NCBI GenBank assembly: GCA_016783965.1
Contig: JADHVO010000008.1
Location: 1 to 64,000 of the forward strand
Direction of reading: 5' to 3'
DNA from: Alphaproteobacteria bacterium
GTDB lineage: Bacteria; Pseudomonadota; Alphaproteobacteria; Micropepsales; Micropepsaceae
DNA: 64,000 nt
Position numbers and translations under genes: made by a program. Within the stretch, counting starts at the first letter, position 1. Each line of letters opens with the position of its first letter. This document shows, one piece after another, positions 1 to 64,000 of the stretch. The notes beneath the pieces are model-generated. The model searched no databases. It was not told the origin of the DNA and saw only the letters and a list, made by a program, of their open reading frames with translations.

Positions 1-166
1 CGCGCTGGTTCTGCGCGATGGCGAAGATCGAGCCGTCATCGCGGGCGGATGCGACCTTCAGGCCCGAGTTGATCGCGCTTTGGGTCACAGCAAGCTGCGA
101 CTGGGTGGCCGAGAGATACTGGAGCGCTGTGAGAGCGCCCACATTGGTGTTAACACTGAAAGTCAT
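1..166 (-). CDS. Flagellin, N-terminal part (cut by the window edge)
   Basis: Only the first 55 codons are inside the window; the gene runs off the left edge. The reading begins MTFSVNTNVGALTALQYL and continues through INSGLKVASARDDGS and AIAQNQR, the conserved D0/D1 coiled-coil entry of alphaproteobacterial flagellins. It is nearly the same as the start of the complete flagellin at 502-1329, so the two are tandem paralogues. The ATG at 166 follows a GGAGA-type ribosome site and lies about 58 bases downstream of a predicted sigma-54 start. The product would be exported by the flagellar type III apparatus and polymerised into the filament. Confidence 0.93.
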   Translation of the reverse strand, partial: MTFSVNTNVGALTALQYLSATQSQLAVTQSAINSGLKVASARDDGSIFAIAQNQR

Positions 167-172
167 GGAGAG

Positions 173-184
173 TCTCCGTTCTGG
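173..184 (-). promoter_or_regulatory. Leader element CCAGAACGGAGA before flagellin 1
   Basis: On the minus strand the 12 bases CCAGAACGGAGA lie just before the flagellin 1 start and include the ribosome site. The identical 12-mer precedes the second flagellin (1336-1347), while the rest of the two leaders differs. FlbT is known in Caulobacter to bind the 5' leader of flagellin mRNA, so this is a candidate target. It may also be simply a conserved ribosome site. Confidence 0.5.
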
Positions 185-235
185 GTTGTGTGGAGCGTTT
201 TGCTTCCACGGGCTTCTGGCCCAGACGGTTCAATG

Positions 236-249
236 GCAAGCGGCGTGCC
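236..249 (-). promoter_or_regulatory. Sigma-54 promoter of flagellin 1
   Basis: The minus strand reads CGGCACG-CCGC-TTGC, matching the sigma-54 consensus TGGCACG-N4-TTGC at every base but the first. The GG (-24) and GC (-12) pairs are 10 bases apart, the strict sigma-54 spacing. Transcription should start near 224, giving a leader of about 58 bases. The same 14-mer GGCACGCCGCTTGC occurs before flagellin 2 at 1400-1413. Confidence 0.85.
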
Positions 250-338
250 GCACCCGATTCACGACTCTCTAACCATCGATTGCGGGGCCTACCGGGAAAC
301 TGCGATCCGGTAAAATTTGAACCAAATGCGCGCTATTA

Positions 339-391
339 GGCATTATTTGCCGTTAACAGGGCAATTTCTGCCGCGGGTGGCAGTTCTTGCC
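339..391 (-). promoter_or_regulatory. Array of three GGCA-N5-TGCC dyads upstream of flagellin 1
   Basis: Three copies of the dyad GGCA-N5-TGCC lie at 339-351, 360-372 and 379-391, with AT-rich centres and start-to-start spacings of 21 and 19 bases, about two helical turns. They sit 90 to 140 bases upstream of the -24 element of the sigma-54 promoter, where an enhancer-binding activator acts. A fourth copy lies upstream of flagellin 2 (1480-1492). The likely binder is an FlbD-type activator, by analogy with Caulobacter flagellar promoters. The dyads are not sigma-54 promoters themselves because GG and GC are only 8 bases apart. Confidence 0.65.
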
Positions 392-400
392 GGATGACGA

Positions 401-431
401 AAAAGGGCGGCGCCACAGGCACCGCCCTTTT
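401..431 (-). terminator. Terminator after flagellin 2
   Basis: Minus-strand hairpin with arms AAAAGGGCGGTG and CGCCGCCCTTTT (one G-U type mismatch) around a short loop, ending in a T run. It lies about 70 bases past the flagellin 2 stop and would insulate that gene from the flagellin 1 promoter just beyond it. Confidence 0.75.
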
Positions 432-501
432 CCCGCTTCTTCAGCCCACGAGGCCGGGAGTCCTCCTCGTCCGGCGGCAGCGCCGCCGGGGCCAAGTCCG
501 C

Positions 502-1329
502 TTAGTGGAAGAGCGACAGGATGGTCTGCGGCGCCTGGTTGGCGATCGCCAGCGCCTGCACGCCGAGCTGCTGCTTGACCTGCAAGGACTGCAGCATGGC
601 GCTTTCCTGCGCCATGTTCGCATCGACCAAATGGCCCAACCCGGCGGTCAGCGTGTCGGACAGCTTCTGAGTGAACGTCGACTGGATCGAGAATTTCTTC
701 GCGCCGGCACTGAGCTTGGCGAGAGCGGCGTTCACGTTCGTCAGCGAGGTCTGGAGCGTCGCGATCAGGGTCGACGCCTTGGTCTGCGTCGAGATGGAGG
801 CTGTGGTCGCGAGAGTGACGATCGAACCCGACAGCGTCAGGTTCTGCGCCGCAGTCGTGATGCGGCGCGTACCGTCCGACGAGGCGAGTGCGGTGATCTG
901 CGCTGTCGAGCCGTTGACGAGGTTGAAGCCGTTGAACTGCGCATTCTTCACGATCGTGCCGATCTGATCGCGCAGGGCGACGAAGTCCTGGTTCAACGCC
1001 TGGCGGCTGGCGGTGTCTAGCGAGTGGTCGGAGGCAGCGAGCGCCTTGGTCTTGAGCTGGATCAGAAGATCCGAAATCGACTGTCCCGCGGAAAGCGCAA
1101 CATCGATCGCAGAGGAGGCGCGGCTGAGACTGTCGGTGACCGCACCGTAGCCAGCAATCGATCCACGCTGGTTCTGCGCAATGGCGTAGGTGGCGCCATC
1201 GTCACGAGCGGATGCCACCTTCATTCCCGAGTTGATCGCGTTCTGAGTCGTGGTCAGCTGGGCCTGGGTGCCGTTGAGGTATTGGAGCGCCGTCAGGGCG
1301 CCGGTGTTCGTGTTGACGCTAAAGGACAT
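502..1329 (-). CDS. Flagellin
   Basis: A complete 275-residue flagellin, the filament subunit exported through the flagellar type III apparatus. The N terminus (MSFSVNTNTGALTALQYL, then INSGMKVASARDDGA) and the C terminus (residues 220-275, with ANMAQESAMLQSLQVKQQLG and a final TILSLFH) are the two coiled-coil regions that pack in the filament core. The variable middle domain is very short, as in Caulobacter-type flagellins. It has its own sigma-54 promoter (1400-1413), a dyad site upstream (1480-1492) and its own terminator (401-431). Serine and threonine are frequent between residues 145 and 205, which would suit O-glycosylation by the nearby TPR-glycosyltransferase; that link is inference. 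Confidence 0.97.
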   Translation of the reverse strand: MSFSVNTNTGALTALQYLNGTQAQLTTTQNAINSGMKVASARDDGATYAIAQNQRGSIAGYGAVTDSLSRASSAIDVALSAGQSISDLLIQLKTKALAASDHSLDTASRQALNQDFVALRDQIGTIVKNAQFNGFNLVNGSTAQITALASSDGTRRITTAAQNLTLSGSIVTLATTASISTQTKASTLIATLQTSLTNVNAALAKLSAGAKKFSIQSTFTQKLSDTLTAGLGHLVDANMAQESAMLQSLQVKQQLGVQALAIANQAPQTILSLFH

Positions 1330-1335
1330 TGATGC

Positions 1336-1347
1336 TCTCCGTTCTGG
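1336..1347 (-). promoter_or_regulatory. Leader element CCAGAACGGAGA before flagellin 2
   Basis: Second copy of the 12-base leader motif also present at 173-184, at the same place relative to the start codon. It contains the GGAGA ribosome site and is a candidate FlbT contact or another post-transcriptional control point. Confidence 0.5.
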
Positions 1348-1399
1348 TGGGTGACGGCGTTCTGCGCGTCGCGGGGCGGCGAGCCCCGAAACCTGTTCC

Positions 1400-1413
1400 G
1401 CAAGCGGCGTGCC
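1400..1413 (-). promoter_or_regulatory. Sigma-54 promoter of flagellin 2
   Basis: Minus strand reads TGGCACG-CCGC-TTGC, a perfect match to the sigma-54 consensus with the required 10-base spacing between GG and GC. The expected start of transcription is near 1388, leaving a leader of about 59 bases, the same length as at flagellin 1. Confidence 0.9.
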
Positions 1414-1479
1414 ATTTCCGGTAACCCTTTATATCGTTGATTTCCTTGTGAGAATCTCGCGAATTGAAGAACCTCGTTA

Positions 1480-1492
1480 GGCAAGTTCTGCC
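1480..1492 (-). promoter_or_regulatory. GGCA-N5-TGCC dyad upstream of flagellin 2
   Basis: Single copy of the dyad found three times at 339-391. It lies 67 bases upstream of the -24 element of the flagellin 2 promoter and directly beyond the flaF terminator, a position typical of an enhancer for a sigma-54 activator. Confidence 0.6.
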
Positions 1493-1501
1493 GCCGGGCA
1501 G

Positions 1502-1536
1502 AAAAAAAAGCCGGCGCGATTTGGTGCGCCGGCTTT
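1502..1536 (-). terminator. Terminator after flaF
   Basis: Perfect 11-base stem (AAAGCCGGCGC with GCGCCGGCTTT) with an 8-base loop, followed on the minus strand by a run of eight T. A textbook Rho-independent terminator for flbT-flaF. Confidence 0.92.
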
Positions 1537-1559
1537 CAAAGGTCGAAATAGGTCCGCGA

Positions 1560-1910
1560 TCAGGCGGCGCCCTGGAGGCCCTGCATGATGGTGCGGTTGA
1601 TCTCGATCAGGGGATCGAGTGAGGCGCCTTCACGGGTCACCTGCTTGGAGTACTTGGTGATCCACAGCGAGAGCGACACGATCTTGGCGCGCACGTCCTG
1701 CGTCAGCGCATTGCGGTCGTCCATACAATCGGCCGCGAGCGTGCGCCACAGCGTGCGATTCCAGTCGAGCGTCTCTGCGAGCGGACCGCCCTTGATCTGA
1801 CGAGTCTTGGCATCGATCAGAGCGCCGGTGACCTGGCCGAACAGACGGTATTCCGTCTGACGCGGATCTTCAGTAACCCGCAGCGTGTTTTGATAGGCTT
1901 TCAGGGTCAT
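1560..1910 (-). CDS. flaF: Flagellar biosynthesis regulator FlaF
   Basis: A 116-residue FlaF-family protein, the usual size. The conserved start includes TEDPRQTEYRLFGQVTGAL, followed by LDWNRTLWRTLAADCMDD and LSLWITKYSKQV. In Caulobacter, FlaF is needed for flagellin translation and secretion and opposes FlbT, which represses flagellin translation. Here it follows flbT and overlaps its 3' end by 41 bases, so the two are co-transcribed and probably translationally coupled. A strong terminator follows at 1502-1536, before the flagellin 2 promoter. Confidence 0.95.
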   Translation of the reverse strand: MTLKAYQNTLRVTEDPRQTEYRLFGQVTGALIDAKTRQIKGGPLAETLDWNRTLWRTLAADCMDDRNALTQDVRAKIVSLSLWITKYSKQVTREGASLDPLIEINRTIMQGLQGAA

Positions 1911-2295
1911 AGTTCAGACGTTCCCGTTCGAAGTCGAAGAGTTTGCGGCACGACATCAGTGCCTTGTAGTAGTTGCCGGCCGTGACATCGCGGCTGATCT
2001 CGATGCAGGTGCCCAGAATCTGGCGGTTCTGGACGGCGCCCATGAATTCGGTCATGCGCAGTGCAAAATCGTTGTAGTAGTTCTCGTTCTCATCCGGATC
2101 GAGATACATCATCATGATCGGCAGATAGACCCGACGCGCCGGCGTGTTGGCATCGGCGGGCTGCATGATGTCCTTCTCTCGCAGGACGCAGGCCTTGTTC
2201 TGGATGACCAGGCTGGTGCGCTTGTCGCCGTTGGTCAGCACGGCACCGTTGAGAACGAATTTCTCGCCCGGCTTGAGCGACAGTTTCAGCGGCAT
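1870..2295 (-). CDS. flbT: Flagellin translational repressor FlbT
   Basis: A 141-residue FlbT-family protein. In Caulobacter FlbT binds the 5' leader of flagellin mRNA and blocks its translation until the hook is complete. The start was placed at the ATG at 2295 (MPLKLSLKPGEKFVLNGAVL), which matches the family start and has GGAG nine bases upstream; the frame stays open for 34 more residues upstream, but these do not resemble FlbT. An ATG two codons earlier (2301) is too close to GGAG. Conserved parts include YLPIMMMYLDPDENE and CRKLFDFERERL. flaF follows with a 41-base overlap. Confidence 0.94.
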   Translation of the reverse strand: MPLKLSLKPGEKFVLNGAVLTNGDKRTSLVIQNKACVLREKDIMQPADANTPARRVYLPIMMMYLDPDENENYYNDFALRMTEFMGAVQNRQILGTCIEISRDVTAGNYYKALMSCRKLFDFERERLNYDPESLSKHAAGY

Positions 2296-2451
2296 CAGCA
2301 TGCACTCCAGGCGGGGCCACACGCCCCAACGGTTCGCAGCGGAGCCTAGGGGGAAGAGGGTTAACAAAAGCCTTGCGATTTCGTGTTTTTCGTTCACGGC
2401 TGGTTAAACACAAATACGCTTGTATTGCGCCGGTTTCGAAGGTTTTTCCCA

Positions 2452-4206
2452 ATGGCGCAGCCCCTTCCCCTTCCCTCTCTCGATTCGCTTTCGGGCGTGG
2501 ACGCAAAGCTTGAAGCGCTGGCCAAGCTCGAGGCGTTGCAGGAGGAATACGAGGCAGAGGTCGACCGCGCGCGCTCGAACAAGGTGCTTGCCCGCGCCAT
2601 CAAGGCGTGGCGAAACGGCAAGATCCCGCGTGCCGGCGAGCTCGCGTTGCAGGCAGTCAACATCGACGAGGGCAACGCCAAGGCCTATCACGTGCTGGGA
2701 ATGGCACTGGAGCGCATGGGCCACATCCACAAGTCGCTCGTCACCTACACGCGTGCCTTCGAGCTGGACCCGGACGACCCCGAACTGCTCATCAATCTCG
2801 GGCTGATCGCGTGGAATCTGAAGCAAAACGACGGCGCAGCGCGCATGTTCGCGCACTACATCGCGGCCAAGCCGGATTCGCCCCTGGGCTACAACAACAT
2901 GGGTTCCATACTTTGCGACATGGGACGTCCCCAGGAGGCGATTCAGACGCTGCGCGAGGCAATCTTCCGCATGCCCCACGAGCCGATTCTGTGGAATTCA
3001 CTCGCCACGGTGCTGGCCGAAGAAGGCCGCGCCGAAGAAAGCCTCGTCTTCTACGCCGAGGCGGTGCGCCTCGACCCCAGCTTCGCGCGCCTCTATCACA
3101 ACCTCGGCTACGCTTATGCCCATCTCGGCATGCTGAAGGAGTCGCTGGAAGCCTACGACAACGCGCTCACCCGCGCGGTGGATCCGCAGGAACGGCTGGA
3201 GACGGAGCATTCGCGCGCCATCTGCCTAATCGGCAGCGGCATGCTGAAGGAAGGCTTCCGCGAGTTCGAGAAACGCAACAACCCGCGTTTCCGCGCCTTC
3301 TTGAGCCACATCACCAAGGCGCCGATGTGGAAGGGCGAAGACCTCAACGGCAAACGGCTGATGGTCGTTGGCGAGCAGGGCCTGGGCGACGAGTTCATGT
3401 TCGCAAACATCCTCCCCGATCTGCAACGCGCGGTGGGCGAGAGCGGCAAGCTCCAGATCGCGGTCGATCCGCGGCTGATCGCGCTGTTCCAGCGGTCCTA
3501 TCCGAAGGCCGATGTCGGCGCCTATGACGACAAGACGGCGATCGATCCGGACGGCAACAAGCCGGTGCGCTTCCTGCCCTTCATCAAGGAGCAGGGCGAG
3601 CCGGATGTCTGGTGCCCGATGGGCTCGGCGCTGCAATACCTGCGCAAGGATGTCGCGTCCTTTCCCCACGAGGCATTCCTGACGCCGGATGCGGCGCGCG
3701 TGGACACTTTCCGCAAGGCCCTGGCCGAGAAGGGCAGCGGACCGTATGTCGGCATCTGCTGGCGCTCGATGATGCTGGCGGCGAAGCGTGCGAAGTATTA
3801 TTCGGCGCTCACGATGTGGGAGCCGATCCTCACCACACCGGGCGTGACCTTCGTCAATCTCCAGTATGGCGATGCGGCAGGCGACATTGCCGCGGCCAAG
3901 GAGATGTTCGGCATCGATATCCACCAGATGGACGTGGACCTGAAGGACGACATCGACGGTGCGGCGGCGCTGTCGGCGGCGCTGGATCTGGTGATCTCGG
4001 CCCCGACGGCAGCGGCGGCGAATGCGGGCGCTATTGGAACGGAAGTCTGGTTCCTGGCGGCCGGCCGTGTATGGCCGCAGCTCGGTACCGACGAGTACCC
4101 CTGGTATCGCAAGACGCGCGTGCTAGCGCCGCAGAAGTTCGCCGACTGGAATGCGCTGATGCCGCGCGTCGCCGACGAACTGGCGGCGCTTGCGAAGGCG
4201 CGCTAG
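2452..4206 (+). CDS. TPR protein with glycosyltransferase-like domain, probable flagellin glycosyltransferase
   Basis: A 584-residue protein with two parts. Residues about 30-270 form five to six TPR repeats (GNAKAYHVLGMALERMGHI, LYHNLGYAYAHLGMLKESL and similar). From about residue 300 there is a GT-B-like domain starting around the loop GEQGLGDEFMF (near residue 307) and ending near LDLVISAPTAAAANAGAIG. This layout matches FlmG of Caulobacter, whose TPR part binds flagellin and whose C-terminal part glycosylates it. The place, divergent from flbT-flaF and two flagellins, fits that role. The start at 2452 follows GAAGG; 23 further in-frame residues upstream look non-coding. The sugar donor cannot be read from the sequence. 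Confidence 0.78.
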   Translation: MAQPLPLPSLDSLSGVDAKLEALAKLEALQEEYEAEVDRARSNKVLARAIKAWRNGKIPRAGELALQAVNIDEGNAKAYHVLGMALERMGHIHKSLVTYTRAFELDPDDPELLINLGLIAWNLKQNDGAARMFAHYIAAKPDSPLGYNNMGSILCDMGRPQEAIQTLREAIFRMPHEPILWNSLATVLAEEGRAEESLVFYAEAVRLDPSFARLYHNLGYAYAHLGMLKESLEAYDNALTRAVDPQERLETEHSRAICLIGSGMLKEGFREFEKRNNPRFRAFLSHITKAPMWKGEDLNGKRLMVVGEQGLGDEFMFANILPDLQRAVGESGKLQIAVDPRLIALFQRSYPKADVGAYDDKTAIDPDGNKPVRFLPFIKEQGEPDVWCPMGSALQYLRKDVASFPHEAFLTPDAARVDTFRKALAEKGSGPYVGICWRSMMLAAKRAKYYSALTMWEPILTTPGVTFVNLQYGDAAGDIAAAKEMFGIDIHQMDVDLKDDIDGAAALSAALDLVISAPTAAAANAGAIGTEVWFLAAGRVWPQLGTDEYPWYRKTRVLAPQKFADWNALMPRVADELAALAKAR

Positions 4207-4439
4207 CTGCCCTTGCGCAGATTTTCTTCGACCGAGATGACGCAGCGCTGGTAGCGGTTTGTGCCGGGCGTGTAGCCGCGGTTGACGCAGAACGTCGCGG
4301 CCTGCGGACAGCCGGACGCGGTGCAGCCATTGGGCTGGACGTCGGGCGCGGCATCGCCGAACGGGTCGTCCAATAGCGAGTCGCAGCCGCCCAGGCTGAG
4401 CGCCAGGCCGATTGCTGCGAGCACGATGCCGATCCGCAT
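4203..4439 (-). CDS. Small four-cysteine lipoprotein, paralogue A
   Basis: A 78-residue lipoprotein of unknown function. The start MRIGIVLAAIGLALSLGGC is a type II signal peptide with lipobox LGGC. The mature part ends in a compact domain, NGCTASGCPQAATFC, then RGYTPGTNRYQRC and SVEENLR, with cysteine spacing C-x4-C-x6-C-x14-C. The next gene (4530-4832) carries the same domain with the same spacing, so the pair arose by duplication. The ATG at 4439 was chosen because AGGGG lies six bases upstream; an ATG at 4445 directly touches the G run. Its stop and the stop of the convergent TPR gene share one CTAG. Confidence 0.8.
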   Translation of the reverse strand: MRIGIVLAAIGLALSLGGCDSLLDDPFGDAAPDVQPNGCTASGCPQAATFCVNRGYTPGTNRYQRCVISVEENLRKGS

Positions 4440-4529
4440 TGTCATCCCCTGCCGCTGCGTGAGCGAAGCAACGAGAATCATAACGCAGGCGCGCGGCATC
4501 TGCCTATGCGCGCGATATCCATTTTCGCC

Positions 4530-4832
4530 TCAGCGCCTGGCGCTGCGCAGGTTCTGGGCGACGGAGATGAGGCAGCGGTCATAGCCTTCCGTACCCGGCT
4601 GATAGCCACGCGCCGCGCAGAAGCCGGGCGCCTGTGGACAGCCGGTGGGCGTGCAGCCATTGGCCATCGCGCGCACGGGTGCAGAACCGGACGCGCCAGC
4701 GTCGGTCAGGAAGTCGGGCGTGAGGAAGCCGCGCTCGGGACCGCCCACGCGGGCGATGACCTTGTCGGCCATCGACGAGCACCCGCCCGCCAGAAGCGCC
4801 AAGCCAAGGATGAGAAGGGTGCGTACGTTCAC
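4530..4832 (-). CDS. Small four-cysteine lipoprotein, paralogue B
   Basis: A 100-residue lipoprotein starting at GTG 4832 (AGGA nine bases upstream), with signal peptide and lipobox LLAGGC. About 35 residues of linker precede the domain NGCTPTGCPQAPGFC, RGYQPGTEGYDRC, SVAQNLR. The cysteine spacing C-x4-C-x6-C-x14-C and the words GCPQA, RGY.PGT, Y.RC.ISV and NLR are shared with the paralogue at 4203-4439. The conserved cysteines suggest two disulfides in the periplasm or at the outer membrane. I do not recognise the family. Confidence 0.78.
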   Translation of the reverse strand: MNVRTLLILGLALLAGGCSSMADKVIARVGGPERGFLTPDFLTDAGASGSAPVRAMANGCTPTGCPQAPGFCAARGYQPGTEGYDRCLISVAQNLRSARR

Positions 4833-4843
4833 GGTCCGATGTC

Positions 4844-5404
4844 CTAGAAGTTCATCGTGAAGTGGACGGCGGCACCGCCGCCGGGCTCCGGATCGACGCT
4901 GAGATTGTAGCGGCGGTTCGGATGGTAGCGGGTGACGATGGCATAATTGAAGCCGAAGGACAGCGCGCTGGAGGCCAGCGTGTCGTACCAATGGTTCTTC
5001 TTCGCATCGCTCAGCGCATAGCTGACCACGGCGCGGGCGGCATAGGCGAGCACGCCGTACTTCCAGCCATAGCGTTGCCACAGATAGCTGGCCGATGAAT
5101 CCGCCAGCGCGACGTCGGGCGGCGAGAAGCTGTTGAAGTCGGAATGATCCGGCCGCCGGATGCGGATGGCGGCACGCAAGGCATAGGCCGAACCGACCGT
5201 CAGCCCGGCGGCCAAGGCAAACTGGCCGAGCCCCTTCCAGTCGCCATCATGCGCCAGCGAGATGCCGACGGCCGAGACCGGCAATGCGACGAGCAGGATG
5301 TTGCCCGCATTGCGGAGCGTCTTACCGCCCGCGGCAGACGCGGGCGACGAGGCCAGCATCGCGGTCAAGCACAGGCAAAGCAGTCCCAGCCGCGGCACGC
5401 CCAC
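4844..5404 (-). CDS. PAP2-like membrane protein, probably without phosphatase activity
   Basis: A 186-residue protein with a signal peptide (about 25 residues ending SPASAA) and hydrophobic segments. The segment around RAAIRIRRPDHSDFNSFSP, then YLWQRYGWKYGVLAYAAR and KKNHWYDTLASSALSFGF, follows the layout of PAP2-superfamily lipid phosphatases (K-x6-RP, PSGH, SR-x5-H-x3-D). The PSGH position reads SPPD, and at the H-x3-D position the histidine is shifted or missing. Both catalytic histidines therefore seem lost, and a binding or structural role is more likely than phosphatase activity. The GTG start has GGGGGGAG six bases upstream. It lies 11 bases from the downstream lipoprotein gene. Confidence 0.55.
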   Translation of the reverse strand: MGVPRLGLLCLCLTAMLASSPASAAGGKTLRNAGNILLVALPVSAVGISLAHDGDWKGLGQFALAAGLTVGSAYALRAAIRIRRPDHSDFNSFSPPDVALADSSASYLWQRYGWKYGVLAYAARAVVSYALSDAKKNHWYDTLASSALSFGFNYAIVTRYHPNRRYNLSVDPEPGGGAAVHFTMNF

Positions 5405-5471
5405 CCTCTACTCCCCCCTTTTTCCCCACAGTAGGCGTTGCGACGCGCCGTGGCGTCAAGGCGGCCAGCGG

Positions 5472-6440
5472 CTACTGCTGCTGTTGTTGCTGCTGATGGT
5501 AAAGATGCTCGGGCATTGAAGGGGTTGGGCGGGGCGAGCTCATGGGGCGGGCGACGCGCAGGAAATCTTCGTGCCGGACGGGCGCATGGGTGGCTTCCAC
5601 CGCGACGGAAATCGCCAGCTCGCTGTCGGCGCCGCCCTTGAAGGTGCCGCGCGTCGGCGGAACATCGCAGTAGTCGCGGCCGACCGCGGCGCGGATGTGG
5701 CGCTCGCCCGCCATGATGTTGTTGGTGGGATCGAAACCGATCCAGCCGAGGCTCGGCAGATAAGCCTCCACCCAGGCATGCGTGGCGTTGTCGGCGGAAC
5801 GATCCTGGCAGCTGCCGCGGTGATAAAGATAGCCGGACGCGTAACGGGCCGGGATGCCCCAGCTGCGCGCGATGGCAATCATGATGTGCGCGAAGTCCTG
5901 GCACACCCCGCGCTTCTGCTTGAGCGCCACGTCGATGGGCGACTGCGCGTCGGTGACGCCGGGCGTGTATTCGAATGCCTGGTGAAGCGTGGTGTTGAGA
6001 CGGCGCAGCGCGGCCAGCGGATCGTCTTTCGGTTTGGCCAGATCGTGCGCCACGATGAAAGCGGCGAGCTCCGGCGTCATGCTCGCGAACAGCGACGGTT
6101 CCAGCAGGTCGAACTGATCGTCGCTCAGATTGTAGCTGTTATAGCGGCTCCATTCGAGCGGGTCGGCGCCGCCCGGCAGCGGCGGCATCGCGACGATCTC
6201 GACCACGGCCTGCGCCTCAATGCGCAGTTCCTCATGCTCGCGCAGCACGTTGAAGTGGTAGACGGCGTTGCCGAGATAATCCGTGTACGCATAGAGCTGG
6301 GCGCGCGGATTCGTGACGATCTGGAAGCTTCGCAGCGACTGGGGCCCTTCGGAGCGCGGCTGCATACGCAATTCCATCACGGACTCACGCACCGGCGAGG
6401 AGTAGCGGAAGCGCGTGACATGACGGATGGAGTAAAACAT
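5472..6440 (-). CDS. Transglutaminase-like cysteine protease family protein
   Basis: A 322-residue protein with an N-terminal beta-rich domain (residues 1-85) and a transglutaminase-like core. The Cys-His-Asp triad is visible: C180 in KRGVCQDFAHIMIAIARSWG, H221 in THAWVEAYLPSLGW and D237 in GFDPTNN. The start (MFYSIRHVTRFRY) overlaps the stop of the alpha-E gene as ATGA. With the alpha-E and ATP-grasp genes it forms a three-gene operon widely conserved in bacteria and predicted to make and cleave a peptide or amide bond. The C terminus is odd: seven consecutive glutamines (5475-5495) follow a proline/serine-rich tail. Confidence 0.88.
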   Translation of the reverse strand: MFYSIRHVTRFRYSSPVRESVMELRMQPRSEGPQSLRSFQIVTNPRAQLYAYTDYLGNAVYHFNVLREHEELRIEAQAVVEIVAMPPLPGGADPLEWSRYNSYNLSDDQFDLLEPSLFASMTPELAAFIVAHDLAKPKDDPLAALRRLNTTLHQAFEYTPGVTDAQSPIDVALKQKRGVCQDFAHIMIAIARSWGIPARYASGYLYHRGSCQDRSADNATHAWVEAYLPSLGWIGFDPTNNIMAGERHIRAAVGRDYCDVPPTRGTFKGGADSELAISVAVEATHAPVRHEDFLRVARPMSSPRPTPSMPEHLYHQQQQQQQ

Positions 6441-7381
6441 CAGAGAACTGTCTCCGCGCCGTAGCTGATGTAGGAGACGTGCACCGCGTCGTGAATCTGC
6501 TCGCACTGGCGCGTGATGTCCGCCAGGAAGCCGACGATCGTGCCGCCCATCAGGTCTTCCACCTGGCCGAAATCGACGGCGGCCTTCAACCTGCCGGCGA
6601 GCCGCTCGACATTGGCCCGGCGCGCGGGCGGCGCGGCGGGTGCGACGCGCGAGAGCGAGTCCACCACCTGGTCCACCGCGAAGCGCACCGAATGCGGAAA
6701 TTCGGGGTCGAAGATAAGGAATTGCGCGATCTTCTCCGGCCGGATCGAGGCGGTGTAGGCGCGACTGTATGGCTCGAACGCGCAGCAGAATTTGAGCAGC
6801 ACCAGCCAGTCGAAATATCTGGGCGAGACGGCGCCGGGCCTGCTGTTGAAATGCAGGTCGAGCAGGTGCGAGATCAACTGGGCGCGCTCGATATACCGGC
6901 CGAGCCGGAGGAAGTGGTAACCCTCGTTGTGCGTGAGCGTGGAGAGGATCACGCCGTGCAGCGTGTGAAAATCCTCCAGCGCCTCTCGGAACACGCGCTC
7001 GGGCGAATGACGCCAGACGGCGTCAGCGGTCACGGGCTGAAGGCGCAGATAGAGCTTGTTGAGGTGCTCCCACACTTCGGTGGAAAGGTGCTCACGCACC
7101 TGGCGGGCGTTGTCCCGCGCAAAGCGGAGCGAGGAGATCAGCGACGACGGGTTGTGGCGGTTAAAGGCCAGCGCCTGGGTGATGCTGAACGCGTCGTGGG
7201 CCCTGGGCGCGAATTCCTCGCCGGAGACCGCTTCGACGACGCGATGCCAGGAGGCGTCGGCATCCTCGCGCGTCTGCTCCACCATGGATTCGAGCTTCAC
7301 GGCGACGAGGCGTGCCGTGTGCTCGCCGCGCTCGAGATAGCGAGCCATCCAGTAAAGGGCGTCTGCAACGCGGCTTAGCAT
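6440..7381 (-). CDS. Alpha-E domain protein
   Basis: A 313-residue all-helical alpha-E family protein. Its start, MLSRVADALYWMARYLERGEHTAR, is diagnostic, and further conserved segments are NARQVREHLSTEVWEHLNKLY and FLRLGRYIERAQ. The biochemical role is not established; the family nearly always sits beside a circularly permuted ATP-grasp enzyme and a transglutaminase-like protein, as here. It starts on the base next to the stop of the ATP-grasp gene and overlaps the following gene by ATGA, so the three are translated together. Confidence 0.92.
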   Translation of the reverse strand: MLSRVADALYWMARYLERGEHTARLVAVKLESMVEQTREDADASWHRVVEAVSGEEFAPRAHDAFSITQALAFNRHNPSSLISSLRFARDNARQVREHLSTEVWEHLNKLYLRLQPVTADAVWRHSPERVFREALEDFHTLHGVILSTLTHNEGYHFLRLGRYIERAQLISHLLDLHFNSRPGAVSPRYFDWLVLLKFCCAFEPYSRAYTASIRPEKIAQFLIFDPEFPHSVRFAVDQVVDSLSRVAPAAPPARRANVERLAGRLKAAVDFGQVEDLMGGTIVGFLADITRQCEQIHDAVHVSYISYGAETVL

Positions 7382-8899
7382 CTATTCGCTCAACACCCAG
7401 GTGTCCTTGGACCCGCCGCCCTGTGACGAGTTCACCACCAGACTGCCGCGCTTCAACGCGACGCGGGTCAACGCGCCGGGAACGATGGTCGTCTGCTGCC
7501 CGTGCAGGATGAAGGGACGCAGGTCAACGTGGCGGGCTTCGACGCCGCCGTCGACGAAGGTGGGCGCGGTGGAGAGCTGGATCGTCGGCTGGGCGATGTA
7601 ATTGTCCGGATCGGCCTTGAGTTTCTGTGCGAACTCATCGCGCTCCTTCTGGCTGGCGTGCGGGCCGACCAGCATGCCGTAGCCGCCGCTTTCGCCGACC
7701 GCCTTCACCACCAGCTTGTCGAGATTGGCGAGTACGTGGCTCAGCGACTTTTCTTCACGACAGAGAAAGGTTTCGACGTTGTTGAGGATCGGCTCCTCCG
7801 AGAGGTAGTAGCGAATGAGGCGCGGGACATAGGCATAGACCGCCTTGTCATCGGCCACGCCGGTGCCCAACGCATTGGCCAGTGTGACGTTGCCGGCGCG
7901 ATAGGCGTTGAAGAGGCCGGGCACGCCGAGTGAGGAGTCCTCGCGGAAGATCAGCGGATCGATGAAGTCGTCGTCGATCCGGCGGTAGATGACGTCGATG
8001 CGCTTCAGGCCCGAGGTCGTGCGGGTGTAGACGACGTTGTCGTTGACGAGAAGGTCGCGGCCTTCAACCAGCTCCACGCCCATCTGGCGCGCGAGGAACG
8101 CGTGCTCGAAATAGGCGGAGTTGAAGACGCCGGGCGTCAGCACGGCGATCGATGCCTCTTCATGGAAGGGTGCGAGGCTGCGCAGCGTGTTCAGGAGTTC
8201 GTTGGGATAGTGCTCGATCGCGCGCACGCTCATGGACCGGAACACGGCCGGGAATGCGCGGCGAACGACCTCGCGGTTGGCGAGCATGTAGGAAACGCCG
8301 GACGGAACGCGGAGGTTGTCCTCCAGCACAACGAAATCGCCCTGCTCGTTTCGGATGAGATCGCTGCCGCACACGTTCACATAGGCGCCGTGCGGCACGG
8401 CAAGATCGCGCATCTCGCGGCGGTAGTGCTTTGATCCGTAGATCATCGAGCGCGGCACAACGCCGTCGCGCAAGACCCGCGCGTCGCCGTAGATGTCGCG
8501 CAGGAAGAGGTTGAGCGCGGTGATGCGCTGTTTGAGGCCCGCCTCGATCCGCGCCCACTCGTTGCCCGTGACGATGCGTGGCAGCAGATCGGTCGGAATG
8601 ATCCGTTCGGTCGCCTGGTTGTCGCTGTAGACGGTGAAGGTGATGCCCTGGTGCAGGAAGGTCTGCTCGCAGGCCTGCTGGCGGCGAAGCAACTCGTCCG
8701 CCGGGAGCGTGGTGAGGCGGCCGTCGAGCGCGGCATAGTGGGGATGCACGGCGCCGCCGCGGGTGAACATCTCGTCATAAGGCGCGCCGAGCGCGTAGTG
8801 CTGGTACGGGGCATCCTTCCCCGGAACGCAGGGATGGCTGGGCAGGTGCTGATCCGGCCCCCCGAAATCCTCCGTATGCGCCAGCGCCTCGTGCTGCAT
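7382..8899 (-). CDS. Circularly permuted ATP-grasp type 2 protein
   Basis: A 505-residue protein of the circularly permuted ATP-grasp type 2 family, a predicted ATP-dependent carboxylate-amine or peptide ligase. Typical segments are [55 protein letters not shown]-like ([15 protein letters not shown]) and [17 protein letters not shown], with [19 protein letters not shown] near the C terminus. It heads the ATP-grasp/alpha-E/transglutaminase operon. Comparative genomics in the literature ties these three to an uncharacterised peptide-modification pathway; the substrate is unknown. Confidence 0.92.
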
Positions 8900-8987
8900 T
8901 GCGAAATGATGAGGGGATGACGGGGTAAGCCGTCAAGCCGTTCCGCGGTCAGCGGGATGCGAAGATGCGGTCAAAAGCGCGCAGGCG

Positions 8988-9995
8988 CTATTGCCTTGCC
9001 TTCTTGCCGGTCAGGAATTCGCGCACGTCGCGGGCGGACTGGTTGGGGACTTCCTCCATCGGAATGTGGCCCACCCCTGCATAGATGATGACCTTGGAGC
9101 CGGGGATCCCGTCCTTCCAGGTGGCAGCAGTGGCGGCCGGGATCAAATGGTCCTGCTCCCCCCACAAGATAAGGACCGGCATGGTGAGCTTGCCGATGTC
9201 CTTCTTGATGGAATCGCGGTCGTAGGGCTCGTTGAAGCGCTCGAAGGTCGCCTGGCGCTCGCCTTCCAGCAACGCCATGTCGGTGTAGAGCTGCACCATC
9301 TGATCGGTCAGCACCTTCTTCTGGACGATTGCCTTGTCGAGGCCCTCCTTCACCAGCGGCTTGGGATCGAGATGGGCAAGAAGGGTCTGTGCCCAGCCCA
9401 TGCGGAGCAGCCGGAACGCGAGCGGGATCTGGTCGCCCTCCTTGCTCGGCATGCCGGCGGCGTCGACCAGGATCAGGTGATCGACGCGGTCGGGATATTG
9501 CTCGGCAAAGCGCGCGGCGACGGCGCCGCCCATCGAATTGCCGCCGAGCGTGAACGTCTTGAGCCCCAGCTTGTCGGCGAAAGCTTTGACGAAGTTCACC
9601 ATGCCCTGGTTGGTGTAATCCTGGTTGTTGGTGGGACCAGTCAGGCCGTGCGCCGGAAGATCGACCGAGATCACACGGAATTCGTCGGACAGCGTTTTGG
9701 ACCACGGCTCCCAGGTGAACAGCGACGCGTTCGAACCGTGCAGCAAGAGGATCGTCGGGGCGTTCGCGTCGCCGCGGACGCGGTAGTGCGCGCGGGCGGC
9801 GTAGTGGAACGGCACCGACGATTCGGCGGCCTGCAACGGCTGTTTCGGAGGATAGGTCAATTCGACGAATTGCGAGGGCGGCGTGGCGTACTTCGCCTCC
9901 AGCGTGGCGCGCGGGATGTCCGGCGCGCTCATGTAAAAGAACAGGCCGACAAGCACGGCCAAGATGATGCCGAGGATGATCAGGACGTGGCGCAT
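8988..9995 (-). CDS. Membrane-anchored alpha/beta hydrolase
   Basis: A 335-residue alpha/beta-hydrolase with one N-terminal membrane segment (residues 3-22), so the catalytic part is probably periplasmic. The oxyanion loop is LLLHGSNAS; the nucleophile is S154 in the elbow GGNSMGG; the acid is in LILWGEQDHLIP and the histidine in AGVGHIPMEEVP. Such proteins are usually esterases or epoxide-hydrolase-like enzymes; the substrate cannot be told. It is 88 bases upstream of the ATP-grasp gene in the same direction and could be part of a longer transcript. Confidence 0.88.
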   Translation of the reverse strand: MRHVLIILGIILAVLVGLFFYMSAPDIPRATLEAKYATPPSQFVELTYPPKQPLQAAESSVPFHYAARAHYRVRGDANAPTILLLHGSNASLFTWEPWSKTLSDEFRVISVDLPAHGLTGPTNNQDYTNQGMVNFVKAFADKLGLKTFTLGGNSMGGAVAARFAEQYPDRVDHLILVDAAGMPSKEGDQIPLAFRLLRMGWAQTLLAHLDPKPLVKEGLDKAIVQKKVLTDQMVQLYTDMALLEGERQATFERFNEPYDRDSIKKDIGKLTMPVLILWGEQDHLIPAATAATWKDGIPGSKVIIYAGVGHIPMEEVPNQSARDVREFLTGKKARQ

Positions 9996-10138
9996 GACGC
10001 TACTCTCTCAGTCAGGATCGTTCGAAATGGCGCGAGCTTATCTAAAGGTAATCGCGCTCGCCTGCATCTGGTTGCATGTTACGAGGCCTTACCTGGATGA
10101 CCCACCGTTGCGGGCCATGACAATCAAGGGGTTAGAGC

Positions 10139-11581
10139 TCAGAAGTCCGCGCCCGCCGGACCGGGGTCGTCGGGTGGAGGGGGAAGAGAGACAACGTGGG
10201 AGGCGGCGACGGTCGCCGGTCGCTTGTGCGGCACTGCAACCACCGGTTCGACCGTCACCGACGGCGCGGACGGGTGGCGGATGGTCGGCTCGGCAGGCCC
10301 GACCGCGCTCCAGTGCAGCGTGTCGAAGCTCGCGCAGGTATTACAGACGGCGGTCCAGTCGTTCTGCGCCGCGCCGCATCGGGTGCAGCGCCATTCGGCG
10401 TCGCGCGCCGCGCGGGCGGCACGCGCAAGCCAGATGTGAGCGGAGGTGGCATCGGCGTTCTCGCCTTCCTCGATCTCGGCCATGAGGGCACAGACGCGGG
10501 CAGAGGCATGATCGTCGGCCAGCGGCGCGAGGATGCGGCGGGCGGCGGACCAATCCTTGTCGTGCACGGCCTCTTCGGCCTCCAGCACGCGGCTTTCAAA
10601 ATGGTCGCGGTTCAGGTGCGCGAGGTCGACGAGGCGCTTGACACGCTCATCATGCGTTTCGTCCGGTTTCACGGCGGCATAGACGTCGGCGAGATCGGGA
10701 TGCGGCGACGTGGCCCAGCAGGCTTCCACAACGCCCTGCGCACGCCAGGCCTTGCCGTCGGCGGCCAGCTTGCGCGCGGCGAGCACGGCGGCGGGCGTAA
10801 GGCCCGGATCGAGGGCAAGAGCTTCGGTCGCGTGCTCAAGCGCGGTATGCGCATCGCCGGCGTCGTCTGCATCCTGCGCCTTGGCGGCGAGCAGCACGGC
10901 GCGGCGCCGCCTGACCGTGTCGTGATCCAGCATGTGATGATGCGCCATCTGGGTCAGGACCTCACGCGCCTTGTCCCACTGACCGCGGGCCGCTTCGAGA
11001 TCGAACATCGCGCTCGCGGCCCACGGCACACGCGGGCGCAAGGAATAGGCGCGCTCGGCGAAGACCATTGCCTGGTCGGGCTGCGACTCGCGGGCGGCGA
11101 GGAGGAAGAGACCGCGCAAGCCAAGGAACTCCGTCTGCTCATTGCTGAGCATGGCGCGGTAGGCGCTGCGTTGCGCGTTGCCGTCATTGTCGAGCGTGGC
11201 CGCCTGCGATTGCAGCAGCAGCGCCAGCGGGTGCATTCCGAGGATGCCGCGGGCGCGCTCGGCATGGCGGCGGGCTTCGTGAAAGTCGCCGGCCGCGACG
11301 GCGAGCAGCCCCTGGCTGAGCGAGTCGTTGCCGCGGCGGACACGGCGGGCGTTGAACCAGGCGCCGATGGCGCCGGGACTGGTGAACAGCGTGGTGATGA
11401 GGCGCGCAAGCAGGATGACGAGTGCGGTGAACAGCACGCCAAAGCCGATGGCCGCCGGGGCACTCATGTGGATTTCATATTGATCGAGCGTGAAAACGAG
11501 CTCGCCCTGGCGGTCGGCGATCCACGCGACCGCACCCGCGATCGCACCGGCGACAACGAGGATAAGAAGCAGCCGCCTCAT
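10139..11581 (-). CDS. hemY: HemY-like TPR membrane protein
   Basis: A 480-residue protein with the HemY N-terminal domain: a first membrane helix (residues 3-20), YEIHMSAPAAIGFGVLFTAL as the start of the second helix, then TPR-like repeats to about residue 390. It belongs to the conserved heme gene cluster, and alphaproteobacterial HemY is thought to support tetrapyrrole synthesis in an undefined manner; it is not the oxygen-dependent protoporphyrinogen oxidase of Gram-positive bacteria. Near the end (about residue 400) are two CxxC knuckles, CTRCG and CNTC, a zinc-ribbon-like motif, followed by a proline-rich tail. It overlaps the mic60 stop by four bases. Confidence 0.88.
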   Translation of the reverse strand: MRRLLLILVVAGAIAGAVAWIADRQGELVFTLDQYEIHMSAPAAIGFGVLFTALVILLARLITTLFTSPGAIGAWFNARRVRRGNDSLSQGLLAVAAGDFHEARRHAERARGILGMHPLALLLQSQAATLDNDGNAQRSAYRAMLSNEQTEFLGLRGLFLLAARESQPDQAMVFAERAYSLRPRVPWAASAMFDLEAARGQWDKAREVLTQMAHHHMLDHDTVRRRRAVLLAAKAQDADDAGDAHTALEHATEALALDPGLTPAAVLAARKLAADGKAWRAQGVVEACWATSPHPDLADVYAAVKPDETHDERVKRLVDLAHLNRDHFESRVLEAEEAVHDKDWSAARRILAPLADDHASARVCALMAEIEEGENADATSAHIWLARAARAARDAEWRCTRCGAAQNDWTAVCNTCASFDTLHWSAVGPAEPTIRHPSAPSVTVEPVVAVPHKRPATVAASHVVSLPPPPDDPGPAGADF

Positions 11582-12654
11582 GGTTGGTTCAGGAACTGCG
11601 ACAGGCGGGCGGCGAGCAGGACCGTGTCATGCTGGATCGCCTCGCGGGCTTGCGCGGCGGTCAGCCAATCCTGCGCGGAGACACGCGCGGCGCCCTTGAG
11701 CGATTTCAGCTCTGTCACCGCACCGTCGAGATCGCCGGCGTCCAGGCGCGCGCCGGCGCGGGCGAGGATGCTTTCGCTGTCCTCACCTTTGCGTTGGCCG
11801 GTGCGGCGGATGACGATCAGGTTGTCGATGTTGGCCCAGAGGCGGCCAAGCCAGCTCGTGGCCTTGGCGCGATTCTCCACTTCCAGCGCGCGGGCGGCGA
11901 CATCGGGAAATTGTTTGGTGAGCATCGCTTGCGTGGGGACGCCGTGCAGGGCGAAAGGGGCCAGTTCGCCGGCTTCTATCGCCGCGGGCATCAGGGCGCG
12001 GAAGGTTGCGAGTTCGGACGCGAAGGAGTCTGCGGTGGCACTGGCGCGGACGAGATTGGCGAGCGCAATTTCGGCGGCAGCGCGCTTCATGGTGACGTCG
12101 GGCGCGACGTTTTCGAGCCTGGCGACGCGCGCTGCGAGAGCAGCTTCCTGCGAAGTCACGGTGGCGACACGGGCCGGCATGTCGGAGCCCAGCGCGTTGC
12201 GTTCCAGCGCGGCGATGCGGAGGTCAAGATCGGTGTGGGTGGAAGAGAGGCGGTGGTCGAGATCGTCGAGGCGCGCCGCAGCCTGCGGATCTGGCGTGCC
12301 TTCAAGTTTGCCGACGCGCGCGGCGAGGGCCGCGAGATCGGCGGATGAAGTTGGGCTCAGGCCGCTCGTGCCGCCGCCCTTTTCGAGCACGGCGATGCGG
12401 CCCTCATCGGAGGCGAGGCGATCGCGCAGCGAGGTGATGTCGCCCTGCGCGTCGGCGGCGAAGCCGAGCGATTGCGGCTGTGTGCGCGTCAGCTGCCACA
12501 TGAAGACAACCGTGACGCCGAGCACGACGACGATGCCGATCATCAGCGCGATAACCCCCAGACCCTGGAAGCGGCTCTGCGGCGCGGGGTGAACGATGTG
12601 GACCGTGTGCGTGCCGGGCGGTGGAGGCGGCGAGGCGGAATCGGTGGCGCTCAT
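11578..12654 (-). CDS. Mitofilin/Mic60-like inner membrane protein
   Basis: A 358-residue protein with a proline-rich cytoplasmic N terminus, one membrane helix (about residues 33-54, LGVIALMIGIVVVLGVTVVF), a long predicted coiled coil (about 70-190) and a C-terminal helical domain. This is the alphaproteobacterial homologue of mitochondrial Mic60/mitofilin, which is known to be encoded between hemD and hemY. In bacteria that form intracytoplasmic membranes it shapes membrane junctions. The ends overlap or nearly touch hemY (4-base overlap) and hemD (15-base gap). The start is a plain ATG. Confidence 0.8.
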   Translation of the reverse strand: MSATDSASPPPPPGTHTVHIVHPAPQSRFQGLGVIALMIGIVVVLGVTVVFMWQLTRTQPQSLGFAADAQGDITSLRDRLASDEGRIAVLEKGGGTSGLSPTSSADLAALAARVGKLEGTPDPQAAARLDDLDHRLSSTHTDLDLRIAALERNALGSDMPARVATVTSQEAALAARVARLENVAPDVTMKRAAAEIALANLVRASATADSFASELATFRALMPAAIEAGELAPFALHGVPTQAMLTKQFPDVAARALEVENRAKATSWLGRLWANIDNLIVIRRTGQRKGEDSESILARAGARLDAGDLDGAVTELKSLKGAARVSAQDWLTAAQAREAIQHDTVLLAARLSQFLNQP

Positions 12655-12669
12655 GCGCCGCAGTATTGC

Positions 12670-13365
12670 CTAACCCAGCGCATCCAGCACAGAGGCCTGA
12701 TTGGGGTGGGCGGCCACGCGGACTTCGCGGAAGTTGAGCACGGACAGCGGTTTGGCGGCGGCAGGGCTGATGGCGGCGGCGACTATGCGGGCCGCGGCTG
12801 GTGTAAGGCCAGCGCGCGTCACGCAGTCGACAAGAGCCTGGGCGCTGCGGGCCGAAAAGATGAGCACGGCGTCGAGCGTCGGGAAAGCGTCGCGGGCGGC
12901 TTGCGGCAGGTCGGTGGCGGCCGGGACGTCGTAGAGGACTTCAGTGTGGACGGTGAACCCGGCAGCGATGAGCGCCGCGGCGAGAAGGCCTTCGGCCTCG
13001 GCGCCGGTGGCGTGAAGCAGCGGGCCATCGCCCGGCTTGGCGGTAGCCTGCACGGTTTGCGCGAGGGTGTCGGCATTGCCGTCGGCATTGTGGACATCAC
13101 TGAAGCCGGCATCGCGCGCGGCGTGCGCGGTTTGCGAACCGACGGCGAAAACCGGGAAATCGCGGCGCGAGGTGCGGCGGGCAAAGGCGCGCAGGCCGTT
13201 GGCGCTGGTGGCGAGCAAGCCCTGCACGCCGTCGAGATGCAGGGGATGGCCGTCGTGGTAGCGGACTTCCAGCAGCGGGGCGACGACGGGTTCGTGGCCG
13301 CGTTCGCGAAGCAGCGCGGCGGTCTCGTTTGCGCTGTCGATCGGACGCGTGACGAGGACGCGCAT
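12670..13365 (-). CDS. hemD: Uroporphyrinogen-III synthase
   Basis: A 231-residue HemD that cyclises hydroxymethylbilane to uroporphyrinogen III with inversion of ring D. It begins [19 protein letters not shown], the family start, and contains VQGLLATSANGLRAFARR, FAVGSQTAHAARDAGF and VLIFSARSAQALVD. HemD proteins diverge strongly, so position after hemC is good support. Its ATG overlaps the hemC TAA as TAATG, implying coupled translation. An open frame continues upstream inside hemC but is not HemD-like. Confidence 0.9.
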   Translation of the reverse strand: MRVLVTRPIDSANETAALLRERGHEPVVAPLLEVRYHDGHPLHLDGVQGLLATSANGLRAFARRTSRRDFPVFAVGSQTAHAARDAGFSDVHNADGNADTLAQTVQATAKPGDGPLLHATGAEAEGLLAAALIAAGFTVHTEVLYDVPAATDLPQAARDAFPTLDAVLIFSARSAQALVDCVTRAGLTPAAARIVAAAISPAAAKPLSVLNFREVRVAAHPNQASVLDALG

Positions 13366-14291
13366 TACTGCTTCAGCCATTGCGCGACGCGCGGCCTGAG
13401 CGCGAGGCCGGCGTCGCGGCCAGCCCTGGGCGCGGCTTCGCGCGGGTTGTTGCCGAGCGCGGTGGTGAAGTGCGCCGTGGCGGCGTCGCTGCCGTCGGGT
13501 GACAGGACTTCGCCGCTGAATGTGAGCAGGTCGCCGCTGACGGTCGCGAGGCCAGCGATGGGCGTGCGGCAGGAGCCGTCGAGCGCAGCCTGGAACGCGC
13601 GCTCGCAGATCACCGCGATCTCGGTCGGTTCGTGGTTGAGTTGGCCGGTCACCTCGCGGGCGCGCCTGTCGGCCTCGCGGATCTCGATGCCGATGACGCC
13701 CTGGGCGAGCGACGGCAGCCACTCCTTCGGCGCAAGGATTTGCGTGGCGCGATTTTGGAGGCCGAGGCGCTTCAGGCCGGCGAGCGCGAGGTAGATCGCA
13801 TCCACCTCACCGGCATCGAGCTTGCCGAGGCGCGTGTCGACATTGCCGCGCAGAAGAACGACTTCGAGATCGGAGCGATGGCGCAGCACCTGCGCATGGC
13901 GGCGCACGGAGCTGGTGCCCACGCGGGCGGCCTTGGGCAATTCGGCCAGCGATCTTGCCTTGTGCGAGAGGAAGGCTTCCGATGGGTCTTCGCGCTCAAG
14001 AAAGGCCGATAGCGCAAGGCCGGGCGGCAGATCGGTCGGGACGTCCTTCATCGAATGAACGGCGAGGTCGACCTCTTCTCTCAACAGCGCGTCTTCGAGC
14101 TCCTTGACGAAGAGACCCTTGCCACCGGCATCTGCGAGGCTGCGGTCTTGAATCCGGTCGCCGCTGGTTTTCAGAATCACGATCTCGCACGCAGCGCCCC
14201 TGGCACGCAGCATGTCGCGCACCATGTTGGCCTGCACCAGCGCCAGCTTGGAGCCGCGGGTTCCGAGACGAAGAGCGCGATTTTGCGACAT
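13365..14291 (-). CDS. hemC: Hydroxymethylbilane synthase (porphobilinogen deaminase)
   Basis: A 308-residue enzyme that joins four porphobilinogen units into hydroxymethylbilane. Conserved parts are [15 protein letters not shown], the substrate-binding [25 protein letters not shown] and the dipyrromethane cofactor cysteine C241 in GSCRTPIAG. It heads the heme operon hemC-hemD-mic60-hemY. Its start lies back to back with tsaD, leaving about 50 bases for both promoters. Confidence 0.97.
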
Positions 14292-14343
14292 GGGTCAGAA
14301 GGGTCTATGGGACGGGCGCGAAACTATCAAACACGGAAACGCT

Positions 14344-15387
14344 TTGCGCGCACTGACGGTCCTGGGCATTGAAACGAGCTGCGACGAAACCGCCGCGGCG
14401 GTGGTGCGTGGATGCGCGCCGGGGCCGGGCGAGATCCTGTCCAACATCGTGTTCAGCCAGCTCGACGCGCATCGGCCCTATGGCGGCGTGGTGCCGGAGA
14501 TTGCGGCGCGGGCGCATGTGGAGCGGCTGGACGACATCGTCGCACAAGCCCTGTCCGCGGCGGGCGTGCGGTTGAGCGATCTCGATGCCGTGGCGGCGAC
14601 GTCGGGCCCGGGGCTGATTGGCGGTGTGATGGTGGGTCTCACCACCGCCAAGGCGCTGGCGCTGGCCGCGGGCAAGCCGCTGGTCGCAGTCAACCACCTG
14701 GAGGCGCATGCGCTGACGGCGCGGCTGACGGAAGGCGTGGAATTTCCATTCCTGCTGCTCCTCATCAGCGGCGGGCATTGCCAGCTTCTCGGTGTCGAGG
14801 GCATCGGCAAATTCCGGCTCTACGGCACGACCATCGACGACGCCGTGGGCGAGGCGTTCGACAAGGTCGCCAAGCTGCTGGGCCTGCCCTATCCCGGCGG
14901 GCCGCGCATCGAGGCGCTGGCGGCGCGGGGCAATGCGAAGGCCTATCCGCTGCCCCGGCCGCTGCGCGGGCGGGAGGGGGCGGACTTCTCGTTTTCCGGG
15001 CTCAAAACGGCAGTGCGGCAGGTGGCGGATGGGGCCAACCAGGCCGATCTCGCGGCGTCGTTTCAGCAGGCTGTGGTCGACATCCTGACCGATCGCACCG
15101 CCACCGCGATGGAGCGGTTCAAGGTCGAGTTCCCGGACGCTCAGTCGCCGGCGCTCGTGCTGGCCGGTGGGGTGGCAGCCAATGGCGCGATCCGCGGGGC
15201 GCTTTCGCAGCTCGGGAGCGCCAACGGATTCTCCATAAAAATACCCCCGCCCAAGCTTTGCACGGACAATGCCGCGATGGTCGCCTGGGCGGGGGTGGAA
15301 CATGGCCAGCTGGGCTTGTTCGACGGCATTGGGGTATCGCCGAAGGCCCGCTGGCCGCTTGCCGGAACGCCTGCTCGGGGGGAGTAA
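14344..15387 (+). CDS. tsaD: tRNA N6-adenosine threonylcarbamoyltransferase
   Basis: A 347-residue TsaD that transfers the threonylcarbamoyl group to A37 of ANN-decoding tRNAs. Motifs are [16 protein letters not shown], the metal-binding HLEAH in [24 protein letters not shown] and [13 protein letters not shown]. The start is uncertain. A TTG at 14344 with GGAAA just upstream gives the family-typical beginning (M)[14 protein letters not shown]; an in-frame ATG at 14290 would add 18 unlike residues and overlap the hemC start codon. The divergent hemC-tsaD arrangement is common in alphaproteobacteria. Confidence 0.95.
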
Positions 15388-15418
15388 GGGCGCGCCGGCG
15401 AAGCCTTGAATTCCGGTG

Positions 15419-15547
15419 TCAGGCCGTCGCGAAAGCCGCGAAGGCCAGAACGCCAGCCATCACCAGGATCGCAACCGAAAACAGGCTGGAAACGGCGGCC
15501 GCAACAGCAGAATGCTGGGCGGGAACATGGTTCGTGACGTTGGTCAT
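15419..15547 (-). CDS. 42-residue single-span membrane peptide
   Basis: A short reading frame of 42 codons with a very good ribosome site (AAGGAGAGG about seven bases before the ATG at 15547). The peptide starts MTNVTNHVPAQHSAVAAAV and then forms one hydrophobic helix (about residues 18-42, rich in Ala, Val, Leu, Phe) to the C terminus. I do not recognise a family; small one-helix proteins often attach to larger membrane complexes. It converges on tsaD and shares its upstream region with xthA. Confidence 0.6.
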   Translation of the reverse strand: MTNVTNHVPAQHSAVAAAVSSLFSVAILVMAGVLAFAAFATA

Positions 15548-15755
15548 GACTACCTCTCCTTTTTATTGGGCGCCTCGGGCCGGATTGCCCTTCGTCGCCG
15601 GTTTCAACTCGTCAGCCCTCTCGCTGACAGGTGGGATATAGGTGCGGTTCCTTTGCTTTCAATGAACGGTTTGAATTTTATTCAGTCTTCAAACGTTGCT
15701 ATACGACGTGTAGTACATTGAAAGTATTATATATTTGTGCAATGCAGCGTATAGC

Positions 15756-15772
15756 CATGCATCAAGTGCATG
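15756..15772. repeat. Inverted repeat CATGCA-N5-TGCATG upstream of xthA
   Basis: Perfect six-base arms around TCAAG, 17 bases before the xthA start, at the end of a markedly AT-rich stretch (about 15640-15750) in this GC-rich sequence. It could be an operator for xthA or the leader of its mRNA. The AT-rich stretch also holds TTGAAA and TATAT-like promoter elements. Confidence 0.4.
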
Positions 15773-15789
15773 CCGGAGATGAGCCTGGG

Positions 15790-16587
15790 ATGAAGGTCGC
15801 CACTTGGAATATCAACTCGGTCCGGCTGCGGGCGAAACTGCTCGCTCGCTTCCTTCGGGAGCACCAGCCGGATGTGGTGGCGCTGCAGGAGACCAAGGTC
15901 GAGAACGGACTATTTCCGCGAAAGCCGTTCGAGAAGCTGGGCTATGTCCACCAGGCGATCCACGGGCAGAAGGGCTATCACGGGGTCGCGGTGCTCTCGA
16001 AGATTCCGTTCAGGAAAACGGAGACGCAGGACTTCTGCCGCGAGAAGCATGCGCGGCACCTGTGCGTGACGCTTGAGAACGGAGTCGAGCTGCACGACTT
16101 CTATGTGCCGGCCGGCGCGGACGTGCCCGACCCGGACGTAAACCCGAAATTCGCGCACAAGTTGAACTTCCTCGGTGAGATGGCGCGGCAGTTCGAGAAG
16201 CGCGCCGACCGTAACACGCAACCGGCGATCCTGGTGGGCGACCTGAACGTGGCGCCGCTGGAGCACGACGTGTGGAGTCACAAACAGCTTCTCGACGTGG
16301 TGAGCCACACGCCGGTAGAGACGAACCTGCTCGGCGAAGCCAAAGCCGCGTTCGAATGGACCGACGTCACGCGCGAATTCGTGCCGCACGACGAGAAGAG
16401 TTATTCGTGGTGGAGCTATCGCGCCGCCGACTGGCAGGCGAGCAATCGCGGCCGGCGGCTGGACCACATCTGGGTGAGCCCGGCACTCAAAGGCGCACTC
16501 ACCGGCCAAGAGATCGTCAGCAAGATGCGCGGCTGGCAACGCGCTTCAGATCATGTGCCGGTAGTTGCGGAGATCGAGGAGGTTTAA
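15790..16587 (+). CDS. xthA: Exodeoxyribonuclease III / AP endonuclease
   Basis: A 265-residue enzyme of the endonuclease/exonuclease/phosphatase family that cuts DNA at abasic sites in base-excision repair. It starts MKVATWNINSVRLRAKLLARF; the metal ligand is the glutamate in VALQETKVEN, further motifs are ILVGDLNVAP and RRLDHIWVS, and the catalytic histidine is in the C-terminal ASDHVPVVAEIEE. The ATG at 15790 was chosen over upstream in-frame starts because the family begins here. It stands alone, with a long AT-rich upstream region. Confidence 0.95.
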   Translation: MKVATWNINSVRLRAKLLARFLREHQPDVVALQETKVENGLFPRKPFEKLGYVHQAIHGQKGYHGVAVLSKIPFRKTETQDFCREKHARHLCVTLENGVELHDFYVPAGADVPDPDVNPKFAHKLNFLGEMARQFEKRADRNTQPAILVGDLNVAPLEHDVWSHKQLLDVVSHTPVETNLLGEAKAAFEWTDVTREFVPHDEKSYSWWSYRAADWQASNRGRRLDHIWVSPALKGALTGQEIVSKMRGWQRASDHVPVVAEIEEV

Positions 16588-16613
16588 GTCACCGGCGAAA
16601 GACGGTTAAACCT
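16580..16613. repeat. Hairpin at the end of xthA
   Basis: Perfect eight-base arms AGGTTTAA and TTAAACCT around 18 bases that themselves contain ACCG and CGGT. It begins in the last codons of xthA. No T run follows, so it is at best a weak terminator or an mRNA-stabilising 3' stem. Confidence 0.4.
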
Positions 16614-16655
16614 GCCACAATGGCGTTGGCGCACGGGCAATGGCATAGATGAGAT

Positions 16656-17807
16656 ATGCGCAGGGTTGTTCTTTCGGCTGCGGCTCTCGTGTGCGTGCTG
16701 GGCGCCGCAAAAGCCGACCCGGCTTCCGATGCTTTTACCGCCGGTGATTTCGCCGCCGCCGAGCAGGCGTACCAGGCAACACTGGCGGCATCGCCCAATG
16801 ATGTGGCAGCGCTGACGGGACTGGCGCGGCTGAAACTATACGAGGAAAAGCGCAGCGAAGCGCGCGAGCTGGCGCAGCGTGCGCAGCACCTCGATCCCAG
16901 CAATGCGGAGGCGAAACGGGTCCTGCGCGGCGCGAACGTGCGCGATGCTGCATTTGCGCCGGACGTCTGGCGCATCACGATGCCGGCGGACGGTGCGGTG
17001 GACGTGTCGCTTATCGTCACCGATCCGCTGCCCGTGGTAGCGGTGACGATCAACGGCGCCCCGCACCTGTTCCTGATCGACACCGGTGCACCGGACATCG
17101 TACTGGATAGCCATTTCGCAAATGAGATGGGGCTCAAACCTGACGGCGCGAAAACCGGGACCTTCGCCGGGGGAGCGCAAGCGGCGTTCGAGCATGTCGT
17201 GCTGCCGGCGATGGATGTGGGAACTGTGCACGTCGAACAGGTACCTGCCAGCGTGCTGCCGACGCGCGGCATGTCGCAGGATCGCGTCATCGACGGGATC
17301 ATTGGCACGGGTTTCCTGATGCACTTCCTTCCGACCCTGAATTACGCGGAGGGCATCTTGACGCTTCGCCCGCGCAGCGCCTCTGCCGCGGTCGAAGCGT
17401 CTGTCACGGAGGGGCAGGCCGTACCAATGTGGCTGGTGGGCGACCATTTCCTCTTCGTCCGCGGGCATATCGGTGACGGGCCAGAGGCGCTCTACACAAT
17501 CGATACGGGCCTTGAGGCTGCGGGCGTCCAGGCGAAGCGCGCGACACTGGACGCGGCGCATGTGGCGATCGACGAGACGGCGGTGCAGACCGGCCTTGGC
17601 GGCGGCGGAATGGTCCGCTTCATCCCTTTCAAGACAAGCGCCAGCATCGGGGCGGTCACGGTGAACGACCTGAACGGCGTCTATACGCCCGACGGCGACC
17701 AGTACGAACTGTTCCAGTTCCAGGTGGCGGGCACGATCTCGCACCAGTTCTTTCGCGGGAAGACCCTGACCTTCGACTTCGACGCGATGAAGATGATCGT
17801 GCGCTAG
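16656..17807 (+). CDS. Secreted TPR protein with two retropepsin-like lobes
   Basis: A 383-residue protein with a signal peptide (residues 1-20), a TPR-like region (25-95) and two aspartyl-protease-like domains. The first has the active-site motif IDTGA (D142) followed by VLDSHFANEMG; the second has TIDTGLEAAG (D283). After the first lobe comes VIDGIIGTGFLMHF, the usual GxxG strand of this fold. Bacterial retropepsin-like proteins normally carry one DTG and dimerise; here both catalytic aspartates may come from one chain, as in pepsin. It is predicted to act in the periplasm. The substrate is unknown. Confidence 0.75.
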   Translation: MRRVVLSAAALVCVLGAAKADPASDAFTAGDFAAAEQAYQATLAASPNDVAALTGLARLKLYEEKRSEARELAQRAQHLDPSNAEAKRVLRGANVRDAAFAPDVWRITMPADGAVDVSLIVTDPLPVVAVTINGAPHLFLIDTGAPDIVLDSHFANEMGLKPDGAKTGTFAGGAQAAFEHVVLPAMDVGTVHVEQVPASVLPTRGMSQDRVIDGIIGTGFLMHFLPTLNYAEGILTLRPRSASAAVEASVTEGQAVPMWLVGDHFLFVRGHIGDGPEALYTIDTGLEAAGVQAKRATLDAAHVAIDETAVQTGLGGGGMVRFIPFKTSASIGAVTVNDLNGVYTPDGDQYELFQFQVAGTISHQFFRGKTLTFDFDAMKMIVR

Positions 17808-17826
17808 TTGTTGGTCGCAATTGCTC

Positions 17827-18360
17827 CTACCCGCGCTTGGTCATCACGGCGCGCGTGTTCCGATAGGCGCGATAATTGAAGGTGAAGCCACACATAACCA
17901 TGTTCACCTTCGTCCCGTCTTCCGACAGCGGCAGGTAGAGCGCGTCGTAATCGGGATAGGGACGGCCGCGCCAGTCGCCGCTGTCGCCGGTGACGCGCAT
18001 CGGGTGACGCGCGGCACTGGTCCTGCGCAGGATCCAGAGCACGGCATGCGTTTCCTCTTCGGATGCTCCGGCGGCGGCATAGGCTTCTCGCACGGTCAGC
18101 CCAGTGGCCTCGGACAGGAAATACTCCGCCACGCGGCTGCCGATCAGGCGGAACCGGAAATCCTCGTTGCCCGGCAGCGCTTCGATGAAGCACAGCCAGC
18201 CCAGATGTGTCTTGAGATCGGCGGGATGGATGTCGGCACGAGATGGCATCGGGCGGGTGCCGCGACGGCTGTTCCAGTAGTCGAGGAACGTGTCGAGGAT
18301 CGGATTGTCGAGTCGCGCGGGGTCTTCCACCACCACAGCGAGAGAGGGCTGGGAATGCAT
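17827..18360 (-). CDS. PAS-domain protein (PAS_5 type)
   Basis: A protein of about 177 residues consisting almost entirely of a PAS_5-family domain (PILDTFLDYWNSRRG, RADIHPADLKTHLGWLCFIE, FRFRLIGSRVAEYF, then YLPLSEDGTKVNMVMCGFTF). This family is frequent in alphaproteobacteria, usually as stand-alone proteins of unknown function that may bind a small ligand. The start is uncertain: ATG at 18360 is used, while a GTG at 18423 in the same frame would add 21 residues; neither has a clear ribosome site. Confidence 0.75.
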   Translation of the reverse strand: MHSQPSLAVVVEDPARLDNPILDTFLDYWNSRRGTRPMPSRADIHPADLKTHLGWLCFIEALPGNEDFRFRLIGSRVAEYFLSEATGLTVREAYAAAGASEEETHAVLWILRRTSAARHPMRVTGDSGDWRGRPYPDYDALYLPLSEDGTKVNMVMCGFTFNYRAYRNTRAVMTKRG

Positions 18361-18459
18361 ATCTTGAAAAGCCACGCCAAGAATCAGGTGCGGAGCGTGC
18401 CTTACCCATTTCGTGGGGGCCACACGGCATGCGTGTGAAGCTCCCCCTGTTTGAGGGGG

Positions 18460-18933
18460 TCAGGCAGGTTTTTGCGCCGCTGACGGTGTCTTCATCGGGG
18501 CGATCATGATGGTGGCGGTGGAGGTGGCGATCACTTTGCCGTCTTCGCGGGCGAGGGTCGCTTCGAGGAAGTTCACCTGCCGGCCACGCTTGAGCACGCG
18601 GGCTTCCGCGATGTGGCGGCCGGCGCCACCCTGGTTGAGATAGCTGACCTTCATCTCCAGCGTAGGCGCGATCTCGCCCCACTTCAGGATCACCCCGGCG
18701 GCGACGGCAAGAACGTCGTCCATCACGCAGGCGATGGCACCACCATGGAGCGCGCCGAAGCGGTTGAAATGCGGCTCGCCCAGGTCATAGGCGATGCGGA
18801 CCCAGCCTTCTTCGACATCGACCGCCAGCAGTTCCTGCTTCAGCCACGCGGAGCATGGCGCCTGGCGGCGGAAGATGGCCTGGATGTTGGGCGGGAAATC
18901 GTCGGGCTTGGTGGAATCGATGGCGCGGCGCAT
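18460..18933 (-). CDS. PaaI-family thioesterase (hotdog fold)
   Basis: A 157-residue hotdog-fold acyl-CoA thioesterase. The segment FNRFGALHGGAIACVMDDVL carries the HGG(A) motif with the usual acidic residue (D) on the following helix, and LEMKVSYLNQGGAG is the central strand pair. It most likely hydrolyses an acyl- or aryl-CoA; the substrate is unknown. The start at 18933 fits the domain and lies 61 bases from the divergent histidine phosphatase. The frame is open further upstream but runs into that gene. Confidence 0.85.
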   Translation of the reverse strand: MRRAIDSTKPDDFPPNIQAIFRRQAPCSAWLKQELLAVDVEEGWVRIAYDLGEPHFNRFGALHGGAIACVMDDVLAVAAGVILKWGEIAPTLEMKVSYLNQGGAGRHIAEARVLKRGRQVNFLEATLAREDGKVIATSTATIMIAPMKTPSAAQKPA

Positions 18934-18994
18934 GGGCTTTGGTCTTCTGCTATAGCGGATGAGGCATCCTGCACGACGCGTTGAGGAACACAAA

Positions 18995-19618
18995 GTGCGC
19001 ATCGCTTTCCTGCGCCACGGACCGACCGACTGGAACGAAGAGGGCCGCATCCAGGGACGCATCGACATGCCGCTGAGCGCGGCGGGGCGGGCGAAGATGG
19101 CGGGGCTGTCGCCGCCCGCGGGGTTCGAGCAGGCGCGGGCGTTTACCTCGCCACTGGGACGGGCGCGGGAGACAGCCGCGCTGCTGGGCTTTCCCGATGC
19201 GATCGCGGATGCGCGGCTGGCCGAGCATCACTGGGGCGAATGGGAAGGCCTGACGCGGGAGGAGATCCTTGCGCGCGACGGCGCAGACTGTTTCGAACGC
19301 GCGGGCAGGGCGGCGGACTTCACGCCCAGGGGAGGCGAGAGCACCCGCGACCTGCTGGCGCGGGTGGCGTCATTCATTGTTGATGTTGCGCGCGTTCCGC
19401 GCGACGCGGATGTGCCGAAGGAAGGACGCGACGTGATCGCGATCGCGCACCGTGGCGTGTTGCGGAGCGCGTACACGCTGGCGACGGGCTGGGACATGCT
19501 GACCCCGATGCCCGCGAAGCTCGATCTGTCGGGCGCGTTGATCCTGGCGGTCGGCGCGGATGGTGTGCCGCGGATCGCGGAGATGAACGTGCCGCTGAGG
19601 ACGCGCACAACACTCTAA
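18995..19618 (+). CDS. Histidine phosphatase family protein
   Basis: A 207-residue phosphoglycerate-mutase-like phosphatase. The RHG motif with the phospho-accepting histidine (H8) begins the protein (RIAFLRHGPTDWNEEG), followed by FTSPLGRARETA, the acidic AEHHWGEWEG and the second histidine in VIAIAHRGVLRS. The GTG at 18995 was chosen because GAGG lies eight bases upstream and homologues begin close to RHG; an ATG at 18959 would add 12 residues. Substrate not determinable; alpha-ribazole phosphatase, SixA-like and broad-range roles are all possible. Confidence 0.88.
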   Translation: MRIAFLRHGPTDWNEEGRIQGRIDMPLSAAGRAKMAGLSPPAGFEQARAFTSPLGRARETAALLGFPDAIADARLAEHHWGEWEGLTREEILARDGADCFERAGRAADFTPRGGESTRDLLARVASFIVDVARVPRDADVPKEGRDVIAIAHRGVLRSAYTLATGWDMLTPMPAKLDLSGALILAVGADGVPRIAEMNVPLRTRTTL

Positions 19619-19625
19619 GCGGCAG

Positions 19626-20585
19626 TCACTTCCAGAACGGCTTGCGTTTGCGGAACTGCTTCCAGCCGTCCATGGCCAGCTTCGTCAGCTCCTTTTCTCG
19701 AGCCTGGTGCCAGCCGGAGATGGCACCGGCAGCGAAGCGGAGCTCGGGCGCGGAACCGAGGCGCGCAATCGTGTTGTCGATGCCGTGCACGTCGTTCGCC
19801 GCGCCGAACCGATCGAGCAGCCTCTTGAGCGCCTTGATGTAGGGCACGACCTTCTTCTTCGAATAGAGCGGAGCGAAGAACTCCGACGCATAGCGCAGCT
19901 TCTTGAGTGCGATGCGCAGGTGGTGCGTGTTGGTGTCGTAGACCTTCTTCACCTTCTTGCTGCGCTTCCTCACCTTGGACCAGTGGTCTTCGAGCGCGGC
20001 GGCGGCGGCCTTGGTGATCTTGCGGCCGTCCATCGGAACGGTTTCGGCCGCAGCGGCGACGTCGTTCAGGAAGGCGGCAAAATCCGGGTTCAGCACCTCG
20101 CCCAGCGCATCGTCCCACGCCTCGCCGCGCGCATGGCGCAGCGCCTGGTGCAGGGCGGTGAAGGATTCATTGCCGGCGAATTTCTGCGCCACCGGCGCGA
20201 GCAGCTCGGCCGCGAAGACGTCGAGCTCGCGCGCCGGGCCGAAGGCACCGGCAATGGCGCGCCCGCGCTTGCTGAGCGCCTTGAGCGACGCGGAGTTGGC
20301 GTAGTCGCCAAACGATTTCAGCGCCATCTGAAGACGGCGCAGGCCGACGCGGATCTGATGCACGCCTTCGGGTTCGCGGGCACGGATGGCAGGTGCGTTG
20401 CCACCGATCTGGGCGAGGCATTCGAGCACCGTAGCGCGAAACGCTTCCTCCACCGTCATGCGGCGGCGCAGATGGACGCGGCGGGCATGCACGCTGTGCG
20501 CCACATGATTGCCCGGTGCGGGACGGTACGTGCGGACAATTGCGACGCGCGGTTCTTCCATGAGGTCCAGGGTTCGGTCGTTCAT
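19626..20585 (-). CDS. CHAD domain protein
   Basis: A 319-residue stand-alone CHAD (conserved histidine alpha-helical domain) protein. Signature parts are [20 protein letters not shown] (histidine and arginines facing the anion pocket), ARELDVF and [20 protein letters not shown] near the C terminus. CHAD domains bind polyphosphate and are often fused to or beside a CYTH domain, which is absent here. The ATG overlaps the hisF stop as ATGA, so it is coupled to hisF, an unusual partner. Confidence 0.9.
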
Positions 20586-21355
20586 GTCATCCTCACCGGC
20601 AATCCGGCGTTTGCCAATGCCTGTTTTGCCTCAGCCACCGTTGCCTGGCCGAAATGGAAGATAGAGGCAGCAAGCACAGCGCTGGCATGACCGTCGCGCA
20701 CGCCCGTGACCAGATCGTCCAGGGTTCCGACGCCGCCCGAGGCGATCACCGGAACCGGAACCGCGTCGGCGATGGCGCGCGTGAGCGGAATGTCATAACC
20801 CGCCTTGGTGCCGTCGCGATCCATCGAAGTGAGCAGGATTTCGCCGGCGCCGTATTCGACCAGCTTTACCGCATGCGCGACCGCGTCGATGCCGGTGGCG
20901 TTGCGGCCGCCATGGGTAAAGACCTCGAAAGGCGGAGCGTTGTGGTTGTGAGCACCCTGCTTGGCGTCGATCGCGGCCACGATGCACTGGGAGCCGAACT
21001 TCTCGGCCGCTTCGCGGACGAATTCGGGGCGGCGGACGGCTTCGGTGTTGATCGAGACCTTGTCGGCACCGGCGAGCAGAAGGGCCCGGATGTCTTCGAG
21101 CGTGCGCACGCCGCCGCCGACGGTGAGCGGCATGAAGCAGACATCGGCAGTGCGGCGCACGACGTCGAGGATGGTGCCGCGATTCTCGTGACTGGCGGTG
21201 ATGTCGAGGAAGCAGAGCTCGTCCGCGCCCGCAGCGTCGTAGATCACCGCCTGCTCCACCGGATCGCCGGCATCGCGCAGGGACTCGAAGTTGATGCCCT
21301 TGACGACGCGGCCGTCCTTCACATCGAGACAGGGGATGATGCGGACTTTGAGCAT
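20582..21355 (-). CDS. hisF: Imidazole glycerol phosphate synthase subunit HisF
   Basis: A 257-residue TIM-barrel cyclase subunit of histidine biosynthesis, which uses ammonia from HisH to make IGP and AICAR. It starts [20 protein letters not shown]; the catalytic aspartates are in CLDVKDG and in [14 protein letters not shown], and the phosphate-binding loops include [11 protein letters not shown] and [11 protein letters not shown]. The other his genes except hisE (58932) are outside the window. It abuts the PH-domain gene with no gap and overlaps the CHAD gene. Confidence 0.97.
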
Positions 21356-21916
21356 CTAGGCTCCGGCAGGCCGCGAACGGCCCTGAATTTCGTTGAACAC
21401 CCGGCGCACATCCTCGATTCCAAGAAATTGGGGCGTGGGGTCGAGCGACGGCATCCAGCTGCCGAAGGAGTTGGAACGCATTGGCCAGCCGGAATATGCC
21501 GGATCGCCGAAGCGGATTGTGCCTCGGCCGTTGCTGCGTTCACGCAGGCTGATCGACGGCAAGCGATCCAACTGGAGCGCCGTGAAATTCCCCCAAGGCC
21601 CTGTGCGAGCGATAAGCACTCGGCGGTCGGTGAGGCCATAGGTTGTGTTGCGACGTAACCAGGCGTCTACGATGAAGCGACCGACCGCGATGTAGAGGCC
21701 CAACACCGAGAACAAGCCCCCGACGAGCAGAAACGGGAACGGCGGCACGGGCCCGTGGAGCCCGCTTAAGAAGATCGAAAGAGCGAAGCCCGCCCATACG
21801 AAGCTGAACGGAACCATGAAGATATCGCGGGACGTGATCAACAAGCCTTGCTGCGGACGCCCCCACCAAAAGAGATGCTCGCCGGGCTGCAAATAGCCGC
21901 GAATTTCTTCTTCCAT
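21356..21916 (-). CDS. Membrane protein with bacterial PH-like domain
   Basis: A 186-residue protein with two membrane helices (about residues 33-50 and 60-82) and then a bacterial PH-like domain that begins NTTYGLTDRRVLIARTGPW and continues QLDRLPSISLRERSNGRGTI. The first part, YLQPGEHLFWWGRPQQG, is typical of YdbT/bPH2-like proteins. Function unknown. The ATG overlaps the holA stop as ATGA and its stop touches the hisF start, so it is a middle member of a tightly packed operon. Confidence 0.8.
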   Translation of the reverse strand: MEEEIRGYLQPGEHLFWWGRPQQGLLITSRDIFMVPFSFVWAGFALSIFLSGLHGPVPPFPFLLVGGLFSVLGLYIAVGRFIVDAWLRRNTTYGLTDRRVLIARTGPWGNFTALQLDRLPSISLRERSNGRGTIRFGDPAYSGWPMRSNSFGSWMPSLDPTPQFLGIEDVRRVFNEIQGRSRPAGA

Positions 21917-22950
21917 CAGCGGCGCGCTCCGGCGCGGGCCATGGCGGCGATGTTGAAGAGGGCTCTGGCGGTGACGGTTTCGGCGGGGACGGCGGTGGTG
22001 CGGGTCAGCGCTTCGGTTTCGAGCAGGAGATCGCAGGCGTCGAGCAGGCGCTGGGTGTCCCAGATGTTCACCTGCTGCTTGAACGAGGCCGTGCGCATGA
22101 AGTGGAGCGGCGGACGGAGCTTGCGGATGGCGCCGTCGAGCGTGTCGCCCTTGTCCAGGTCGGACTTGGTGAGCGCGAGCTTCTGGAAATGCGAGAGGCC
22201 CATGCGGATGATCTGCGCCGGCGAGGTGCCCGCGACCCAGAGACGTTCCAGCGCGAGATCGAGGGCTTTCAGGTCGCCCTGCCCCGCGGAATCGAGCGCT
22301 TCGTCGGCGCGAGCCTCGGCCTCGTCACCCAGCACGGCGCGGACATCTTCCAGCGCCACTTGCTTCTGGCCACGGGCGTAGAGAGCGAGCTTCTCGATCT
22401 CGCGGCGCGTGACGCCGCGGTCGGAGCCGAGGCGCGAGGCGGCGTCTTCCAGCGCATCGGGTGCGATGGTGAGGCCTTCAGCCCGCAGCGAGTCGCGGAT
22501 TACGTCCGGCAGGTCGCGCATGGTGTCGCCATAGCAGGCGATGGCTGCGGCGTTGTCGGCGTTCAGGAACACCTTGGGGAGCGCGGCGGACTTGGCGAGG
22601 TCGCCACCTTCGACCACCACCAGCGCGTCGCCGGCCGGATCGTCGAGGAAGCGTTCGAACAGCTTGGCGAGGCTGTTGCCGGCGCCGCGCACCCGCACCA
22701 CGCGTCGGCCGCCGAGCATCGAGATCGCTGCAGCCTCGTCAAACAGGCGCGCGGGGTCGGACGCGAGCACACTGTCGTCGAGATCAGCGATGAGGAACGG
22801 GTCTTTGAGGTCGGGGACGACGGTCTTGATCAGCTTCTCGGCACGCTCGCGCACCAGGCCCTGGTCGGGACCGTAGATCAGCGCCGCCACCATTTCCTTG
22901 GGAAAGTGGGCGAGCACGCGCTCGACACCGTTGGATTTGATCTCGGTCAT
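21916..22950 (-). CDS. holA: DNA polymerase III subunit delta
   Basis: A 344-residue delta subunit, the clamp-loader wrench that opens the sliding clamp. The start MTEIKSNGVERVLAHFPKEM is followed by AALIYGPDQGLVRERAEKL, the typical HolA opening, and by GVTRREIEKLALYARG and a C-terminal helical collar domain. The ATG at 22950 fits the family; the frame runs upstream but is low-complexity there. It follows lptE by 31 bases in the conserved leuS-lptE-holA order. Confidence 0.93.
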   Translation of the reverse strand: MTEIKSNGVERVLAHFPKEMVAALIYGPDQGLVRERAEKLIKTVVPDLKDPFLIADLDDSVLASDPARLFDEAAAISMLGGRRVVRVRGAGNSLAKLFERFLDDPAGDALVVVEGGDLAKSAALPKVFLNADNAAAIACYGDTMRDLPDVIRDSLRAEGLTIAPDALEDAASRLGSDRGVTRREIEKLALYARGQKQVALEDVRAVLGDEAEARADEALDSAGQGDLKALDLALERLWVAGTSPAQIIRMGLSHFQKLALTKSDLDKGDTLDGAIRKLRPPLHFMRTASFKQQVNIWDTQRLLDACDLLLETEALTRTTAVPAETVTARALFNIAAMARAGARR

Positions 22951-22981
22951 TGGCGCGGTTCTAGCATGAAGCGCGGACGAA

Positions 22982-23464
22982 TCAGTGCTTCGCGAAGAAG
23001 ACGTTGAGGTCGAGGCGGATGCGTTCGGCGATGTCCTGGGCCGCGCGCTTGTCCGCGTCCTGCTGCGCAGCCAGCGTGCCGTAGTTTGCGTTCGCACCGG
23101 ACGGCAACACGTTGTACGCCGAAATGCCGGTCTCGCTGCCGGAGGTAACGACCTTGCCGGCCATGTCCGTCAGCGAATAGGTCACCTTCAGGTTGTCGTT
23201 ATAACGGGTGATGCTGGCGTCGTTCTGGAGCGCGATACCCTGCGTCGACTGCGTCAGGGAAAGCTTGAGCCGGTACTGCGCGCCCCGCGGCGTGCCGGGG
23301 CCATCGAGCAGGTCGATCATTTTGTTGCGCAGCTCATAGCCGAGGCGGTCCGGCACCGGCTCGACATAGATGGTCGAGAGCGTCTCCTGCATGCCGCCAT
23401 CATACAACGGGTGGAAGCCGCACCCGGCGAGCAGAACGGCGAGCAGGGGTGCGGGGCGCTTCAT
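22982..23464 (-). CDS. lptE: LPS-assembly lipoprotein LptE
   Basis: A 160-residue lipoprotein that plugs the LptD barrel and helps place LPS in the outer membrane. The signal peptide ends in the lipobox LLAGC (cysteine 15), followed by GFHPLYDGG, the conserved start of mature Lpt[19 protein letters not shown] and [10 protein letters not shown] follow. Overlaps leuS as ATGA. The gene order leuS-lptE-holA is conserved in many proteobacteria. Confidence 0.9.
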
Positions 23465-26040
23465 GCGACGATGTTCACGATGCGGTTGGGGACCACAATC
23501 ACTTTCTTGGGCGTCTTGCCTTCCAGCGCGCGGATCACCGCCTCCTGCTTCAGGGCTTCGGCCTTCACGTCGTCTTCCGGTGCGTTGACAGGCATCGTGA
23601 TTTCAGCACGACGCTTGCCATTGACCTGAACACCGATAGTGACCGTCTCAGACTTCGTCAGCGCCGCGATGAAGCCGGGCCAGGGCGTGTCGACCACCAT
23701 CGCGGTGTGGCCGAGCGCTTCCCAGCAGGTCTCGGCAAGGTGCGGCATCATCGGGCCGATCAGCAGCACGATGGCCTCCAATGCCTCGCGACGTACCGCT
23801 GCGTCGGCCGTCGCGTTCTGCTGGATGGCGTTGGCCAGGGTGTAGATCTGGGCCACGGCACGGTTGAAGCGCAGATGCGCGAGGTCTTCGGTCACCGCGG
23901 CGATGGCCCTGTGCGTGGCCTGGCGCAATTCCAGCGAGGCGTCCGAGATGTCGCCGATCTTCGCGCCCGGCGCCGGCAGGCCCTCGGCCTCGGTCACCAG
24001 ACGGTGGATGCGGGTGGCGAAGCGCCAGCAGCCTTCGGCGCCCTGCTCAGACCAGTCAGTATCGCGCTCGGGCGGCGAGTCCGACAGCATAAACCAGCGG
24101 ATCGCGTCGGCGCCGTAGACGTCGATCATGCCCATCGGCGCCACCGTATTCTTCTTGGACTTCGACATCTTCTCCGAATGGCCGACGATCACTTCCGTAT
24201 CGCTGCCTTTCAGGAATGCCTTTCCCTCGCGCTTCTCCACATCGATCGGCTCGACGAAGTGCGAGCCCTGTGCGCTGCTGTCGGGCACGCTGTAGGTCTC
24301 GTGGCAGACCATGCCCTGCGTGAACAGCGCGGCAAACGGTTCGTCGATCGTCGTCCAGTCCGTGTGGTGCAAGCCGCGGGTGAAGAAGCGGGCGTAGAGC
24401 AGGTGCAGGATCGCGTGTTCGATGCCGCCGATGTACTGGTCGACCGGCAACCAGTAATTCACCGCCTCGCGGTTCACCGGGTCGGTCGCGGTCGGATCGG
24501 CGAAGCGCGCGAAGTACCAGGACGAGTCGACGAAAGTATCCAGCGTGTCCGTCTCGCGCCGCGCGTCGCCGCCGCAGTTCGGGCACTTCACCTTGCTGAA
24601 GGTCGGATGCGCGTCGAGCGGGTTGCCCTTCACGTTGAAGTCCAGATCGTCTGGCAGGCGCACCGGCAGATCGCCTTCCGGAACCGGCACCACGCCGCAC
24701 CTGCCGCAATGGATCATCGGGATCGGACAGCCCCAGGCGCGCTGGCGCGAGGCCAGCCAGTCGCGCAGGCGGTACTGCACCGTGCGCTGGCCCTTGCCTT
24801 CGGCTTCCAGGCGGCGGGCAATTTCGGCCTTGGCCGCTTCCACTTCCATCCCGTCGAGGAAGCGCGACTTGAAGATGCGGCCCGGGCCGATATAGGGCTC
24901 CTTCGCGACGCTGAACATCTTCGGGTCTTCGCCCTCAGGCAACACCACCGGGATGATCGGCAGGCGATACTTGCTGGCGAAGTCGTGGTCGCGCTGGTCG
25001 TGACCGGGGCAGCCGAAGATGGCGCCGGTTCCGTAGCCCATCAGCACGAAGTTCGCGACATAGACCGGCAGCTTCCAGTTCGGATCGAACGGATGCGCCG
25101 CAGTCAGGCCGGTGTTGTAGCCGAGTTTCTCCGCTGTCTCGATCTCGGCTTCGGCGGTGCCGGTGCGGCGGCACTCCAAGATGAAATCGCGCAGCTTCGC
25201 ATCGTTGTTCGCCAGTTCTTCGGTCAGCGGATGATCGGGCGAGATCGCGACGAAGCTCGCGCCGAACAGCGTGTCCGGGCGGGTGGAGAACACCTCCAGC
25301 TTCGTCAGGTTCGACAGATCGAACGTGAAGCGCAGGCCTTCGGAACGGCCGATCCAGTTGCGCTGCATGATGCGCACCTTCTCCGGCCAGTTCTCCAGCG
25401 TATCGAGCGCGTTCAGCAACTCCTCGGACCAGCGCGTGATGCGGAAGAACCATTGCGAGAGCTTCTTGCGCTCCACCACCGCGCCGGAACGCCAGCCGCG
25501 GCCGTCGATCACCTGCTCGTTCGCAAGCACGGTCATGTCGACCGGATCCCAGTTCACATCGGCTTCGCTGCGATAGACCAGACCGTCTTGGTAGAAATCC
25601 AGGAACAGCTTCTGCTGGTGCTGATAGTAGCTCGCATCGCAGGTCGCGAATTCGCGTGTCCAGTCGATGGCGAGGCCCAGCGCCTGCAACTCGCTGCGCA
25701 TGGCGTTGATGTTGTTGTAGGTCCATTCGCGCGGGTTGATACCGGCATTCTTGCCGGCGGCAGCGTTATCGCGCGCCGCGTTCTCCGCCGGCAGGCCGAA
25801 GGCGTCCCAGCCCATCGGATGCAGCACGTTGAAACCCTGGGCGCGGCGGAAGCGGGCGATGACGTCGCCCATCGTGTAGTTGCGGACATGGCCCATGTGA
25901 ATGCGGCCCGACGGATAGGGGAACATCTCGAGCACGTAGCATTTGGGCTTGTCGGAGACGGCGGGCGTCAGGAAGGACTGGGCCGCATTCCAGCGGGCCT
26001 GCCACTTCTGTTCAGAGTCCTTGGCGTTGTAGCGCGCCAT
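23461..26040 (-). CDS. leuS: Leucyl-tRNA synthetase
   Basis: An 859-residue class Ia synthetase charging tRNA-Leu. The HIGH motif is HMGH at residues 48-51 ([15 protein letters not shown]), the KMSKS loop is near residue 625 ([10 protein letters not shown]), and the zinc-finger-like CGRCG/CPNCGG pair lies near residues 440-490. The editing domain is recognisable in between ([20 protein letters not shown]). Length is normal. Long open frames on the other strand across this gene are shadows of its high GC content. Confidence 0.98.
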
Positions 26041-26059
26041 CGTTGTTCAACCTTGTTCG

Positions 26060-26089
26060 GTGCCGCTCAGGCGCTGACGCCTCCGGCAC
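26060..26089. repeat. Nested inverted repeat between DUF3576 gene and leuS
   Basis: Outer arms GTGCCG and CGGCAC enclose a perfect inner hairpin AGGCG-CTGA-CGCCT. It lies 20 bases upstream of leuS in its leader and has no T run, so it is not a standard terminator. It could be a leader structure of leuS mRNA; I see no leucine-rich leader peptide or T-box. Confidence 0.4.
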
Positions 26090-26118
26090 GGATCAGGCTA
26101 CAGCGATTTGCTCGAAAG

Positions 26119-26559
26119 TTAGCTGCCGCCGCTCGCAAGTCGAAGCTCGCGAGCGCGCGTAAGGATCGCGTCCTCAAGCTTCAGCGACGTGTCATTGGCC
26201 ACCGGCGCATCCGCCCACACGCCCGTGGGGTCCTTGGTCTGGCGGAAGACCGCGACCTTGATGCCGTCGGCGCGCAGATTGCGGTCGAGGATGTAGACGG
26301 TGACCTTCATGCGCTCCGTCGGCGCCTGGGGCGCGGTGTACCAGTCGGTGATGACAACGCCCCCGAACGGATCGGCGCTGGCCAGCGGGATGAACGCCAG
26401 GGTGTCGAGCGTCGCGTGCCATAGATAGGAATTAACGCCCAGAGTGCGCGTACCGGAAATCGCGGTCGAGCCGCCGGCGGTCTCCGGCATCGAATTGTCC
26501 GAGCTACATCCGGCCAGGATCAGGGCCAGAGCAAACAAAGACAGCATACGCAGACGCAT
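26119..26559 (-). CDS. DUF3576 lipoprotein
   Basis: A 146-residue lipoprotein with lipobox LILAGC and a DUF3576 domain: NSYLWHATLDTLAFIPLASA, DPFGGVVITDWYTAP and KVTVYILDRNLRADGIKV. Homologues lie directly upstream of leuS in many alphaproteobacteria. Role unknown; an envelope function in the outer membrane is likely from the lipobox. 78 bases separate it from leuS. Confidence 0.88.
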   Translation of the reverse strand: MRLRMLSLFALALILAGCSSDNSMPETAGGSTAISGTRTLGVNSYLWHATLDTLAFIPLASADPFGGVVITDWYTAPQAPTERMKVTVYILDRNLRADGIKVAVFRQTKDPTGVWADAPVANDTSLKLEDAILTRARELRLASGGS

Positions 26560-26785
26560 TGGGCCGCTTTCGTTGTGTGACGCCTGGACGGCGCCGTTCG
26601 CGCGTCCCCCCTAAGGCTCGGCCTTATAGAGGCAGCCCAAAGACTACGCAACCGGATGGGCAACAGCACGGTTACCGGTGTTTCATTGGCGGTGTCGAAG
26701 GATAGGCGACGGGGCGGCGCTGCACGGTAACTGTGCTAAGGAGGCGCCCCGCGCCGGGTTTTGCACGATCGGGGTTTGAACAGGG

Positions 26786-27970
26786 ATGAGAGTTTGGCTT
26801 CTCGCGGGGTCCGCGTTTGCGCTTCTGGCAACCGGCTCGCCGGCGTTTGCGGCGTGGGACGACTGGAGCATTTCGCCACTTACCGGCGATGTGGGCGATT
26901 TTGCCTATTCGCTGGGCGGACAGGCGCACGGGACCGCGTTCGACGCCAACGAGCCGGGGCATTTCGACCTGCCCCATGCAACCGGCGCCGCGCAGATCAG
27001 CGCCAGCGTCCAGCGCGACTATGACAGCGGCCTGTCGCTGGCGCTGAAAGGCCAGTTTTCGATCTACCACGACCATCTGTCTGGCGATAACTACGGCAGC
27101 GCCTTCGTCGCCAAGGCGTATCTCCAGGCCCAGACCGGGCTGGGCCGCATCGACGTCGGGATGAACGACGGGGCCGGCTATGCGCTCGCAATCACCGGGC
27201 CGGCGGTGAACGGCGAGGTGGCCATCGACAATCCGAAGGCGACGCTCTTCATCGATCCGACGACGCACCGGTCCTTCCAGCGCATTTTCACGCTCAACAG
27301 CGCGGTCGAGTCGTCGCTCAACTACGCGAAGGTTTCGTACTACACGCCGCGGCTGTTCGGCGTGCAGCTCGCCATGTCGTTCACGCCGTCGGAAGGAAAG
27401 GAGTTTATCCCGTTCCTCAACAACGGTCCGACCGTGCCAAACCGGCAGAAATACATGTGGGAAGGCACGGCGAGCTACTCGGACACGTTCGGACCGGTGA
27501 CGGTGAGCGCTTATGGCGCGATCATTGTGGGCCATGGCGAGCACAAGACGCCAGGGCATGCGGGTCTGACGGATTGGGGGTTCGGTGCGCAGGCAGACTG
27601 GGAGATCGACGACGACTGGAAGCTGTCGGCGGGCGGCGCATATCGCGAGGCGAACACCTATACCTTCAACATCAACGACGCGCGGACGAGCGGCACCACC
27701 AACTCGATGCATCTGAGCACCGTGCTGTCCTATGGGCCGTGGTCGCTGGGCGGCGAACTGGGCAACGGTAACGCGGATGGATCGCTTGGGGATCCGACCA
27801 TCGGTGCGCACGCTTACACCGTGGATGCGGGCTACACGGTGAACTCGAATCTGCAATTCACCGCGGGCTGGCAGAAACTGCACTATGCGCGCAGTGCCGG
27901 GACGTTCTTCAACGGCGCACCAGCGATCAACATGGACGCGGTGTTCCTACACGCCGTGCTGAACATCTAA
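26786..27970 (+). CDS. Outer membrane porin
   Basis: A 394-residue porin with a signal peptide (cleavage after about residue 22, GSPAFA). The rest is a series of amphipathic beta strands with alternating aromatic residues, such as SLALKGQFSIYHDHLSGDNYG, SLNYAKVSYYTPRLFGVQLA and GYTVNSNLQFTAGWQKLHYA, as in Gram-negative porins of the general porin type. It should form a diffusion channel for small solutes. The upstream gap of 226 bases must contain its promoter. The final hydrophobic residue is isoleucine rather than the classical phenylalanine. Confidence 0.8.
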   Translation: MRVWLLAGSAFALLATGSPAFAAWDDWSISPLTGDVGDFAYSLGGQAHGTAFDANEPGHFDLPHATGAAQISASVQRDYDSGLSLALKGQFSIYHDHLSGDNYGSAFVAKAYLQAQTGLGRIDVGMNDGAGYALAITGPAVNGEVAIDNPKATLFIDPTTHRSFQRIFTLNSAVESSLNYAKVSYYTPRLFGVQLAMSFTPSEGKEFIPFLNNGPTVPNRQKYMWEGTASYSDTFGPVTVSAYGAIIVGHGEHKTPGHAGLTDWGFGAQADWEIDDDWKLSAGGAYREANTYTFNINDARTSGTTNSMHLSTVLSYGPWSLGGELGNGNADGSLGDPTIGAHAYTVDAGYTVNSNLQFTAGWQKLHYARSAGTFFNGAPAINMDAVFLHAVLNI

Positions 27971-28546
27971 GGCACCAATTGCAGCGATCCCCATGAAGCC
28001 ATGCAGCAGGCGCGCATTGGCCGGTGTGATGCCGCCGAGCGCGTAAACGGGTCTGCGACCTTGAAGTGCGACGGCATTTGCGCGTGCGGGGCCAAGCGCC
28101 TGCGCGCCGGGATGCGATCCCGTCGGAAAAATCGGTGACAGAAAGAGGGCGTCAAACGGTCCGTCGGGCAGCCTGCGATGGGCGGCAGCGGTGATGAGCC
28201 AACGGGGATGCAATGCCCGGATGTGCGCTGCATGATGTGCATTTGCTTCGGAGAGATGGATGCCGTCGGCGTCGATCCGGGCAGCGAGTGCCGCGTCGTT
28301 TGCGATCAGGAGCAGATGCGGCAGCGCCCGCAACGCGGCCGCAAGTTGCGCCCGGCGCGCGGCGTCGCGGGAGCGCAGCACGATCAGCGAACCGCGCGGC
28401 AAGGCTTGTGCTGCCGGAAGCGGATCGGGAAGTCGTTGGTCGTCGGTCATCAGGACCAGCGGCGGCAGCATCCCAGCTTTTCGATGACGCGCGTTGAGGC
28501 GGGCCGCGGCGCTTGCTAATTGTCGGCGCGAAAGAGCGGACGCCAT
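27947..28546 (-). CDS. Thiamine-phosphate-synthase-like protein
   Basis: A protein of about 199 residues with the TIM-barrel pattern of ThiE/TenI: MTDDQRLPDP, then ADGIHLSEANAHHA, HPRWLITAAAH, FDALFLSPIFPTGSHPG and PVYALGGITPANARLL. ThiE joins HMP-PP and THZ-P to thiamine phosphate; TenI relatives are aromatases. The conserved residues are looser than in ThiE, so this could be the TenI type or a paralogue. Its start at 28546 overlaps the divergent yggS start within one CATG; an ATG at 28561 is an alternative. It converges on the porin gene with a 24-base overlap. Confidence 0.72.
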   Translation of the reverse strand: MASALSRRQLASAAARLNARHRKAGMLPPLVLMTDDQRLPDPLPAAQALPRGSLIVLRSRDAARRAQLAAALRALPHLLLIANDAALAARIDADGIHLSEANAHHAAHIRALHPRWLITAAAHRRLPDGPFDALFLSPIFPTGSHPGAQALGPARANAVALQGRRPVYALGGITPANARLLHGFMGIAAIGALDVQHGV

Positions 28547-29219
28547 GTCGGCTGAAACCATCAACGAGAATCTCTCCGCCATTGTCGCGCGCATCGACGC
28601 GGCGCGGAAGGTGGCGATCAGGCCGGCGGCATTCACCACGCTGGTCGCGGTGACCAAAACCCATGGCCGGGACGTGATCGAGCCCGCGCTGATCGCCGGG
28701 CACCGCGTGTTCGGCGAGAACCGGGTGCAGGAGGCGCAAGGCAAGTGGCCGGCGCTGCGCAGGGTCTATGACGACATCGAGTTGCACCTGATCGGGCCGC
28801 TGCAATCCAACAAGGCGAAGGAGGCGGTAGGGCTGTTCGACGCAATCCACACGCTGGACCGCGCCAAACTGGCGGATGTGCTGCGCGGCGAAATGGACAA
28901 GCAGGGCAGAAATCCGTTCCTGTTCATCCAGGTCAACACGGGCGAGGAGCCGCAGAAGGCAGGCGTGCCGCCGCGCGAGGCGGATCAACTAATTGGGTAT
29001 GCCCGCAAGCTGGGACTGCCACTGAAGGGGCTGATGTGCATTCCGCCGGCGGACGAGGCGCCGGCGCCGCATTTCGCGCTGTTGCAGAAGATCGCGGCGG
29101 AGCACGACCTGCCGCTGCTGAGCATGGGCATGTCGGACGACTTCGAGACTGCGATCCGCTTCGGCGCGACGCATGTGCGCGTGGGTTCGGCGATCTTCGG
29201 CGAGAGAACGAACCCTTGA
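28545..29219 (+). CDS. yggS: Pyridoxal phosphate homeostasis protein (YggS family)
   Basis: A 224-residue PLP-binding TIM-barrel protein without known catalytic activity that buffers vitamin B6. Signature parts are TTLVAVTKTHG with the PLP-binding lysine, GHRVFGENRVQEAQGKW, LHLIGPLQSNKAKEAV, LFIQVNTGEEPQKAG and LSMGMSDDFETAIRFGATHVRVG. The ATG at 28545 gives the standard start; it is divergent from the ThiE-like gene. Confidence 0.95.
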   Translation: MSAETINENLSAIVARIDAARKVAIRPAAFTTLVAVTKTHGRDVIEPALIAGHRVFGENRVQEAQGKWPALRRVYDDIELHLIGPLQSNKAKEAVGLFDAIHTLDRAKLADVLRGEMDKQGRNPFLFIQVNTGEEPQKAGVPPREADQLIGYARKLGLPLKGLMCIPPADEAPAPHFALLQKIAAEHDLPLLSMGMSDDFETAIRFGATHVRVGSAIFGERTNP

Positions 29220-29242
29220 TGGGCGCGCATCTGACGATGCGC

Positions 29243-29749
29243 TTATGGGCGAATGGTAATCGTATCACCTGGCGCGAGATAACCGAGCAGTTCGACCAGG
29301 TCACATTCGGCCAGTGCAATGCAGCCTTCGGTGGGGCCGTAGTCGGGACGGGCGATGTGCAGGAAGATGGCGCTACCCTTTCCCGCCACCACGGGATCGT
29401 CATTGAAGCCAAGCTCGACCGCGATGTCGTAGAGGTGGTCGCTGCGATACAGCGTTTCGGTGCTTGCGCCATAGGGGGTGCGAACCCAGCGGTTGTAGCG
29501 GGGGTCGCTCGGGGCATCGCACCACGCGTCGCCCTTGATGATCGGCCACAGCTTGAGCCTGGTACGGGGTGCGAGCACACGGTCGCCGCGGAACATCACC
29601 TTGCGAAAGGGCCATGTACCGATGGGTGTGAGCCCATCGCCTTCACGCGCCTTGATACCGATGCCGGAGCGGCCAATGGCGGCGCGGCGCGGGCCACAGC
29701 CGAAATCGAGCAGCGCTTCACGGCCGTTGGCCGTGACGATGACGTTCAT
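29243..29749 (-). CDS. L,D-transpeptidase (YkuD domain)
   Basis: A 168-residue YkuD-domain protein. The catalytic motif is HIARPDYGPTEGCIAL with H131 and C143, matching the H-x(n)-S/T-x-G-C pattern of L,D-transpeptidases that cross-link or anchor proteins to peptidoglycan. No clear signal peptide is visible; the protein begins MNVIVTANGREALLDFGCGP, as in the cytoplasm-type or non-classically exported members. Its ATG overlaps the stop of the upstream unknown gene as ATGA, so the two are coupled. Confidence 0.88.
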   Translation of the reverse strand: MNVIVTANGREALLDFGCGPRRAAIGRSGIGIKAREGDGLTPIGTWPFRKVMFRGDRVLAPRTRLKLWPIIKGDAWCDAPSDPRYNRWVRTPYGASTETLYRSDHLYDIAVELGFNDDPVVAGKGSAIFLHIARPDYGPTEGCIALAECDLVELLGYLAPGDTITIRP

Positions 29750-30456
29750 CAGTGGAGGGTAGCGCGGAGAGCGGGAATTTGCGCGCCCACATTACGCGTG
29801 TGTACCAAGGCGGCGCGCTGGTAGGCGCTGGAACCTCGCAGCGTGGCGTCGGCGGTGGTGCCGACCTGGCGCAACGCGCTGAACAGCATGTCCTGGCCGG
29901 GGACCACCAGCGTCTCGAGCGAGGCGTCGGCAACGACCGCGGGGGCGCTCAGCGCCGGCGCGTCGGATGCGACCGGGGTCGCGGTCGTGTCAATCGGCGC
30001 ATTGCTCGCGACCGCAGTACCGGACGCCACGGCCGGCGAAGAGGAGAAGAAGTTCTCGATGCGATCGAGCAGCGAAGGTTCATTATTGGACGCGACGGCT
30101 GTGGTCGCCGGAGCTGCGTCCGACGAGCCGCGATCGAACAGATTCATGGCGGTGTCGTAGACGGTATCGCCGAAGCTCTTGCCGGTGATCTTTTCGAAGA
30201 TGGTATCCGCAACCGAACCTGCGAAGCCTTCGAGGCCGCCATACAGCGTGTCGCCTGCAATCTTCGGAACCGTGTTGATCGTGTCGCCGGTGATGTGGCG
30301 GTAGAGCGTGCCGACGATCGGGATATGCTGGAGCGGATTGACCATGTCGATCAGGTCCTTGAACGAAAACCCGACATCGGAGTCATCCTGAGCGGCGGCG
30401 GTGGCAGCCGGGAGGGCCTGGATCGGCGTAACGGTAACAGGCGTCATCGCACTCAT
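29749..30456 (-). CDS. Unknown protein coupled to an L,D-transpeptidase
   Basis: A 235-residue protein that I do not recognise. Residues 25-105 look conserved and structured (FSFKDLIDMVNPLQHIPIVG, LYRHITGDTINTVPKIAGDT, TIFEKITGKSFGDTVYD), with glycines and small residues around amphipathic helices. Residues 110-185 are a low-complexity Ala/Ser/Val/Thr linker with repeated VASN or VASD words. No signal peptide or clear membrane helix. ATGA overlap with the transpeptidase gene suggests a joint role in the envelope; that is inference. Confidence 0.7.
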   Translation of the reverse strand: MSAMTPVTVTPIQALPAATAAAQDDSDVGFSFKDLIDMVNPLQHIPIVGTLYRHITGDTINTVPKIAGDTLYGGLEGFAGSVADTIFEKITGKSFGDTVYDTAMNLFDRGSSDAAPATTAVASNNEPSLLDRIENFFSSSPAVASGTAVASNAPIDTTATPVASDAPALSAPAVVADASLETLVVPGQDMLFSALRQVGTTADATLRGSSAYQRAALVHTRNVGAQIPALRATLH

Positions 30457-30575
30457 GCCTTCTTTGGAGCAGGACCCGTGCCAATCCTAAGCGCATGGAA
30501 TCGTTGAACTTCGTTGAGAGGAGGCGGCAAGTCTTGCCGACGGAACCCGACGCTTAAGGCGATCTACTCAGGCAT

Positions 30576-31655
30576 TCAGAACAAGTGCCCCGCCTTGGCG
30601 GCCTTGGTCTGGAGATAGGCACGGTTGTGCTCGTTGTCGGGGAAGGCATGCCTGACACGGGCGACGACCGGGATGCCCGCGGCCTTCAGCGCGGCGACCT
30701 TGTCAGGATTGTTGGTCATCAGGCGGACCGATTTGTAGCCCAGCAGTTCGAGCATGCGGGCGGCGATGCCGTATTGGCGCTCGTCGGACTGAAAGCCGAG
30801 ACGTTCATTGGCGTCGATCGTGTCGTAGCCCTGATCCTGGAGGCGGTAAGCGCGCAGCTTGTTGATCAGGCCGATCCCACGCCCCTCCTGCGCGAGGTAG
30901 AGCAGGATGCCGCCGCCAGCCTTCTCGATCGCGGCGATGGCGCCGCGCAACTGGTCGCCGCAATCGCATTTGAGCGAGCCGAGCAGGTCGCCGGTGAAGC
31001 ACTCTGAATGCAGGCGTGTCAGCACCGGCTTCGCGGTGGGCGGCGCGTTGATGACGATGGCGTAGTGTTCAGGCCCGCCGTCGGCCGGGCGGAAGGAAAC
31101 AAGCTCGGTCTTCTCCGCACCCTCGAGCGGCACGCGGGCGCGCGCGACCAGCTTCAACGTGCGCACGATCTCATCGTCATAGGCAAGGATGTCGGCGGCG
31201 GCGAGCGTGGCGGCCGGGGCGATGTCCGTGCGGGCAATGACCGCCGCCGGCAATAGCCCCGCGAGTTTCGCAAGCTTCACGGACGCGGCATGGGACGCCG
31301 GCAGTGCTTCACGCAGCGTGTCGAATGGGCCCTTGATCGGATAGAGGAGATCGTCGGTCGGGTCGGCGACGGCGACAAGTTCATCCAATGACAGGTCGGG
31401 CCGCACGGCGATGGTGACGATATCGGGGGTGTAGAGTCTGATTTTCAGCGTGCGTGCGCGTTCATGCGTCAGTACCAGGCGCGGCTTGCGCAACGCCTTC
31501 CAGGTCGCGGACGGCAATGTCTCGACGGCGAAGGCGTGCGCGGTTCCGCCGCCCGCCTTGATGGCGACGGGAAGACCACGCCGGAACGCGTCCACCGCAC
31601 GGATAACACGGTCGACGATGGTGGCGCCGGTCTTGGCTGTACGCTGGCCTTTCAT
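30576..31655 (-). CDS. ribA: GTP cyclohydrolase II
   Basis: A 359-residue protein. The C-terminal half is GTP cyclohydrolase II, the first step of riboflavin synthesis: zinc cysteines in HSECFTGDLLGSLKCDCGDQ, LLYLAQEGRGIGLINKLRAY and VRLMTNNPDKVAALKAAGI. The N-terminal ~160 residues resemble a worn DHBP-synthase-like domain without its acidic active site, a form common in alphaproteobacteria. The start at 31655 (MKGQRTAKTG) was chosen because the longer open frame upstream overlaps the divergent response regulator and is not RibA-like. Confidence 0.92.
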   Translation of the reverse strand: MKGQRTAKTGATIVDRVIRAVDAFRRGLPVAIKAGGGTAHAFAVETLPSATWKALRKPRLVLTHERARTLKIRLYTPDIVTIAVRPDLSLDELVAVADPTDDLLYPIKGPFDTLREALPASHAASVKLAKLAGLLPAAVIARTDIAPAATLAAADILAYDDEIVRTLKLVARARVPLEGAEKTELVSFRPADGGPEHYAIVINAPPTAKPVLTRLHSECFTGDLLGSLKCDCGDQLRGAIAAIEKAGGGILLYLAQEGRGIGLINKLRAYRLQDQGYDTIDANERLGFQSDERQYGIAARMLELLGYKSVRLMTNNPDKVAALKAAGIPVVARVRHAFPDNEHNRAYLQTKAAKAGHLF

Positions 31656-31733
31656 CGCCAAACTGCATACACCGCAGGCGGTTTTCGGGGTAGGCTCGGC
31701 ACCGCCCTTTGATTTGACCGGACGTAAGCCCGC

Positions 31734-32417
31734 ATGCCCAGCGCCAAGCGCGTTCTTCTCGTCGATGACGACATCATGCTGCGCCAGTCGCTCGCCGAGC
31801 AGCTGGCGGCCGAGGGCGCGTTTGCGATCAGCGAAGCCGGCACCGTTGCGGAAGCGCGCGAGAAGGCGAAGGAAGGGCTCTACGAGTTCATGGTCCTCGA
31901 CGTCAGCCTGCCCGACGGTGATGGGCGGCAGCTTTGCCGTTCGCTCCGCGACAGCGGCGTCACTGCGCCGATCATCCTGCTCACCGCCGCAGACACGGAC
32001 ACCGACACGATCGAGGGGCTCAAGTCGGGCGCCAACGACTACGTCACCAAGCCGTTCCGCTTTGCGGTGCTCATGGCGCGTGTGCATGCGCATCTGCGCA
32101 GCCACGGCCAGAGCGAGGAGGCGGTCTATCGTATCGGCCCCTACACCTTCCGGCCCAGCGCCAAGGTTTTGCTGGACGCCCACGACAAGAAGATCCGGCT
32201 GACCGAGAAGGAGACCAACATCCTCAAATTCCTCTATCGGTCAGGCGAGACGGTGCCGCGGGAGACCCTGCTGCACGAGGTTTGGGGGTACAATCCGGCG
32301 GTCACGACCCACACGCTCGAGACCCACATCTACCGGCTCCGGCAGAAAATCGAGACGAATCCCGGCCAAGCCCGCATCCTGATCACGGAGAGTGGCGGCT
32401 ACCGTCTGATGCCGTGA
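31734..32417 (+). CDS. OmpR-family response regulator
   Basis: A 227-residue two-component regulator: receiver domain (residues 5-120) with acidic pocket VDDDIML, phosphorylation site D56 in FMVLDVSLPDGDG and the switch lysine in DYVTKPFRFAV, then an OmpR/PhoB winged-helix domain (about 130-225) with LTEKETNILKFLYRSGETVP and THTLETHIYRLRQKIE. No histidine kinase lies beside it, so its partner is elsewhere. The target genes cannot be told; the DUF2807 gene follows in the same direction after 154 bases. Confidence 0.95.
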   Translation: MPSAKRVLLVDDDIMLRQSLAEQLAAEGAFAISEAGTVAEAREKAKEGLYEFMVLDVSLPDGDGRQLCRSLRDSGVTAPIILLTAADTDTDTIEGLKSGANDYVTKPFRFAVLMARVHAHLRSHGQSEEAVYRIGPYTFRPSAKVLLDAHDKKIRLTEKETNILKFLYRSGETVPRETLLHEVWGYNPAVTTHTLETHIYRLRQKIETNPGQARILITESGGYRLMP

Positions 32418-32494
32418 GGCGGTGGAAGCCGTTGTTTCGGCTAGGATCTCCGCTAGTTTGTTCCCCTTCCGTCCGCGCAGGTCTGATCCTCAAA

Positions 32495-32514
32495 ATTAGT
32501 GTTCGTGCACTAAT
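32495..32514. promoter_or_regulatory. TetR-type operator in the promoter of the DUF2807 gene
   Basis: Perfect seven-base arms ATTAGTG and CACTAAT around six bases. TTAGTG...CACTAA dyads are typical of TetR/AcrR-family operators. A -10-like TAATAAT begins inside the right arm (32511-32517), so a bound repressor would block RNA polymerase. The start codon follows 58 bases later. No TetR-family gene is in the window. Confidence 0.6.
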
Positions 32515-32571
32515 AATAGGGACACACTATGTGGAAGTTGCGATTAGGACGGGCGCCGGGAGGCGGTGAGC

Positions 32572-33699
32572 ATGCGTAGCAAGAGTTCCATGATGATCGG
32601 CGCGGCGGTGGCCTCGATGCTGATCATTCCGGCCGCGGCTGGCGACAACGGCTGGGTCGTGTGGCCTGCGCGGACGGTGCCGGGCACCAATTCGCTGCGC
32701 ATCGAGCACGTGGTCGGCAATGTGCGGGTGGCCGTCGCCGACGGCCCGATGAAGGTCGAGGCGTCCGGGCAGCGTGACATGATGTCCGGCCTGTCGGTCA
32801 AGCCGGACGGCGGCGTGCTGCGCATTTCAGGCAGCGACATGTCGGACGTGTACGTCTGGGACTGGAAGCACTGGTTCGACTTCAGCCACATCCACGAACA
32901 TGGCGACAAGGAAGGCAAGTTGTACATCAAGGTGACCGTGCCGAAGGGCGCCTCTGTGGCGATCGACAATCTCGTCGGCGACGCGAACGTCGGCGACACC
33001 TACGGCCCACTGAGGATGGAGACGACGGCGGGCGACGCGACCGTCGGCAAGGTCACCGAGGCGAAGATCACCCTCGCCGGTTCTGGCAAGACCTCGGTCA
33101 ACGAAGTGATGGGCGAGCTGCGCATTGAGATCGACGGGTCGGGTCGCGTCACGGTCAACAAAACCGCTTCCGTGCGCGCCGAAATAAACGGGTCTGGTGA
33201 CACTCAGATTGGAACGGTCATGGGCGGCGCAAATGTCGATATCAATGGCTCGGGTGACTTCAGTGCAAAGTCGGTGCATGGACCGCTGCGCGTAAGCATC
33301 GCCGGCTCGGGCAACGTGAAGATCGCGGATGGTTTCGCCGACCCGCTGCGCGTCGACATTATCGGCGCAGGCGATCTCTTCTTCGGCGGCACGGCAAACA
33401 ACCCGACCATCACTGCGATGGGCTCCGGGAATGTCCACATCAAGAGCTATACCGGCAAGCTGCGTAATGACGGCATGGCCGACGTGATCATCGGTGACCG
33501 GGTCTATCCGGCGAACGGCATGGTGCCTCCCGTGCCGCCAATCCCGCCGGTGAACGTGCACGTGCCTGAGATGAACATCCACGTGCCGGCGGTGAACATC
33601 CATATTCCGCCGGCGCCGCCCGCTCCTCCGGCGCCGCCAGCGCCGCCGGCCCCGCACTATCATCATCACAGCGATGATGACGACGACGGCGACAACTAG
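32572..33699 (+). CDS. Secreted DUF2807 beta-helix protein with Pro-rich and His/Asp tail
   Basis: A 375-residue envelope protein with a signal peptide (residues 1-23) and a repetitive DUF2807 region (about 40-295), seen as repeated GSG words in short beta strands (AGSGKTSVNEV, DGSGRVTVNK, NGSGDTQIG, NGSGDFSAKS, AGSGNVKIAD, GSGNVHIKS), a right-handed beta-helix pattern. It ends in an unusual tail: VNVHVPEMNIHVPAVNIHIP, then PPAP repeats, then HYHHHSDDDDDGDN. The His and Asp residues could bind metal. ATG 32572 has GGAGG eight bases upstream. A TetR-type operator lies in its promoter. Confidence 0.82.
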   Translation: MRSKSSMMIGAAVASMLIIPAAAGDNGWVVWPARTVPGTNSLRIEHVVGNVRVAVADGPMKVEASGQRDMMSGLSVKPDGGVLRISGSDMSDVYVWDWKHWFDFSHIHEHGDKEGKLYIKVTVPKGASVAIDNLVGDANVGDTYGPLRMETTAGDATVGKVTEAKITLAGSGKTSVNEVMGELRIEIDGSGRVTVNKTASVRAEINGSGDTQIGTVMGGANVDINGSGDFSAKSVHGPLRVSIAGSGNVKIADGFADPLRVDIIGAGDLFFGGTANNPTITAMGSGNVHIKSYTGKLRNDGMADVIIGDRVYPANGMVPPVPPIPPVNVHVPEMNIHVPAVNIHIPPAPPAPPAPPAPPAPHYHHHSDDDDDGDN

Positions 33700-33715
33700 A
33701 ATCGGGAAGCGCCGT

Positions 33716-33749
33716 GCGAAACGGCCGGCAACAATGCCGGCCGTTTCGC
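33716..33749. terminator. Bidirectional terminator
   Basis: Perfect 14-base stem (GCGAAACGGCCGGC with GCCGGCCGTTTCGC) and a six-base loop between the convergent DUF2807 gene and the MacB-type permease gene. It directly touches the permease stop codon. Flanking T runs are weak on both sides, but the stem is very strong. Confidence 0.75.
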
Positions 33750-34949
33750 TTATTCGTGCCGCAGCGCCTCGATAGGATCGAGCTGGGCGGCACGGCGGGC
33801 CGGAAAGAACCCGAAAGCGACACCGACGCCCGCCGCGAACAACACGGCAATCAGGACGATGCCGGGATCGAAGATGAACGGCAAAGCAAGCGCGCGGGAC
33901 AGGGAGTATGCGCCGAGGAGACCCAGGATGATGCCGACGATGCCGCCCGAAGCGGACATCACCACGGCTTCGACCAGGAACTGGAGAAGCACGTCGCGTG
34001 CGCGGGCGCCGATGGCGAGGCGGATGCCGATCTCGCGCGTCCGCTCCGTAACAGACACCAGCATGATGTTCATGATGCCGATGCCTCCGACCAGCAGGCT
34101 GACCGCCGCCACCGCGGAGAGAAAGGCAGTGAGTATCCCGGTGGTCGAGGCCACCATGTTCGAGATCTCCTGCATGTCGTTGACGGAGAAATCGTCGGCC
34201 GCGCCGGGCGAAATGTGGCGGCGGGTGCGCATCAGGTCGGTGATCTGCTGCTTGACGCGGGGGATGTTCGCAGCATCGGCAACGGAGAGCCAGATGACGC
34301 TCACCGCGTTGTTGCCGGCAAAGCGGCGCTGCACCGCGTGCAGTGGCATGACGATCAAGTCATCCTGATCCTGGCCGAAATTCGACTTGCCTTTGACCGC
34401 GAGCACGCCGATCACCTCGCAGGAGACCTTGTCCATGCGGATGCGCTGGCCGATGGGATCGCTGTCGCCGAAAAGATCTAGCCGGACGGTTTCGCCGAGC
34501 AGGCAGACGGCCTTGCCGCCCTTCACCTCGCTGAGCGAGAACTCACGGCCTTCGGCGACCGGCCATTCGCGCGCGACGAAGAACGGATCGGTGGTGCCGG
34601 TGAGTTGTGTCGGACGGTTGCGGTTGCCCAGCAAGGCGACGCCGGAGCGTTGAACCTGCGGTGCAACGGCAGCAAGACCCGGTATTTCGCGGGCGATCGC
34701 GTCGGCGTCCGATTCCTCGAAGGTCGTGGCGGTGGTGAGCGGGCCGCGGCGAGCGCCGGGGGCGATGAACAGCAGGTTGCGGCCCATCGAAGCGATCTGG
34801 CTCGTGACGCTCTGCGTCGCGCCGTTGCCCAGCGTCACCATGGCGATCACCGCGGCAACGCCGATGACGATGCCGAGCGTGGTGAGGCCGGCGCGCAGCA
34901 GGTTGTTGCGGATCTCGCGCAGGGCGAGCATGAACGCGTTCATGATCAC
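33750..34949 (-). CDS. MacB-type ABC transporter permease
   Basis: A 399-residue permease with one N-terminal membrane helix (about 17-40), a large periplasmic MacB_PCD domain and three C-terminal FtsX-type helices (about 280-300, 325-355, 365-385), with ERTREIGIRLAIGARARDVL between them. With the ATPase and the adaptor it forms a MacAB-like mechanotransmission exporter for peptides, lipids or drugs across the outer membrane. The GTG start (34949) overlaps the ATPase stop as GTGA; an ATG two codons in is an alternative. Confidence 0.92.
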   Translation of the reverse strand: MIMNAFMLALREIRNNLLRAGLTTLGIVIGVAAVIAMVTLGNGATQSVTSQIASMGRNLLFIAPGARRGPLTTATTFEESDADAIAREIPGLAAVAPQVQRSGVALLGNRNRPTQLTGTTDPFFVAREWPVAEGREFSLSEVKGGKAVCLLGETVRLDLFGDSDPIGQRIRMDKVSCEVIGVLAVKGKSNFGQDQDDLIVMPLHAVQRRFAGNNAVSVIWLSVADAANIPRVKQQITDLMRTRRHISPGAADDFSVNDMQEISNMVASTTGILTAFLSAVAAVSLLVGGIGIMNIMLVSVTERTREIGIRLAIGARARDVLLQFLVEAVVMSASGGIVGIILGLLGAYSLSRALALPFIFDPGIVLIAVLFAAGVGVAFGFFPARRAAQLDPIEALRHE

Positions 34950-35644
34950 GGGCGCGGGCCCGTATCGGATTCGATGTGCCCGTCGCGGAAGCGGATCTGC
35001 CGCTTGGCGTAGGCGGCGACGTCTTCCTCATGCGTCACGAGCACAATGGTCAGGCCACGCTGGGCGTTGAGCGTCTTCAGCAGCTGCATGATCTCATGCG
35101 TCTTGACGCTGTCGAGGTTGCCGGTGGGTTCGTCGGCGAACATCACGGCAGGATTGGTGACGAGCGCGCGCGCAATGGCGACGCGCTGCTGCTGACCGCC
35201 GGAGAGTTCGGCGGCGGTGTGATCGGCACGGTCCGCCAGGCCTACCTGCCCCAGCGTCTCCAGCGCCATGCGGTGGCGTTCGGCCCGCGGGATGTGCCGG
35301 TAAATCAGGGGCAGCTCGAGATTCTCGATCGCGGTAGTGCGCTTGAGCAGGTTGAAGCCCTGGAACACGAAGCCGAGGTAGTTGCGTCGTAGCAGCGCGA
35401 GCTCGTCCCTGCTTAGCTGCGCGATGTTGGTACCCTTGAAGTAGTACTCGCCGCTGGTGGGCGTATCGAGACAACCCAGGATGTTCATGGTCGTGGACTT
35501 TCCTGAGCCCGAGGGACCCATGACGGCCACGAACTCGCCATCATAGATGTCGAGATCGATGCCGCGCAGCGCTGCGACCTCGGCCTCGCCCGACCCGTAG
35601 ATCTTGGTTACGGCGCGAAGGGAGATGGTTGGGTCGGCTGCCAC
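34946..35644 (-). CDS. MacB-type ABC transporter ATP-binding protein
   Basis: A 232-residue ATPase of the MacB/LolD type. Walker A is MGPSGSGKSTTMNILG, the signature is LSGGQQQRVAIARAL, Walker B is VMFADEPTGNLD and the H-loop histidine is in LVTHEEDVAAYA. ATPase and permease are separate chains here, unlike E. coli MacB. The GTG start at 35644 overlaps the 3' end of the adaptor gene by 37 bases. Part of the adaptor-ATPase-permease operon. Confidence 0.95.
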   Translation of the reverse strand: MAADPTISLRAVTKIYGSGEAEVAALRGIDLDIYDGEFVAVMGPSGSGKSTTMNILGCLDTPTSGEYYFKGTNIAQLSRDELALLRRNYLGFVFQGFNLLKRTTAIENLELPLIYRHIPRAERHRMALETLGQVGLADRADHTAAELSGGQQQRVAIARALVTNPAVMFADEPTGNLDSVKTHEIMQLLKTLNAQRGLTIVLVTHEEDVAAYAKRQIRFRDGHIESDTGPRP

Positions 35645-36831
35645 GGATGCCCCTGGATTTCGGTCACGGCGGCGTCGCCGGGCTTGAGATCGCCCGACAA
35701 CACCACGGTCGAACGGCCGTCGGTCGCACCGAGGCGGATATCATGCGGCTTGAGCGTCTTGCCGTCGTTCGTCCACACGCGCCCCCACGTAACGCCGGCT
35801 TCAGGAGCAGGCGGCTGCGGCGCGGCGTTCTTGATCGCATCGGGCGGCACGAAGCGCAGCGCGGTGTTCGGGACAAGCGTGACGTTCTTCAACGTCGTGG
35901 CGGCGAGTTCCACCGTCGCTGTCATGCCGGGCTTGAGGAGGCTGTCCTTGTTCGCAACCTCAAGTACGCCCTGGTAGGTGACGACGCCGTTGACCGTCTT
36001 GGGCGCGTTGTGAATCGAGATTAGCTTCGCTGCGAACTGGCGTGCCGGATAGGCATCGACGGTGAAGTAGGCGGTCGCGCCTGGCTTGAGCATGCCGACA
36101 TCCGCTTCGTCGATGTCGACATCCAGTTCCATCTTCGAAAGGTCGGACGCGAGCGTGAACAGAACCGGCGTGGTCATGGCCGCGACGACCGTCTGACCCG
36201 CCGAGACCTTGCGGTCGAGCACCACGCCGTCGATCGGCGAATAGATTGTCGCCTTCGAGAGTGTCGTCTCGTTCGAGTTCACCTGTGCGGCGGCGAGGTT
36301 CACGGCGGCCACGGCGCGCAGATAGTCGGCATTTGCGGTATCCACCGCCTCGCGCGAGGCCGCGTTGCTTTTCGCGAGCGCCAGCGTGCGGATGCGGGTC
36401 TGCGCAGCCTGGGCCAGCGTGGCCTGCGCCTGCGCCAGCGTGGCGCGCGATTGCGCCAACGCGGCCGCGAAGCTCAGCGTGTTGATGCGGGCCAGCACCT
36501 GGCCCTTCCGCACACGATCGTTGAAGTCCACAAGGATGCTGTCGATCTTGCCGGAAACCTCGGCGCCGACATCGACCTGGTCCTGCGGCGCGAGCGCGCC
36601 GGTGGCGCTGACGGTCAGAGAGAGGTCGGCGCGGATGACGGGAATGCTGTTGTAGGCGACCGGCGCGGCAGCGCCGAACAGAAAACGGCTGCCGATAAGC
36701 AGCGCCACGACCAATCCGCCGATCCAAGCCCAATGGACCCTGGTGAACTTGACGCCAGAACCCGCGCTGAGATTGAGCCGGCCAGCAATGCCGCCCGGCT
36801 TGGACCCCGTGTCCGGATAACTGTCAGCCAA
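35608..36831 (-). CDS. Periplasmic adaptor (MacA/HlyD-type membrane fusion protein)
   Basis: A protein of about 407 residues. An N-terminal membrane anchor ([20 protein letters not shown]) is followed by a lipoyl half ([20 protein letters not shown]), a helical hairpin rich in Ala/Gln ([20 protein letters not shown]), the second lipoyl half ([20 protein letters not shown]) and beta-barrel domains. It bridges the inner-membrane pump to an outer-membrane channel. The start is uncertain: no ATG or GTG lies near the anchor; a TTG at 36831 with GGGG eight bases upstream is used, and TTG 36840 is possible. The divergent PBP gene shares the upstream region. Confidence 0.85.
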
Positions 36832-36958
36832 AGCGCGCAACCCCAATGCCGGACAGACAGGTAGTGATCCGGATGGCCGCGCGCAACGCCCAAAAAGCCG
36901 CAAATCTGCGGTTCCGCAGCCGAAAATCCGGCGGCTCCGGCGCGCCGCGGGGTCATGT

Positions 36959-36972
36959 TTAACGCGCGTTAA
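36959..36972. promoter_or_regulatory. Palindrome TTAACGCGCGTTAA upstream of the class A PBP gene
   Basis: A perfect 14-base palindrome, 26 bases upstream of the PBP start and on the upstream side of the adaptor gene. It resembles the CtrA site TTAA-N7-TTAA but with six bases between the TTAA halves, so CtrA binding is doubtful. It may be an operator for another dimeric regulator. Confidence 0.45.
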
Positions 36973-36997
36973 CCCATGCCTCCTAGAACGGCAATCG

Positions 36998-39022
36998 ATG
37001 GCGAAGAAACCCGGCATGGACAAGCGCACCCGCGAACGGATAGCGGCCGTCGCGACCCGCGAAACGCCGCCCACGCCGCCGCCGCCCAAGCCGAAAAAGC
37101 GCCGGTCCTGGCCCTATGTCCTGCTGATGCTGGCGGCCTGGGGGGCGATCTTCGGGGCGGTGTTCTGGTCCCATTTCCTCTCCGATCTGCCGGACACCAC
37201 CAAGCTGCTGGTCAAGAGCACCTCGCACGACGTCACGGTTCTGGACGTGAGCGGCCGGCTGATCGCGCGGCGCGGGCTGACCCAGGGCGATCGCGTCGAC
37301 GTCTCGCGCCTGCCCGCCTATGTGCCGAACGCCTTCATCGCGATCGAGGACCGCCGCTTCCGCTCGCATTTCGGGCTCGACCCGATCGGGCTGGGCCGTG
37401 CCGCGGTCGAGAACATGATTGCCGGCCATGTGCGGCAGGGCGGATCGACGCTGACGCAGCAGCTGGCCAAGAACCTGTTCCTCGATCCCAGCCGCACCTT
37501 CGAGCGCAAGATGCAGGAGGCGATGCTCGCCCTGTATCTGGAATCGCGCTACTCGAAGGACCAGATCCTCACCCTCTATCTGAATCGCGTGTATTTCGGC
37601 GCCGGCGTGTACGGCATCGAGGCCGCGGCGCAGCGCTTCTTCGGCAAGCATGCCGAGCAACTGACCCTGACCGAGGCCGCGATGCTGGCCGGTTCGGTGA
37701 AGGCGCCCGCGAAATACAATCCGCTGGCGGATGCCGACGCCTCGATGGGGCGCGCCACCGTCGTGCTGAAGGCGATGCAGGATTGCGGCTTCATCGACGG
37801 CAAGACCGAGACGGAAGCGGAAGCGACGCGCCCACGCATCGTGCGCGGATCGGGCACCCCGGGCTCGGGTTATTTCGCCGATTGGGTGATCAGCCGGCTC
37901 AGCGGCTATGTTGGCGACGCCGACGAGTCGCTGGTCGTCGAGACAACCTTCGACCTGGACGCGCAGGCGCAGGCGGAACGTGCGGTGGCGCGCGGGCTGG
38001 CTGCGGACGGCGACAAGCTGCATGCCAGCCAGGCGGTGCTGGTGGCGATGACGCCGGATGGCGCGGTGCGCGCTATGGTCGGCGGGCGGTCCTACGAGAC
38101 AAGTTCGTTCAACCGCGCAACGGATGCGATCCGGCAGCCGGGCTCGGCATTCAAACCGTTTGTGTACCTGGCCGCGTTCGAGCACGGGCACCATCCGGAG
38201 GACGTGCTGAACGACGGACCTGTCGATATCCATGGCTGGAAGCCAAGCGACTATGAGGGGCACTTTGAAGGGCCGATCCCGCTGATCCGTGCCTTCGCGA
38301 AATCGTCGAACGTGATCGCGGCGCTGCTGACCCAGGAAGTCGGGGCCGGCGTGGTGGCGCGGACAGCGCACCGGCTCGGCATCGCTTCGCCGCTGGAAGC
38401 GGTGTCGTCGCTGGCGCTGGGCACCTCGGGCGTGACGCCGCTTGAGCTTACGGCCGCCTATGTACCGTTCGCCAATGGCGGCCGCGGAGCAAACGCCTTC
38501 GCGATCGTGCGCATCAAGACGCGCAGTGGGAAGATTCTTTACGAGCATCACTCCTCGGGCATCGGGGAGGTAATCGCACCGGAGCATGCAGAGCAGATGA
38601 CGCGGCTGATGGTCGAAACGGTGACCACCGGCACAGGCAAGGCGGCGCGATTGGACGACCGGCCGACGGCGGGCAAGACCGGCACGACGCAGGACTTCCA
38701 CGACGCCTGGTTCGTGGGTTTCACCGCCGACTTGGTGTGCGGCGTTTGGATCGGCAACGACGACAATTCGCCGATGGCGCATGCAACCGGCGGCACGCTG
38801 CCCGCGCGGATTTTCCACGCTTTCATGACCGAAGCCGAGTCCGGACTGCCGGTGCGACCACTGGTCGGTTCGCTGGCCGTGGCGGCGGCCGAGCCGGCCA
38901 CGGATGCGGCAACGGCGCCGGACGGTACACAGCCGCCGGAGGCCGATCCCAACGATCCGGCGCCGGCGGAAAAGAAGCCCGGCACGATCGAGGATCTGAT
39001 CAGCGGCATCCTCGGCAAGTGA
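36998..39022 (+). CDS. Class A penicillin-binding protein (PBP1-type)
   Basis: A 674-residue bifunctional peptidoglycan synthase. A basic, proline-rich cytoplasmic tail and one membrane helix (about 37-60) precede the GT51 transglycosylase domain, whose catalytic glutamate is E117 in [12 protein letters not shown], with [15 protein letters not shown] and [15 protein letters not shown] following. The transpeptidase domain has SxxK at S383 ([11 protein letters not shown]), the SxN motif SSN and the KTGT motif in [14 protein letters not shown]. The tail after about 640 is rich in Ala, Pro and Asp. Length is typical of the PbpC/PBP1A-like group. Confidence 0.96.
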
Positions 39023-39072
39023 GGCCTTGTCAGCGCCAAGACAGCCGCTTGCGCCCGCGCAAGTGGGAGAGA

Positions 39073-39795
39073 CTACGCTCCGTACCGGTGCAGGGCGGTG
39101 CCGTTCTTTCGCAACCAGGCTTGCGGCGATTCAAGGTCGGGAACGATCGCGCGGACCAGGCGCCAGAAGCGCGGACCGTGATTCATCTCCCGCAGATGCG
39201 CGACCTCATGCGCCACCACGTAATCGAGCACGGACTGCGGCGCGAAGATCAAGCGCCAGGAATAGCTGATGGTCTTGCCCGTAGAGCAGGAGCCCCAGCG
39301 GCTGGCGGTGTCGCGCACGCTGACGCGCCTCACTTTCGCCTCGATCCGCTCGGCGAATTCGCGGCTGCGTTCGTCCAACACGCGACGGGCCTCGCGTTTC
39401 AGGAAATCGATCACGCGCCGCTGGGCGTGCTCTGCGCGACCGCCGACATAGATGACGGCCGGCCCGGCATCGCGAGACGCGGTGCCGCGCTCCATCTTCA
39501 CAATGACGTGCTCCCGGCCGAGGAAGGGGACGACCGCGCCGGGGACGAGTGGAATGGGCTTGGGCACCCGCGCAAGCTGGCGCGCGATCCAGGGCGCCTC
39601 GCCGCGCGCGAAATCGAGCGCACGGTCCAAGCCACGGCGCGACGGCGCCACGACGGTCACTTCGCCAGTGGAAGGGTGCACCTTCACGATCAGGCGGCGC
39701 GCGCGGGGATTGAGCCGCATTGTCACCTCGACGGGACGCCCGTCGATCTTGAGCAGCTCGCGCCTGACGCGACGGGTTGCCATGACCTTGCGCAT
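39073..39795 (-). CDS. YgjP-like zinc metallopeptidase domain protein
   Basis: A 240-residue protein of the YgjP/DUF45 family, related to SprT/M48 peptidases. The zinc motif is VVAHEVAHLREMNHGPRFW (HExxH plus a third histidine), preceded by TASRWGSCSTGKTISYSWRL, the family signature. It may act as a metalloprotease on DNA-bound or misfolded proteins; activity has not been shown for most members. Start chosen at ATG 39795 (MRKVMATRRVRREL), 36 bases from the divergent VOC gene; ATG 39783 is also possible. Confidence 0.88.
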   Translation of the reverse strand: MRKVMATRRVRRELLKIDGRPVEVTMRLNPRARRLIVKVHPSTGEVTVVAPSRRGLDRALDFARGEAPWIARQLARVPKPIPLVPGAVVPFLGREHVIVKMERGTASRDAGPAVIYVGGRAEHAQRRVIDFLKREARRVLDERSREFAERIEAKVRRVSVRDTASRWGSCSTGKTISYSWRLIFAPQSVLDYVVAHEVAHLREMNHGPRFWRLVRAIVPDLESPQAWLRKNGTALHRYGA

Positions 39796-39831
39796 GCTGT
39801 TCCTTATGCCCGTTTCGATGTGAGATCGATC

Positions 39832-40254
39832 ATGACCTCTCGCCCTCGTTTCCATCTCGCTTTTCCCGTCCGCTCTTTGCGCGAGGCGCGGGCCTTCTAT
39901 GGAAACCTGCTCGGCTGTCCCGAAGGACGTTCGAGCGACGAATGGGTGGACTTCGATTTCTTCGGCCACCAAATCGTTGCGCATTTAAGCGCGGATGTGC
40001 GCGAGGTCCAAGCGCATAATGCTGTGGATGGCGAACAGGTACCCGTGCGTCACTTCGGCGTCATTCTTTCGATGAGCGAGTGGAAAAAGCTTGCAGACAA
40101 ATTGAAAGGCACAGAAGTTCCGTTCGTTATCGAACCGCAAGTCCGTTTTCAGGGTGAGCCCGGTGAGCAGGCGACGCTGTTCGTAAGCGATCCAAGCGGC
40201 AATGCACTCGAGTTCAAGGCTTTCGACGACGAAGGCCGCATTTTCGCGCGCTAA
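39832..40254 (+). CDS. VOC-family protein (glyoxalase-like)
   Basis: A 140-residue single-domain vicinal-oxygen-chelate protein. The opening FHLAFPVRSLREARAFYGNLLGC carries the first metal-ligand histidine, and FVSDPSGNALEFKAFDDEGR the C-terminal glutamate. Homologues are annotated as glyoxalase/bleomycin-resistance proteins; function unknown. The ATG at 39832 directly follows the intergenic region shared with the YgjP-like gene. Confidence 0.88.
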   Translation: MTSRPRFHLAFPVRSLREARAFYGNLLGCPEGRSSDEWVDFDFFGHQIVAHLSADVREVQAHNAVDGEQVPVRHFGVILSMSEWKKLADKLKGTEVPFVIEPQVRFQGEPGEQATLFVSDPSGNALEFKAFDDEGRIFAR

Positions 40255-40272
40255 TTCGAGGCACGCACTTCC

Positions 40273-40746
40273 ATGAAAGCTGAACGTATCGCGTTGTTTG
40301 AAGGTGCTGTGTCGCTTGCACTGATCGCCGGTGCACTGCTGTTTCAATATGTTGGCCACTATCCGCCGTGCGAGATGTGTCATTGGCAGCGCTGGCCGCA
40401 CATTGCATCGGCTGTGATCGGGCTAGGTGGCGGATTGCTGCTGGCCGGAGGCGTTCTCCCTGGACGGCTGGCGCCGGCGCTTGCCGTGTTGGCGGTGTTG
40501 GCCGTAGCGATATCGGGTGCGCTGGGAATATTTCACGCCGGCGTGGAGTGGCATTTCTGGCCGGGACCGACGGCGTGCACGACGGGCTTTCACTACACCG
40601 GCGGACCAATCGATCTGAACGCACCGGTGCCGCACTGCGACATCGCGGCATGGCGTCTCTTCGGAATCTCGATGGCGGGATATAATGCGGTCACCTCGCT
40701 GGGTGCGGCCGCACTCGGCACCCTGATGCTGGTCCGCAGGACCTGA
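40273..40746 (+). CDS. dsbB: Disulfide bond formation protein DsbB
   Basis: A 157-residue inner-membrane protein with four helices that reoxidises DsbA and passes electrons to quinone. The first periplasmic pair is C33/C36 in PPCEMCHWQRWPH; the second is C102 (PTACTTG) and C122 (VPHCD). Helices lie at about 8-27, 42-60, 66-84 and 133-152. It sits 18 bases after the VOC gene and 13 before coq7, which acts in quinone synthesis. Confidence 0.92.
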   Translation: MKAERIALFEGAVSLALIAGALLFQYVGHYPPCEMCHWQRWPHIASAVIGLGGGLLLAGGVLPGRLAPALAVLAVLAVAISGALGIFHAGVEWHFWPGPTACTTGFHYTGGPIDLNAPVPHCDIAAWRLFGISMAGYNAVTSLGAAALGTLMLVRRT

Positions 40747-40759
40747 ACGGTTCGCCACG

Positions 40760-41314
40760 ATGAGTCGCAAAGCCCGTCCCGCCAAGCCCGGCACGCAAAT
40801 GACGCCCGAGATCGAGGCGATGATCCGCGTCGATCACGCCGGTGAATACGGCGCAGTGCGCATCTATGAAGGGCAGCTCGCGGTGCTGGGTGCGCGGGGA
40901 TCGGCGGCGACCAAGGCGATCGAGCACATGGCCGAGCAGGAGCAGCGGCATCTCAAGACTTTCGACGCGATGGTGAATGAGCGGCAGGTGCGGCCGACGG
41001 CGCTGGAGCCGGTATGGCGCGTCGCTGGGTTCGCGCTGGGTGCGGCCACCGCGCTGATGGGCGAGAAGGCGGCGATGGCCTGCACTGCGGCGGTCGAGGA
41101 AGTGATCGACCAGCACTATGCGGCGCAGGTGGCGAAGCTGGGCGACAGCGACCCGAAGTTGAAAGAGACGGTCGAGGATTTCCGCGCTGACGAAGTGGCG
41201 CATCGCGATGCCGCGTTGGCAATGGGAGCGGAGGAAGCACCGGGCTATCGTTTGTTAAGCGAGGCGATCAAGGCGGGTTGCCGGGTCGCCATCAGGCTCT
41301 CCGAGAAGATATGA
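40760..41314 (+). CDS. coq7: 3-demethoxyubiquinol 3-hydroxylase (Coq7)
   Basis: A 184-residue di-iron hydroxylase of ubiquinone biosynthesis. The iron ligands are in two four-helix repeats: MIRVDHAGEYGAVRIYEGQL, EHMAEQEQRHLKTFDAM, AAVEEVIDQHYAAQ and FRADEVAHRDAAL. This bacterium therefore uses the Coq7 enzyme rather than UbiF. Its TGA overlaps the start of the following acetyltransferase gene as ATGA. Confidence 0.95.
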   Translation: MSRKARPAKPGTQMTPEIEAMIRVDHAGEYGAVRIYEGQLAVLGARGSAATKAIEHMAEQEQRHLKTFDAMVNERQVRPTALEPVWRVAGFALGAATALMGEKAAMACTAAVEEVIDQHYAAQVAKLGDSDPKLKETVEDFRADEVAHRDAALAMGAEEAPGYRLLSEAIKAGCRVAIRLSEKI

Positions 41315-41949
41315 GCGAAGATCGACACGCCCTGCTCGCGGCGGCGAGCAATCCCCGCCGCGCGACCATGGACGATGCGGCAGTGCTGTCCCGGCTGTTC
41401 GCGGCGGCGTTCGCGGCCGACCCGGTGATGAATTGGATTGCGCGGCCCGGCGCGGCGCGGGCGCGAGCCCTGGAGCAGTTCTTCTTCTGGCTGATGCGGA
41501 CGCGCACGATTCCGTTCGGGGAAGTATGGATGGCGCCTGATGCCAGCGTCTGCGCGGCGTGGCTGCCGCCCGATACGCCGGCGAGTCCGGGCGGTTTCTG
41601 GGAACAGATGCGGCTGATGCCGATGTTCGTGCGGCTGTGCGGATTGTCGCGGCTGATGCGCGGATCGGCGATGGGCGATGCGATGGAGAAGCACCATCCG
41701 CATGAGCCGCACCACTATCTGGCGTTCGTCGCGGTGGCGCCGCGGCTGCAGGGGCTGGGCCTGGGCGGCGCGATTCTGGAGTCGACGATCAAGCGGATCG
41801 ACGAGGCGAAGGGCGCAGCGTATCTCGAGAACTCAAACCCAAGGAACGCGCGGCTCTATGAGCGCATGGGCTTTGTCGCCAAGAAGAGCATTTCGCCGCC
41901 GGGCGCGCCGCCGCTGATCGCCATGTGGCGTCCGGCGCGGCTGGATTAG
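41311..41949 (+). CDS. GNAT-family acetyltransferase
   Basis: A 212-residue GNAT protein. The acetyl-CoA loop is VAVAPRLQGLGLGGAILEST (R/Q-x-x-G-x-G/A) and the C-terminal strand ENSNPRNARLYERMGFV is typical. The N-terminal part (FAAAFAADPVMNWI) resembles the group often found as stand-alone GNATs. Substrate unknown. Coupled to coq7 by an ATGA overlap; its stop overlaps the stop of the convergent HNH gene by four bases. Confidence 0.85.
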   Translation: MSEDRHALLAAASNPRRATMDDAAVLSRLFAAAFAADPVMNWIARPGAARARALEQFFFWLMRTRTIPFGEVWMAPDASVCAAWLPPDTPASPGGFWEQMRLMPMFVRLCGLSRLMRGSAMGDAMEKHHPHEPHHYLAFVAVAPRLQGLGLGGAILESTIKRIDEAKGAAYLENSNPRNARLYERMGFVAKKSISPPGAPPLIAMWRPARLD

Positions 41950-42503
41950 GGCTCCAGCTCGCTGTCCCAATAGAGATAGTCGGCCCAGCTTTCGTGCAGG
42001 TAGTTGGGCGGGAATTTCCGGCCGTTGCTGCGCAGCTCGGTAATCGTGGGACGGTGCGGCCGGTGCTTGGGGTGCATGCCGATATGTTGCGGCAGGCGCC
42101 CACCCTTGAGCAGATTGCAAGGCGCGCAGGCCGTCACGACGTTCTCCCAAGTGGTCCTGCCACCGCGCGAGCGCGGGATGACGTGGTCAAAGGTAAGATC
42201 GTCCTCCGAGCCGCAGTACTGACACTCGAACCGGTCGCGCAGGAACAGGTTGAACCGGGTGAAGGCTGGATTGCGCGCAGGCTTGACGTAGGTCTTGAGG
42301 GAGACGACGGACGGCAGCCGCATCTCGAAGCTGGGGGAACGGACTGTGCGCTCGTATTCCTCGAGGATGTTCACGCGCTCAAGGAAGACGGCCTTGATGG
42401 TGTCCTGCCACGACCACAGCGACAGCGGAAAATAGCTGAGCGGCCGGTGGTCGGCATTGAGCACCAATGCCGGGCAATTGTCGGGAAGCCGCGCGGCTAA
42501 CAC
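41946..42503 (-). CDS. HNH endonuclease family protein
   Basis: A 185-residue HNH protein. The zinc knuckle CQYCG is followed by LTFDHVIPRSRGGRTTWENV and CAPCN, the HNH core with its second CxxC. The N terminus (VLNADHRPLSYFPLSLWSWQ) is typical of the widespread chromosomal HNH family that is not linked to a mobile element. Function unknown, perhaps DNA repair. The GTG start (42503) has AGGA eight bases upstream. Confidence 0.9.
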   Translation of the reverse strand: MLAARLPDNCPALVLNADHRPLSYFPLSLWSWQDTIKAVFLERVNILEEYERTVRSPSFEMRLPSVVSLKTYVKPARNPAFTRFNLFLRDRFECQYCGSEDDLTFDHVIPRSRGGRTTWENVVTACAPCNLLKGGRLPQHIGMHPKHRPHRPTITELRSNGRKFPPNYLHESWADYLYWDSELEP

Positions 42504-42636
42504 AGGATCGTTCCTTTGGCTGTCACTCCTTTTGTCGGCAGCAGACTAACGGCTATGCGCCCGACCGCCAAGTTGGGGGCGAGAGTATGCGATTCGGCGT
42601 GACAGTTGAGTAACGCGCACGGGTTTTCGCGAAAAT

Positions 42637-43341
42637 TCAGGGGACGGACGAACTGATGACGGATTCGCGGCGCCGGAGCAGGCCGCGGAAGGCGGCGCTG
42701 AGGAAACCTCCGCCGAGTTCTAAGCCCTGCGGATCGATGCCATGGCCGACCCCGGGTGAGATGTGCCACTGCACCGCCGCACCCGCGCCGCCGAGCATGC
42801 CGACGGACGCAAGCATCGCCTGCGCAGGGATCATGGGGTCGTCACTGCCATGCACCATGAGAATGGGCGGTGTGTCGGGCGGCAGAGGCTCAAGCTCGGT
42901 GCCGCGGGCGAGCATGCCGGAATAGCCGACGATCGCCGCGGGCTTCACGGGGCGGCGCAGGCCGACCTGGAGCGACATCATGGTGCCCTGCGAGAAGCCG
43001 ACCAAGGCCAGACGGTCGGGCGGCAGTTCGTGGCGCGCGAGTTCGGCGTCGAGGAAAATGTTGAGTAGGTCGGACGCGGATTCGACGCCGCGCTGCATCT
43101 CGCCGGGATCAAGGCGCTGGATCGGAAACCACTGATAGCCGGAGGGTGCGCCGGGCACCGGCTCGGGCGCGTTGGGCGCTGAGAACGCAACGGTGGGAAG
43201 CAGACGCTGCCAGCGCGGCGCCAGCCCGATAAGGTCATTACCGTCGGCGCCGTAGCCATGACAGAGCACGACGAGATGGGTGGCAGGACCGCGCGCGGGC
43301 GGCAGCCGCGGACCGGAGAGCGTCTTGGAGCCGAGGGCCAT
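42637..43341 (-). CDS. Phospholipase/carboxylesterase (alpha/beta hydrolase)
   Basis: A protein of about 234 residues of the phospholipase/carboxylesterase family. The oxyanion loop is LVVLCHGYGADGNDLIGLA, the nucleophile is in LALVGFSQGTMMSLQ, the acid in MVHGSDDPMIPA and the histidine in SPGVGHGIDPQGL. It hydrolyses carboxyl esters or thioesters of unknown identity. The start is uncertain: ATG 43341 is used; ATG 43377 would overlap the start of the divergent gluQ gene. A 12-base palindrome (42624-42635) follows the stop. Confidence 0.88.
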   Translation of the reverse strand: MALGSKTLSGPRLPPARGPATHLVVLCHGYGADGNDLIGLAPRWQRLLPTVAFSAPNAPEPVPGAPSGYQWFPIQRLDPGEMQRGVESASDLLNIFLDAELARHELPPDRLALVGFSQGTMMSLQVGLRRPVKPAAIVGYSGMLARGTELEPLPPDTPPILMVHGSDDPMIPAQAMLASVGMLGGAGAAVQWHISPGVGHGIDPQGLELGGGFLSAAFRGLLRRRESVISSSVP

Positions 43342-43375
43342 GGGGCGGTTGTACCCGCTCGTGTAGGCTTGCGCC

Positions 43376-44224
43376 ATGATCGTCACGCGCTTCGCGCCCA
43401 GCCCGACCGGATTGCTGCATCTGGGACACGCGTTCGCCGCCATCACCGCGCATGACATGGCATTCTCCAATTTGGCCGCTCCGCGGCCGGGGCGGTTCTT
43501 GTTGCGGATCGAAGACATCGATGCGTCGCGCTGCCGCGAAGAATTCGTGACGGCGATCTACGAGGACCTTTGCTGGCTTGGCCTGGAATGGGACGAGCCC
43601 GTGGTGCGGCAGACGGCACGGGGTGATGCGTATCGGGCGGCACTCGCGGCGCTGGATCGGATGGGGCTGGTCTATCCCTGTTTCTGCACGCGCAGGGAGA
43701 TCGCCGACGAGATCGCGCGCGCGGTAGAGGCGCCGCACGGGCCTGATGGAGCAATCTATCCGGGAACGTGCCGGGGGCTAACGAGGGATGAGCGTGCGCG
43801 GCGGATGGCCGCCGGCGTGACGCATACGTTGCGGTTGGACAGTGCAAAGGCGTCGGCGCAGGCGGGTGCAATGACATTCCGCGATCTGAAAGCGGGTGTA
43901 GTGGCCGTTGAGCCGACGCTGTTGGGCGACATCGTGCTGGCGCGGAAGGACATGCCGGCGGCCTATCACCTCGCCGTCGTGGTCGACGATGCGCATCAGG
44001 GCGTAACGCTGCTGACGCGCGGCGAGGACCTGTTCGCCGCCACGCATGTGCAGCGGCTGTTGCAGGCGCTGCTGGGTTTACCGGAGCCGGAGTACGCGCA
44101 TCACCGGCTGATCCTCGACGCGAGCGGCAAGAAGTTCTCCAAGCGCGACCACGCCGTGACCTTGCGCAGCCTGCGCGAGAGCGGGGTCACACCATCCGAA
44201 ATCCGGGCGCGGTTAGGACTTTAG
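43376..44224 (+). CDS. gluQ: Glutamyl-Q tRNA(Asp) synthetase
   Basis: A 282-residue GluQ-RS, a glutamyl-tRNA synthetase catalytic domain without the anticodon-binding part, which attaches glutamate to queuosine in tRNA-Asp. The HIGH-like motif is TRFAPSPTGLLHLGHAFAA, the zinc cysteines lie in YPCFCTRREI and YPGTCRG, and the KMSKS-like loop is SGKKFSKRDHAVTL. Length is about half that of GltX, as expected. Convergent with the next gene, with a 12-base overlap. Confidence 0.95.
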   Translation: MIVTRFAPSPTGLLHLGHAFAAITAHDMAFSNLAAPRPGRFLLRIEDIDASRCREEFVTAIYEDLCWLGLEWDEPVVRQTARGDAYRAALAALDRMGLVYPCFCTRREIADEIARAVEAPHGPDGAIYPGTCRGLTRDERARRMAAGVTHTLRLDSAKASAQAGAMTFRDLKAGVVAVEPTLLGDIVLARKDMPAAYHLAVVVDDAHQGVTLLTRGEDLFAATHVQRLLQALLGLPEPEYAHHRLILDASGKKFSKRDHAVTLRSLRESGVTPSEIRARLGL

Positions 44225-45115
44225 GAAAGCATCGAGCGCGGCGTCGAACGCGGCGGGCTGGTCCAGCATGATGAAGTGGCGCGAATTGTCGATGCGGGTG
44301 AGCGTCTTGTGCGGCACAGGTGCGTAAGCGCTGCGGTAGAAGCCGTCCATCGCCGCCGCTGGCGCGCCGTTCGGGATGTTATCGGGATAGAGCAACGTCA
44401 CTGGCACTCCGATCTTGGCGAGGTCGGAACGCAGGTCGAGTTGCAGATCGTCGGCCGTGGCGCGGTTGACCACGCTTCGGTCGGACAGACTGCCCCAGCC
44501 CCTCACCATCGTGCGATCGGCGTCGCTGGTCACCATACTGGCGATCATCTTGTCGATGCCGGGCGCCGGCTGGGTGGACGCGCGGATCACATCGGCCATG
44601 GGCTTGAGCGTTTCGGGAGTCGCGGCCGGGCCTGCCATGACCACGCCGAAATACGGCAGCGCATCGACCAGAAGCACCTTCTTGAGGTGATCGCCGTGAT
44701 GCGCCGCGAGGTAGAGCGTCGTGGTGCCGCCGAGCGAATGGCCGATGACCGTGGCCGGCGTCAGGTGCTGTTCAACCAGGTAGGCGTCGACCGCTTCCGC
44801 GGTCGGGATGAGGACATCGCCGGCGGCGTTTGTGCGCACAGGTTCGCCTGCGAAGCCGGCGATCTGGATCAGGTGCAGCCGGTAATGTGCTTTCAGGCGC
44901 TCAGCCGTGGCCCTCCAGGTCAGGCGCGACGAGGCAAGGCCGGGGATGAGAACGAGATCGGGCCCTGTGCCCACGATCTCGTCGCTGAAACGGTCGCGGG
45001 TGACGAGCGTGGAGTCGGAATACAGCCGGTTCGGATCTTCGGCGGCGCGTGCCGAACCGATGGTGATGCTGGCCGCGAGGATCGCGCCGATGGCAATGTC
45101 GATGAAACGGATCAT
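44213..45115 (-). CDS. Secreted alpha/beta hydrolase
   Basis: A 300-residue hydrolase with a signal peptide (residues 1-24, ending GSARA). The nucleophile elbow is VIGHSLGGTTTLYLA, the oxyanion region LVLIPGLASSRLTW, and the histidine is in IDNSRHFIMLDQP. It resembles small-molecule esterases or haloperoxidase-like enzymes. It is the last gene of a three-gene operon with a wHTH regulator and a membrane protein; the ATG overlaps the regulator stop as ATGA. Confidence 0.87.
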   Translation of the reverse strand: MIRFIDIAIGAILAASITIGSARAAEDPNRLYSDSTLVTRDRFSDEIVGTGPDLVLIPGLASSRLTWRATAERLKAHYRLHLIQIAGFAGEPVRTNAAGDVLIPTAEAVDAYLVEQHLTPATVIGHSLGGTTTLYLAAHHGDHLKKVLLVDALPYFGVVMAGPAATPETLKPMADVIRASTQPAPGIDKMIASMVTSDADRTMVRGWGSLSDRSVVNRATADDLQLDLRSDLAKIGVPVTLLYPDNIPNGAPAAAMDGFYRSAYAPVPHKTLTRIDNSRHFIMLDQPAAFDAALDAFLKS

Positions 45116-45417
45116 GAGGATGCTCCGGTATTCAGGATGTCTTTCAGGTAAGTCACGTAATCCTCGAAGGCGCGGCGGCCCTGACGGGTGAGACCCACGC
45201 GGGTACGAGGTCGCTTGCCGACGAAATCTTTCGCCACCGACGCATAACCGGCACTCTCGAGCGTAGTGATGTGGGCGCCGAGATTGCCTTCGGTGGCGCC
45301 GGCGATGTCCTTCAGCTTGACGAATTCCAGCTGTTCGCCGTCGGGCAGAGCTTTGAGCGCAGCCATGATTTTCAAACGGATAGGCTGATGGATGATGGCA
45401 TCCGGCTGATCGGTCAT
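45112..45417 (-). CDS. Winged-helix transcriptional regulator
   Basis: A 101-residue regulator of the small winged-helix DNA-binding family (ArsR/PadR-like, HTH_27 type). IHQPIRLKIMAALKALPDGE is the first helix pair; LKDIAGATEGNLGAHITTLE contains the recognition helix; KRPRTRVGLTRQGRRAFEDYV is the wing and C-terminal helix. No metal-binding cysteines. It sits between a membrane-protein gene and a hydrolase gene, both joined by ATGA overlaps, and the dyad at 45985-46009 in the operon promoter is its probable operator. Confidence 0.88.
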   Translation of the reverse strand: MTDQPDAIIHQPIRLKIMAALKALPDGEQLEFVKLKDIAGATEGNLGAHITTLESAGYASVAKDFVGKRPRTRVGLTRQGRRAFEDYVTYLKDILNTGASS

Positions 45418-45965
45418 CAGGCGCTCCGCATCCAGAGGCCGGCGAGGATCAGGCCACCGCCGCCAACCACCGCCATGTAGAGGCTGAAGTGCTGCTGGAG
45501 CAGGAAGAATCCGGCGAGCGTAAGCACCGCGATGCCGACTCCAGCAACGATCCAGCGCGCACCCGCCCACAATCCGACGCCGGAATAGGCCGCGGCGGCG
45601 AGCAGCGGAACGAAGGCAGCTTGCTGCGCCGGGCTGACTGGCCACATGACGGCGTAGGTCGCCATTATGAAGAGAAACGCGATCGCGACGACGCCGAACG
45701 CCTGGATGCCGTTCTTGCGCGAGCCCTTGGGCTGGCGTGCGCCGAGCAGCGTGGTGGCGATCAGGCCCCCGATCAGGCTCGCGATCCAGATGGTGCCGGC
45801 GTAATGCGGGAGGAGATCGGTGCCGGTGTAACCGGCCACCCAAACCAAGCCCCAAGTGACGAAATAGGGGCCCGAGTAGCGGTAGCCGAAGGCCTGGCCG
45901 CTGCGGCGGCCGACGGTTTCGATGTCGCGCAGGGCGGCTGCAGCTTCATTGGGCGTGAGGGACAT
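45417..45965 (-). CDS. Five-helix membrane protein linked to a wHTH regulator
   Basis: A 182-residue inner-membrane protein with about five helices (roughly 36-52, 58-74, 88-107, 114-132, 138-178). It starts MSLTPNEAAAALRDIETVGR, an N-terminal region often seen in membrane proteins encoded beside small winged-helix regulators. Function unknown. It is first in the operon; the promoter and the operator dyad lie just upstream. The stop overlaps the regulator start as ATGA. Confidence 0.78.
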   Translation of the reverse strand: MSLTPNEAAAALRDIETVGRRSGQAFGYRYSGPYFVTWGLVWVAGYTGTDLLPHYAGTIWIASLIGGLIATTLLGARQPKGSRKNGIQAFGVVAIAFLFIMATYAVMWPVSPAQQAAFVPLLAAAAYSGVGLWAGARWIVAGVGIAVLTLAGFFLLQQHFSLYMAVVGGGGLILAGLWMRSA

Positions 45966-45984
45966 GGTTGCCTCGCTCTATCCA

Positions 45985-46009
45985 GATTACTCTATGCAGT
46001 AGAGTTATC
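45985..46009. promoter_or_regulatory. Operator dyad of the membrane/wHTH/hydrolase operon
   Basis: Perfect six-base core arms ACTCTA and TAGAGT (45989-45994 and 46000-46005) around TGCAG, extended to GATtACTCTA and TAGAGTtATC with one mismatch. It ends 20 bases before the start codon at 45965 and lies where the regulator would cover the promoter or the transcription start. The small wHTH regulator in the same operon is the obvious candidate binder. Confidence 0.65.
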
Positions 46010-46060
46010 TGTTTCAAGGCAGCGGATGGAATTTTTTCGCAAGCTAATTCAATTGGTTGG

Positions 46061-46777
46061 CTACCAGTCGTTCAGACCAAGGAAATGACCGAAGCCGGCG
46101 GACGCCGCCCAGCGGGTCCACTCATTGCGCAAGCGGATGGTCGTGCTGGGGCTTCCCGTCCCCTGTCCGATGCCCAGGATCTGCATCTCGGCACAGCCAC
46201 GGAACGGGTGGCCGGACGGCGCCGGCAGGTGCGCGTTGTCCCGTTGCAGGCGCACATATTCGCTGTCCTCGATGCCGTCGGAGGCAAGGATGACGGTGGT
46301 CGGCATGCCGGCGCAACCGATCGACTGGCTGACGTTGTCGAGGAACGCGAGGATGTTGGTGTAGTCCTGCGGCACCCATTTGCCGCTTCTCACCAGCATC
46401 GGCGTGCCAGCGATCAGCTTGTGTATTTCGGCTGCGACGACTTCCGGCCGGTTCCGCGACGAGATCTGGGCGTCGTAATAGAAGTTGTTCGACGTCGCGT
46501 CATAGCTGCCGAAGGTGCGTACATGAACCTCGGACGCCATGCCGAGCCCCTTCACGATGTTCGATATGCGCACGGCGACCTTGTCGGCGAAGGCGGCGTT
46601 GTCGATCAACGGGTTCGATTTGGAAATGTCGAGTCCGATGATGATACGCCTGGGGGCGATCGCGGCCTCATCGGCGAGCGAAGCCTGAATGATGTCGGCG
46701 CGCTGCATCTGCTGCACGGCCAGCGTGCCGCCGCCGATCAGGCCGAAGACCGTGGTCGCCGCAAGGAAAAGCTTCAT
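46061..46777 (-). CDS. Membrane-anchored VWA-domain-like protein
   Basis: A 238-residue protein with an N-terminal membrane anchor or signal peptide (residues 1-22) and a von Willebrand factor A fold. The MIDAS metal site is visible: D50-x-S-x-S in IIIGLDISKSNPL, T140 in QDYTNILAFLDNV and D167 in VILASDGIEDS. Such domains bind partner proteins through a metal ion. Cysteines in SIGCAG and FRGCAEM may pair. It starts two bases after the stop of the upstream membrane-protein gene and must work with it. The pathway is unknown. Confidence 0.75.
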   Translation of the reverse strand: MKLFLAATTVFGLIGGGTLAVQQMQRADIIQASLADEAAIAPRRIIIGLDISKSNPLIDNAAFADKVAVRISNIVKGLGMASEVHVRTFGSYDATSNNFYYDAQISSRNRPEVVAAEIHKLIAGTPMLVRSGKWVPQDYTNILAFLDNVSQSIGCAGMPTTVILASDGIEDSEYVRLQRDNAHLPAPSGHPFRGCAEMQILGIGQGTGSPSTTIRLRNEWTRWAASAGFGHFLGLNDW

Positions 46778-46779
46778 TC

Positions 46780-47859
46780 TTAAGCGCGCCTGTCGGCGAG
46801 TTGCAGCAGGTGGAGCTGCGCGAACTGCCGCTGGCGGTGGCGATAGTCGCGCGCGATGTGCAGGTTGCGCACATTCTGCTCGATGGTGAGCATGTAGAGC
46901 GCCGCCACTGTCGTCACGATGAAGAAGATCACGGAGGCGAACGCCAGCCAGAACCACGAATCCGCCGCTGCGAGGGAGGACGACGACAGCTTGGGCAGCC
47001 CGAGCGAGACACCGTCGGACGCCGGCGTCACAGCGGGCGCGGCCGCGGGCCTGCTGGTCGAAAACAGCGCGTCGATGGAGCTGTTGGGGTTGACCGGCGT
47101 GCTGTCGATCGGCTGGGTCAGCACGGCCGAGGTGCCCCCCGCCATATTGTTGTAGGCGACGAGATACCCAAGCCCGCCGATCATCACCAGCGCGAACACG
47201 AACGCGATCCCGATCATAACATTGCGGCCGACGCGGCCTGTCATCTTCAGGAAGAAATGGATGATAAGGACGGCAAAGATGACTTGGAGGCTTTTGAATA
47301 CCACGGAGGACTGGAGCGAGGCCGGCACGACCCCAAACTCGTCCGACAGAGCGCGCGTCCACACATCGCCGCGGATGATGTTGTAGTCGACGAACATGGC
47401 GAGCAGCGCGACGATGATCGCGACGATGATGGCGAGGACATAAAGCGGCCGGTAATGCGCAACCTGCCTGCTCTTCTCCATGTTGCGCATAATGATGCCG
47501 GCGTCATCGCGCTCGGCGATGCTGAGTGGGTCCACCGCGAGTTCTTCTTCGTCTTCTTCCTGGTCGCGGCCGAACCATGAGGCGAAGCGCGAGCTCTGGC
47601 GGCGGCGCTGCTCAGCGGCGACGCGCTCGCCGCGGCGGACCCAGTCGGGCCCCCAGCTCGGCGTGTCGATGGGCGTCTTGAGGCGTTCCACGAGCTGGGC
47701 TTCGAGGCGGGCGCGGACTTGGGGCGTCATCGCCTGGGCATCAGCCAGCGACCGGGCCTCGCTGTCGAATTCCTCCGGCGAGAGGCCGTGGAAGAGCTCG
47801 TGGCTCAGGGCCGTGCGACGCGCGCCGGGCTCGGACTTGCGATAGGTATAGTCGACCAT
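46780..47859 (-). CDS. Membrane protein paired with a VWA-like protein
   Basis: A 359-residue inner-membrane protein of unknown family. Residues 1-130 are charged and cytoplasmic (SHELFHGLSPEEFDSEARSL, then RRGERVAAEQRRRQSSRFAS and the acidic DQEEDEEELA); four membrane helices follow at about 140-160, 190-210, 220-240 and 305-328; between the third and fourth is a Ser/Pro/Ala-rich loop. The C-terminal residues 330-359 form a charged amphipathic helix rich in Arg, Gln, His and Leu. It directly precedes the VWA gene; together they look like one secretion-, stress- or envelope-linked unit. Confidence 0.72.
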   Translation of the reverse strand: MVDYTYRKSEPGARRTALSHELFHGLSPEEFDSEARSLADAQAMTPQVRARLEAQLVERLKTPIDTPSWGPDWVRRGERVAAEQRRRQSSRFASWFGRDQEEDEEELAVDPLSIAERDDAGIIMRNMEKSRQVAHYRPLYVLAIIVAIIVALLAMFVDYNIIRGDVWTRALSDEFGVVPASLQSSVVFKSLQVIFAVLIIHFFLKMTGRVGRNVMIGIAFVFALVMIGGLGYLVAYNNMAGGTSAVLTQPIDSTPVNPNSSIDALFSTSRPAAAPAVTPASDGVSLGLPKLSSSSLAAADSWFWLAFASVIFFIVTTVAALYMLTIEQNVRNLHIARDYRHRQRQFAQLHLLQLADRRA

Positions 47860-48033
47860 GACAAAATCACCCCCACTGGGCGCGGGCGCGCCGGGATTTC
47901 ACGGTAAACAAAGTGTTAAGCCAGATCGGGGCCGGATTGCGGCGGAGCGGCCACAAATAGGCAAGTTGATGCACAGAATTTCGTTGGCTGTGATCGCGTG
48001 CAGGGGAATTGCGGCGACAGCCAGGGTGGGGAA

Positions 48034-48504
48034 ATGAGTGTAGTTCGCGAGGCGACCGCTTCGGATATCGAGGCCTGTGCCGCGCTGGCGGAAGCGCGGC
48101 GGGCTCAGTATGAGCCGTTCGAGCCGATCTTCTGGAAACGGAGGCCTGGGAGCGAGGCGATGAGCAAGGCGTGGTTCACGCATCTGCTTTCCCAACCGGA
48201 GCACGTGTTTCTGGTGGCGGAGTGGGCCGGCGCCCCGGTCGGGTTCCTGATCGCCTCGCCGGTGGCGCCACCGCCGGTCTATGACGCCGGACGCACGGCC
48301 GTGATCGACGATTTCTGCGTCGAGGACGCAGGCATGTGGCCGAGCGTCGGGCAGCACCTGCTGCGCGAGGCCCGCACCCGGCTCAGGGCGCGCGGCATCC
48401 GGCAGATCGTGGTGATCAGTGGGGAGAAGGACGCTGAGAAGAAGGCGTTCCTCGAAAGCGAAAAGCTGTCGCTCGCCAGCACGTGGTGGACGGCGCCGGT
48501 CTAG
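48034..48504 (+). CDS. GNAT-family acetyltransferase
   Basis: A 156-residue GNAT protein. The central strand FLVAEWAGAPVGFLIASPVA is typical; the acetyl-CoA loop region is FCVEDAGMWPSVGQHLLREA, looser than the classical Q/R-x-x-G-x-G/A. The tryptophan-rich end (ASTWWTAPV) is unusual. Substrate unknown. ATG 48034 follows GGTGGGGA. Its stop and that of the convergent ecm gene share one CTAG. Confidence 0.78.
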   Translation: MSVVREATASDIEACAALAEARRAQYEPFEPIFWKRRPGSEAMSKAWFTHLLSQPEHVFLVAEWAGAPVGFLIASPVAPPPVYDAGRTAVIDDFCVEDAGMWPSVGQHLLREARTRLRARGIRQIVVISGEKDAEKKAFLESEKLSLASTWWTAPV

Positions 48505-50456
48505 CGCTGCGCCAGTTCGACAAGGCCGTGCATGATCTGGTTGAGATCATAGTCCTTCGGACTGAACACCGCGTCGATGCCGCTGGCCTTCAGCGTGGCC
48601 TCGTCCTCGGGCGGGATGATGCCGCCGGCGACCACCTTTACCTCGTCAAGGCCGGCGGCTTTCAGCTTGCCTACGACGTCGCGCGCCAGCGATACGTGCG
48701 AGCCCGACAGGATCGAGAGCCCAATCAAGTGCGGCTTCTTCAGCTTGGCTTCGGCAACGATGTCGTCCGGTGAATAGCGGATGCCGTTGTAGATTACGTT
48801 CATCCCGGCATCGCGGGCGCGGATGGCAATCTGCTCGGCGCCGTTGGAATGGCCGTCGAGGCCGGGCTTGGCAACCAGGAAGGTGAGCTGGCGTCCGAGC
48901 TTCCTCGAGGCGGCCTCCACCTCATCGCGAAGGGCACCGATGCGTTCGTCGTTGCGCGCAGTCGCCTGCGGCGCGACGCCGGTGGGGGCACGGTATTCGC
49001 CGAACACCTTGCGCAGGGCACGCGCCCATTCGCCCGTGGTGACGCCGGCCTTGGCGCATTCGATCGAAACCGGCATCAGGTTGGTGTCTTCCTTCGCGGC
49101 GCGTTCCAGCGCTGTCAACGCGGCGGTGACCTTCTTCTCGTCGCGTTGCGCGCGCCATGCCTCGAGGCGCGCGATCTGCTCGTGTTCAGCCGATTCATCG
49201 ACCGAGAGGAAATGGCCGTTGCCGCTGGTCAGCGGCGAGACCTCGGTCTCCTGGTAGGCGTTGACACCGACGCGGATTTCTTCGGACGTCTCGATCGCCT
49301 CGACACGCGCGGCGTTAGAGGCGACGAGACGCTCCTTCATGTATTCGAGCGCCGCCTGTGTACCCGTGCCGCCGAAGTCGGCGATGCGCGCCATCTCTTC
49401 CTGGATCTGGGTTTTGAGCTGCGCGACCTTTTCGCCGATCACCTTCGAGCCGTCGAAGATGTCGCCGTATTCGAGCATGTCGGTCTCGAACGCGCCGATC
49501 TGTTGCAGGCGGAGCGACCATTGCTGGTCCCATGGGCGCGGCAAGCCAAGGGCTTCGTTCCAGGCGGGAAGCTGCACGGCGCGGGCGCGCGCGTTCTTGC
49601 TGAGCGTCACGCCCAGCATGCCGAACAGCACGCGATAGACGTTGTTTTCCGGCTGCTGTTCCGTCAGGCCCAGGCTGTTCACCTGTACGCCATAGCGGAA
49701 GAGGCGTAGCTTCGGGTCGGCGACGCCGTAGCGATCGCGCGTGATCTGGTCCCACAATTCGCCCATGGCGCGCAGCTTGCAGATCTCGGTGATGAACTTG
49801 ACGCCCGAGTTGACGAAGAAGCTCATGCGGCCCACGGCCTTGGGGAATTCCTCCGGCGGGATGGCGCCGCGCGCCTTGGCGGCGTCGAGCACGGAGACGG
49901 CGGTGGCCAGCGCGAACGCCGCTTCCTCCACCGCGTCGGCGCCGGCTTCCTGCAAGTGATAGGAGCAGAAGTTGATCGGATTCCACTTCGGCAACTCGGC
50001 CGTGGTGAAGGCGATGGTGTCGGTGGTGAGACGCAGGGCCGGCGCGGGCGGGAAGATATAGGTGCCGCGTGCGAGGTACTCCTTCACAATATCGTTCTGC
50101 GTCGTGCCGGTGAGCGAGGCACGCGGCGCGCCCTGCTCATCCGCCACCGCGACGTACAACGCGAGCAGCCAGGCGGCCGGCGCGTTGATCGTCATCGAGG
50201 TGTTCATTTTGTCGAGCGGAATGCCGTCGAACAGCGCCCGCATGTCGCCGATATGGGAGATCGGCACGCCCACCTTGCCGACCTCACCCTTGGCCAGCGC
50301 ATCGTCGCTGTCGTAGCCGGTCTGGGTTGGCAGATCGAAAGCAACGGAGAGGCCGGTCTGCCCTTTGGCCAAGTTGGTCCGGTAAAGCGCATTTGACGCC
50401 GCGGCGCTTGAATGGCCGGCATAGGTGCGGAAAATCCAGGGCTTGTCGCGAGACAT
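48501..50456 (-). CDS. ecm: Ethylmalonyl-CoA mutase
   Basis: A 651-residue coenzyme-B12-dependent mutase that turns (2R)-ethylmalonyl-CoA into methylsuccinyl-CoA in the ethylmalonyl-CoA pathway. The opening KPWIFRTYAGHSSAAASN and QTGLSVAFDLPTQTGYDSDD distinguish it from methylmalonyl-CoA mutase. The C-terminal domain carries the base-off B12 motif D-x-H-x-x-G in KPGLDGHSNGAEQIA. It is a single chain, as usual for Ecm/MeaA. ccr and mcd lie within 8 kb. A TGC-N3-GCA site is in its upstream region. The frame extends upstream but the family start is at 50456. Confidence 0.95.
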   Translation of the reverse strand: MSRDKPWIFRTYAGHSSAAASNALYRTNLAKGQTGLSVAFDLPTQTGYDSDDALAKGEVGKVGVPISHIGDMRALFDGIPLDKMNTSMTINAPAAWLLALYVAVADEQGAPRASLTGTTQNDIVKEYLARGTYIFPPAPALRLTTDTIAFTTAELPKWNPINFCSYHLQEAGADAVEEAAFALATAVSVLDAAKARGAIPPEEFPKAVGRMSFFVNSGVKFITEICKLRAMGELWDQITRDRYGVADPKLRLFRYGVQVNSLGLTEQQPENNVYRVLFGMLGVTLSKNARARAVQLPAWNEALGLPRPWDQQWSLRLQQIGAFETDMLEYGDIFDGSKVIGEKVAQLKTQIQEEMARIADFGGTGTQAALEYMKERLVASNAARVEAIETSEEIRVGVNAYQETEVSPLTSGNGHFLSVDESAEHEQIARLEAWRAQRDEKKVTAALTALERAAKEDTNLMPVSIECAKAGVTTGEWARALRKVFGEYRAPTGVAPQATARNDERIGALRDEVEAASRKLGRQLTFLVAKPGLDGHSNGAEQIAIRARDAGMNVIYNGIRYSPDDIVAEAKLKKPHLIGLSILSGSHVSLARDVVGKLKAAGLDEVKVVAGGIIPPEDEATLKASGIDAVFSPKDYDLNQIMHGLVELAQR

Positions 50457-50511
50457 CGAATTCGACTGTTCGGCGTTTAATTGCGAGTGGCGGAGCTTAT
50501 AAGAAATTTTG

Positions 50512-50520
50512 TGCACCGCA
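50512..50520. promoter_or_regulatory. TGC-N3-GCA site between ecm and the DUF1684 gene
   Basis: TGC-ACC-GCA flanked by TTTTG and AAAA in the 83-base gap between the divergent genes. The same core occurs upstream of ccr (53677-53693). PhaR, a regulator of carbon storage and of the ethylmalonyl-CoA pathway in alphaproteobacteria, is reported to bind TGC-rich dyads of this kind. A short core like this also occurs by chance. Confidence 0.35.
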
Positions 50521-50539
50521 AAAGGTGCGGGAGATCGAG

Positions 50540-51430
50540 ATGAAGAGGCAGATTTTGGCGGCGATCGCTGCGGGGTTGCTGATGACGGCGGCGGCGCCGG
50601 CCGTGCTTCCGCCGGCGCTGGAGTGGAAGAAGGAGATCGGCGAAGCGAACGAGGATTGGGCGAAGAAGCCACACGCCATCCTGAAGATCCAGGACGCCGC
50701 CTATCTGGGCGAGGGGCAGAGCGCGACCCTGACAGGCGCTAGGGGCAAGCCGGCGACCTACAAATGGGTGCCGGGCAAGCAGCAGGACGGCATCCTGTGG
50801 GTCACGTACAGCAAAGGCCAGATGAGCGGATCGATGCACGGCAAGCCACTCGACAACAAGGCACTGTCGGCCAGCCTGCCGATTGACACCAACCTCGACA
50901 TCCAGGGGTTCCCGACGCAGGTGAGCGCAGGCGTGATGGGCGTGCGGGTGCTGATCTACAACCAGTTGCGCACCGATGCGCTGAACTTCAAGGGCGTGGA
51001 TTACTTCCCGTACGATCCGACGTACCGCGTGACCGCGACGTTCAAGCCGGACCCGAAATTGCCTCCGCGCGTATTCCGCACCTCCCGCGGAACGGACAAG
51101 CAGTTCTTCCATGCGGGCGATGCGACGTTTGTGCTGCGCGGCAAGACGTTCACCCTGCCCTTCTATGCCGGCGACCATGATCCCAAGAAGATCACTGACG
51201 CGTCGGCATTCTTCATGGACGATCTGACGGGGCATGGAACCTATGGCGCGGGGCGTTATGTCGATATGTCGAACTTCGGGGCTTTCCCGCCCAAGACGGT
51301 AACCATCGATTTCAACTTCGCCTACAACCCGAACTGTGCGCGCTCTGCCTACTTCACCTGTCCGGTGTCGACGGATTCGATCGCGATGGCGGTGCGCGCC
51401 GGCGAGAAGGATCCGCACGCGGCGCATTGA
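50540..51430 (+). CDS. Secreted DUF1684 protein
   Basis: A 296-residue protein with a signal peptide (about 1-20) and a DUF1684 domain. The family signature is near the end: FMDDLTGHGTYGAGRYVDMS, then TIDFNFAYNPNCARSAYFTC, where the N-P-N-C and TCP cysteines are conserved. The middle is an unusual insertion rich in Lys, Pro and beta strands. Function unknown; probably periplasmic. ATG 50540 follows GGGAGA. It is divergent from ecm and lies 60 bases before a serine hydrolase gene in the same direction. Confidence 0.8.
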   Translation: MKRQILAAIAAGLLMTAAAPAVLPPALEWKKEIGEANEDWAKKPHAILKIQDAAYLGEGQSATLTGARGKPATYKWVPGKQQDGILWVTYSKGQMSGSMHGKPLDNKALSASLPIDTNLDIQGFPTQVSAGVMGVRVLIYNQLRTDALNFKGVDYFPYDPTYRVTATFKPDPKLPPRVFRTSRGTDKQFFHAGDATFVLRGKTFTLPFYAGDHDPKKITDASAFFMDDLTGHGTYGAGRYVDMSNFGAFPPKTVTIDFNFAYNPNCARSAYFTCPVSTDSIAMAVRAGEKDPHAAH

Positions 51431-51490
51431 ACGCGCCGGAACGGAGGCGCAAGCTCGTTTGGAGCTGAGCGATAGTTCAGGCGGGGGATC

Positions 51491-52783
51491 ATGCGGACAT
51501 TCGGATGGGTGGCCAGCGCGGCGGCACTGGCGTTGTCGGCAAGCGTTGCATTCGCCGAGCCCTTGCCGACGGGCGATCCGGTGGCGCTCGGGTTTGATCC
51601 CGCGAAACTGAAGGCGTTGGACGTCACGATGGACCGCGCCGTGGATGGCGGCGAGGTTGCCGGCGTGCTCACGATGGTCGCGCGCCACGGCAAGGTCGTG
51701 GACGTGCACATGTACGGCAACAAACACACCGCCGGCGATCCGGTCACGCGCGACACGATTTTTCGGATGTATTCGCAGACCAAGCCGCTGGTCGGCGTGG
51801 CGATGATGATCCTGTACGAGAAAGGACTGTGGAAGCTGGACGATCCGGTGACCAAGTTCATCCCGGAGTTCGCGCATCTGAAGGTGCTGAAGGCCGACGG
51901 CACGCTGGAGGACGCCGTGCGGCCACCGAACATGCGGGAGCTGATGACGCATTCTGCCGGCTTCGGCTACGGCCTGCGCACCGGCAATCCGGTGGACGAT
52001 GCGTTCCGCGAGAAGAAGGTTCTCCAGTCCAACGGCCTGAAAGAGATGGTCGACAAGATCGCGACCATCCCATTGCTGTTTCAGCCAGGCACGAAATGGT
52101 CGTACTCGGCGGCCGTCGATATCCAGGGCTACATCGTCGAGAAGTTGTCGGGGCAGAGCCTCGGTGATTTCATGCGCGACAACATCTTCAGGCCGCTGGG
52201 AATGAAGGACACGGGTTTCTATGTGCCGGAAGCGGACGCGGCGAGGCTGTCCGGCGTCTTCGTGTCCAACCAGATGACCGGCAACAAGCTGTATGAGATT
52301 CCGTCGACCTTGCCGAACATGCGGGACTTCACCAAGCCGCCGCCGATGGATTCGGGCGGGGGCGGATCGGTGTCGACCGCCGATGACTACGCGCTGTTCT
52401 GTCAGACGATCCTGAACAAGGGCGAACTGTACGGTGTGCGCATCCTGAAACCCGAGACCGTGGCGTTGATGGAGCAGAACCAACTCGAGAACACGGTGCA
52501 GATCTCGGCGGCGCCCGGGGGACACAACGTCGGCGGCGATGCGCTGGGTTTCGGCCTCGATTTCGCCGTATCGCTCGATCCCGCGAAGATGAGCTCGCCG
52601 CAAGGTGCAGGCTCGATCTGGTGGGGCGGCGCGGCGGGGACGTGGTTCTGGATCGATCCGAAGAACGATCTGTTCTTCCTGGGCATGATCCAGCGGTTCG
52701 GCAGCGGCGTCGCGGACAACGAAGGCTTGGGGCCGGCGTCGATCAGACTCACCTATGGCGCGCTGACAAATCCGGAGAAATAG
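51491..52783 (+). CDS. Secreted serine hydrolase (beta-lactamase/class C family)
   Basis: A 430-residue protein with a signal peptide (1-22). The serine of the SxxK motif is S95 in FRMYSQTKPLVGVAMM, the tyrosine motif is WSYSAAVD, and the third position is HxG-like GAGSIWWGGAAGTW. These are class C beta-lactamase-fold enzymes acting as esterases, D-aminopeptidases or carboxypeptidases; most are not antibiotic-resistance enzymes. It follows the DUF1684 gene and may share its transcript. Six bases separate it from the convergent VOC gene. Confidence 0.9.
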   Translation: MRTFGWVASAAALALSASVAFAEPLPTGDPVALGFDPAKLKALDVTMDRAVDGGEVAGVLTMVARHGKVVDVHMYGNKHTAGDPVTRDTIFRMYSQTKPLVGVAMMILYEKGLWKLDDPVTKFIPEFAHLKVLKADGTLEDAVRPPNMRELMTHSAGFGYGLRTGNPVDDAFREKKVLQSNGLKEMVDKIATIPLLFQPGTKWSYSAAVDIQGYIVEKLSGQSLGDFMRDNIFRPLGMKDTGFYVPEADAARLSGVFVSNQMTGNKLYEIPSTLPNMRDFTKPPPMDSGGGGSVSTADDYALFCQTILNKGELYGVRILKPETVALMEQNQLENTVQISAAPGGHNVGGDALGFGLDFAVSLDPAKMSSPQGAGSIWWGGAAGTWFWIDPKNDLFFLGMIQRFGSGVADNEGLGPASIRLTYGALTNPEK

Positions 52784-52789
52784 CACTGC

Positions 52790-53254
52790 TCAGGCGTTGT
52801 GCGTGCCGTCGGCGTAACCACCGCCGATGCGCGTCCCTGGCGCGAACAGGCCGACGCCGGGAACGAAGTTCACTTCGAGCCGTGTACCGTCAGGGTCTTC
52901 GAACAGGACCGAATAATAGCCGGGGGCGAAATTGTCCTGTTGCGGACGGTGCACGATGTGCGCGCCGATGTCGGTGAGCATTGCATGCACCCTGTCGACA
53001 TCCTCGCGCGAGCGGGCGCGCCAGCAGTGATGATGCAGGCCAACCGTGCCCTGCTCGAAGCGCTTGCCGGTGTGTTCCGGCTTGGCGGCTTCGATGCCGA
53101 AGCCGGTGCGACCGCCGACGCAGTAAAACACGCCCGGGGCATCGGCGACGACACGCAGACCGAGAAACGGGAGAAGCCTGCCGTAGAACGCCCGCGCCTT
53201 GGCGAAGTCGCCGGTGCAGATGAAAGTGTGCGCGACGCCATTGATCTCGATCAT
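52790..53254 (-). CDS. VOC-family protein
   Basis: A 154-residue VOC protein with two repeats. Metal-ligand candidates are the histidine in INGVAHTFICTGDFAKARAF, the HHHC stretch in TVGLHHHCWRARSREDVDRV and the glutamate in EDPDGTRLEVNFVP. It lies inside the ethylmalonyl-CoA gene region, where an epimerase of this fold would be expected, but the sequence is not close to methylmalonyl-CoA epimerase, so I do not assign that role. Confidence 0.8.
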   Translation of the reverse strand: MIEINGVAHTFICTGDFAKARAFYGRLLPFLGLRVVADAPGVFYCVGGRTGFGIEAAKPEHTGKRFEQGTVGLHHHCWRARSREDVDRVHAMLTDIGAHIVHRPQQDNFAPGYYSVLFEDPDGTRLEVNFVPGVGLFAPGTRIGGGYADGTHNA

Positions 53255-53323
53255 CTGCCCTGCCCAACATTGCTGTGATGAAAGCTTGCGCTATCGTCTC
53301 GGCCAACAACAACGGGGCGTGCG

Positions 53324-53629
53324 CTGAAATCCAAGATTCCTTCTCGCGAGGACCGGCAGAAAGCTGCCAAGCGGGCAGCGCTACGCGCGCTCAAGAAGGC
53401 GCAGCGCGCGGCTGACGCGGCGGGCGTGAAGCTGTCGGATTGGGAGGGCGAGTTCATTGCCTCGGTCTCCGAACGGGTGGAGAAGTACGGCCGCGCCTTC
53501 CGCGACGCCGAAAAGGGCAACCTGGGTTCGTCGCTCTCCACGCGGCAGGCCGTCAAGCTCAAGGAAATCGTGGGGAAAGCCGCAGGCAAGCGGCCTTGGG
53601 GGCGCAAACCGGGTGGCCTTAGAAAGTAA
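53324..53629 (+). CDS. Small basic protein with a non-ATG start
   Basis: A lysine/arginine-rich protein. The best start by context is a CTG at 53324 (GGGG six bases upstream), giving about 101 residues; a GTG at 53426 would give 67. The N-terminal half (KIPSREDRQKAAKRAALRAL) looks coding and helical, which argues for the longer form. The C-terminal half, LSDWEGEFIASVSERVEKYG, then STRQAVKLKEIVGKA and KRPWGRKPGGLRK, is conserved-looking and resembles hypothetical proteins of alphaproteobacteria. Basic character suggests DNA or RNA binding; that is inference. Confidence 0.55.
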   Translation: MKSKIPSREDRQKAAKRAALRALKKAQRAADAAGVKLSDWEGEFIASVSERVEKYGRAFRDAEKGNLGSSLSTRQAVKLKEIVGKAAGKRPWGRKPGGLRK

Positions 53630-53676
53630 CTTTATTGCTCAATGTGGCTTCCACGCACAGCAATAGTGTGAAAATT

Positions 53677-53693
53677 CTGTTGCATCGCAGCAG
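53677..53693. promoter_or_regulatory. Dyad with TGC-N3-GCA core upstream of ccr
   Basis: CTG-t-TGC-ATC-GCA-g-CAG, a 17-base imperfect dyad 71 bases before the ccr start. Its core matches the site upstream of ecm (50512-50520). It is a candidate site for a regulator controlling the ethylmalonyl-CoA pathway, such as PhaR. Confidence 0.4.
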
Positions 53694-53721
53694 AGATGAA
53701 GGCCTACTTCGCCGCCAATGA

Positions 53722-53740
53722 GCAGCCGCAAAAAGGCTGC
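53722..53740 (+). promoter_or_regulatory. Hairpin in the ccr leader
   Basis: Perfect six-base arms GCAGCC and GGCTGC around GCAAAAA, directly before the purine-rich ribosome site (AGGGGAAAAGGG) of ccr. It could slow or time ccr translation, or be an incidental stem; there is no T run, so it is not a terminator. Confidence 0.4.
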
Positions 53741-53764
53741 CTTAGGGGAAAAGGGATCTCTCGC

Positions 53765-55051
53765 ATGTCACAGCCCGCCGAGGCGAAGCCGCAACTCGCC
53801 GTCTACAAAGATCTCTACGAGATCGGCGAAATCCCGCCGCTCGGCCACGTGCCGTCGAAGATGTATGCGTGGGCGATCCGCAAGGACCGGCACGGCGAGC
53901 CGGAGAAATCGTTCCAGATCGAGGTGCTGCCGACCTGGCAGCTCGATTCGCATGACGTGCTCGTCCTCGTGATGGCGGCGGGCGTCAACTACAACGGAGT
54001 ATGGGCGGGGCTGGGCACGCCGATCTCGCCCATGGATGCGCACAAGAACCCCTTCCACATCGCCGGGTCCGACGCGGCAGGTATCGTGTGGGCGGTGGGA
54101 TCCAAGGTCACGCGCTGGAAGGTCGGCGACGAGGTCGTGGTCCATTGCAACCAGGACGACGGCGACGACGAGGAGTGCAATGGCGGCGACCCGATGTTTT
54201 CGCCCAGCCAGCGCATCTGGGGCTATGAGACGCCCGACGGATCCTTTGCGCAGTTCTGCCGCGTGCAGGACCGCCAGCTCATGGAGCGGCCGAAGCACCT
54301 GACCTGGGAAGAATCGGCCTGCTATACGCTCACCCTCGCCACGACCTACCGCATGTTCTTCGGCCATCGCCCGCACATCCTGCGGCCGGGCCACAACGTG
54401 CTGGTGTGGGGTGCATCGGGCGGCCTGGGCTCGTTCGCGGTGCAGCTTTGCGCGGTCAGCGGCGCGAACGCGATCGGCGTGATCAGCGACGAGAGCAAGC
54501 GCGAATTCGTTCTAAGCCTTGGCGCGAAGGGCGTCATCAATCGCAAAGACTTCAAGTGCTGGGGTGCAATGCCCCAGGTCGGCACGCCGGAATACGACTC
54601 ATGGCTCAAAGAGGCGCGCAAGTTTGGCAAGGCGATCTGGGACATCACCGGCAAGGGCAACGACGTCGACATGGTGTTCGAACATCCGGGCGAGTCGACC
54701 TTTCCGGTGTCCTGCCTGGTCGTGAAGCGCGGCGGCATGGTGGTGTTCTGCGCCGGCACGTCCGGCTACAACATCACTTTCGACGCGCGCTATGTGTGGA
54801 TGCGCCAGAAGCGCATTCAGGGCTCGCATTTCGCGAACCTGTTGCAGGCGTCGCAGGCGAATCGGCTGGTCGTGGAGCGGCGCATCGATCCCTGCATGTC
54901 GGAAGTATTCGCCTGGCAGGATATCCCGCGCGCCCACACCAAGATGTGGAAGAACGAGCACCTGCCCGGCAACATGGCCGTGCTGGTGAACGCGCAGCGT
55001 CCGGGCCTTCGCACATACGAGGACGTGCTGGAAGCGCAGAAGGAGCGCTAA
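53765..55051 (+). CDS. ccr: Crotonyl-CoA carboxylase/reductase
   Basis: A 428-residue NADPH-dependent enzyme that reductively carboxylates crotonyl-CoA to ethylmalonyl-CoA, the key step of the ethylmalonyl-CoA pathway. Family features are LYEIGEIPPLGHVPSKMYAW, the substrate region NPFHIAGSDAAGIVW, the CCR-specific insertion CNQDDGDDEECNGGDPMFSP and the NADPH-binding loop VLVWGASGGLGSFAVQLC. ATG 53765 is the family start. Coded near ecm and mcd. A hairpin and a TGC-N3-GCA dyad lie upstream. It overlaps the convergent MAPEG gene by four bases. Confidence 0.96.
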   Translation: MSQPAEAKPQLAVYKDLYEIGEIPPLGHVPSKMYAWAIRKDRHGEPEKSFQIEVLPTWQLDSHDVLVLVMAAGVNYNGVWAGLGTPISPMDAHKNPFHIAGSDAAGIVWAVGSKVTRWKVGDEVVVHCNQDDGDDEECNGGDPMFSPSQRIWGYETPDGSFAQFCRVQDRQLMERPKHLTWEESACYTLTLATTYRMFFGHRPHILRPGHNVLVWGASGGLGSFAVQLCAVSGANAIGVISDESKREFVLSLGAKGVINRKDFKCWGAMPQVGTPEYDSWLKEARKFGKAIWDITGKGNDVDMVFEHPGESTFPVSCLVVKRGGMVVFCAGTSGYNITFDARYVWMRQKRIQGSHFANLLQASQANRLVVERRIDPCMSEVFAWQDIPRAHTKMWKNEHLPGNMAVLVNAQRPGLRTYEDVLEAQKER

Positions 55052-55560
55052 AACGCACGGATCGCGAGCCAGATCAGCGCCGCTGCGGTCGGATAGAAGG
55101 TCAGCACAAGCCCGAAGGCGCGCGCCCAGGGCGCGACGAGATAGCCGATCCAGAAGGTGGCGCGGCCCGTCGCGAAGAAGATCGCGAGCAGCGGAATCAG
55201 GCCGAGTTTCTCATGCGGCAGCGCAAGCGCGAGACCGCTCCAAGCGATGGCTGCGAGCACCGTCTGCTCCAGCGTGTTCTGGTTGTAGCGCAGGTTGATC
55301 TGGAGGCCAGGCGATTGCGGCACACGCGAGCCGTCGATCGCGTCTTCGATGAAGAAGCGGCGGCTGGCTGTCATTGCGACGCCGGCAAACAGGCAAAGCG
55401 CGGGCGCAAGCATCCAGCGCGCCGCAAAGGCAAGGCGCGCGGCCTCGTCATCGCCCGGTGGTGTCGGAAACCGCAACGCGACGCCGGAGCCATAGAGCAG
55501 CAAGAGCACGAGCACGCCGGCCGCGATGCCCGCGGCGACAAGAAACTGCTTGCGGAGCAT
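55048..55560 (-). CDS. MAPEG-family membrane protein
   Basis: A 170-residue membrane protein with four helices (about 5-24, 45-62, 98-125 and 145-168) and the MAPEG-type segment SPGLQINLRYNQNTLEQTVL (R-x-x-x-N-x-x-E) followed by FFATGRATFWIGYLVAPWAR. The family includes glutathione-dependent and other membrane enzymes; prokaryotic members are mostly uncharacterised. Confidence 0.82.
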   Translation of the reverse strand: MLRKQFLVAAGIAAGVLVLLLLYGSGVALRFPTPPGDDEAARLAFAARWMLAPALCLFAGVAMTASRRFFIEDAIDGSRVPQSPGLQINLRYNQNTLEQTVLAAIAWSGLALALPHEKLGLIPLLAIFFATGRATFWIGYLVAPWARAFGLVLTFYPTAAALIWLAIRAF

Positions 55561-55699
55561 GGCAATGCCTCCGGCGCGGACGATACGTCCGGCCCGCGGC
55601 CGTGGCCAAGGCTATCTGCGAACGGATCGGGCCTAAAATGGACGGTGCCCTTTGTTGGTCGGTTGGGCTAGCGTCACCGCGGAGCATGGGGACAAGACG

Positions 55700-56113
55700 A
55701 TGAGAGCCTTCCTGCTGGCGGCTGCGATGGCCGCGTTGTGCGTGACGCCTGCCTTCGCCGGCGAAGGTGACGGCGATACCGATGACAACTGCCCGGCGCT
55801 GTCGACAGTGAGCCAGGCCAATGACGGCCAGTGCGTTAGCGTCGCAGTGGGCGGCACCCTGTCACTCGCACTGAGGACGAATGGCGGCATTCCCTACCGC
55901 TGGGTCGTGACCAGCGACGGGTCGCCGAACTTGTCCGTGGACCAGGGATCGCAGCAGGCGGCGACGCCGGGCCTGCTCGGCGGCGCCGCGACCATGACCT
56001 ACACGTTCACTGCCGAGCAGGCGGGCAGCGCGGTGATCACCGCCGAGCTTCAATCCGTCACGAGCGGCGCGGCGAACCAGAGCGTGTCGATCACCGTGCA
56101 CGTGACCGAGTAG
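55700..56113 (+). CDS. Secreted chagasin-like peptidase inhibitor (I42-like)
   Basis: A 137-residue protein with a signal peptide (1-20) and two cysteines (C31, C45) in the mature N terminus. The part NGGIPYRWVV (residues 61-70) resembles the NPTTGY-x-W loop of chagasin inhibitors of cysteine peptidases, and GLLGGAATMTYTFTAEQAGS resembles the G-x-G-G loop and the following strand. The third loop (RPWE) is not seen. Possibly a periplasmic inhibitor of a papain-like enzyme, but the fold is shared with other beta-sandwich proteins. Unique neighbour in the ethylmalonyl-CoA region. Confidence 0.6.
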   Translation: MRAFLLAAAMAALCVTPAFAGEGDGDTDDNCPALSTVSQANDGQCVSVAVGGTLSLALRTNGGIPYRWVVTSDGSPNLSVDQGSQQAATPGLLGGAATMTYTFTAEQAGSAVITAELQSVTSGAANQSVSITVHVTE

Positions 56114-56186
56114 CTTTGCCGTTGGCTTGCATGGACGCGATGCCGCAAGACCGGCGCCCATGGTGCGCGGCGGCAAAGGGTCCGCT

Positions 56187-56208
56187 AAGGTTTCGGCAGC
56201 GAAACCTT
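56187..56208 (+). promoter_or_regulatory. Perfect inverted repeat in the mcd leader
   Basis: Nine-base arms AAGGTTTCG and CGAAACCTT around GCAG, ending 14 bases before the mcd start. No T run follows. As DNA it could be a palindromic operator; as RNA it would form a stable hairpin just before a weak ribosome site. No similar element is seen before ecm or ccr. Confidence 0.6.
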
Positions 56209-56222
56209 CAAAGTGCGTGACC

Positions 56223-57887
56223 ATGTTGTCGATCACCGTTCCCCATCTTCTGGCCAAGTGCGACGAAGCCGTTCTCACGGCCGAGGGCTTCCTGATCGCC
56301 GCCAAGAATGCGGTCGCCGACAAGGTGATGGCGGACGGCAAGATTTCGTCCAAGGCGCTCGACCGGGAGCAGCGCGCAACGCACGGGCTGGCGTGGCTGG
56401 CCACCTATGTCGAGGCCCTACGCCAGATGGCGCGTTGGGGCCGGCATCTGGAGCACGAGAAGAAGCTCGGCGGGATCGAGCAGACCCTGCTGCTTGCCGC
56501 TTTCGCGGAATACCTGCCGCAGATCGTCGGGGGCATACCGATGAGTCAGAACGAGATCGCGCGGCCCTACGATTTCGGACTGGACGACACAGATACGGGC
56601 GCGTTCTGGACAGATGCGGTGCGCGAACTGACGACGCTGGGGCAGCGGCCGGAGGTGCGCGAAGCCATCGCTGACTACATGGCGAAGCACCAGGGCGCCA
56701 TGTTCATCGGCGAGCCGGGGCTCGACGACACGATGAGCATGATCCGCGAACAGTTCTTCCGCTTTGCGCAGGAGAAGGTGACGCCGTTTGCGCATCAATG
56801 GCACCTGAAGGATGAACTGATCCCGATCGAGGTGGTGAACGAGCTGTCGGCACTGGGCGTGTTCGGGCTGACGGTGCCAGAGAATTACGGCGGCGCCGGA
56901 TTGTCGAAGACCGCGATGTGCGTGGTGTCCGAGGAGCTGTCGCGCGGCCATATCGGCGTGGGCTCACTGGCGACCCGGTCCGAGATCGCGGCGGAGCTTA
57001 TCCTGAACGGGGGTACGAAGGAGCAGAAGGAGCACTGGCTGCCGCTGATCGCGAGCGGCGCGAAGTTGCCGACGGCGGTGTTCACCGAACCGGCGGGCGG
57101 GTCGGACGTCGCGGCGCTGAAGACGCGCGGCGCGAAGGATGGCGACGTCTACAAGATCACCGGCAACAAGACCTGGATCACGCATGCGGCACGTGCCGAT
57201 GTGATGACCCTGCTGGTGCGCACGAATTCGGCGCCGGGATACCGCGGACTTTCCATGTTCCTGGCGGAGAAGCCGCGCGGCACGGAGAGCGAGATCTTCC
57301 CGGCCAAGGGCATGAGTGGCGGCGAGATCAGGGTGCTCGGCTATCGCGGCATGAAGGAATACGAGATCGGCTTCGACGGCTTCGAGGTACCCGCGGCCAA
57401 TCTGCTTGGTCTAGAAGAGGGCCAGGGTTTCAAGCAGCTGATGCAGACCTTCGAATCGGCGCGCATCCAGACCGCAGCACGCGCGGTCGGCGTAGCGCTG
57501 TGCGCCATGGACCTTGGCCTCCGGTATGCGGTCGAGCGGACGCAGTTCGGCCGGCCGCTGATCGAGTTTCCGCGCGTGCGTGATAAGCTCGCAATGATGG
57601 CGGTCGAAATCACCGTCACACGGCAGCTTTCCTATTACGCGGCGCGCGAGAAGGACGAGGGACGGCGCTGCGACCTGGAAGCAGGCATGGCCAAGCTGCT
57701 GGGAGCGCGCGTCGCGTGGTCTTGCGCAGACAATGCGCTTCAGATCCACGGCGGCAACGGCTTTGCGCTGGAGTATCCAATCAGCCGTGTGCTGTGCGAT
57801 GCGCGCATCCTGAACATCTTCGAGGGCGCGGCTGAGATCCAGTCCAACGTGATCGCGCGGCGCCTGTTGGAAGACCGTGCCAACTGA
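56223..57887 (+). CDS. mcd: (2S)-methylsuccinyl-CoA dehydrogenase
   Basis: A 554-residue acyl-CoA dehydrogenase with an unusual N-terminal helical extension (about 150 residues), the hallmark of Mcd, which oxidises methylsuccinyl-CoA to mesaconyl-CoA in the ethylmalonyl-CoA pathway. The dehydrogenase part starts near residue 165 (DTMSMIREQFFRFAQEKVTP) and has TEPAGGSDVAALKTRG, KITGNKTWITHAARADVMTL and the C-terminal LQIHGGNGFALEYPISRVLCDARILNIFEG-type end (e.g. DARILNIFEGAAEI). ATG 56223 fits Mcd; the ribosome site is weak and a hairpin lies just upstream. The next gene overlaps by 11 bases. Confidence 0.92.
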   Translation: MLSITVPHLLAKCDEAVLTAEGFLIAAKNAVADKVMADGKISSKALDREQRATHGLAWLATYVEALRQMARWGRHLEHEKKLGGIEQTLLLAAFAEYLPQIVGGIPMSQNEIARPYDFGLDDTDTGAFWTDAVRELTTLGQRPEVREAIADYMAKHQGAMFIGEPGLDDTMSMIREQFFRFAQEKVTPFAHQWHLKDELIPIEVVNELSALGVFGLTVPENYGGAGLSKTAMCVVSEELSRGHIGVGSLATRSEIAAELILNGGTKEQKEHWLPLIASGAKLPTAVFTEPAGGSDVAALKTRGAKDGDVYKITGNKTWITHAARADVMTLLVRTNSAPGYRGLSMFLAEKPRGTESEIFPAKGMSGGEIRVLGYRGMKEYEIGFDGFEVPAANLLGLEEGQGFKQLMQTFESARIQTAARAVGVALCAMDLGLRYAVERTQFGRPLIEFPRVRDKLAMMAVEITVTRQLSYYAAREKDEGRRCDLEAGMAKLLGARVAWSCADNALQIHGGNGFALEYPISRVLCDARILNIFEGAAEIQSNVIARRLLEDRAN

Positions 57888-58899
57888 AACGCGCGAGCCG
57901 AAGCCGGACTGGCATGCTGTGCCGGGCGCTTTGCGTACGACGATCGACGCGATCTGCGGTGAGCCGATCGTTTCAGCGGAAACGGTGTGGGGTGGCTTTG
58001 GCCCGACCGCGTCCTTCGCGCTGACCACGGCAAGTGGTGCACGCTTCTTCTGCAAGGGCGCACATCCGGGCAACACGAAGGAGGGGCACGCCGCGGTGCT
58101 ACGCGAGGTGGAGAACCTACGGACGTTTCCCGAACTGAGGCGATTTGGTGCCGACCTTCGCGGATTGGCGGGGGGCGACGGCTGGCACTTGATGGTGTTG
58201 GAACATGTGCCGCGGGTCACGAGCGTGCCACCGTGGACGCTCGACGCCACAGAGAGGGTCGTGGCGTTGGTGGCCGATTTTCATCGCTCTACGCCGACGC
58301 GCGCAGAAGCAATCCTGCATGATCGCTGGTCATCGGACCTGATCGCCAAGGCGCAGAACTGGCACACGCTGTTGGAAAAAGCGGATGTGCGGGAAGGATT
58401 CCTGGCGCTGTTCGCAGATGGCGCGGCCGCAGCACGTTGGCTGGACGACACGGAACTCGAACAGCTTGTGAGGCTCAAGAACAAGAGCGCAGGAATTGGC
58501 GGACCGCGCGGTTGGACGCATATGGACATCCGCTCCGACAACTTGATCCTTGCGGATGGCAGAGTGGCGCTAATCGATTGGCCGGTTCTGTCATTCGGGC
58601 CGCAGTTGCTGGATATCGCGTTCTTCGTGCCAAGCCTGGAGGGCCAGGGTGGGTTGTGCTGTGCCGATGGCTTGCGGCTCTACGAGGAACGGGCTGGGCA
58701 TTATTTCGAGGCAGAGGATATCGCTATCGCCGCGTCGATCGTGGCTGGTTTCTTTGCGGCGCGTGCCGGGCAGCCTGAGATCGCGGCATTGCCGCGACTG
58801 CGCTGGATTCAGAAGCTGCAGCTCTTTCCTGCGCTCGACTTCCTGAGCGACATGCTTGGCGTCGATCGGCCGCCGCTGCCTAAGCCGTTCCCGGCGTGA
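57877..58899 (+). CDS. Aminoglycoside-phosphotransferase-fold kinase-like protein
   Basis: A 340-residue protein of the APH/choline-kinase fold. The catalytic loop (Brenner motif) is GWTHMDIRSDNLIL with D and N, and the metal aspartate is in ALIDWPVLSFGPQLLDIAFF. Physiological substrates of such proteins vary; antibiotic resistance is not implied. The GTG start (57877) has GGAAG before it and overlaps the mcd 3' end, so expression may be tied to mcd. Its stop overlaps a possible GTG start of hisE. Confidence 0.82.
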   Translation: MPTETREPKPDWHAVPGALRTTIDAICGEPIVSAETVWGGFGPTASFALTTASGARFFCKGAHPGNTKEGHAAVLREVENLRTFPELRRFGADLRGLAGGDGWHLMVLEHVPRVTSVPPWTLDATERVVALVADFHRSTPTRAEAILHDRWSSDLIAKAQNWHTLLEKADVREGFLALFADGAAAARWLDDTELEQLVRLKNKSAGIGGPRGWTHMDIRSDNLILADGRVALIDWPVLSFGPQLLDIAFFVPSLEGQGGLCCADGLRLYEERAGHYFEAEDIAIAASIVAGFFAARAGQPEIAALPRLRWIQKLQLFPALDFLSDMLGVDRPPLPKPFPA

Positions 58900-58931
58900 T
58901 AGAGAACCCCAGACCGATCAGGACGAAGGAC

Positions 58932-59264
58932 ATGCCGCGCGAACCCCATGCCATCGATAGACTGTTCGCGACCATCGCGAGCCGCAAGGGCGGCGATCCA
59001 TCCAAGTCCTATACCGCACTGCTTCTGAAAGAGGGGGCCGCGAAGTGCGCCAAGAAGTTCGGCGAGGAGGCGGTCGAGGTCGTGCTGGCAGCAGTCGCGA
59101 AGGACAAGAAATCACTGGCCGCCGAATCGGCGGACGTGCTCTATCACCTGCTGGTGGTGTGGGCGGCGTGCGGCATCACTCCCGACGCCGTGTACGCGGC
59201 GCTGAAAGCGCGCGAGGGCCAGTCGGGTCTTGCCGAGAGAGCAGCCCGCAAAAGAAAGAAGTAG
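58932..59264 (+). CDS. hisE: Phosphoribosyl-ATP pyrophosphatase
   Basis: A 110-residue MazG-fold enzyme of histidine biosynthesis that removes pyrophosphate from phosphoribosyl-ATP. Conserved parts are LFATIASRKGGDPSKSYTAL, AAKCAKKFGEEAVEVVLAAV (acidic metal site) and SADVLYHLLVVWAACGI. A GTG at 58896 that overlaps the APH-like stop is an alternative start, adding 12 residues. It is far from hisF (20582) in this window. A strong hairpin terminator overlaps its last codons. Confidence 0.93.
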   Translation: MPREPHAIDRLFATIASRKGGDPSKSYTALLLKEGAAKCAKKFGEEAVEVVLAAVAKDKKSLAAESADVLYHLLVVWAACGITPDAVYAALKAREGQSGLAERAARKRKK

Positions 59265-59280
59265 CACGACCGCTACTTCT
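59257..59280. terminator. Terminator between hisE and the XRE regulator gene
   Basis: Perfect nine-base arms AGAAGTAGC and GCTACTTCT around ACGACC. It includes the hisE stop codon and reaches into the convergent regulator stop codon, so it can serve both directions. A short T-containing stretch follows on the plus strand. Confidence 0.7.
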
Positions 59281-59680
59281 ATTGTTCGGAATCGTCAGCC
59301 ATCTGCTTTACGAGATCGAGAACACGCTTCCTGAGCTTGGGGTCCTTGATCTTCATGAAGGCCAGGCTGAGCTGAAGGCCTTCGCCGCTGGAGACGAACT
59401 CCATGACCGGCGGCGATGCCTCGCTTTCCGAAAAGCCACTGGCGGCCTGGGCTGCGGCACCCTCATAGAAATAGTCGATAGGAACGCCGAGAATTCGCGC
59501 CACCTCGAAGAGTCGGCCGGCGCCGATGCGATTGACTCCCTTCTCGTACTTTTGAATCTGCTGAAAGGTGAGGCCGAGCAGCTCGCCGAGTCGCTCTTGG
59601 CTCATGCCTATCAGCATGCGTCTAAGGCGAACGCGATTGCCCACCTGGGCATCGATGGGATTAGCTTGTTTCTTGGGCAC
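59279..59680 (-). CDS. XRE-family (Cro/CI) transcriptional regulator
   Basis: A 133-residue helix-turn-helix regulator. The HTH is in VGNRVRLRRMLIGMSQERLG, then LGLTFQQIQKYEKGVNRIGA, followed by a short C-terminal helix region. It is the widespread alphaproteobacterial type with the start PKKQANPIDAQVG. The GTG at 59680 was chosen to match that start; a TTG at 59734 in the same frame adds 18 unrelated residues. It lies behind lnt in the same direction (89 bases) and its target is unknown. Confidence 0.9.
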   Translation of the reverse strand: MPKKQANPIDAQVGNRVRLRRMLIGMSQERLGELLGLTFQQIQKYEKGVNRIGAGRLFEVARILGVPIDYFYEGAAAQAASGFSESEASPPVMEFVSSGEGLQLSLAFMKIKDPKLRKRVLDLVKQMADDSEQ

Positions 59681-59768
59681 GGGACTACACAACGCTCCGT
59701 TGAACTTCGACCATGTTGCGCACCGCAGCGGCAAACGTCCGAAAGTTGTGCGCGGTACACAACCGACT

Positions 59769-61316
59769 TTAACGGCGTGAAGTCAGCCAAGACAATGCCG
59801 CGCACAGTGCGAGCATAGCGGCAAACCCCCAGTCCCCAATTTGAGAAAAAGGTGTCGGGGATAAGCTTTGCGGCAGCCCAGCGTCCGCAATACCGGTTTG
59901 GTTCAAATCCAACGAAGCTATGACACGGCCGACAGGATCGATCATGGCCGATATGCCTGTGTTGGCGGCGCGCGCCACGGGTAGACCTTCTTCGATCGCG
60001 CGCACGCGTGCTGTGAGCAGATGCTGGCGCGGGCCGGCCCACGGCCCAAACCACGAATCATCGGTAACGTTCACCAACCAATGAGGCCGTGGCTCGCCGG
60101 TCACAGCACCCGGAAAGAGGATTTCGTAGCAGATGAGCGGGCCGGCGTCGGGTGCCCCCGGGATGTGCACCGTGTGCGGACCATCGCCGGCGGAGAAGCT
60201 ACCGGGCATTCCGACCAGCTTCTTGATGCCGAGCGCTGTCAGCAGTGGCTCAAGCGGGAGGTATTCGCCGAATGGAACGAGGTGGAATTTGTCGTAGACG
60301 TCAAGCAACTGGCCACCATTGGCGAAGACGTAGAGGCTGTTAAACACATGACGTCCGCCCGCATCGACCACCAGCCGCTGATTGCCGGTAATGAGTACCC
60401 TGCGGTTCGTCAGAATTGTAATCTGATCGAGCGCGTCGAGCGCCCGCTGCAAGAGAACCGGCGGAGCGGCTTCCGGCCAGATAATGATGTTGGGCCGCAC
60501 GGGGGCGGGCCGTTCGCTCAGATCCATCAGCGTGGCCCAGTTCTTCGGTACAAGAGCGCGGACGAATTTGAGCTCCTGCGGGACGTTCGGCTGGACCAAG
60601 CGGACGTGGACATTGTCGACGAAAACCGTGGGCGACGTCTGGAGCCGGATGACGCCGCCGAGCCAGACTGCGACGAACAGCGCCGCCATCACGGCGGGAA
60701 GCAGAGGACGCGCGGGGCGCGCGAACATCTCCGATAGAGCGCACCCGAACAAAACAGTCAGCAACGACAAGCCATAGGCGCCGGCAAGGGCGGCGGTCTG
60801 CAGAATGGCCAGCGAAGCGCCCCAGCCATAAGCAGGAAGGTCCCACGGCAAGCCAGTGAGGACGTGTCCGCGCAGCCATTCGGCAACCGCGTAACTGATG
60901 GTCAGCACGAAAACGCGCGACACCCCGGGCTTCCAGAAATACATCGCCGCGGCGCTGGCTGCGGATGGGAACAGCGCCAAGCCGCCGGGAAAGAACAGCG
61001 CCGCGAACGGAATCTGCCAGGCGTGCTCCACCGGATCAACGAGAAAGGGATAGAAGATCCAATGCATGCCGGTGGCGAACTGGCCGAAGCCGAAAGCCCA
61101 GCCGATGAGCGCGGCGCGACGGTTCGGGCGTGCGTGCTGTGCGGCGCCATCGAGCAGCGGCACCAGCGCGGCGAAGCCCAGAAGCATCAGCGGAAACAAG
61201 TTGAACGGCGCGAAACCCAATGCCGAGGCTGCGCCCGCGGCTATGGCGGCCAAAAATGCGCGCCAGCCGGACAAGCCGCGCACCATGTCACCGATGCGCG
61301 ACAACGCGGATGTCAC
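59769..61316 (-). CDS. lnt: Apolipoprotein N-acyltransferase
   Basis: A 515-residue enzyme adding the third acyl chain to lipoproteins. Six to seven N-terminal membrane helices (to about residue 220), then the nitrilase-like domain with the triad E (IIIWPEAAPP), K (VYDKFHLVPFGEYLPLE) and C (GPLICYEILFPGAV). A final membrane helix closes the protein. The GTG start overlaps corC by four bases. This matches the conserved order corC-lnt. Confidence 0.96.
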   Translation of the reverse strand: MTSALSRIGDMVRGLSGWRAFLAAIAAGAASALGFAPFNLFPLMLLGFAALVPLLDGAAQHARPNRRAALIGWAFGFGQFATGMHWIFYPFLVDPVEHAWQIPFAALFFPGGLALFPSAASAAAMYFWKPGVSRVFVLTISYAVAEWLRGHVLTGLPWDLPAYGWGASLAILQTAALAGAYGLSLLTVLFGCALSEMFARPARPLLPAVMAALFVAVWLGGVIRLQTSPTVFVDNVHVRLVQPNVPQELKFVRALVPKNWATLMDLSERPAPVRPNIIIWPEAAPPVLLQRALDALDQITILTNRRVLITGNQRLVVDAGGRHVFNSLYVFANGGQLLDVYDKFHLVPFGEYLPLEPLLTALGIKKLVGMPGSFSAGDGPHTVHIPGAPDAGPLICYEILFPGAVTGEPRPHWLVNVTDDSWFGPWAGPRQHLLTARVRAIEEGLPVARAANTGISAMIDPVGRVIASLDLNQTGIADAGLPQSLSPTPFSQIGDWGFAAMLALCAALSWLTSRR

Positions 61317-62224
61317 GCGGGTCTCTCGGTCGCGACGCGGACCGGTGCCGGTTTGGGCAGTTCGCGGATACGCAGACGTTTCACGCGGCGAGCATCGGCT
61401 TCCAGCACTTCGAACTCGTAGCCCGCCGGATGCGTGACGATCTCGCCCCGCTGCGGCACGCGGCCAAGCAGGGAGAAGACGAGGCCGCCAAGCGTGTCGA
61501 TGCCATCCGCACCCGTAGCGAGATCGATGCCGGTCTGTTCCTTGAATTCCTCGAGATCGGTGCGGGCGTCGGCGGACCAGATGCCGGGCTCGAGCTTCTT
61601 GACCTGCTGCACGTCTTCGTCGTGCTCATCGGCGATATCACCGACGATCTCCTCGATCACATCCTCGATGGAGACGAGCCCGTCAGTGCCGCCATACTCG
61701 TCGATCACCAGCGCGAGATGAGTGTGCGCGGTCTGCATCTTCAGCAACAGGTCAAGCAGAGGCATGGATGGCGGGACGAACAGGAGCGGGCGCTTGAACT
61801 GCGAGACCGGGCCGTTCTTCCAGCGGAAACCGCCGTCGGGTTGTGTTTCAGCCTGCGTGAGTACGTCCTTGATATGGATGACGCCGGTCGGATCGTCGAG
61901 CGTCTCGCGGTAGAGCGGAAGACGGGAATGCTGCGCCTCCCGGATCAGCGCGAAGAAATCCGGGAGGCCCATATTTTCTTCCGCAGCGATGATGTCGGCG
62001 CGCGGGATCATCACATCCTTTACCCGAAGTTCGCCAAAGCGGAGCAGGTTGGAGAGCATCGTCCGTTCGGCCGCGGACAGATCGGGACTGTTGCGCTCAC
62101 TTTCCTCGATCGCCTCCTCGATGGTCTCGCGTATCTGGGCGGAGGAATCGCTGCCGCGCATGAACGCGGCAAGACGCGTGAAGAGCGATTGCGGTTTGTC
62201 GCCGCCGTTGGTGGCGTCCACCAT
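61313..62224 (-). CDS. corC: CorC/YbeX-type CBS domain protein
   Basis: A 303-residue soluble protein with two CBS domains (RVKDVMIPRADIIAAEENMG, IHIKDVLTQAE, LALVIDEYGGTDGLVSIEDV) and a C-terminal CorC_HlyC transporter-associated domain (about 220-300). There is no membrane DUF21 domain, so it is the CorC/YbeX type, not a full hemolysin-family exporter. In E. coli it is linked to Mg/Co efflux and to ribosome maturation. Directly follows ybeY with no gap and overlaps lnt. Confidence 0.93.
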   Translation of the reverse strand: MVDATNGGDKPQSLFTRLAAFMRGSDSSAQIRETIEEAIEESERNSPDLSAAERTMLSNLLRFGELRVKDVMIPRADIIAAEENMGLPDFFALIREAQHSRLPLYRETLDDPTGVIHIKDVLTQAETQPDGGFRWKNGPVSQFKRPLLFVPPSMPLLDLLLKMQTAHTHLALVIDEYGGTDGLVSIEDVIEEIVGDIADEHDEDVQQVKKLEPGIWSADARTDLEEFKEQTGIDLATGADGIDTLGGLVFSLLGRVPQRGEIVTHPAGYEFEVLEADARRVKRLRIRELPKPAPVRVATERPA

Positions 62225-62692
62225 CTACGCTCCCTCCTCCGCGTAGGGATCGGCGATCCCTAGCTGAGCGAGAATTTTGGTTTCCAGTGCCTCCATGAGG
62301 TTCGCCTTACGCTGCGTCACATGGTCGAAGCCCAGGAGATGCAGAACGCCGTGGATCACGAGATGCGCAGTGTGGTCGACCAGTCGCTTGTCACCGGCTC
62401 TGGCTTCCTTCCCCATCACGCCATAGGCGAGCACGACGTCGCCGAGATAGTCGTCGGCCGCCGCCGGCGCCGCAGGGAAGGACAGCACGTTGGTCGCCTT
62501 GCTTGTCCCCCGGAAATCATGATTGAGCGCCTTCATCTGCCTGTCGCCGGTCAGCAGGATGGTCAGCGAGGCATTGCGCGGCGCCTTCCCCGCCTTCAGT
62601 GCGCGGGTGACGGCGTCGGTCACGCGCGCAGAAAGTCCGCGGACCTTGCGCCAACGGGGATCGGTAAGCTGAATCTCCAGGGAAAAACTCAC
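62225..62692 (-). CDS. ybeY: Endoribonuclease YbeY
   Basis: A 155-residue zinc-dependent RNase for 16S rRNA 3' maturation and ribosome quality control. The zinc triad is in LVIHGVLHLLGFDH (H-x3-H-x5-H), and NHDFRGTSKATNVLSFP is the family signature. The last residues are charged (DPYAEEGA). Overlaps phoH by four bases and abuts corC. Confidence 0.95.
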   Translation of the reverse strand: MSFSLEIQLTDPRWRKVRGLSARVTDAVTRALKAGKAPRNASLTILLTGDRQMKALNHDFRGTSKATNVLSFPAAPAAADDYLGDVVLAYGVMGKEARAGDKRLVDHTAHLVIHGVLHLLGFDHVTQRKANLMEALETKILAQLGIADPYAEEGA

Positions 62693-63681
62693 GGGCCGTG
62701 CTTTTGCGCGTCGACTTTATTATAGGCGGCGACGATCCGGGTGACGAGGGCGTGGCGCACCACGTCCTTTTCTGAAAAACGAGCGATTGCAGCGCCTTCC
62801 ACGCCATCGAGTATGCGCAACGCATCGTTGAGGCCGTCGGCGCGGCCACCGGGAAGATCGCTTTGCGACGGGTCGCCGGTCACCACCATGCGGCTGTCTT
62901 CGCCCAGGCGAGTCAGGAACATCTTCATCTGCGCCGGGGTCACGTTCTGGGCCTCGTCAAGGATGCAGAAGGCGCGCGCCAACGTGCGGCCGCGCATGAA
63001 CGCGAGCGGCGCGACCTCGATGATACCCTTTTCCATCAAGGTTTCGGTGCGTTCGCCAAGGACGTCGAACAGCGCATCGTAGAGCGGCCGCAGATAAGGA
63101 TCGACCTTCTCCTTCATATCGCCGGGCAGGAAGCCGAGGCGCTCACCGGCCTCGATCGCCGGACGCGAGAGAATCAGACGCTCAACCTGGCGCGTATGCA
63201 GCAGGTGTGCGCCAAACGCGGCGGCGAGATACGTCTTACCGGTTCCGGCGGGGCCGATGCCGAACACCAGCGGATGCGTTCGCATCAGATCAAGATAGGC
63301 GGCCTGGGCGGGCGAACGGGCCTGCGTGCGCTTGGACGTGGCGGTGCGGATTTCGGCGGAGCCGAAACTGTTGCCGACGGGGGCCGAGGCTTTCTCGTTG
63401 GCGAAGCGGATTTCGCTGTCGATGTCGGCGGTGGTTGCGTCGCCACCGCCTTCCAGACGTGCGTAGAGGGCGCGCAGCACGGACGCGGCGCGGTCGCGCA
63501 TGTCGAGTGGGCCTTCTATAGAGACGAGATTTCCGCGCGTGTCGATGCGAACGCCGAGGCGGCTCTCGACATGGACGAAGTTGCGCTCATGCCCGCCTGC
63601 CAGCGCCATCAGGAGCTTGTTGTCAGAAAACTCCAGCGTGACGCTCTCTTTCGCCGCGCGATTCTTCTTCGCGGGACTCAA
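62689..63681 (-). CDS. phoH: PhoH-family ATPase (YbeZ)
   Basis: A 330-residue PhoH/YbeZ ATPase, partner of YbeY. Walker A is GIGPAGTGKTYLAAAFG, Walker B is AFCILDEAQNVTPAQMKMFL, then MVVTGDPSQSDLPGG and GLNDALRILDGVEGAAIARF. It starts at a TTG (63681) that overlaps the miaB stop as TTGA; AAGGTG lies about ten bases upstream. An N-terminal KH-like part precedes the ATPase. Works with YbeY in RNA processing and maturation. Confidence 0.95.
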   Translation of the reverse strand: MSPAKKNRAAKESVTLEFSDNKLLMALAGGHERNFVHVESRLGVRIDTRGNLVSIEGPLDMRDRAASVLRALYARLEGGGDATTADIDSEIRFANEKASAPVGNSFGSAEIRTATSKRTQARSPAQAAYLDLMRTHPLVFGIGPAGTGKTYLAAAFGAHLLHTRQVERLILSRPAIEAGERLGFLPGDMKEKVDPYLRPLYDALFDVLGERTETLMEKGIIEVAPLAFMRGRTLARAFCILDEAQNVTPAQMKMFLTRLGEDSRMVVTGDPSQSDLPGGRADGLNDALRILDGVEGAAIARFSEKDVVRHALVTRIVAAYNKVDAQKHGP

Positions 63682-64000
63682 TGCGCGAGCACCTTTTTGC
63701 GTGCAGGGACGAACGAGCCCTTGAGGCTGTTCGGGAAGACGCCGTCGACGCGGATGGAGCGGATTTCGCCGATGAGATGCGCGGCGTCGTCGACATGCAC
63801 GGACTGCAGGTATGGGCTGCGGCCGATGGCCTGGCTCGCGTGGCGGCCGGGCTTTTCGAACAGCACGTCCAGGGTGCGGCCGGCGAGCGACTGCTTGAAT
63901 CCATCCTGCTGTTCCAGCAGCAGCATGTTCAGGGTTTGCAGGCGCGCATCCTTCACCTCCTCCGGAATTTGCCTGCGCGCCGCGGCCGCCGGTGTTCCGG
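63678..64000 (-). CDS. miaB: tRNA-2-methylthio-N6-dimethylallyladenosine synthase MiaB, C-terminal end
   Basis: The C terminus of MiaB, a radical-SAM enzyme that methylthiolates i6A37 of tRNA; the rest lies beyond the right edge. The visible reading runs from ARRQIPEEVKDARLQTLNML into a TRAM domain (GRTLDVLFEKPGRHASQAIG, then SPYLQSVHVDDA and FPNSLKGSFVP). The gene is the first of the conserved order miaB-phoH-ybeY-corC-lnt, which supports the call. The catalytic [4Fe-4S] cysteines are outside the window. Confidence 0.9.
   Translation of the reverse strand, partial: GTPAAAARRQIPEEVKDARLQTLNMLLLEQQDGFKQSLAGRTLDVLFEKPGRHASQAIGRSPYLQSVHVDDAAHLIGEIRSIRVDGVFPNSLKGSFVPARKKVLAH

Follow-up and report, generated by a model that had tools for sequence, protein, structure and literature searches.

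Phased GGCA-N5-TGCC dyads as predicted FlbD enhancer sites at two alphaproteobacterial flagellin promoters

The window, that is, the whole stretch of 64,000 nucleotides that was analysed, opens at the end of a contig (C15) with a group of flagellar genes, all on the minus strand. A flagellin gene of 275 aa (502-1329, open reading frame) lies next to flaF (1560-1910; Pfam PF07309, E 2.9e-29), beyond which flbT was found (1870-2304, start provisional; PF07378, E 6.2e-45). This gene is referred to below as the flaF-proximal flagellin. The gene that follows it and that is controlled by the dyad array described below is referred to as the distal flagellin; its N-terminal part occupies positions 1-166, where it is cut by the contig end, and it matched the flaF-proximal flagellin at 78% in tblastn. 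Contigs C11 and C15 share 132 identical bases, at the end of C11 and the beginning of C15, and the terminal flagellin gene of C11 (C11:463298-464085) lacks an N-terminus; therefore, the distal flagellin probably continues on C11, with C11:463298-464083 as its remaining part. A hairpin with a T-run, recognized by eye at 400-431 (minus strand), is the probable terminator of the flaF-proximal flagellin and abuts the array. Because it separates the array from the flaF-proximal flagellin, each flagellin appears to be its own transcription unit.

The pattern GGCA-N5-TGCC was matched exactly three times upstream of the distal flagellin, by the promoter-proximal dyad GGCATTATTTGCC (339-351), the middle dyad GGCAATTTCTGCC (360-372) and the promoter-distal dyad GGCAGTTCTTGCC (379-391), which are spaced by 21 and 19 bp, and once upstream of the flaF-proximal flagellin, by the single dyad GGCAAGTTCTGCC (1480-1492). 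All four are predicted FlbD sites, and for each member of the array, sites in the same register were found in the promoters of the genus. Sigma-54 promoters were assigned by pattern match to the distal flagellin (CGGCACGCCGCTTGC, 236-250) and to the flaF-proximal flagellin (TGGCACGCCGCTTGC, 1400-1414); both are on the minus strand and differ by one mismatch in 15 bases. The array lies 89-141 bp above the sigma-54 site 250-236, and the single dyad begins 66 bp above the sigma-54 site 1414-1400. The first-pass annotation had located all four dyads and their spacings exactly; its array distance of 90-140 bp also stood, whereas its 67 bp for the single dyad had to be corrected to 66 bp. Below the single dyad, an IHF-like sequence, AATCAACGATATA (1430-1442, minus strand), has one mismatch to WATCAANNNNTTR, the IHF consensus. 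Between the array and its promoter, the alignment of 27 distal-flagellin promoters revealed a conserved block, AATCGATGGTTA (270-281, minus strand).

In the window, GGCA-N5-TGCC was found eight times, compared with a mean of 1.95 in shuffled sequences, and none of 100 shuffles reached eight. The four remaining matches (24303, 28280, 30526 and 57911) were located away from the flagellin genes; the dyad GGCAAGTCTTGCC at 30526-30538 lies approximately 70 bp upstream of a minus-strand open reading frame (29749-30456) that has no Pfam match and adjoins an L,D-transpeptidase-like gene. Over the 4.29-Mb genome, the single dyad was not enriched (124 matches versus 136 for the reversed pattern), and neither was a narrower form of it (33 versus 43). 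On these counts, one dyad alone is not diagnostic. The sigma-54 pattern alone, counted on both strands, was hardly above its reversed control (23 versus 17). Dyad pairs with 3-12 bases between them occurred three times in the genome versus zero times for the reversed pattern; random placement of 124 dyads would give 0.036 such pairs. All three were at flagellar promoters: two within the flagellin array and one at C11:233715-233746, between flgK and fliK. Genome-wide enrichment, proposed earlier as a check on the motif, was therefore found for phased pairs and not for the single dyad. The dyad centres had also been described as AT-rich, and this was confirmed, as the centres of the seven flagellar dyads of the genome averaged 69% A+T versus 43% in those of 24 others. 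The dyad observation is correct and goes beyond chance.

The C11 pair, whose members are 19 bp apart, is situated between the divergent flgK-flgL and fliK-flgD-flgE genes, 62 bp above the sigma-54 site TGGCACGGCGCTTGC. We take this region to be the counterpart of Caulobacter flaN-flbG with ftr2 and ftr3. One further dyad was found just above fliF (C11, 238580), with fliN and flbD downstream. No exact dyad was detected within the 20 kb taken around fliX. The regulon as surveyed in this genome covers the flagellin, flgK|fliK, fliF and fliX regions and is incomplete.

The genome encodes FlbD, in which a sigma-54 activation domain (PF00158, E 3.7e-72), a Fis-type helix-turn-helix (PF02954, E 1.8e-15) and the GAFTGA loop were identified. 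Its Response_reg score was 22.1 bits, compared with a cut-off of 30.2; a degenerate receiver domain is a feature of FlbD. The flbD gene lies directly downstream of the gene for FliN (PF01052), with FliF further upstream, and a FliH-like open reading frame of this region, in which no fliG was recognized, had no Pfam match. FliX (PF10768, E 1.4e-33) and one RpoN were also found in the genome. The FlbD proteins closest to this one were that of an unclassified MAG (93%) and, for named organisms, those of Rhizomicrobium (83-85%), which suggests that the host is Rhizomicrobium-like.

The distribution of the dyads was studied in a draw of 61 genomes of the genus. Dyad pairs with 0-30 bases between their members were present in 49 of the 61 genomes, with 98 forward matches versus 5 for the reversed pattern. 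Among the 75 matches listed of these 98, the spacing was 17-23 bp in 63, 40-43 bp in 8, 24-39 bp in 4 and 13-16 bp in none, corresponding approximately to two or four helical turns. A degenerate dyad was present midway in several of the 40-43-bp pairs. A flagellin, flgK or fliK gene was found beside the pair in 43 of 47 fetched loci (not in L057, L167, L170 and L175). Upstream of FlgK in 18 genus loci, GGCA-N5-TGCC occurred 31 times versus zero reversed, and other gap lengths occurred at most once each; upstream of FliF in 19 genus loci, the N5 dyad occurred 22 times versus zero reversed, the next commonest gap length, N1, giving 8. The regions upstream of FlgE (19 genus loci) and FlhA (25 genus loci) contained no N5 dyad.

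As a motif-independent test, flagellin protein was used to fetch 30 genus loci, and sites with at most one mismatch were counted in the flagellin promoters. Five flagellin starts with less than 300 bp upstream and three with unclear neighbours (L243, L249 and L253) were left out. Sites were chained only at 17-24 bp, so the spacings in this count are confined to that range, and the search with 0-30 bases described above is the freer test of spacing. Of the 27 distal-flagellin promoters, 22 had three near-exact sites and the other 5 had two, whereas flaF-proximal flagellins had one site in 15 of 21 promoters, two in 6 and never three; no promoter had two or more sites in the reversed control. 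Exact dyads numbered three in 2 of the 27 distal promoters, two in 16, one in 8 and none in 1, the non-exact sites carrying one mismatch. With 17-24 bp allowed, 25 of 49 distal-flagellin spacings were 21 bp. The average information in the genus promoters was 1.80 bits for the half-sites, 0.78 for the dyad centres, 0.50 for the spacers, 1.45 for the columns of the sigma-54 box to which CGGCACGCCGCTTGC belongs and 0.84 for other columns. The first-pass annotation had noted in the window that the two flagellins differ in dyad copy number; this difference was thus kept across the genus, and on these three-versus-one counts it can be regarded as a conserved trait.

The two kinds of flagellin promoter differed in another respect. 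An IHF-like sequence with at most one mismatch was located between the dyad and the promoter in 16 of 21 flaF-proximal promoters (6 exact and 10 with one mismatch), while the reversed IHF control gave no exact match and a one-mismatch match in 1 of 21. None of the 27 distal-flagellin promoters contained an IHF-like sequence at this threshold; these promoters instead share the block AATCGATGGTTA, in which there is no IHF consensus.

Co-occurrence of the dyads with FlbD was also analysed in the genus. FlbD orthologs (E < 1e-100) were detected in 43 of the 61 genomes, and tandem dyads were present in 41 of the 43 genomes with FlbD versus 8 of the 18 without it (Fisher p 2.3e-5). Among genomes at least 90% complete, the corresponding numbers were 34 of 35 and 4 of 11. 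The two exceptions with FlbD, G017 and G071, had three sites with at most one mismatch (L254 and L230). Of the eight FlbD-negative genomes with a tandem match, four were at least 90% complete (G001, G003, G030 and G065). In G036, rated 100% complete, flagellins with phased dyads were found (L234) and no FlbD ortholog was detected, the best match being 44% identical.

Outside the genus, the exact dyad GGCA-N5-TGCC was not enriched in 54 flbD loci (29 matches versus 41 reversed), and the relation of these loci at fliF became apparent only once the fliF promoters were read in register. In the genus, GGCA-N5-TGCC follows a TTTA(C/G) element upstream of fliF in 19 of 19 loci. In loci L112-L163, a set of non-genus flbD loci whose record titles mostly name Caulobacterales and Hyphomonadaceae, the equivalent position was occupied by GGTA or GGAA-N5-TGCC in 35 of 47 cases and by GGCA in 2, the full pattern being unmet in 10. 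A site with at most one mismatch was present somewhere in the fliF stretch in 47 of 47 of these loci versus 15 of 47 for the reversed pattern. The TTTAC element at that fliF position was also observed in L112-L163 loci. By eye, the genus fliF dyad is preceded by TTAA-N7-TTTA (C11, just upstream of 238580), which we liken to the CtrA motif. The recognition-helix core of FlbD, GNRTHAANILGISIRTLRNKL, was identical in 26 of 26 genus loci, in both L110 and L111 and in 47 of 52 others; the remaining 5 differed from it by one residue.

The first-pass annotation had supposed that the motif might be specific to the lineage, which proved not to be the case. In a draw of 385 alphaproteobacterial genomes searched for pairs with 4-10 bases between dyads, phased pairs were found in 73 genomes, 71 of them outside the genus, versus 8 for the reversed pattern. 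A smaller class sample, taken outside the genus, gave no excess of pairs (1 of 24 genomes versus 2 of 24 reversed). Flagellar genes adjoined the pair in 22 of 30 fetched class loci, 16 of these being flagellin loci. FlgI or FliX|FlgI was recognized beside the pair by Pfam in L195, L210, L216 and L218; FlgI in L217 and a FliK-like gene in L194 were recognized by eye only. The pair was not beside flagellar genes in 8 of the 30 loci (L191, L193, L199, L200, L206, L208, L212 and L219), a result that rests on protein scans for all of these but L200, L212 and L219. L200 and L219 resemble simple tandem repeats, and in L191 the phased pair (1501-1531) is beside an open reading frame that matched DUF1217 weakly (E 3.8e-4, short of the cut-off). 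In L192, four dyads in a row (1501-1573; 18, 21 and 21 bp apart) precede a non-genus flagellin gene. The phased-dyad code is widespread but patchy in the class.

The dyads are very probably landing sites of FlbD, as predicted from their sequence and context. With high confidence, we consider FlbD enhancer sites of the ftr type, arranged as a three-site array at one flagellin and as a single site with an IHF-like sequence at the other, to be the best explanation of the whole. FlbD enhancer sites at sigma-54 flagellin promoters had been proposed in the first-pass annotation, and this proposal is supported by the recurrence of the dyads at flgK|fliK and fliF, by the conservation of half-sites and spacing in the genus, by the co-occurrence with FlbD (with the exceptions named) and by the shared fliF position in Caulobacterales-type genomes. 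Each dyad would probably take one FlbD dimer through the Fis-type helix-turn-helix. At approximately 90-160 bp above the start, FlbD would assemble into an ATPase ring, which would open sigma-54 RNA polymerase at the flagellin promoter, FliX presumably licensing FlbD when early flagellar assembly is over. With three sites approximately two helical turns apart, the distal flagellin would have three dimers lined up along the same side of the helix, which may be enough to seed one hexamer. At the flaF-proximal flagellin, the single site might act together with a bend at the IHF-like sequence. We infer FlbD binding, IHF bending and the difference in strength or timing from sequence. Ordinary sigma-54 activator logic covers all observations.

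We regard it as improbable that the dyads instead serve another sigma-54 activator, or an unrelated regulator that binds as a dimer and controls late flagellar genes. Three strong sigma-54-activator matches besides FlbD were found in the genome, one on C8 and two on C12, and these appear to be TacA-, NtrC- and NtrX-like; the C8 activator has a Fis-type helix-turn-helix, and GSFTGA or GAFTGA loops are present in it and in one of the C12 pair. Caulobacter NtrC is reported to bind and repress at sciP, adjoining flgE and flgD (PMC10274813), and dyads occur without FlbD in some genomes. However, the tandem sites track FlbD orthologs, and paralogs 43-50% identical are present in site-less genomes as well (for example, G006, G015 and G025). 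Moreover, the fliF site is the place where Caulobacter FlbD has been reported to act (PMC3930126). It is very improbable indeed that the array merely reflects an element acting in RNA, such as a terminator or hairpins in the transcript of the flagellin upstream, or that it derives from a mobile palindromic repeat: although the terminator-like hairpin at 400-431, seen by eye, abuts the array, the dyads lie beyond it, the GGCA-N5-TGCC dyad recurs at flgK|fliK and fliF, and conservation is confined to the half-sites, with drift in centres and spacers.

A weightier alternative accepts the dyads as FlbD sites and holds that the three copies are redundant, with a strength and timing no different from those of a single-site promoter. 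At least one counted site was mismatched or missing in 25 of 27 distal promoters, which is in line with redundancy; yet each of the 27 distal promoters kept at least two sites, 22 of them kept three, and none of the 21 flaF-proximal promoters had three. We give redundancy a real chance while leaning against it. The most specific form of the FlbD reading is that of two enhancer designs for one activator, a hexamer-templating array that can do without a canonical IHF site and an IHF-dependent single dyad, which would give the flagellins a different onset or level along the filament, such arrays being a widespread alphaproteobacterial late-flagellar code. This is put forward tentatively, as possible but short of probable. 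Under it, the two promoters would respond differently to the FlbD level or to DNA architecture, so expression of the two flagellins would begin at different times or reach different levels.

These results suggest that a readable FlbD DNA code exists outside Caulobacter and that late flagellar genes may be predictable from sequence in many Alphaproteobacteria. As promoters of a single genome carry from one to three phased sites for the same predicted activator, they would also form a natural series for relating enhancer copy number to the assembly of a sigma-54 activator ring, and this series would bear on the order of flagellin use as well. As a type of element, the FlbD/ftr enhancer is already known. 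Neither three-site FlbD arrays nor the GGCA-N5-TGCC motif was reported in the titles and abstract openings of the literature surveyed, a set to which the original ftr papers do not belong. Relative to that set, the three-versus-one design across the genus, the IHF-like partner at the one-site gene and the class-wide phased dyads may be new.

In NtrC-type enhancers, an activator site is combined with IHF-assisted looping. The flaF-proximal flagellin resembles them in having one predicted site and an IHF-like sequence before the promoter, and differs from them in motif and regulon. Another comparison is with Caulobacter FlbD, which binds ftr sites, represses fliF via ftr4 and activates later genes, as described in PMC3930126, and which acts under FliX according to PMC3096577. 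Both systems have the recognition-helix core (47 of 52 L112-L163 loci), the FliX partner and late flagellar promoters of the sigma-54 type. They also share a site at an equal position immediately above fliF and, if flaN-flbG is the counterpart of the divergent flgK and fliK, a pair of sites between these genes. Unlike there, where the fliF dyad is mostly GGTA/GGAA-N5-TGCC (35 of 47), it is GGCA-N5-TGCC here (19 of 19); this comparison was made on orthologous fliF promoters. Three sites approximately 21 bp apart were found here at one flagellin; the promoters compared there were those of fliF. At E. coli norVW, three enhancer sites above a sigma-54 promoter scaffold the NorR hexamer, as stated in PMC2941729. 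The array at the distal flagellin is like norVW in having three predicted enhancer sites above a sigma-54 promoter; it is unlike norVW in activator, signal and motif.
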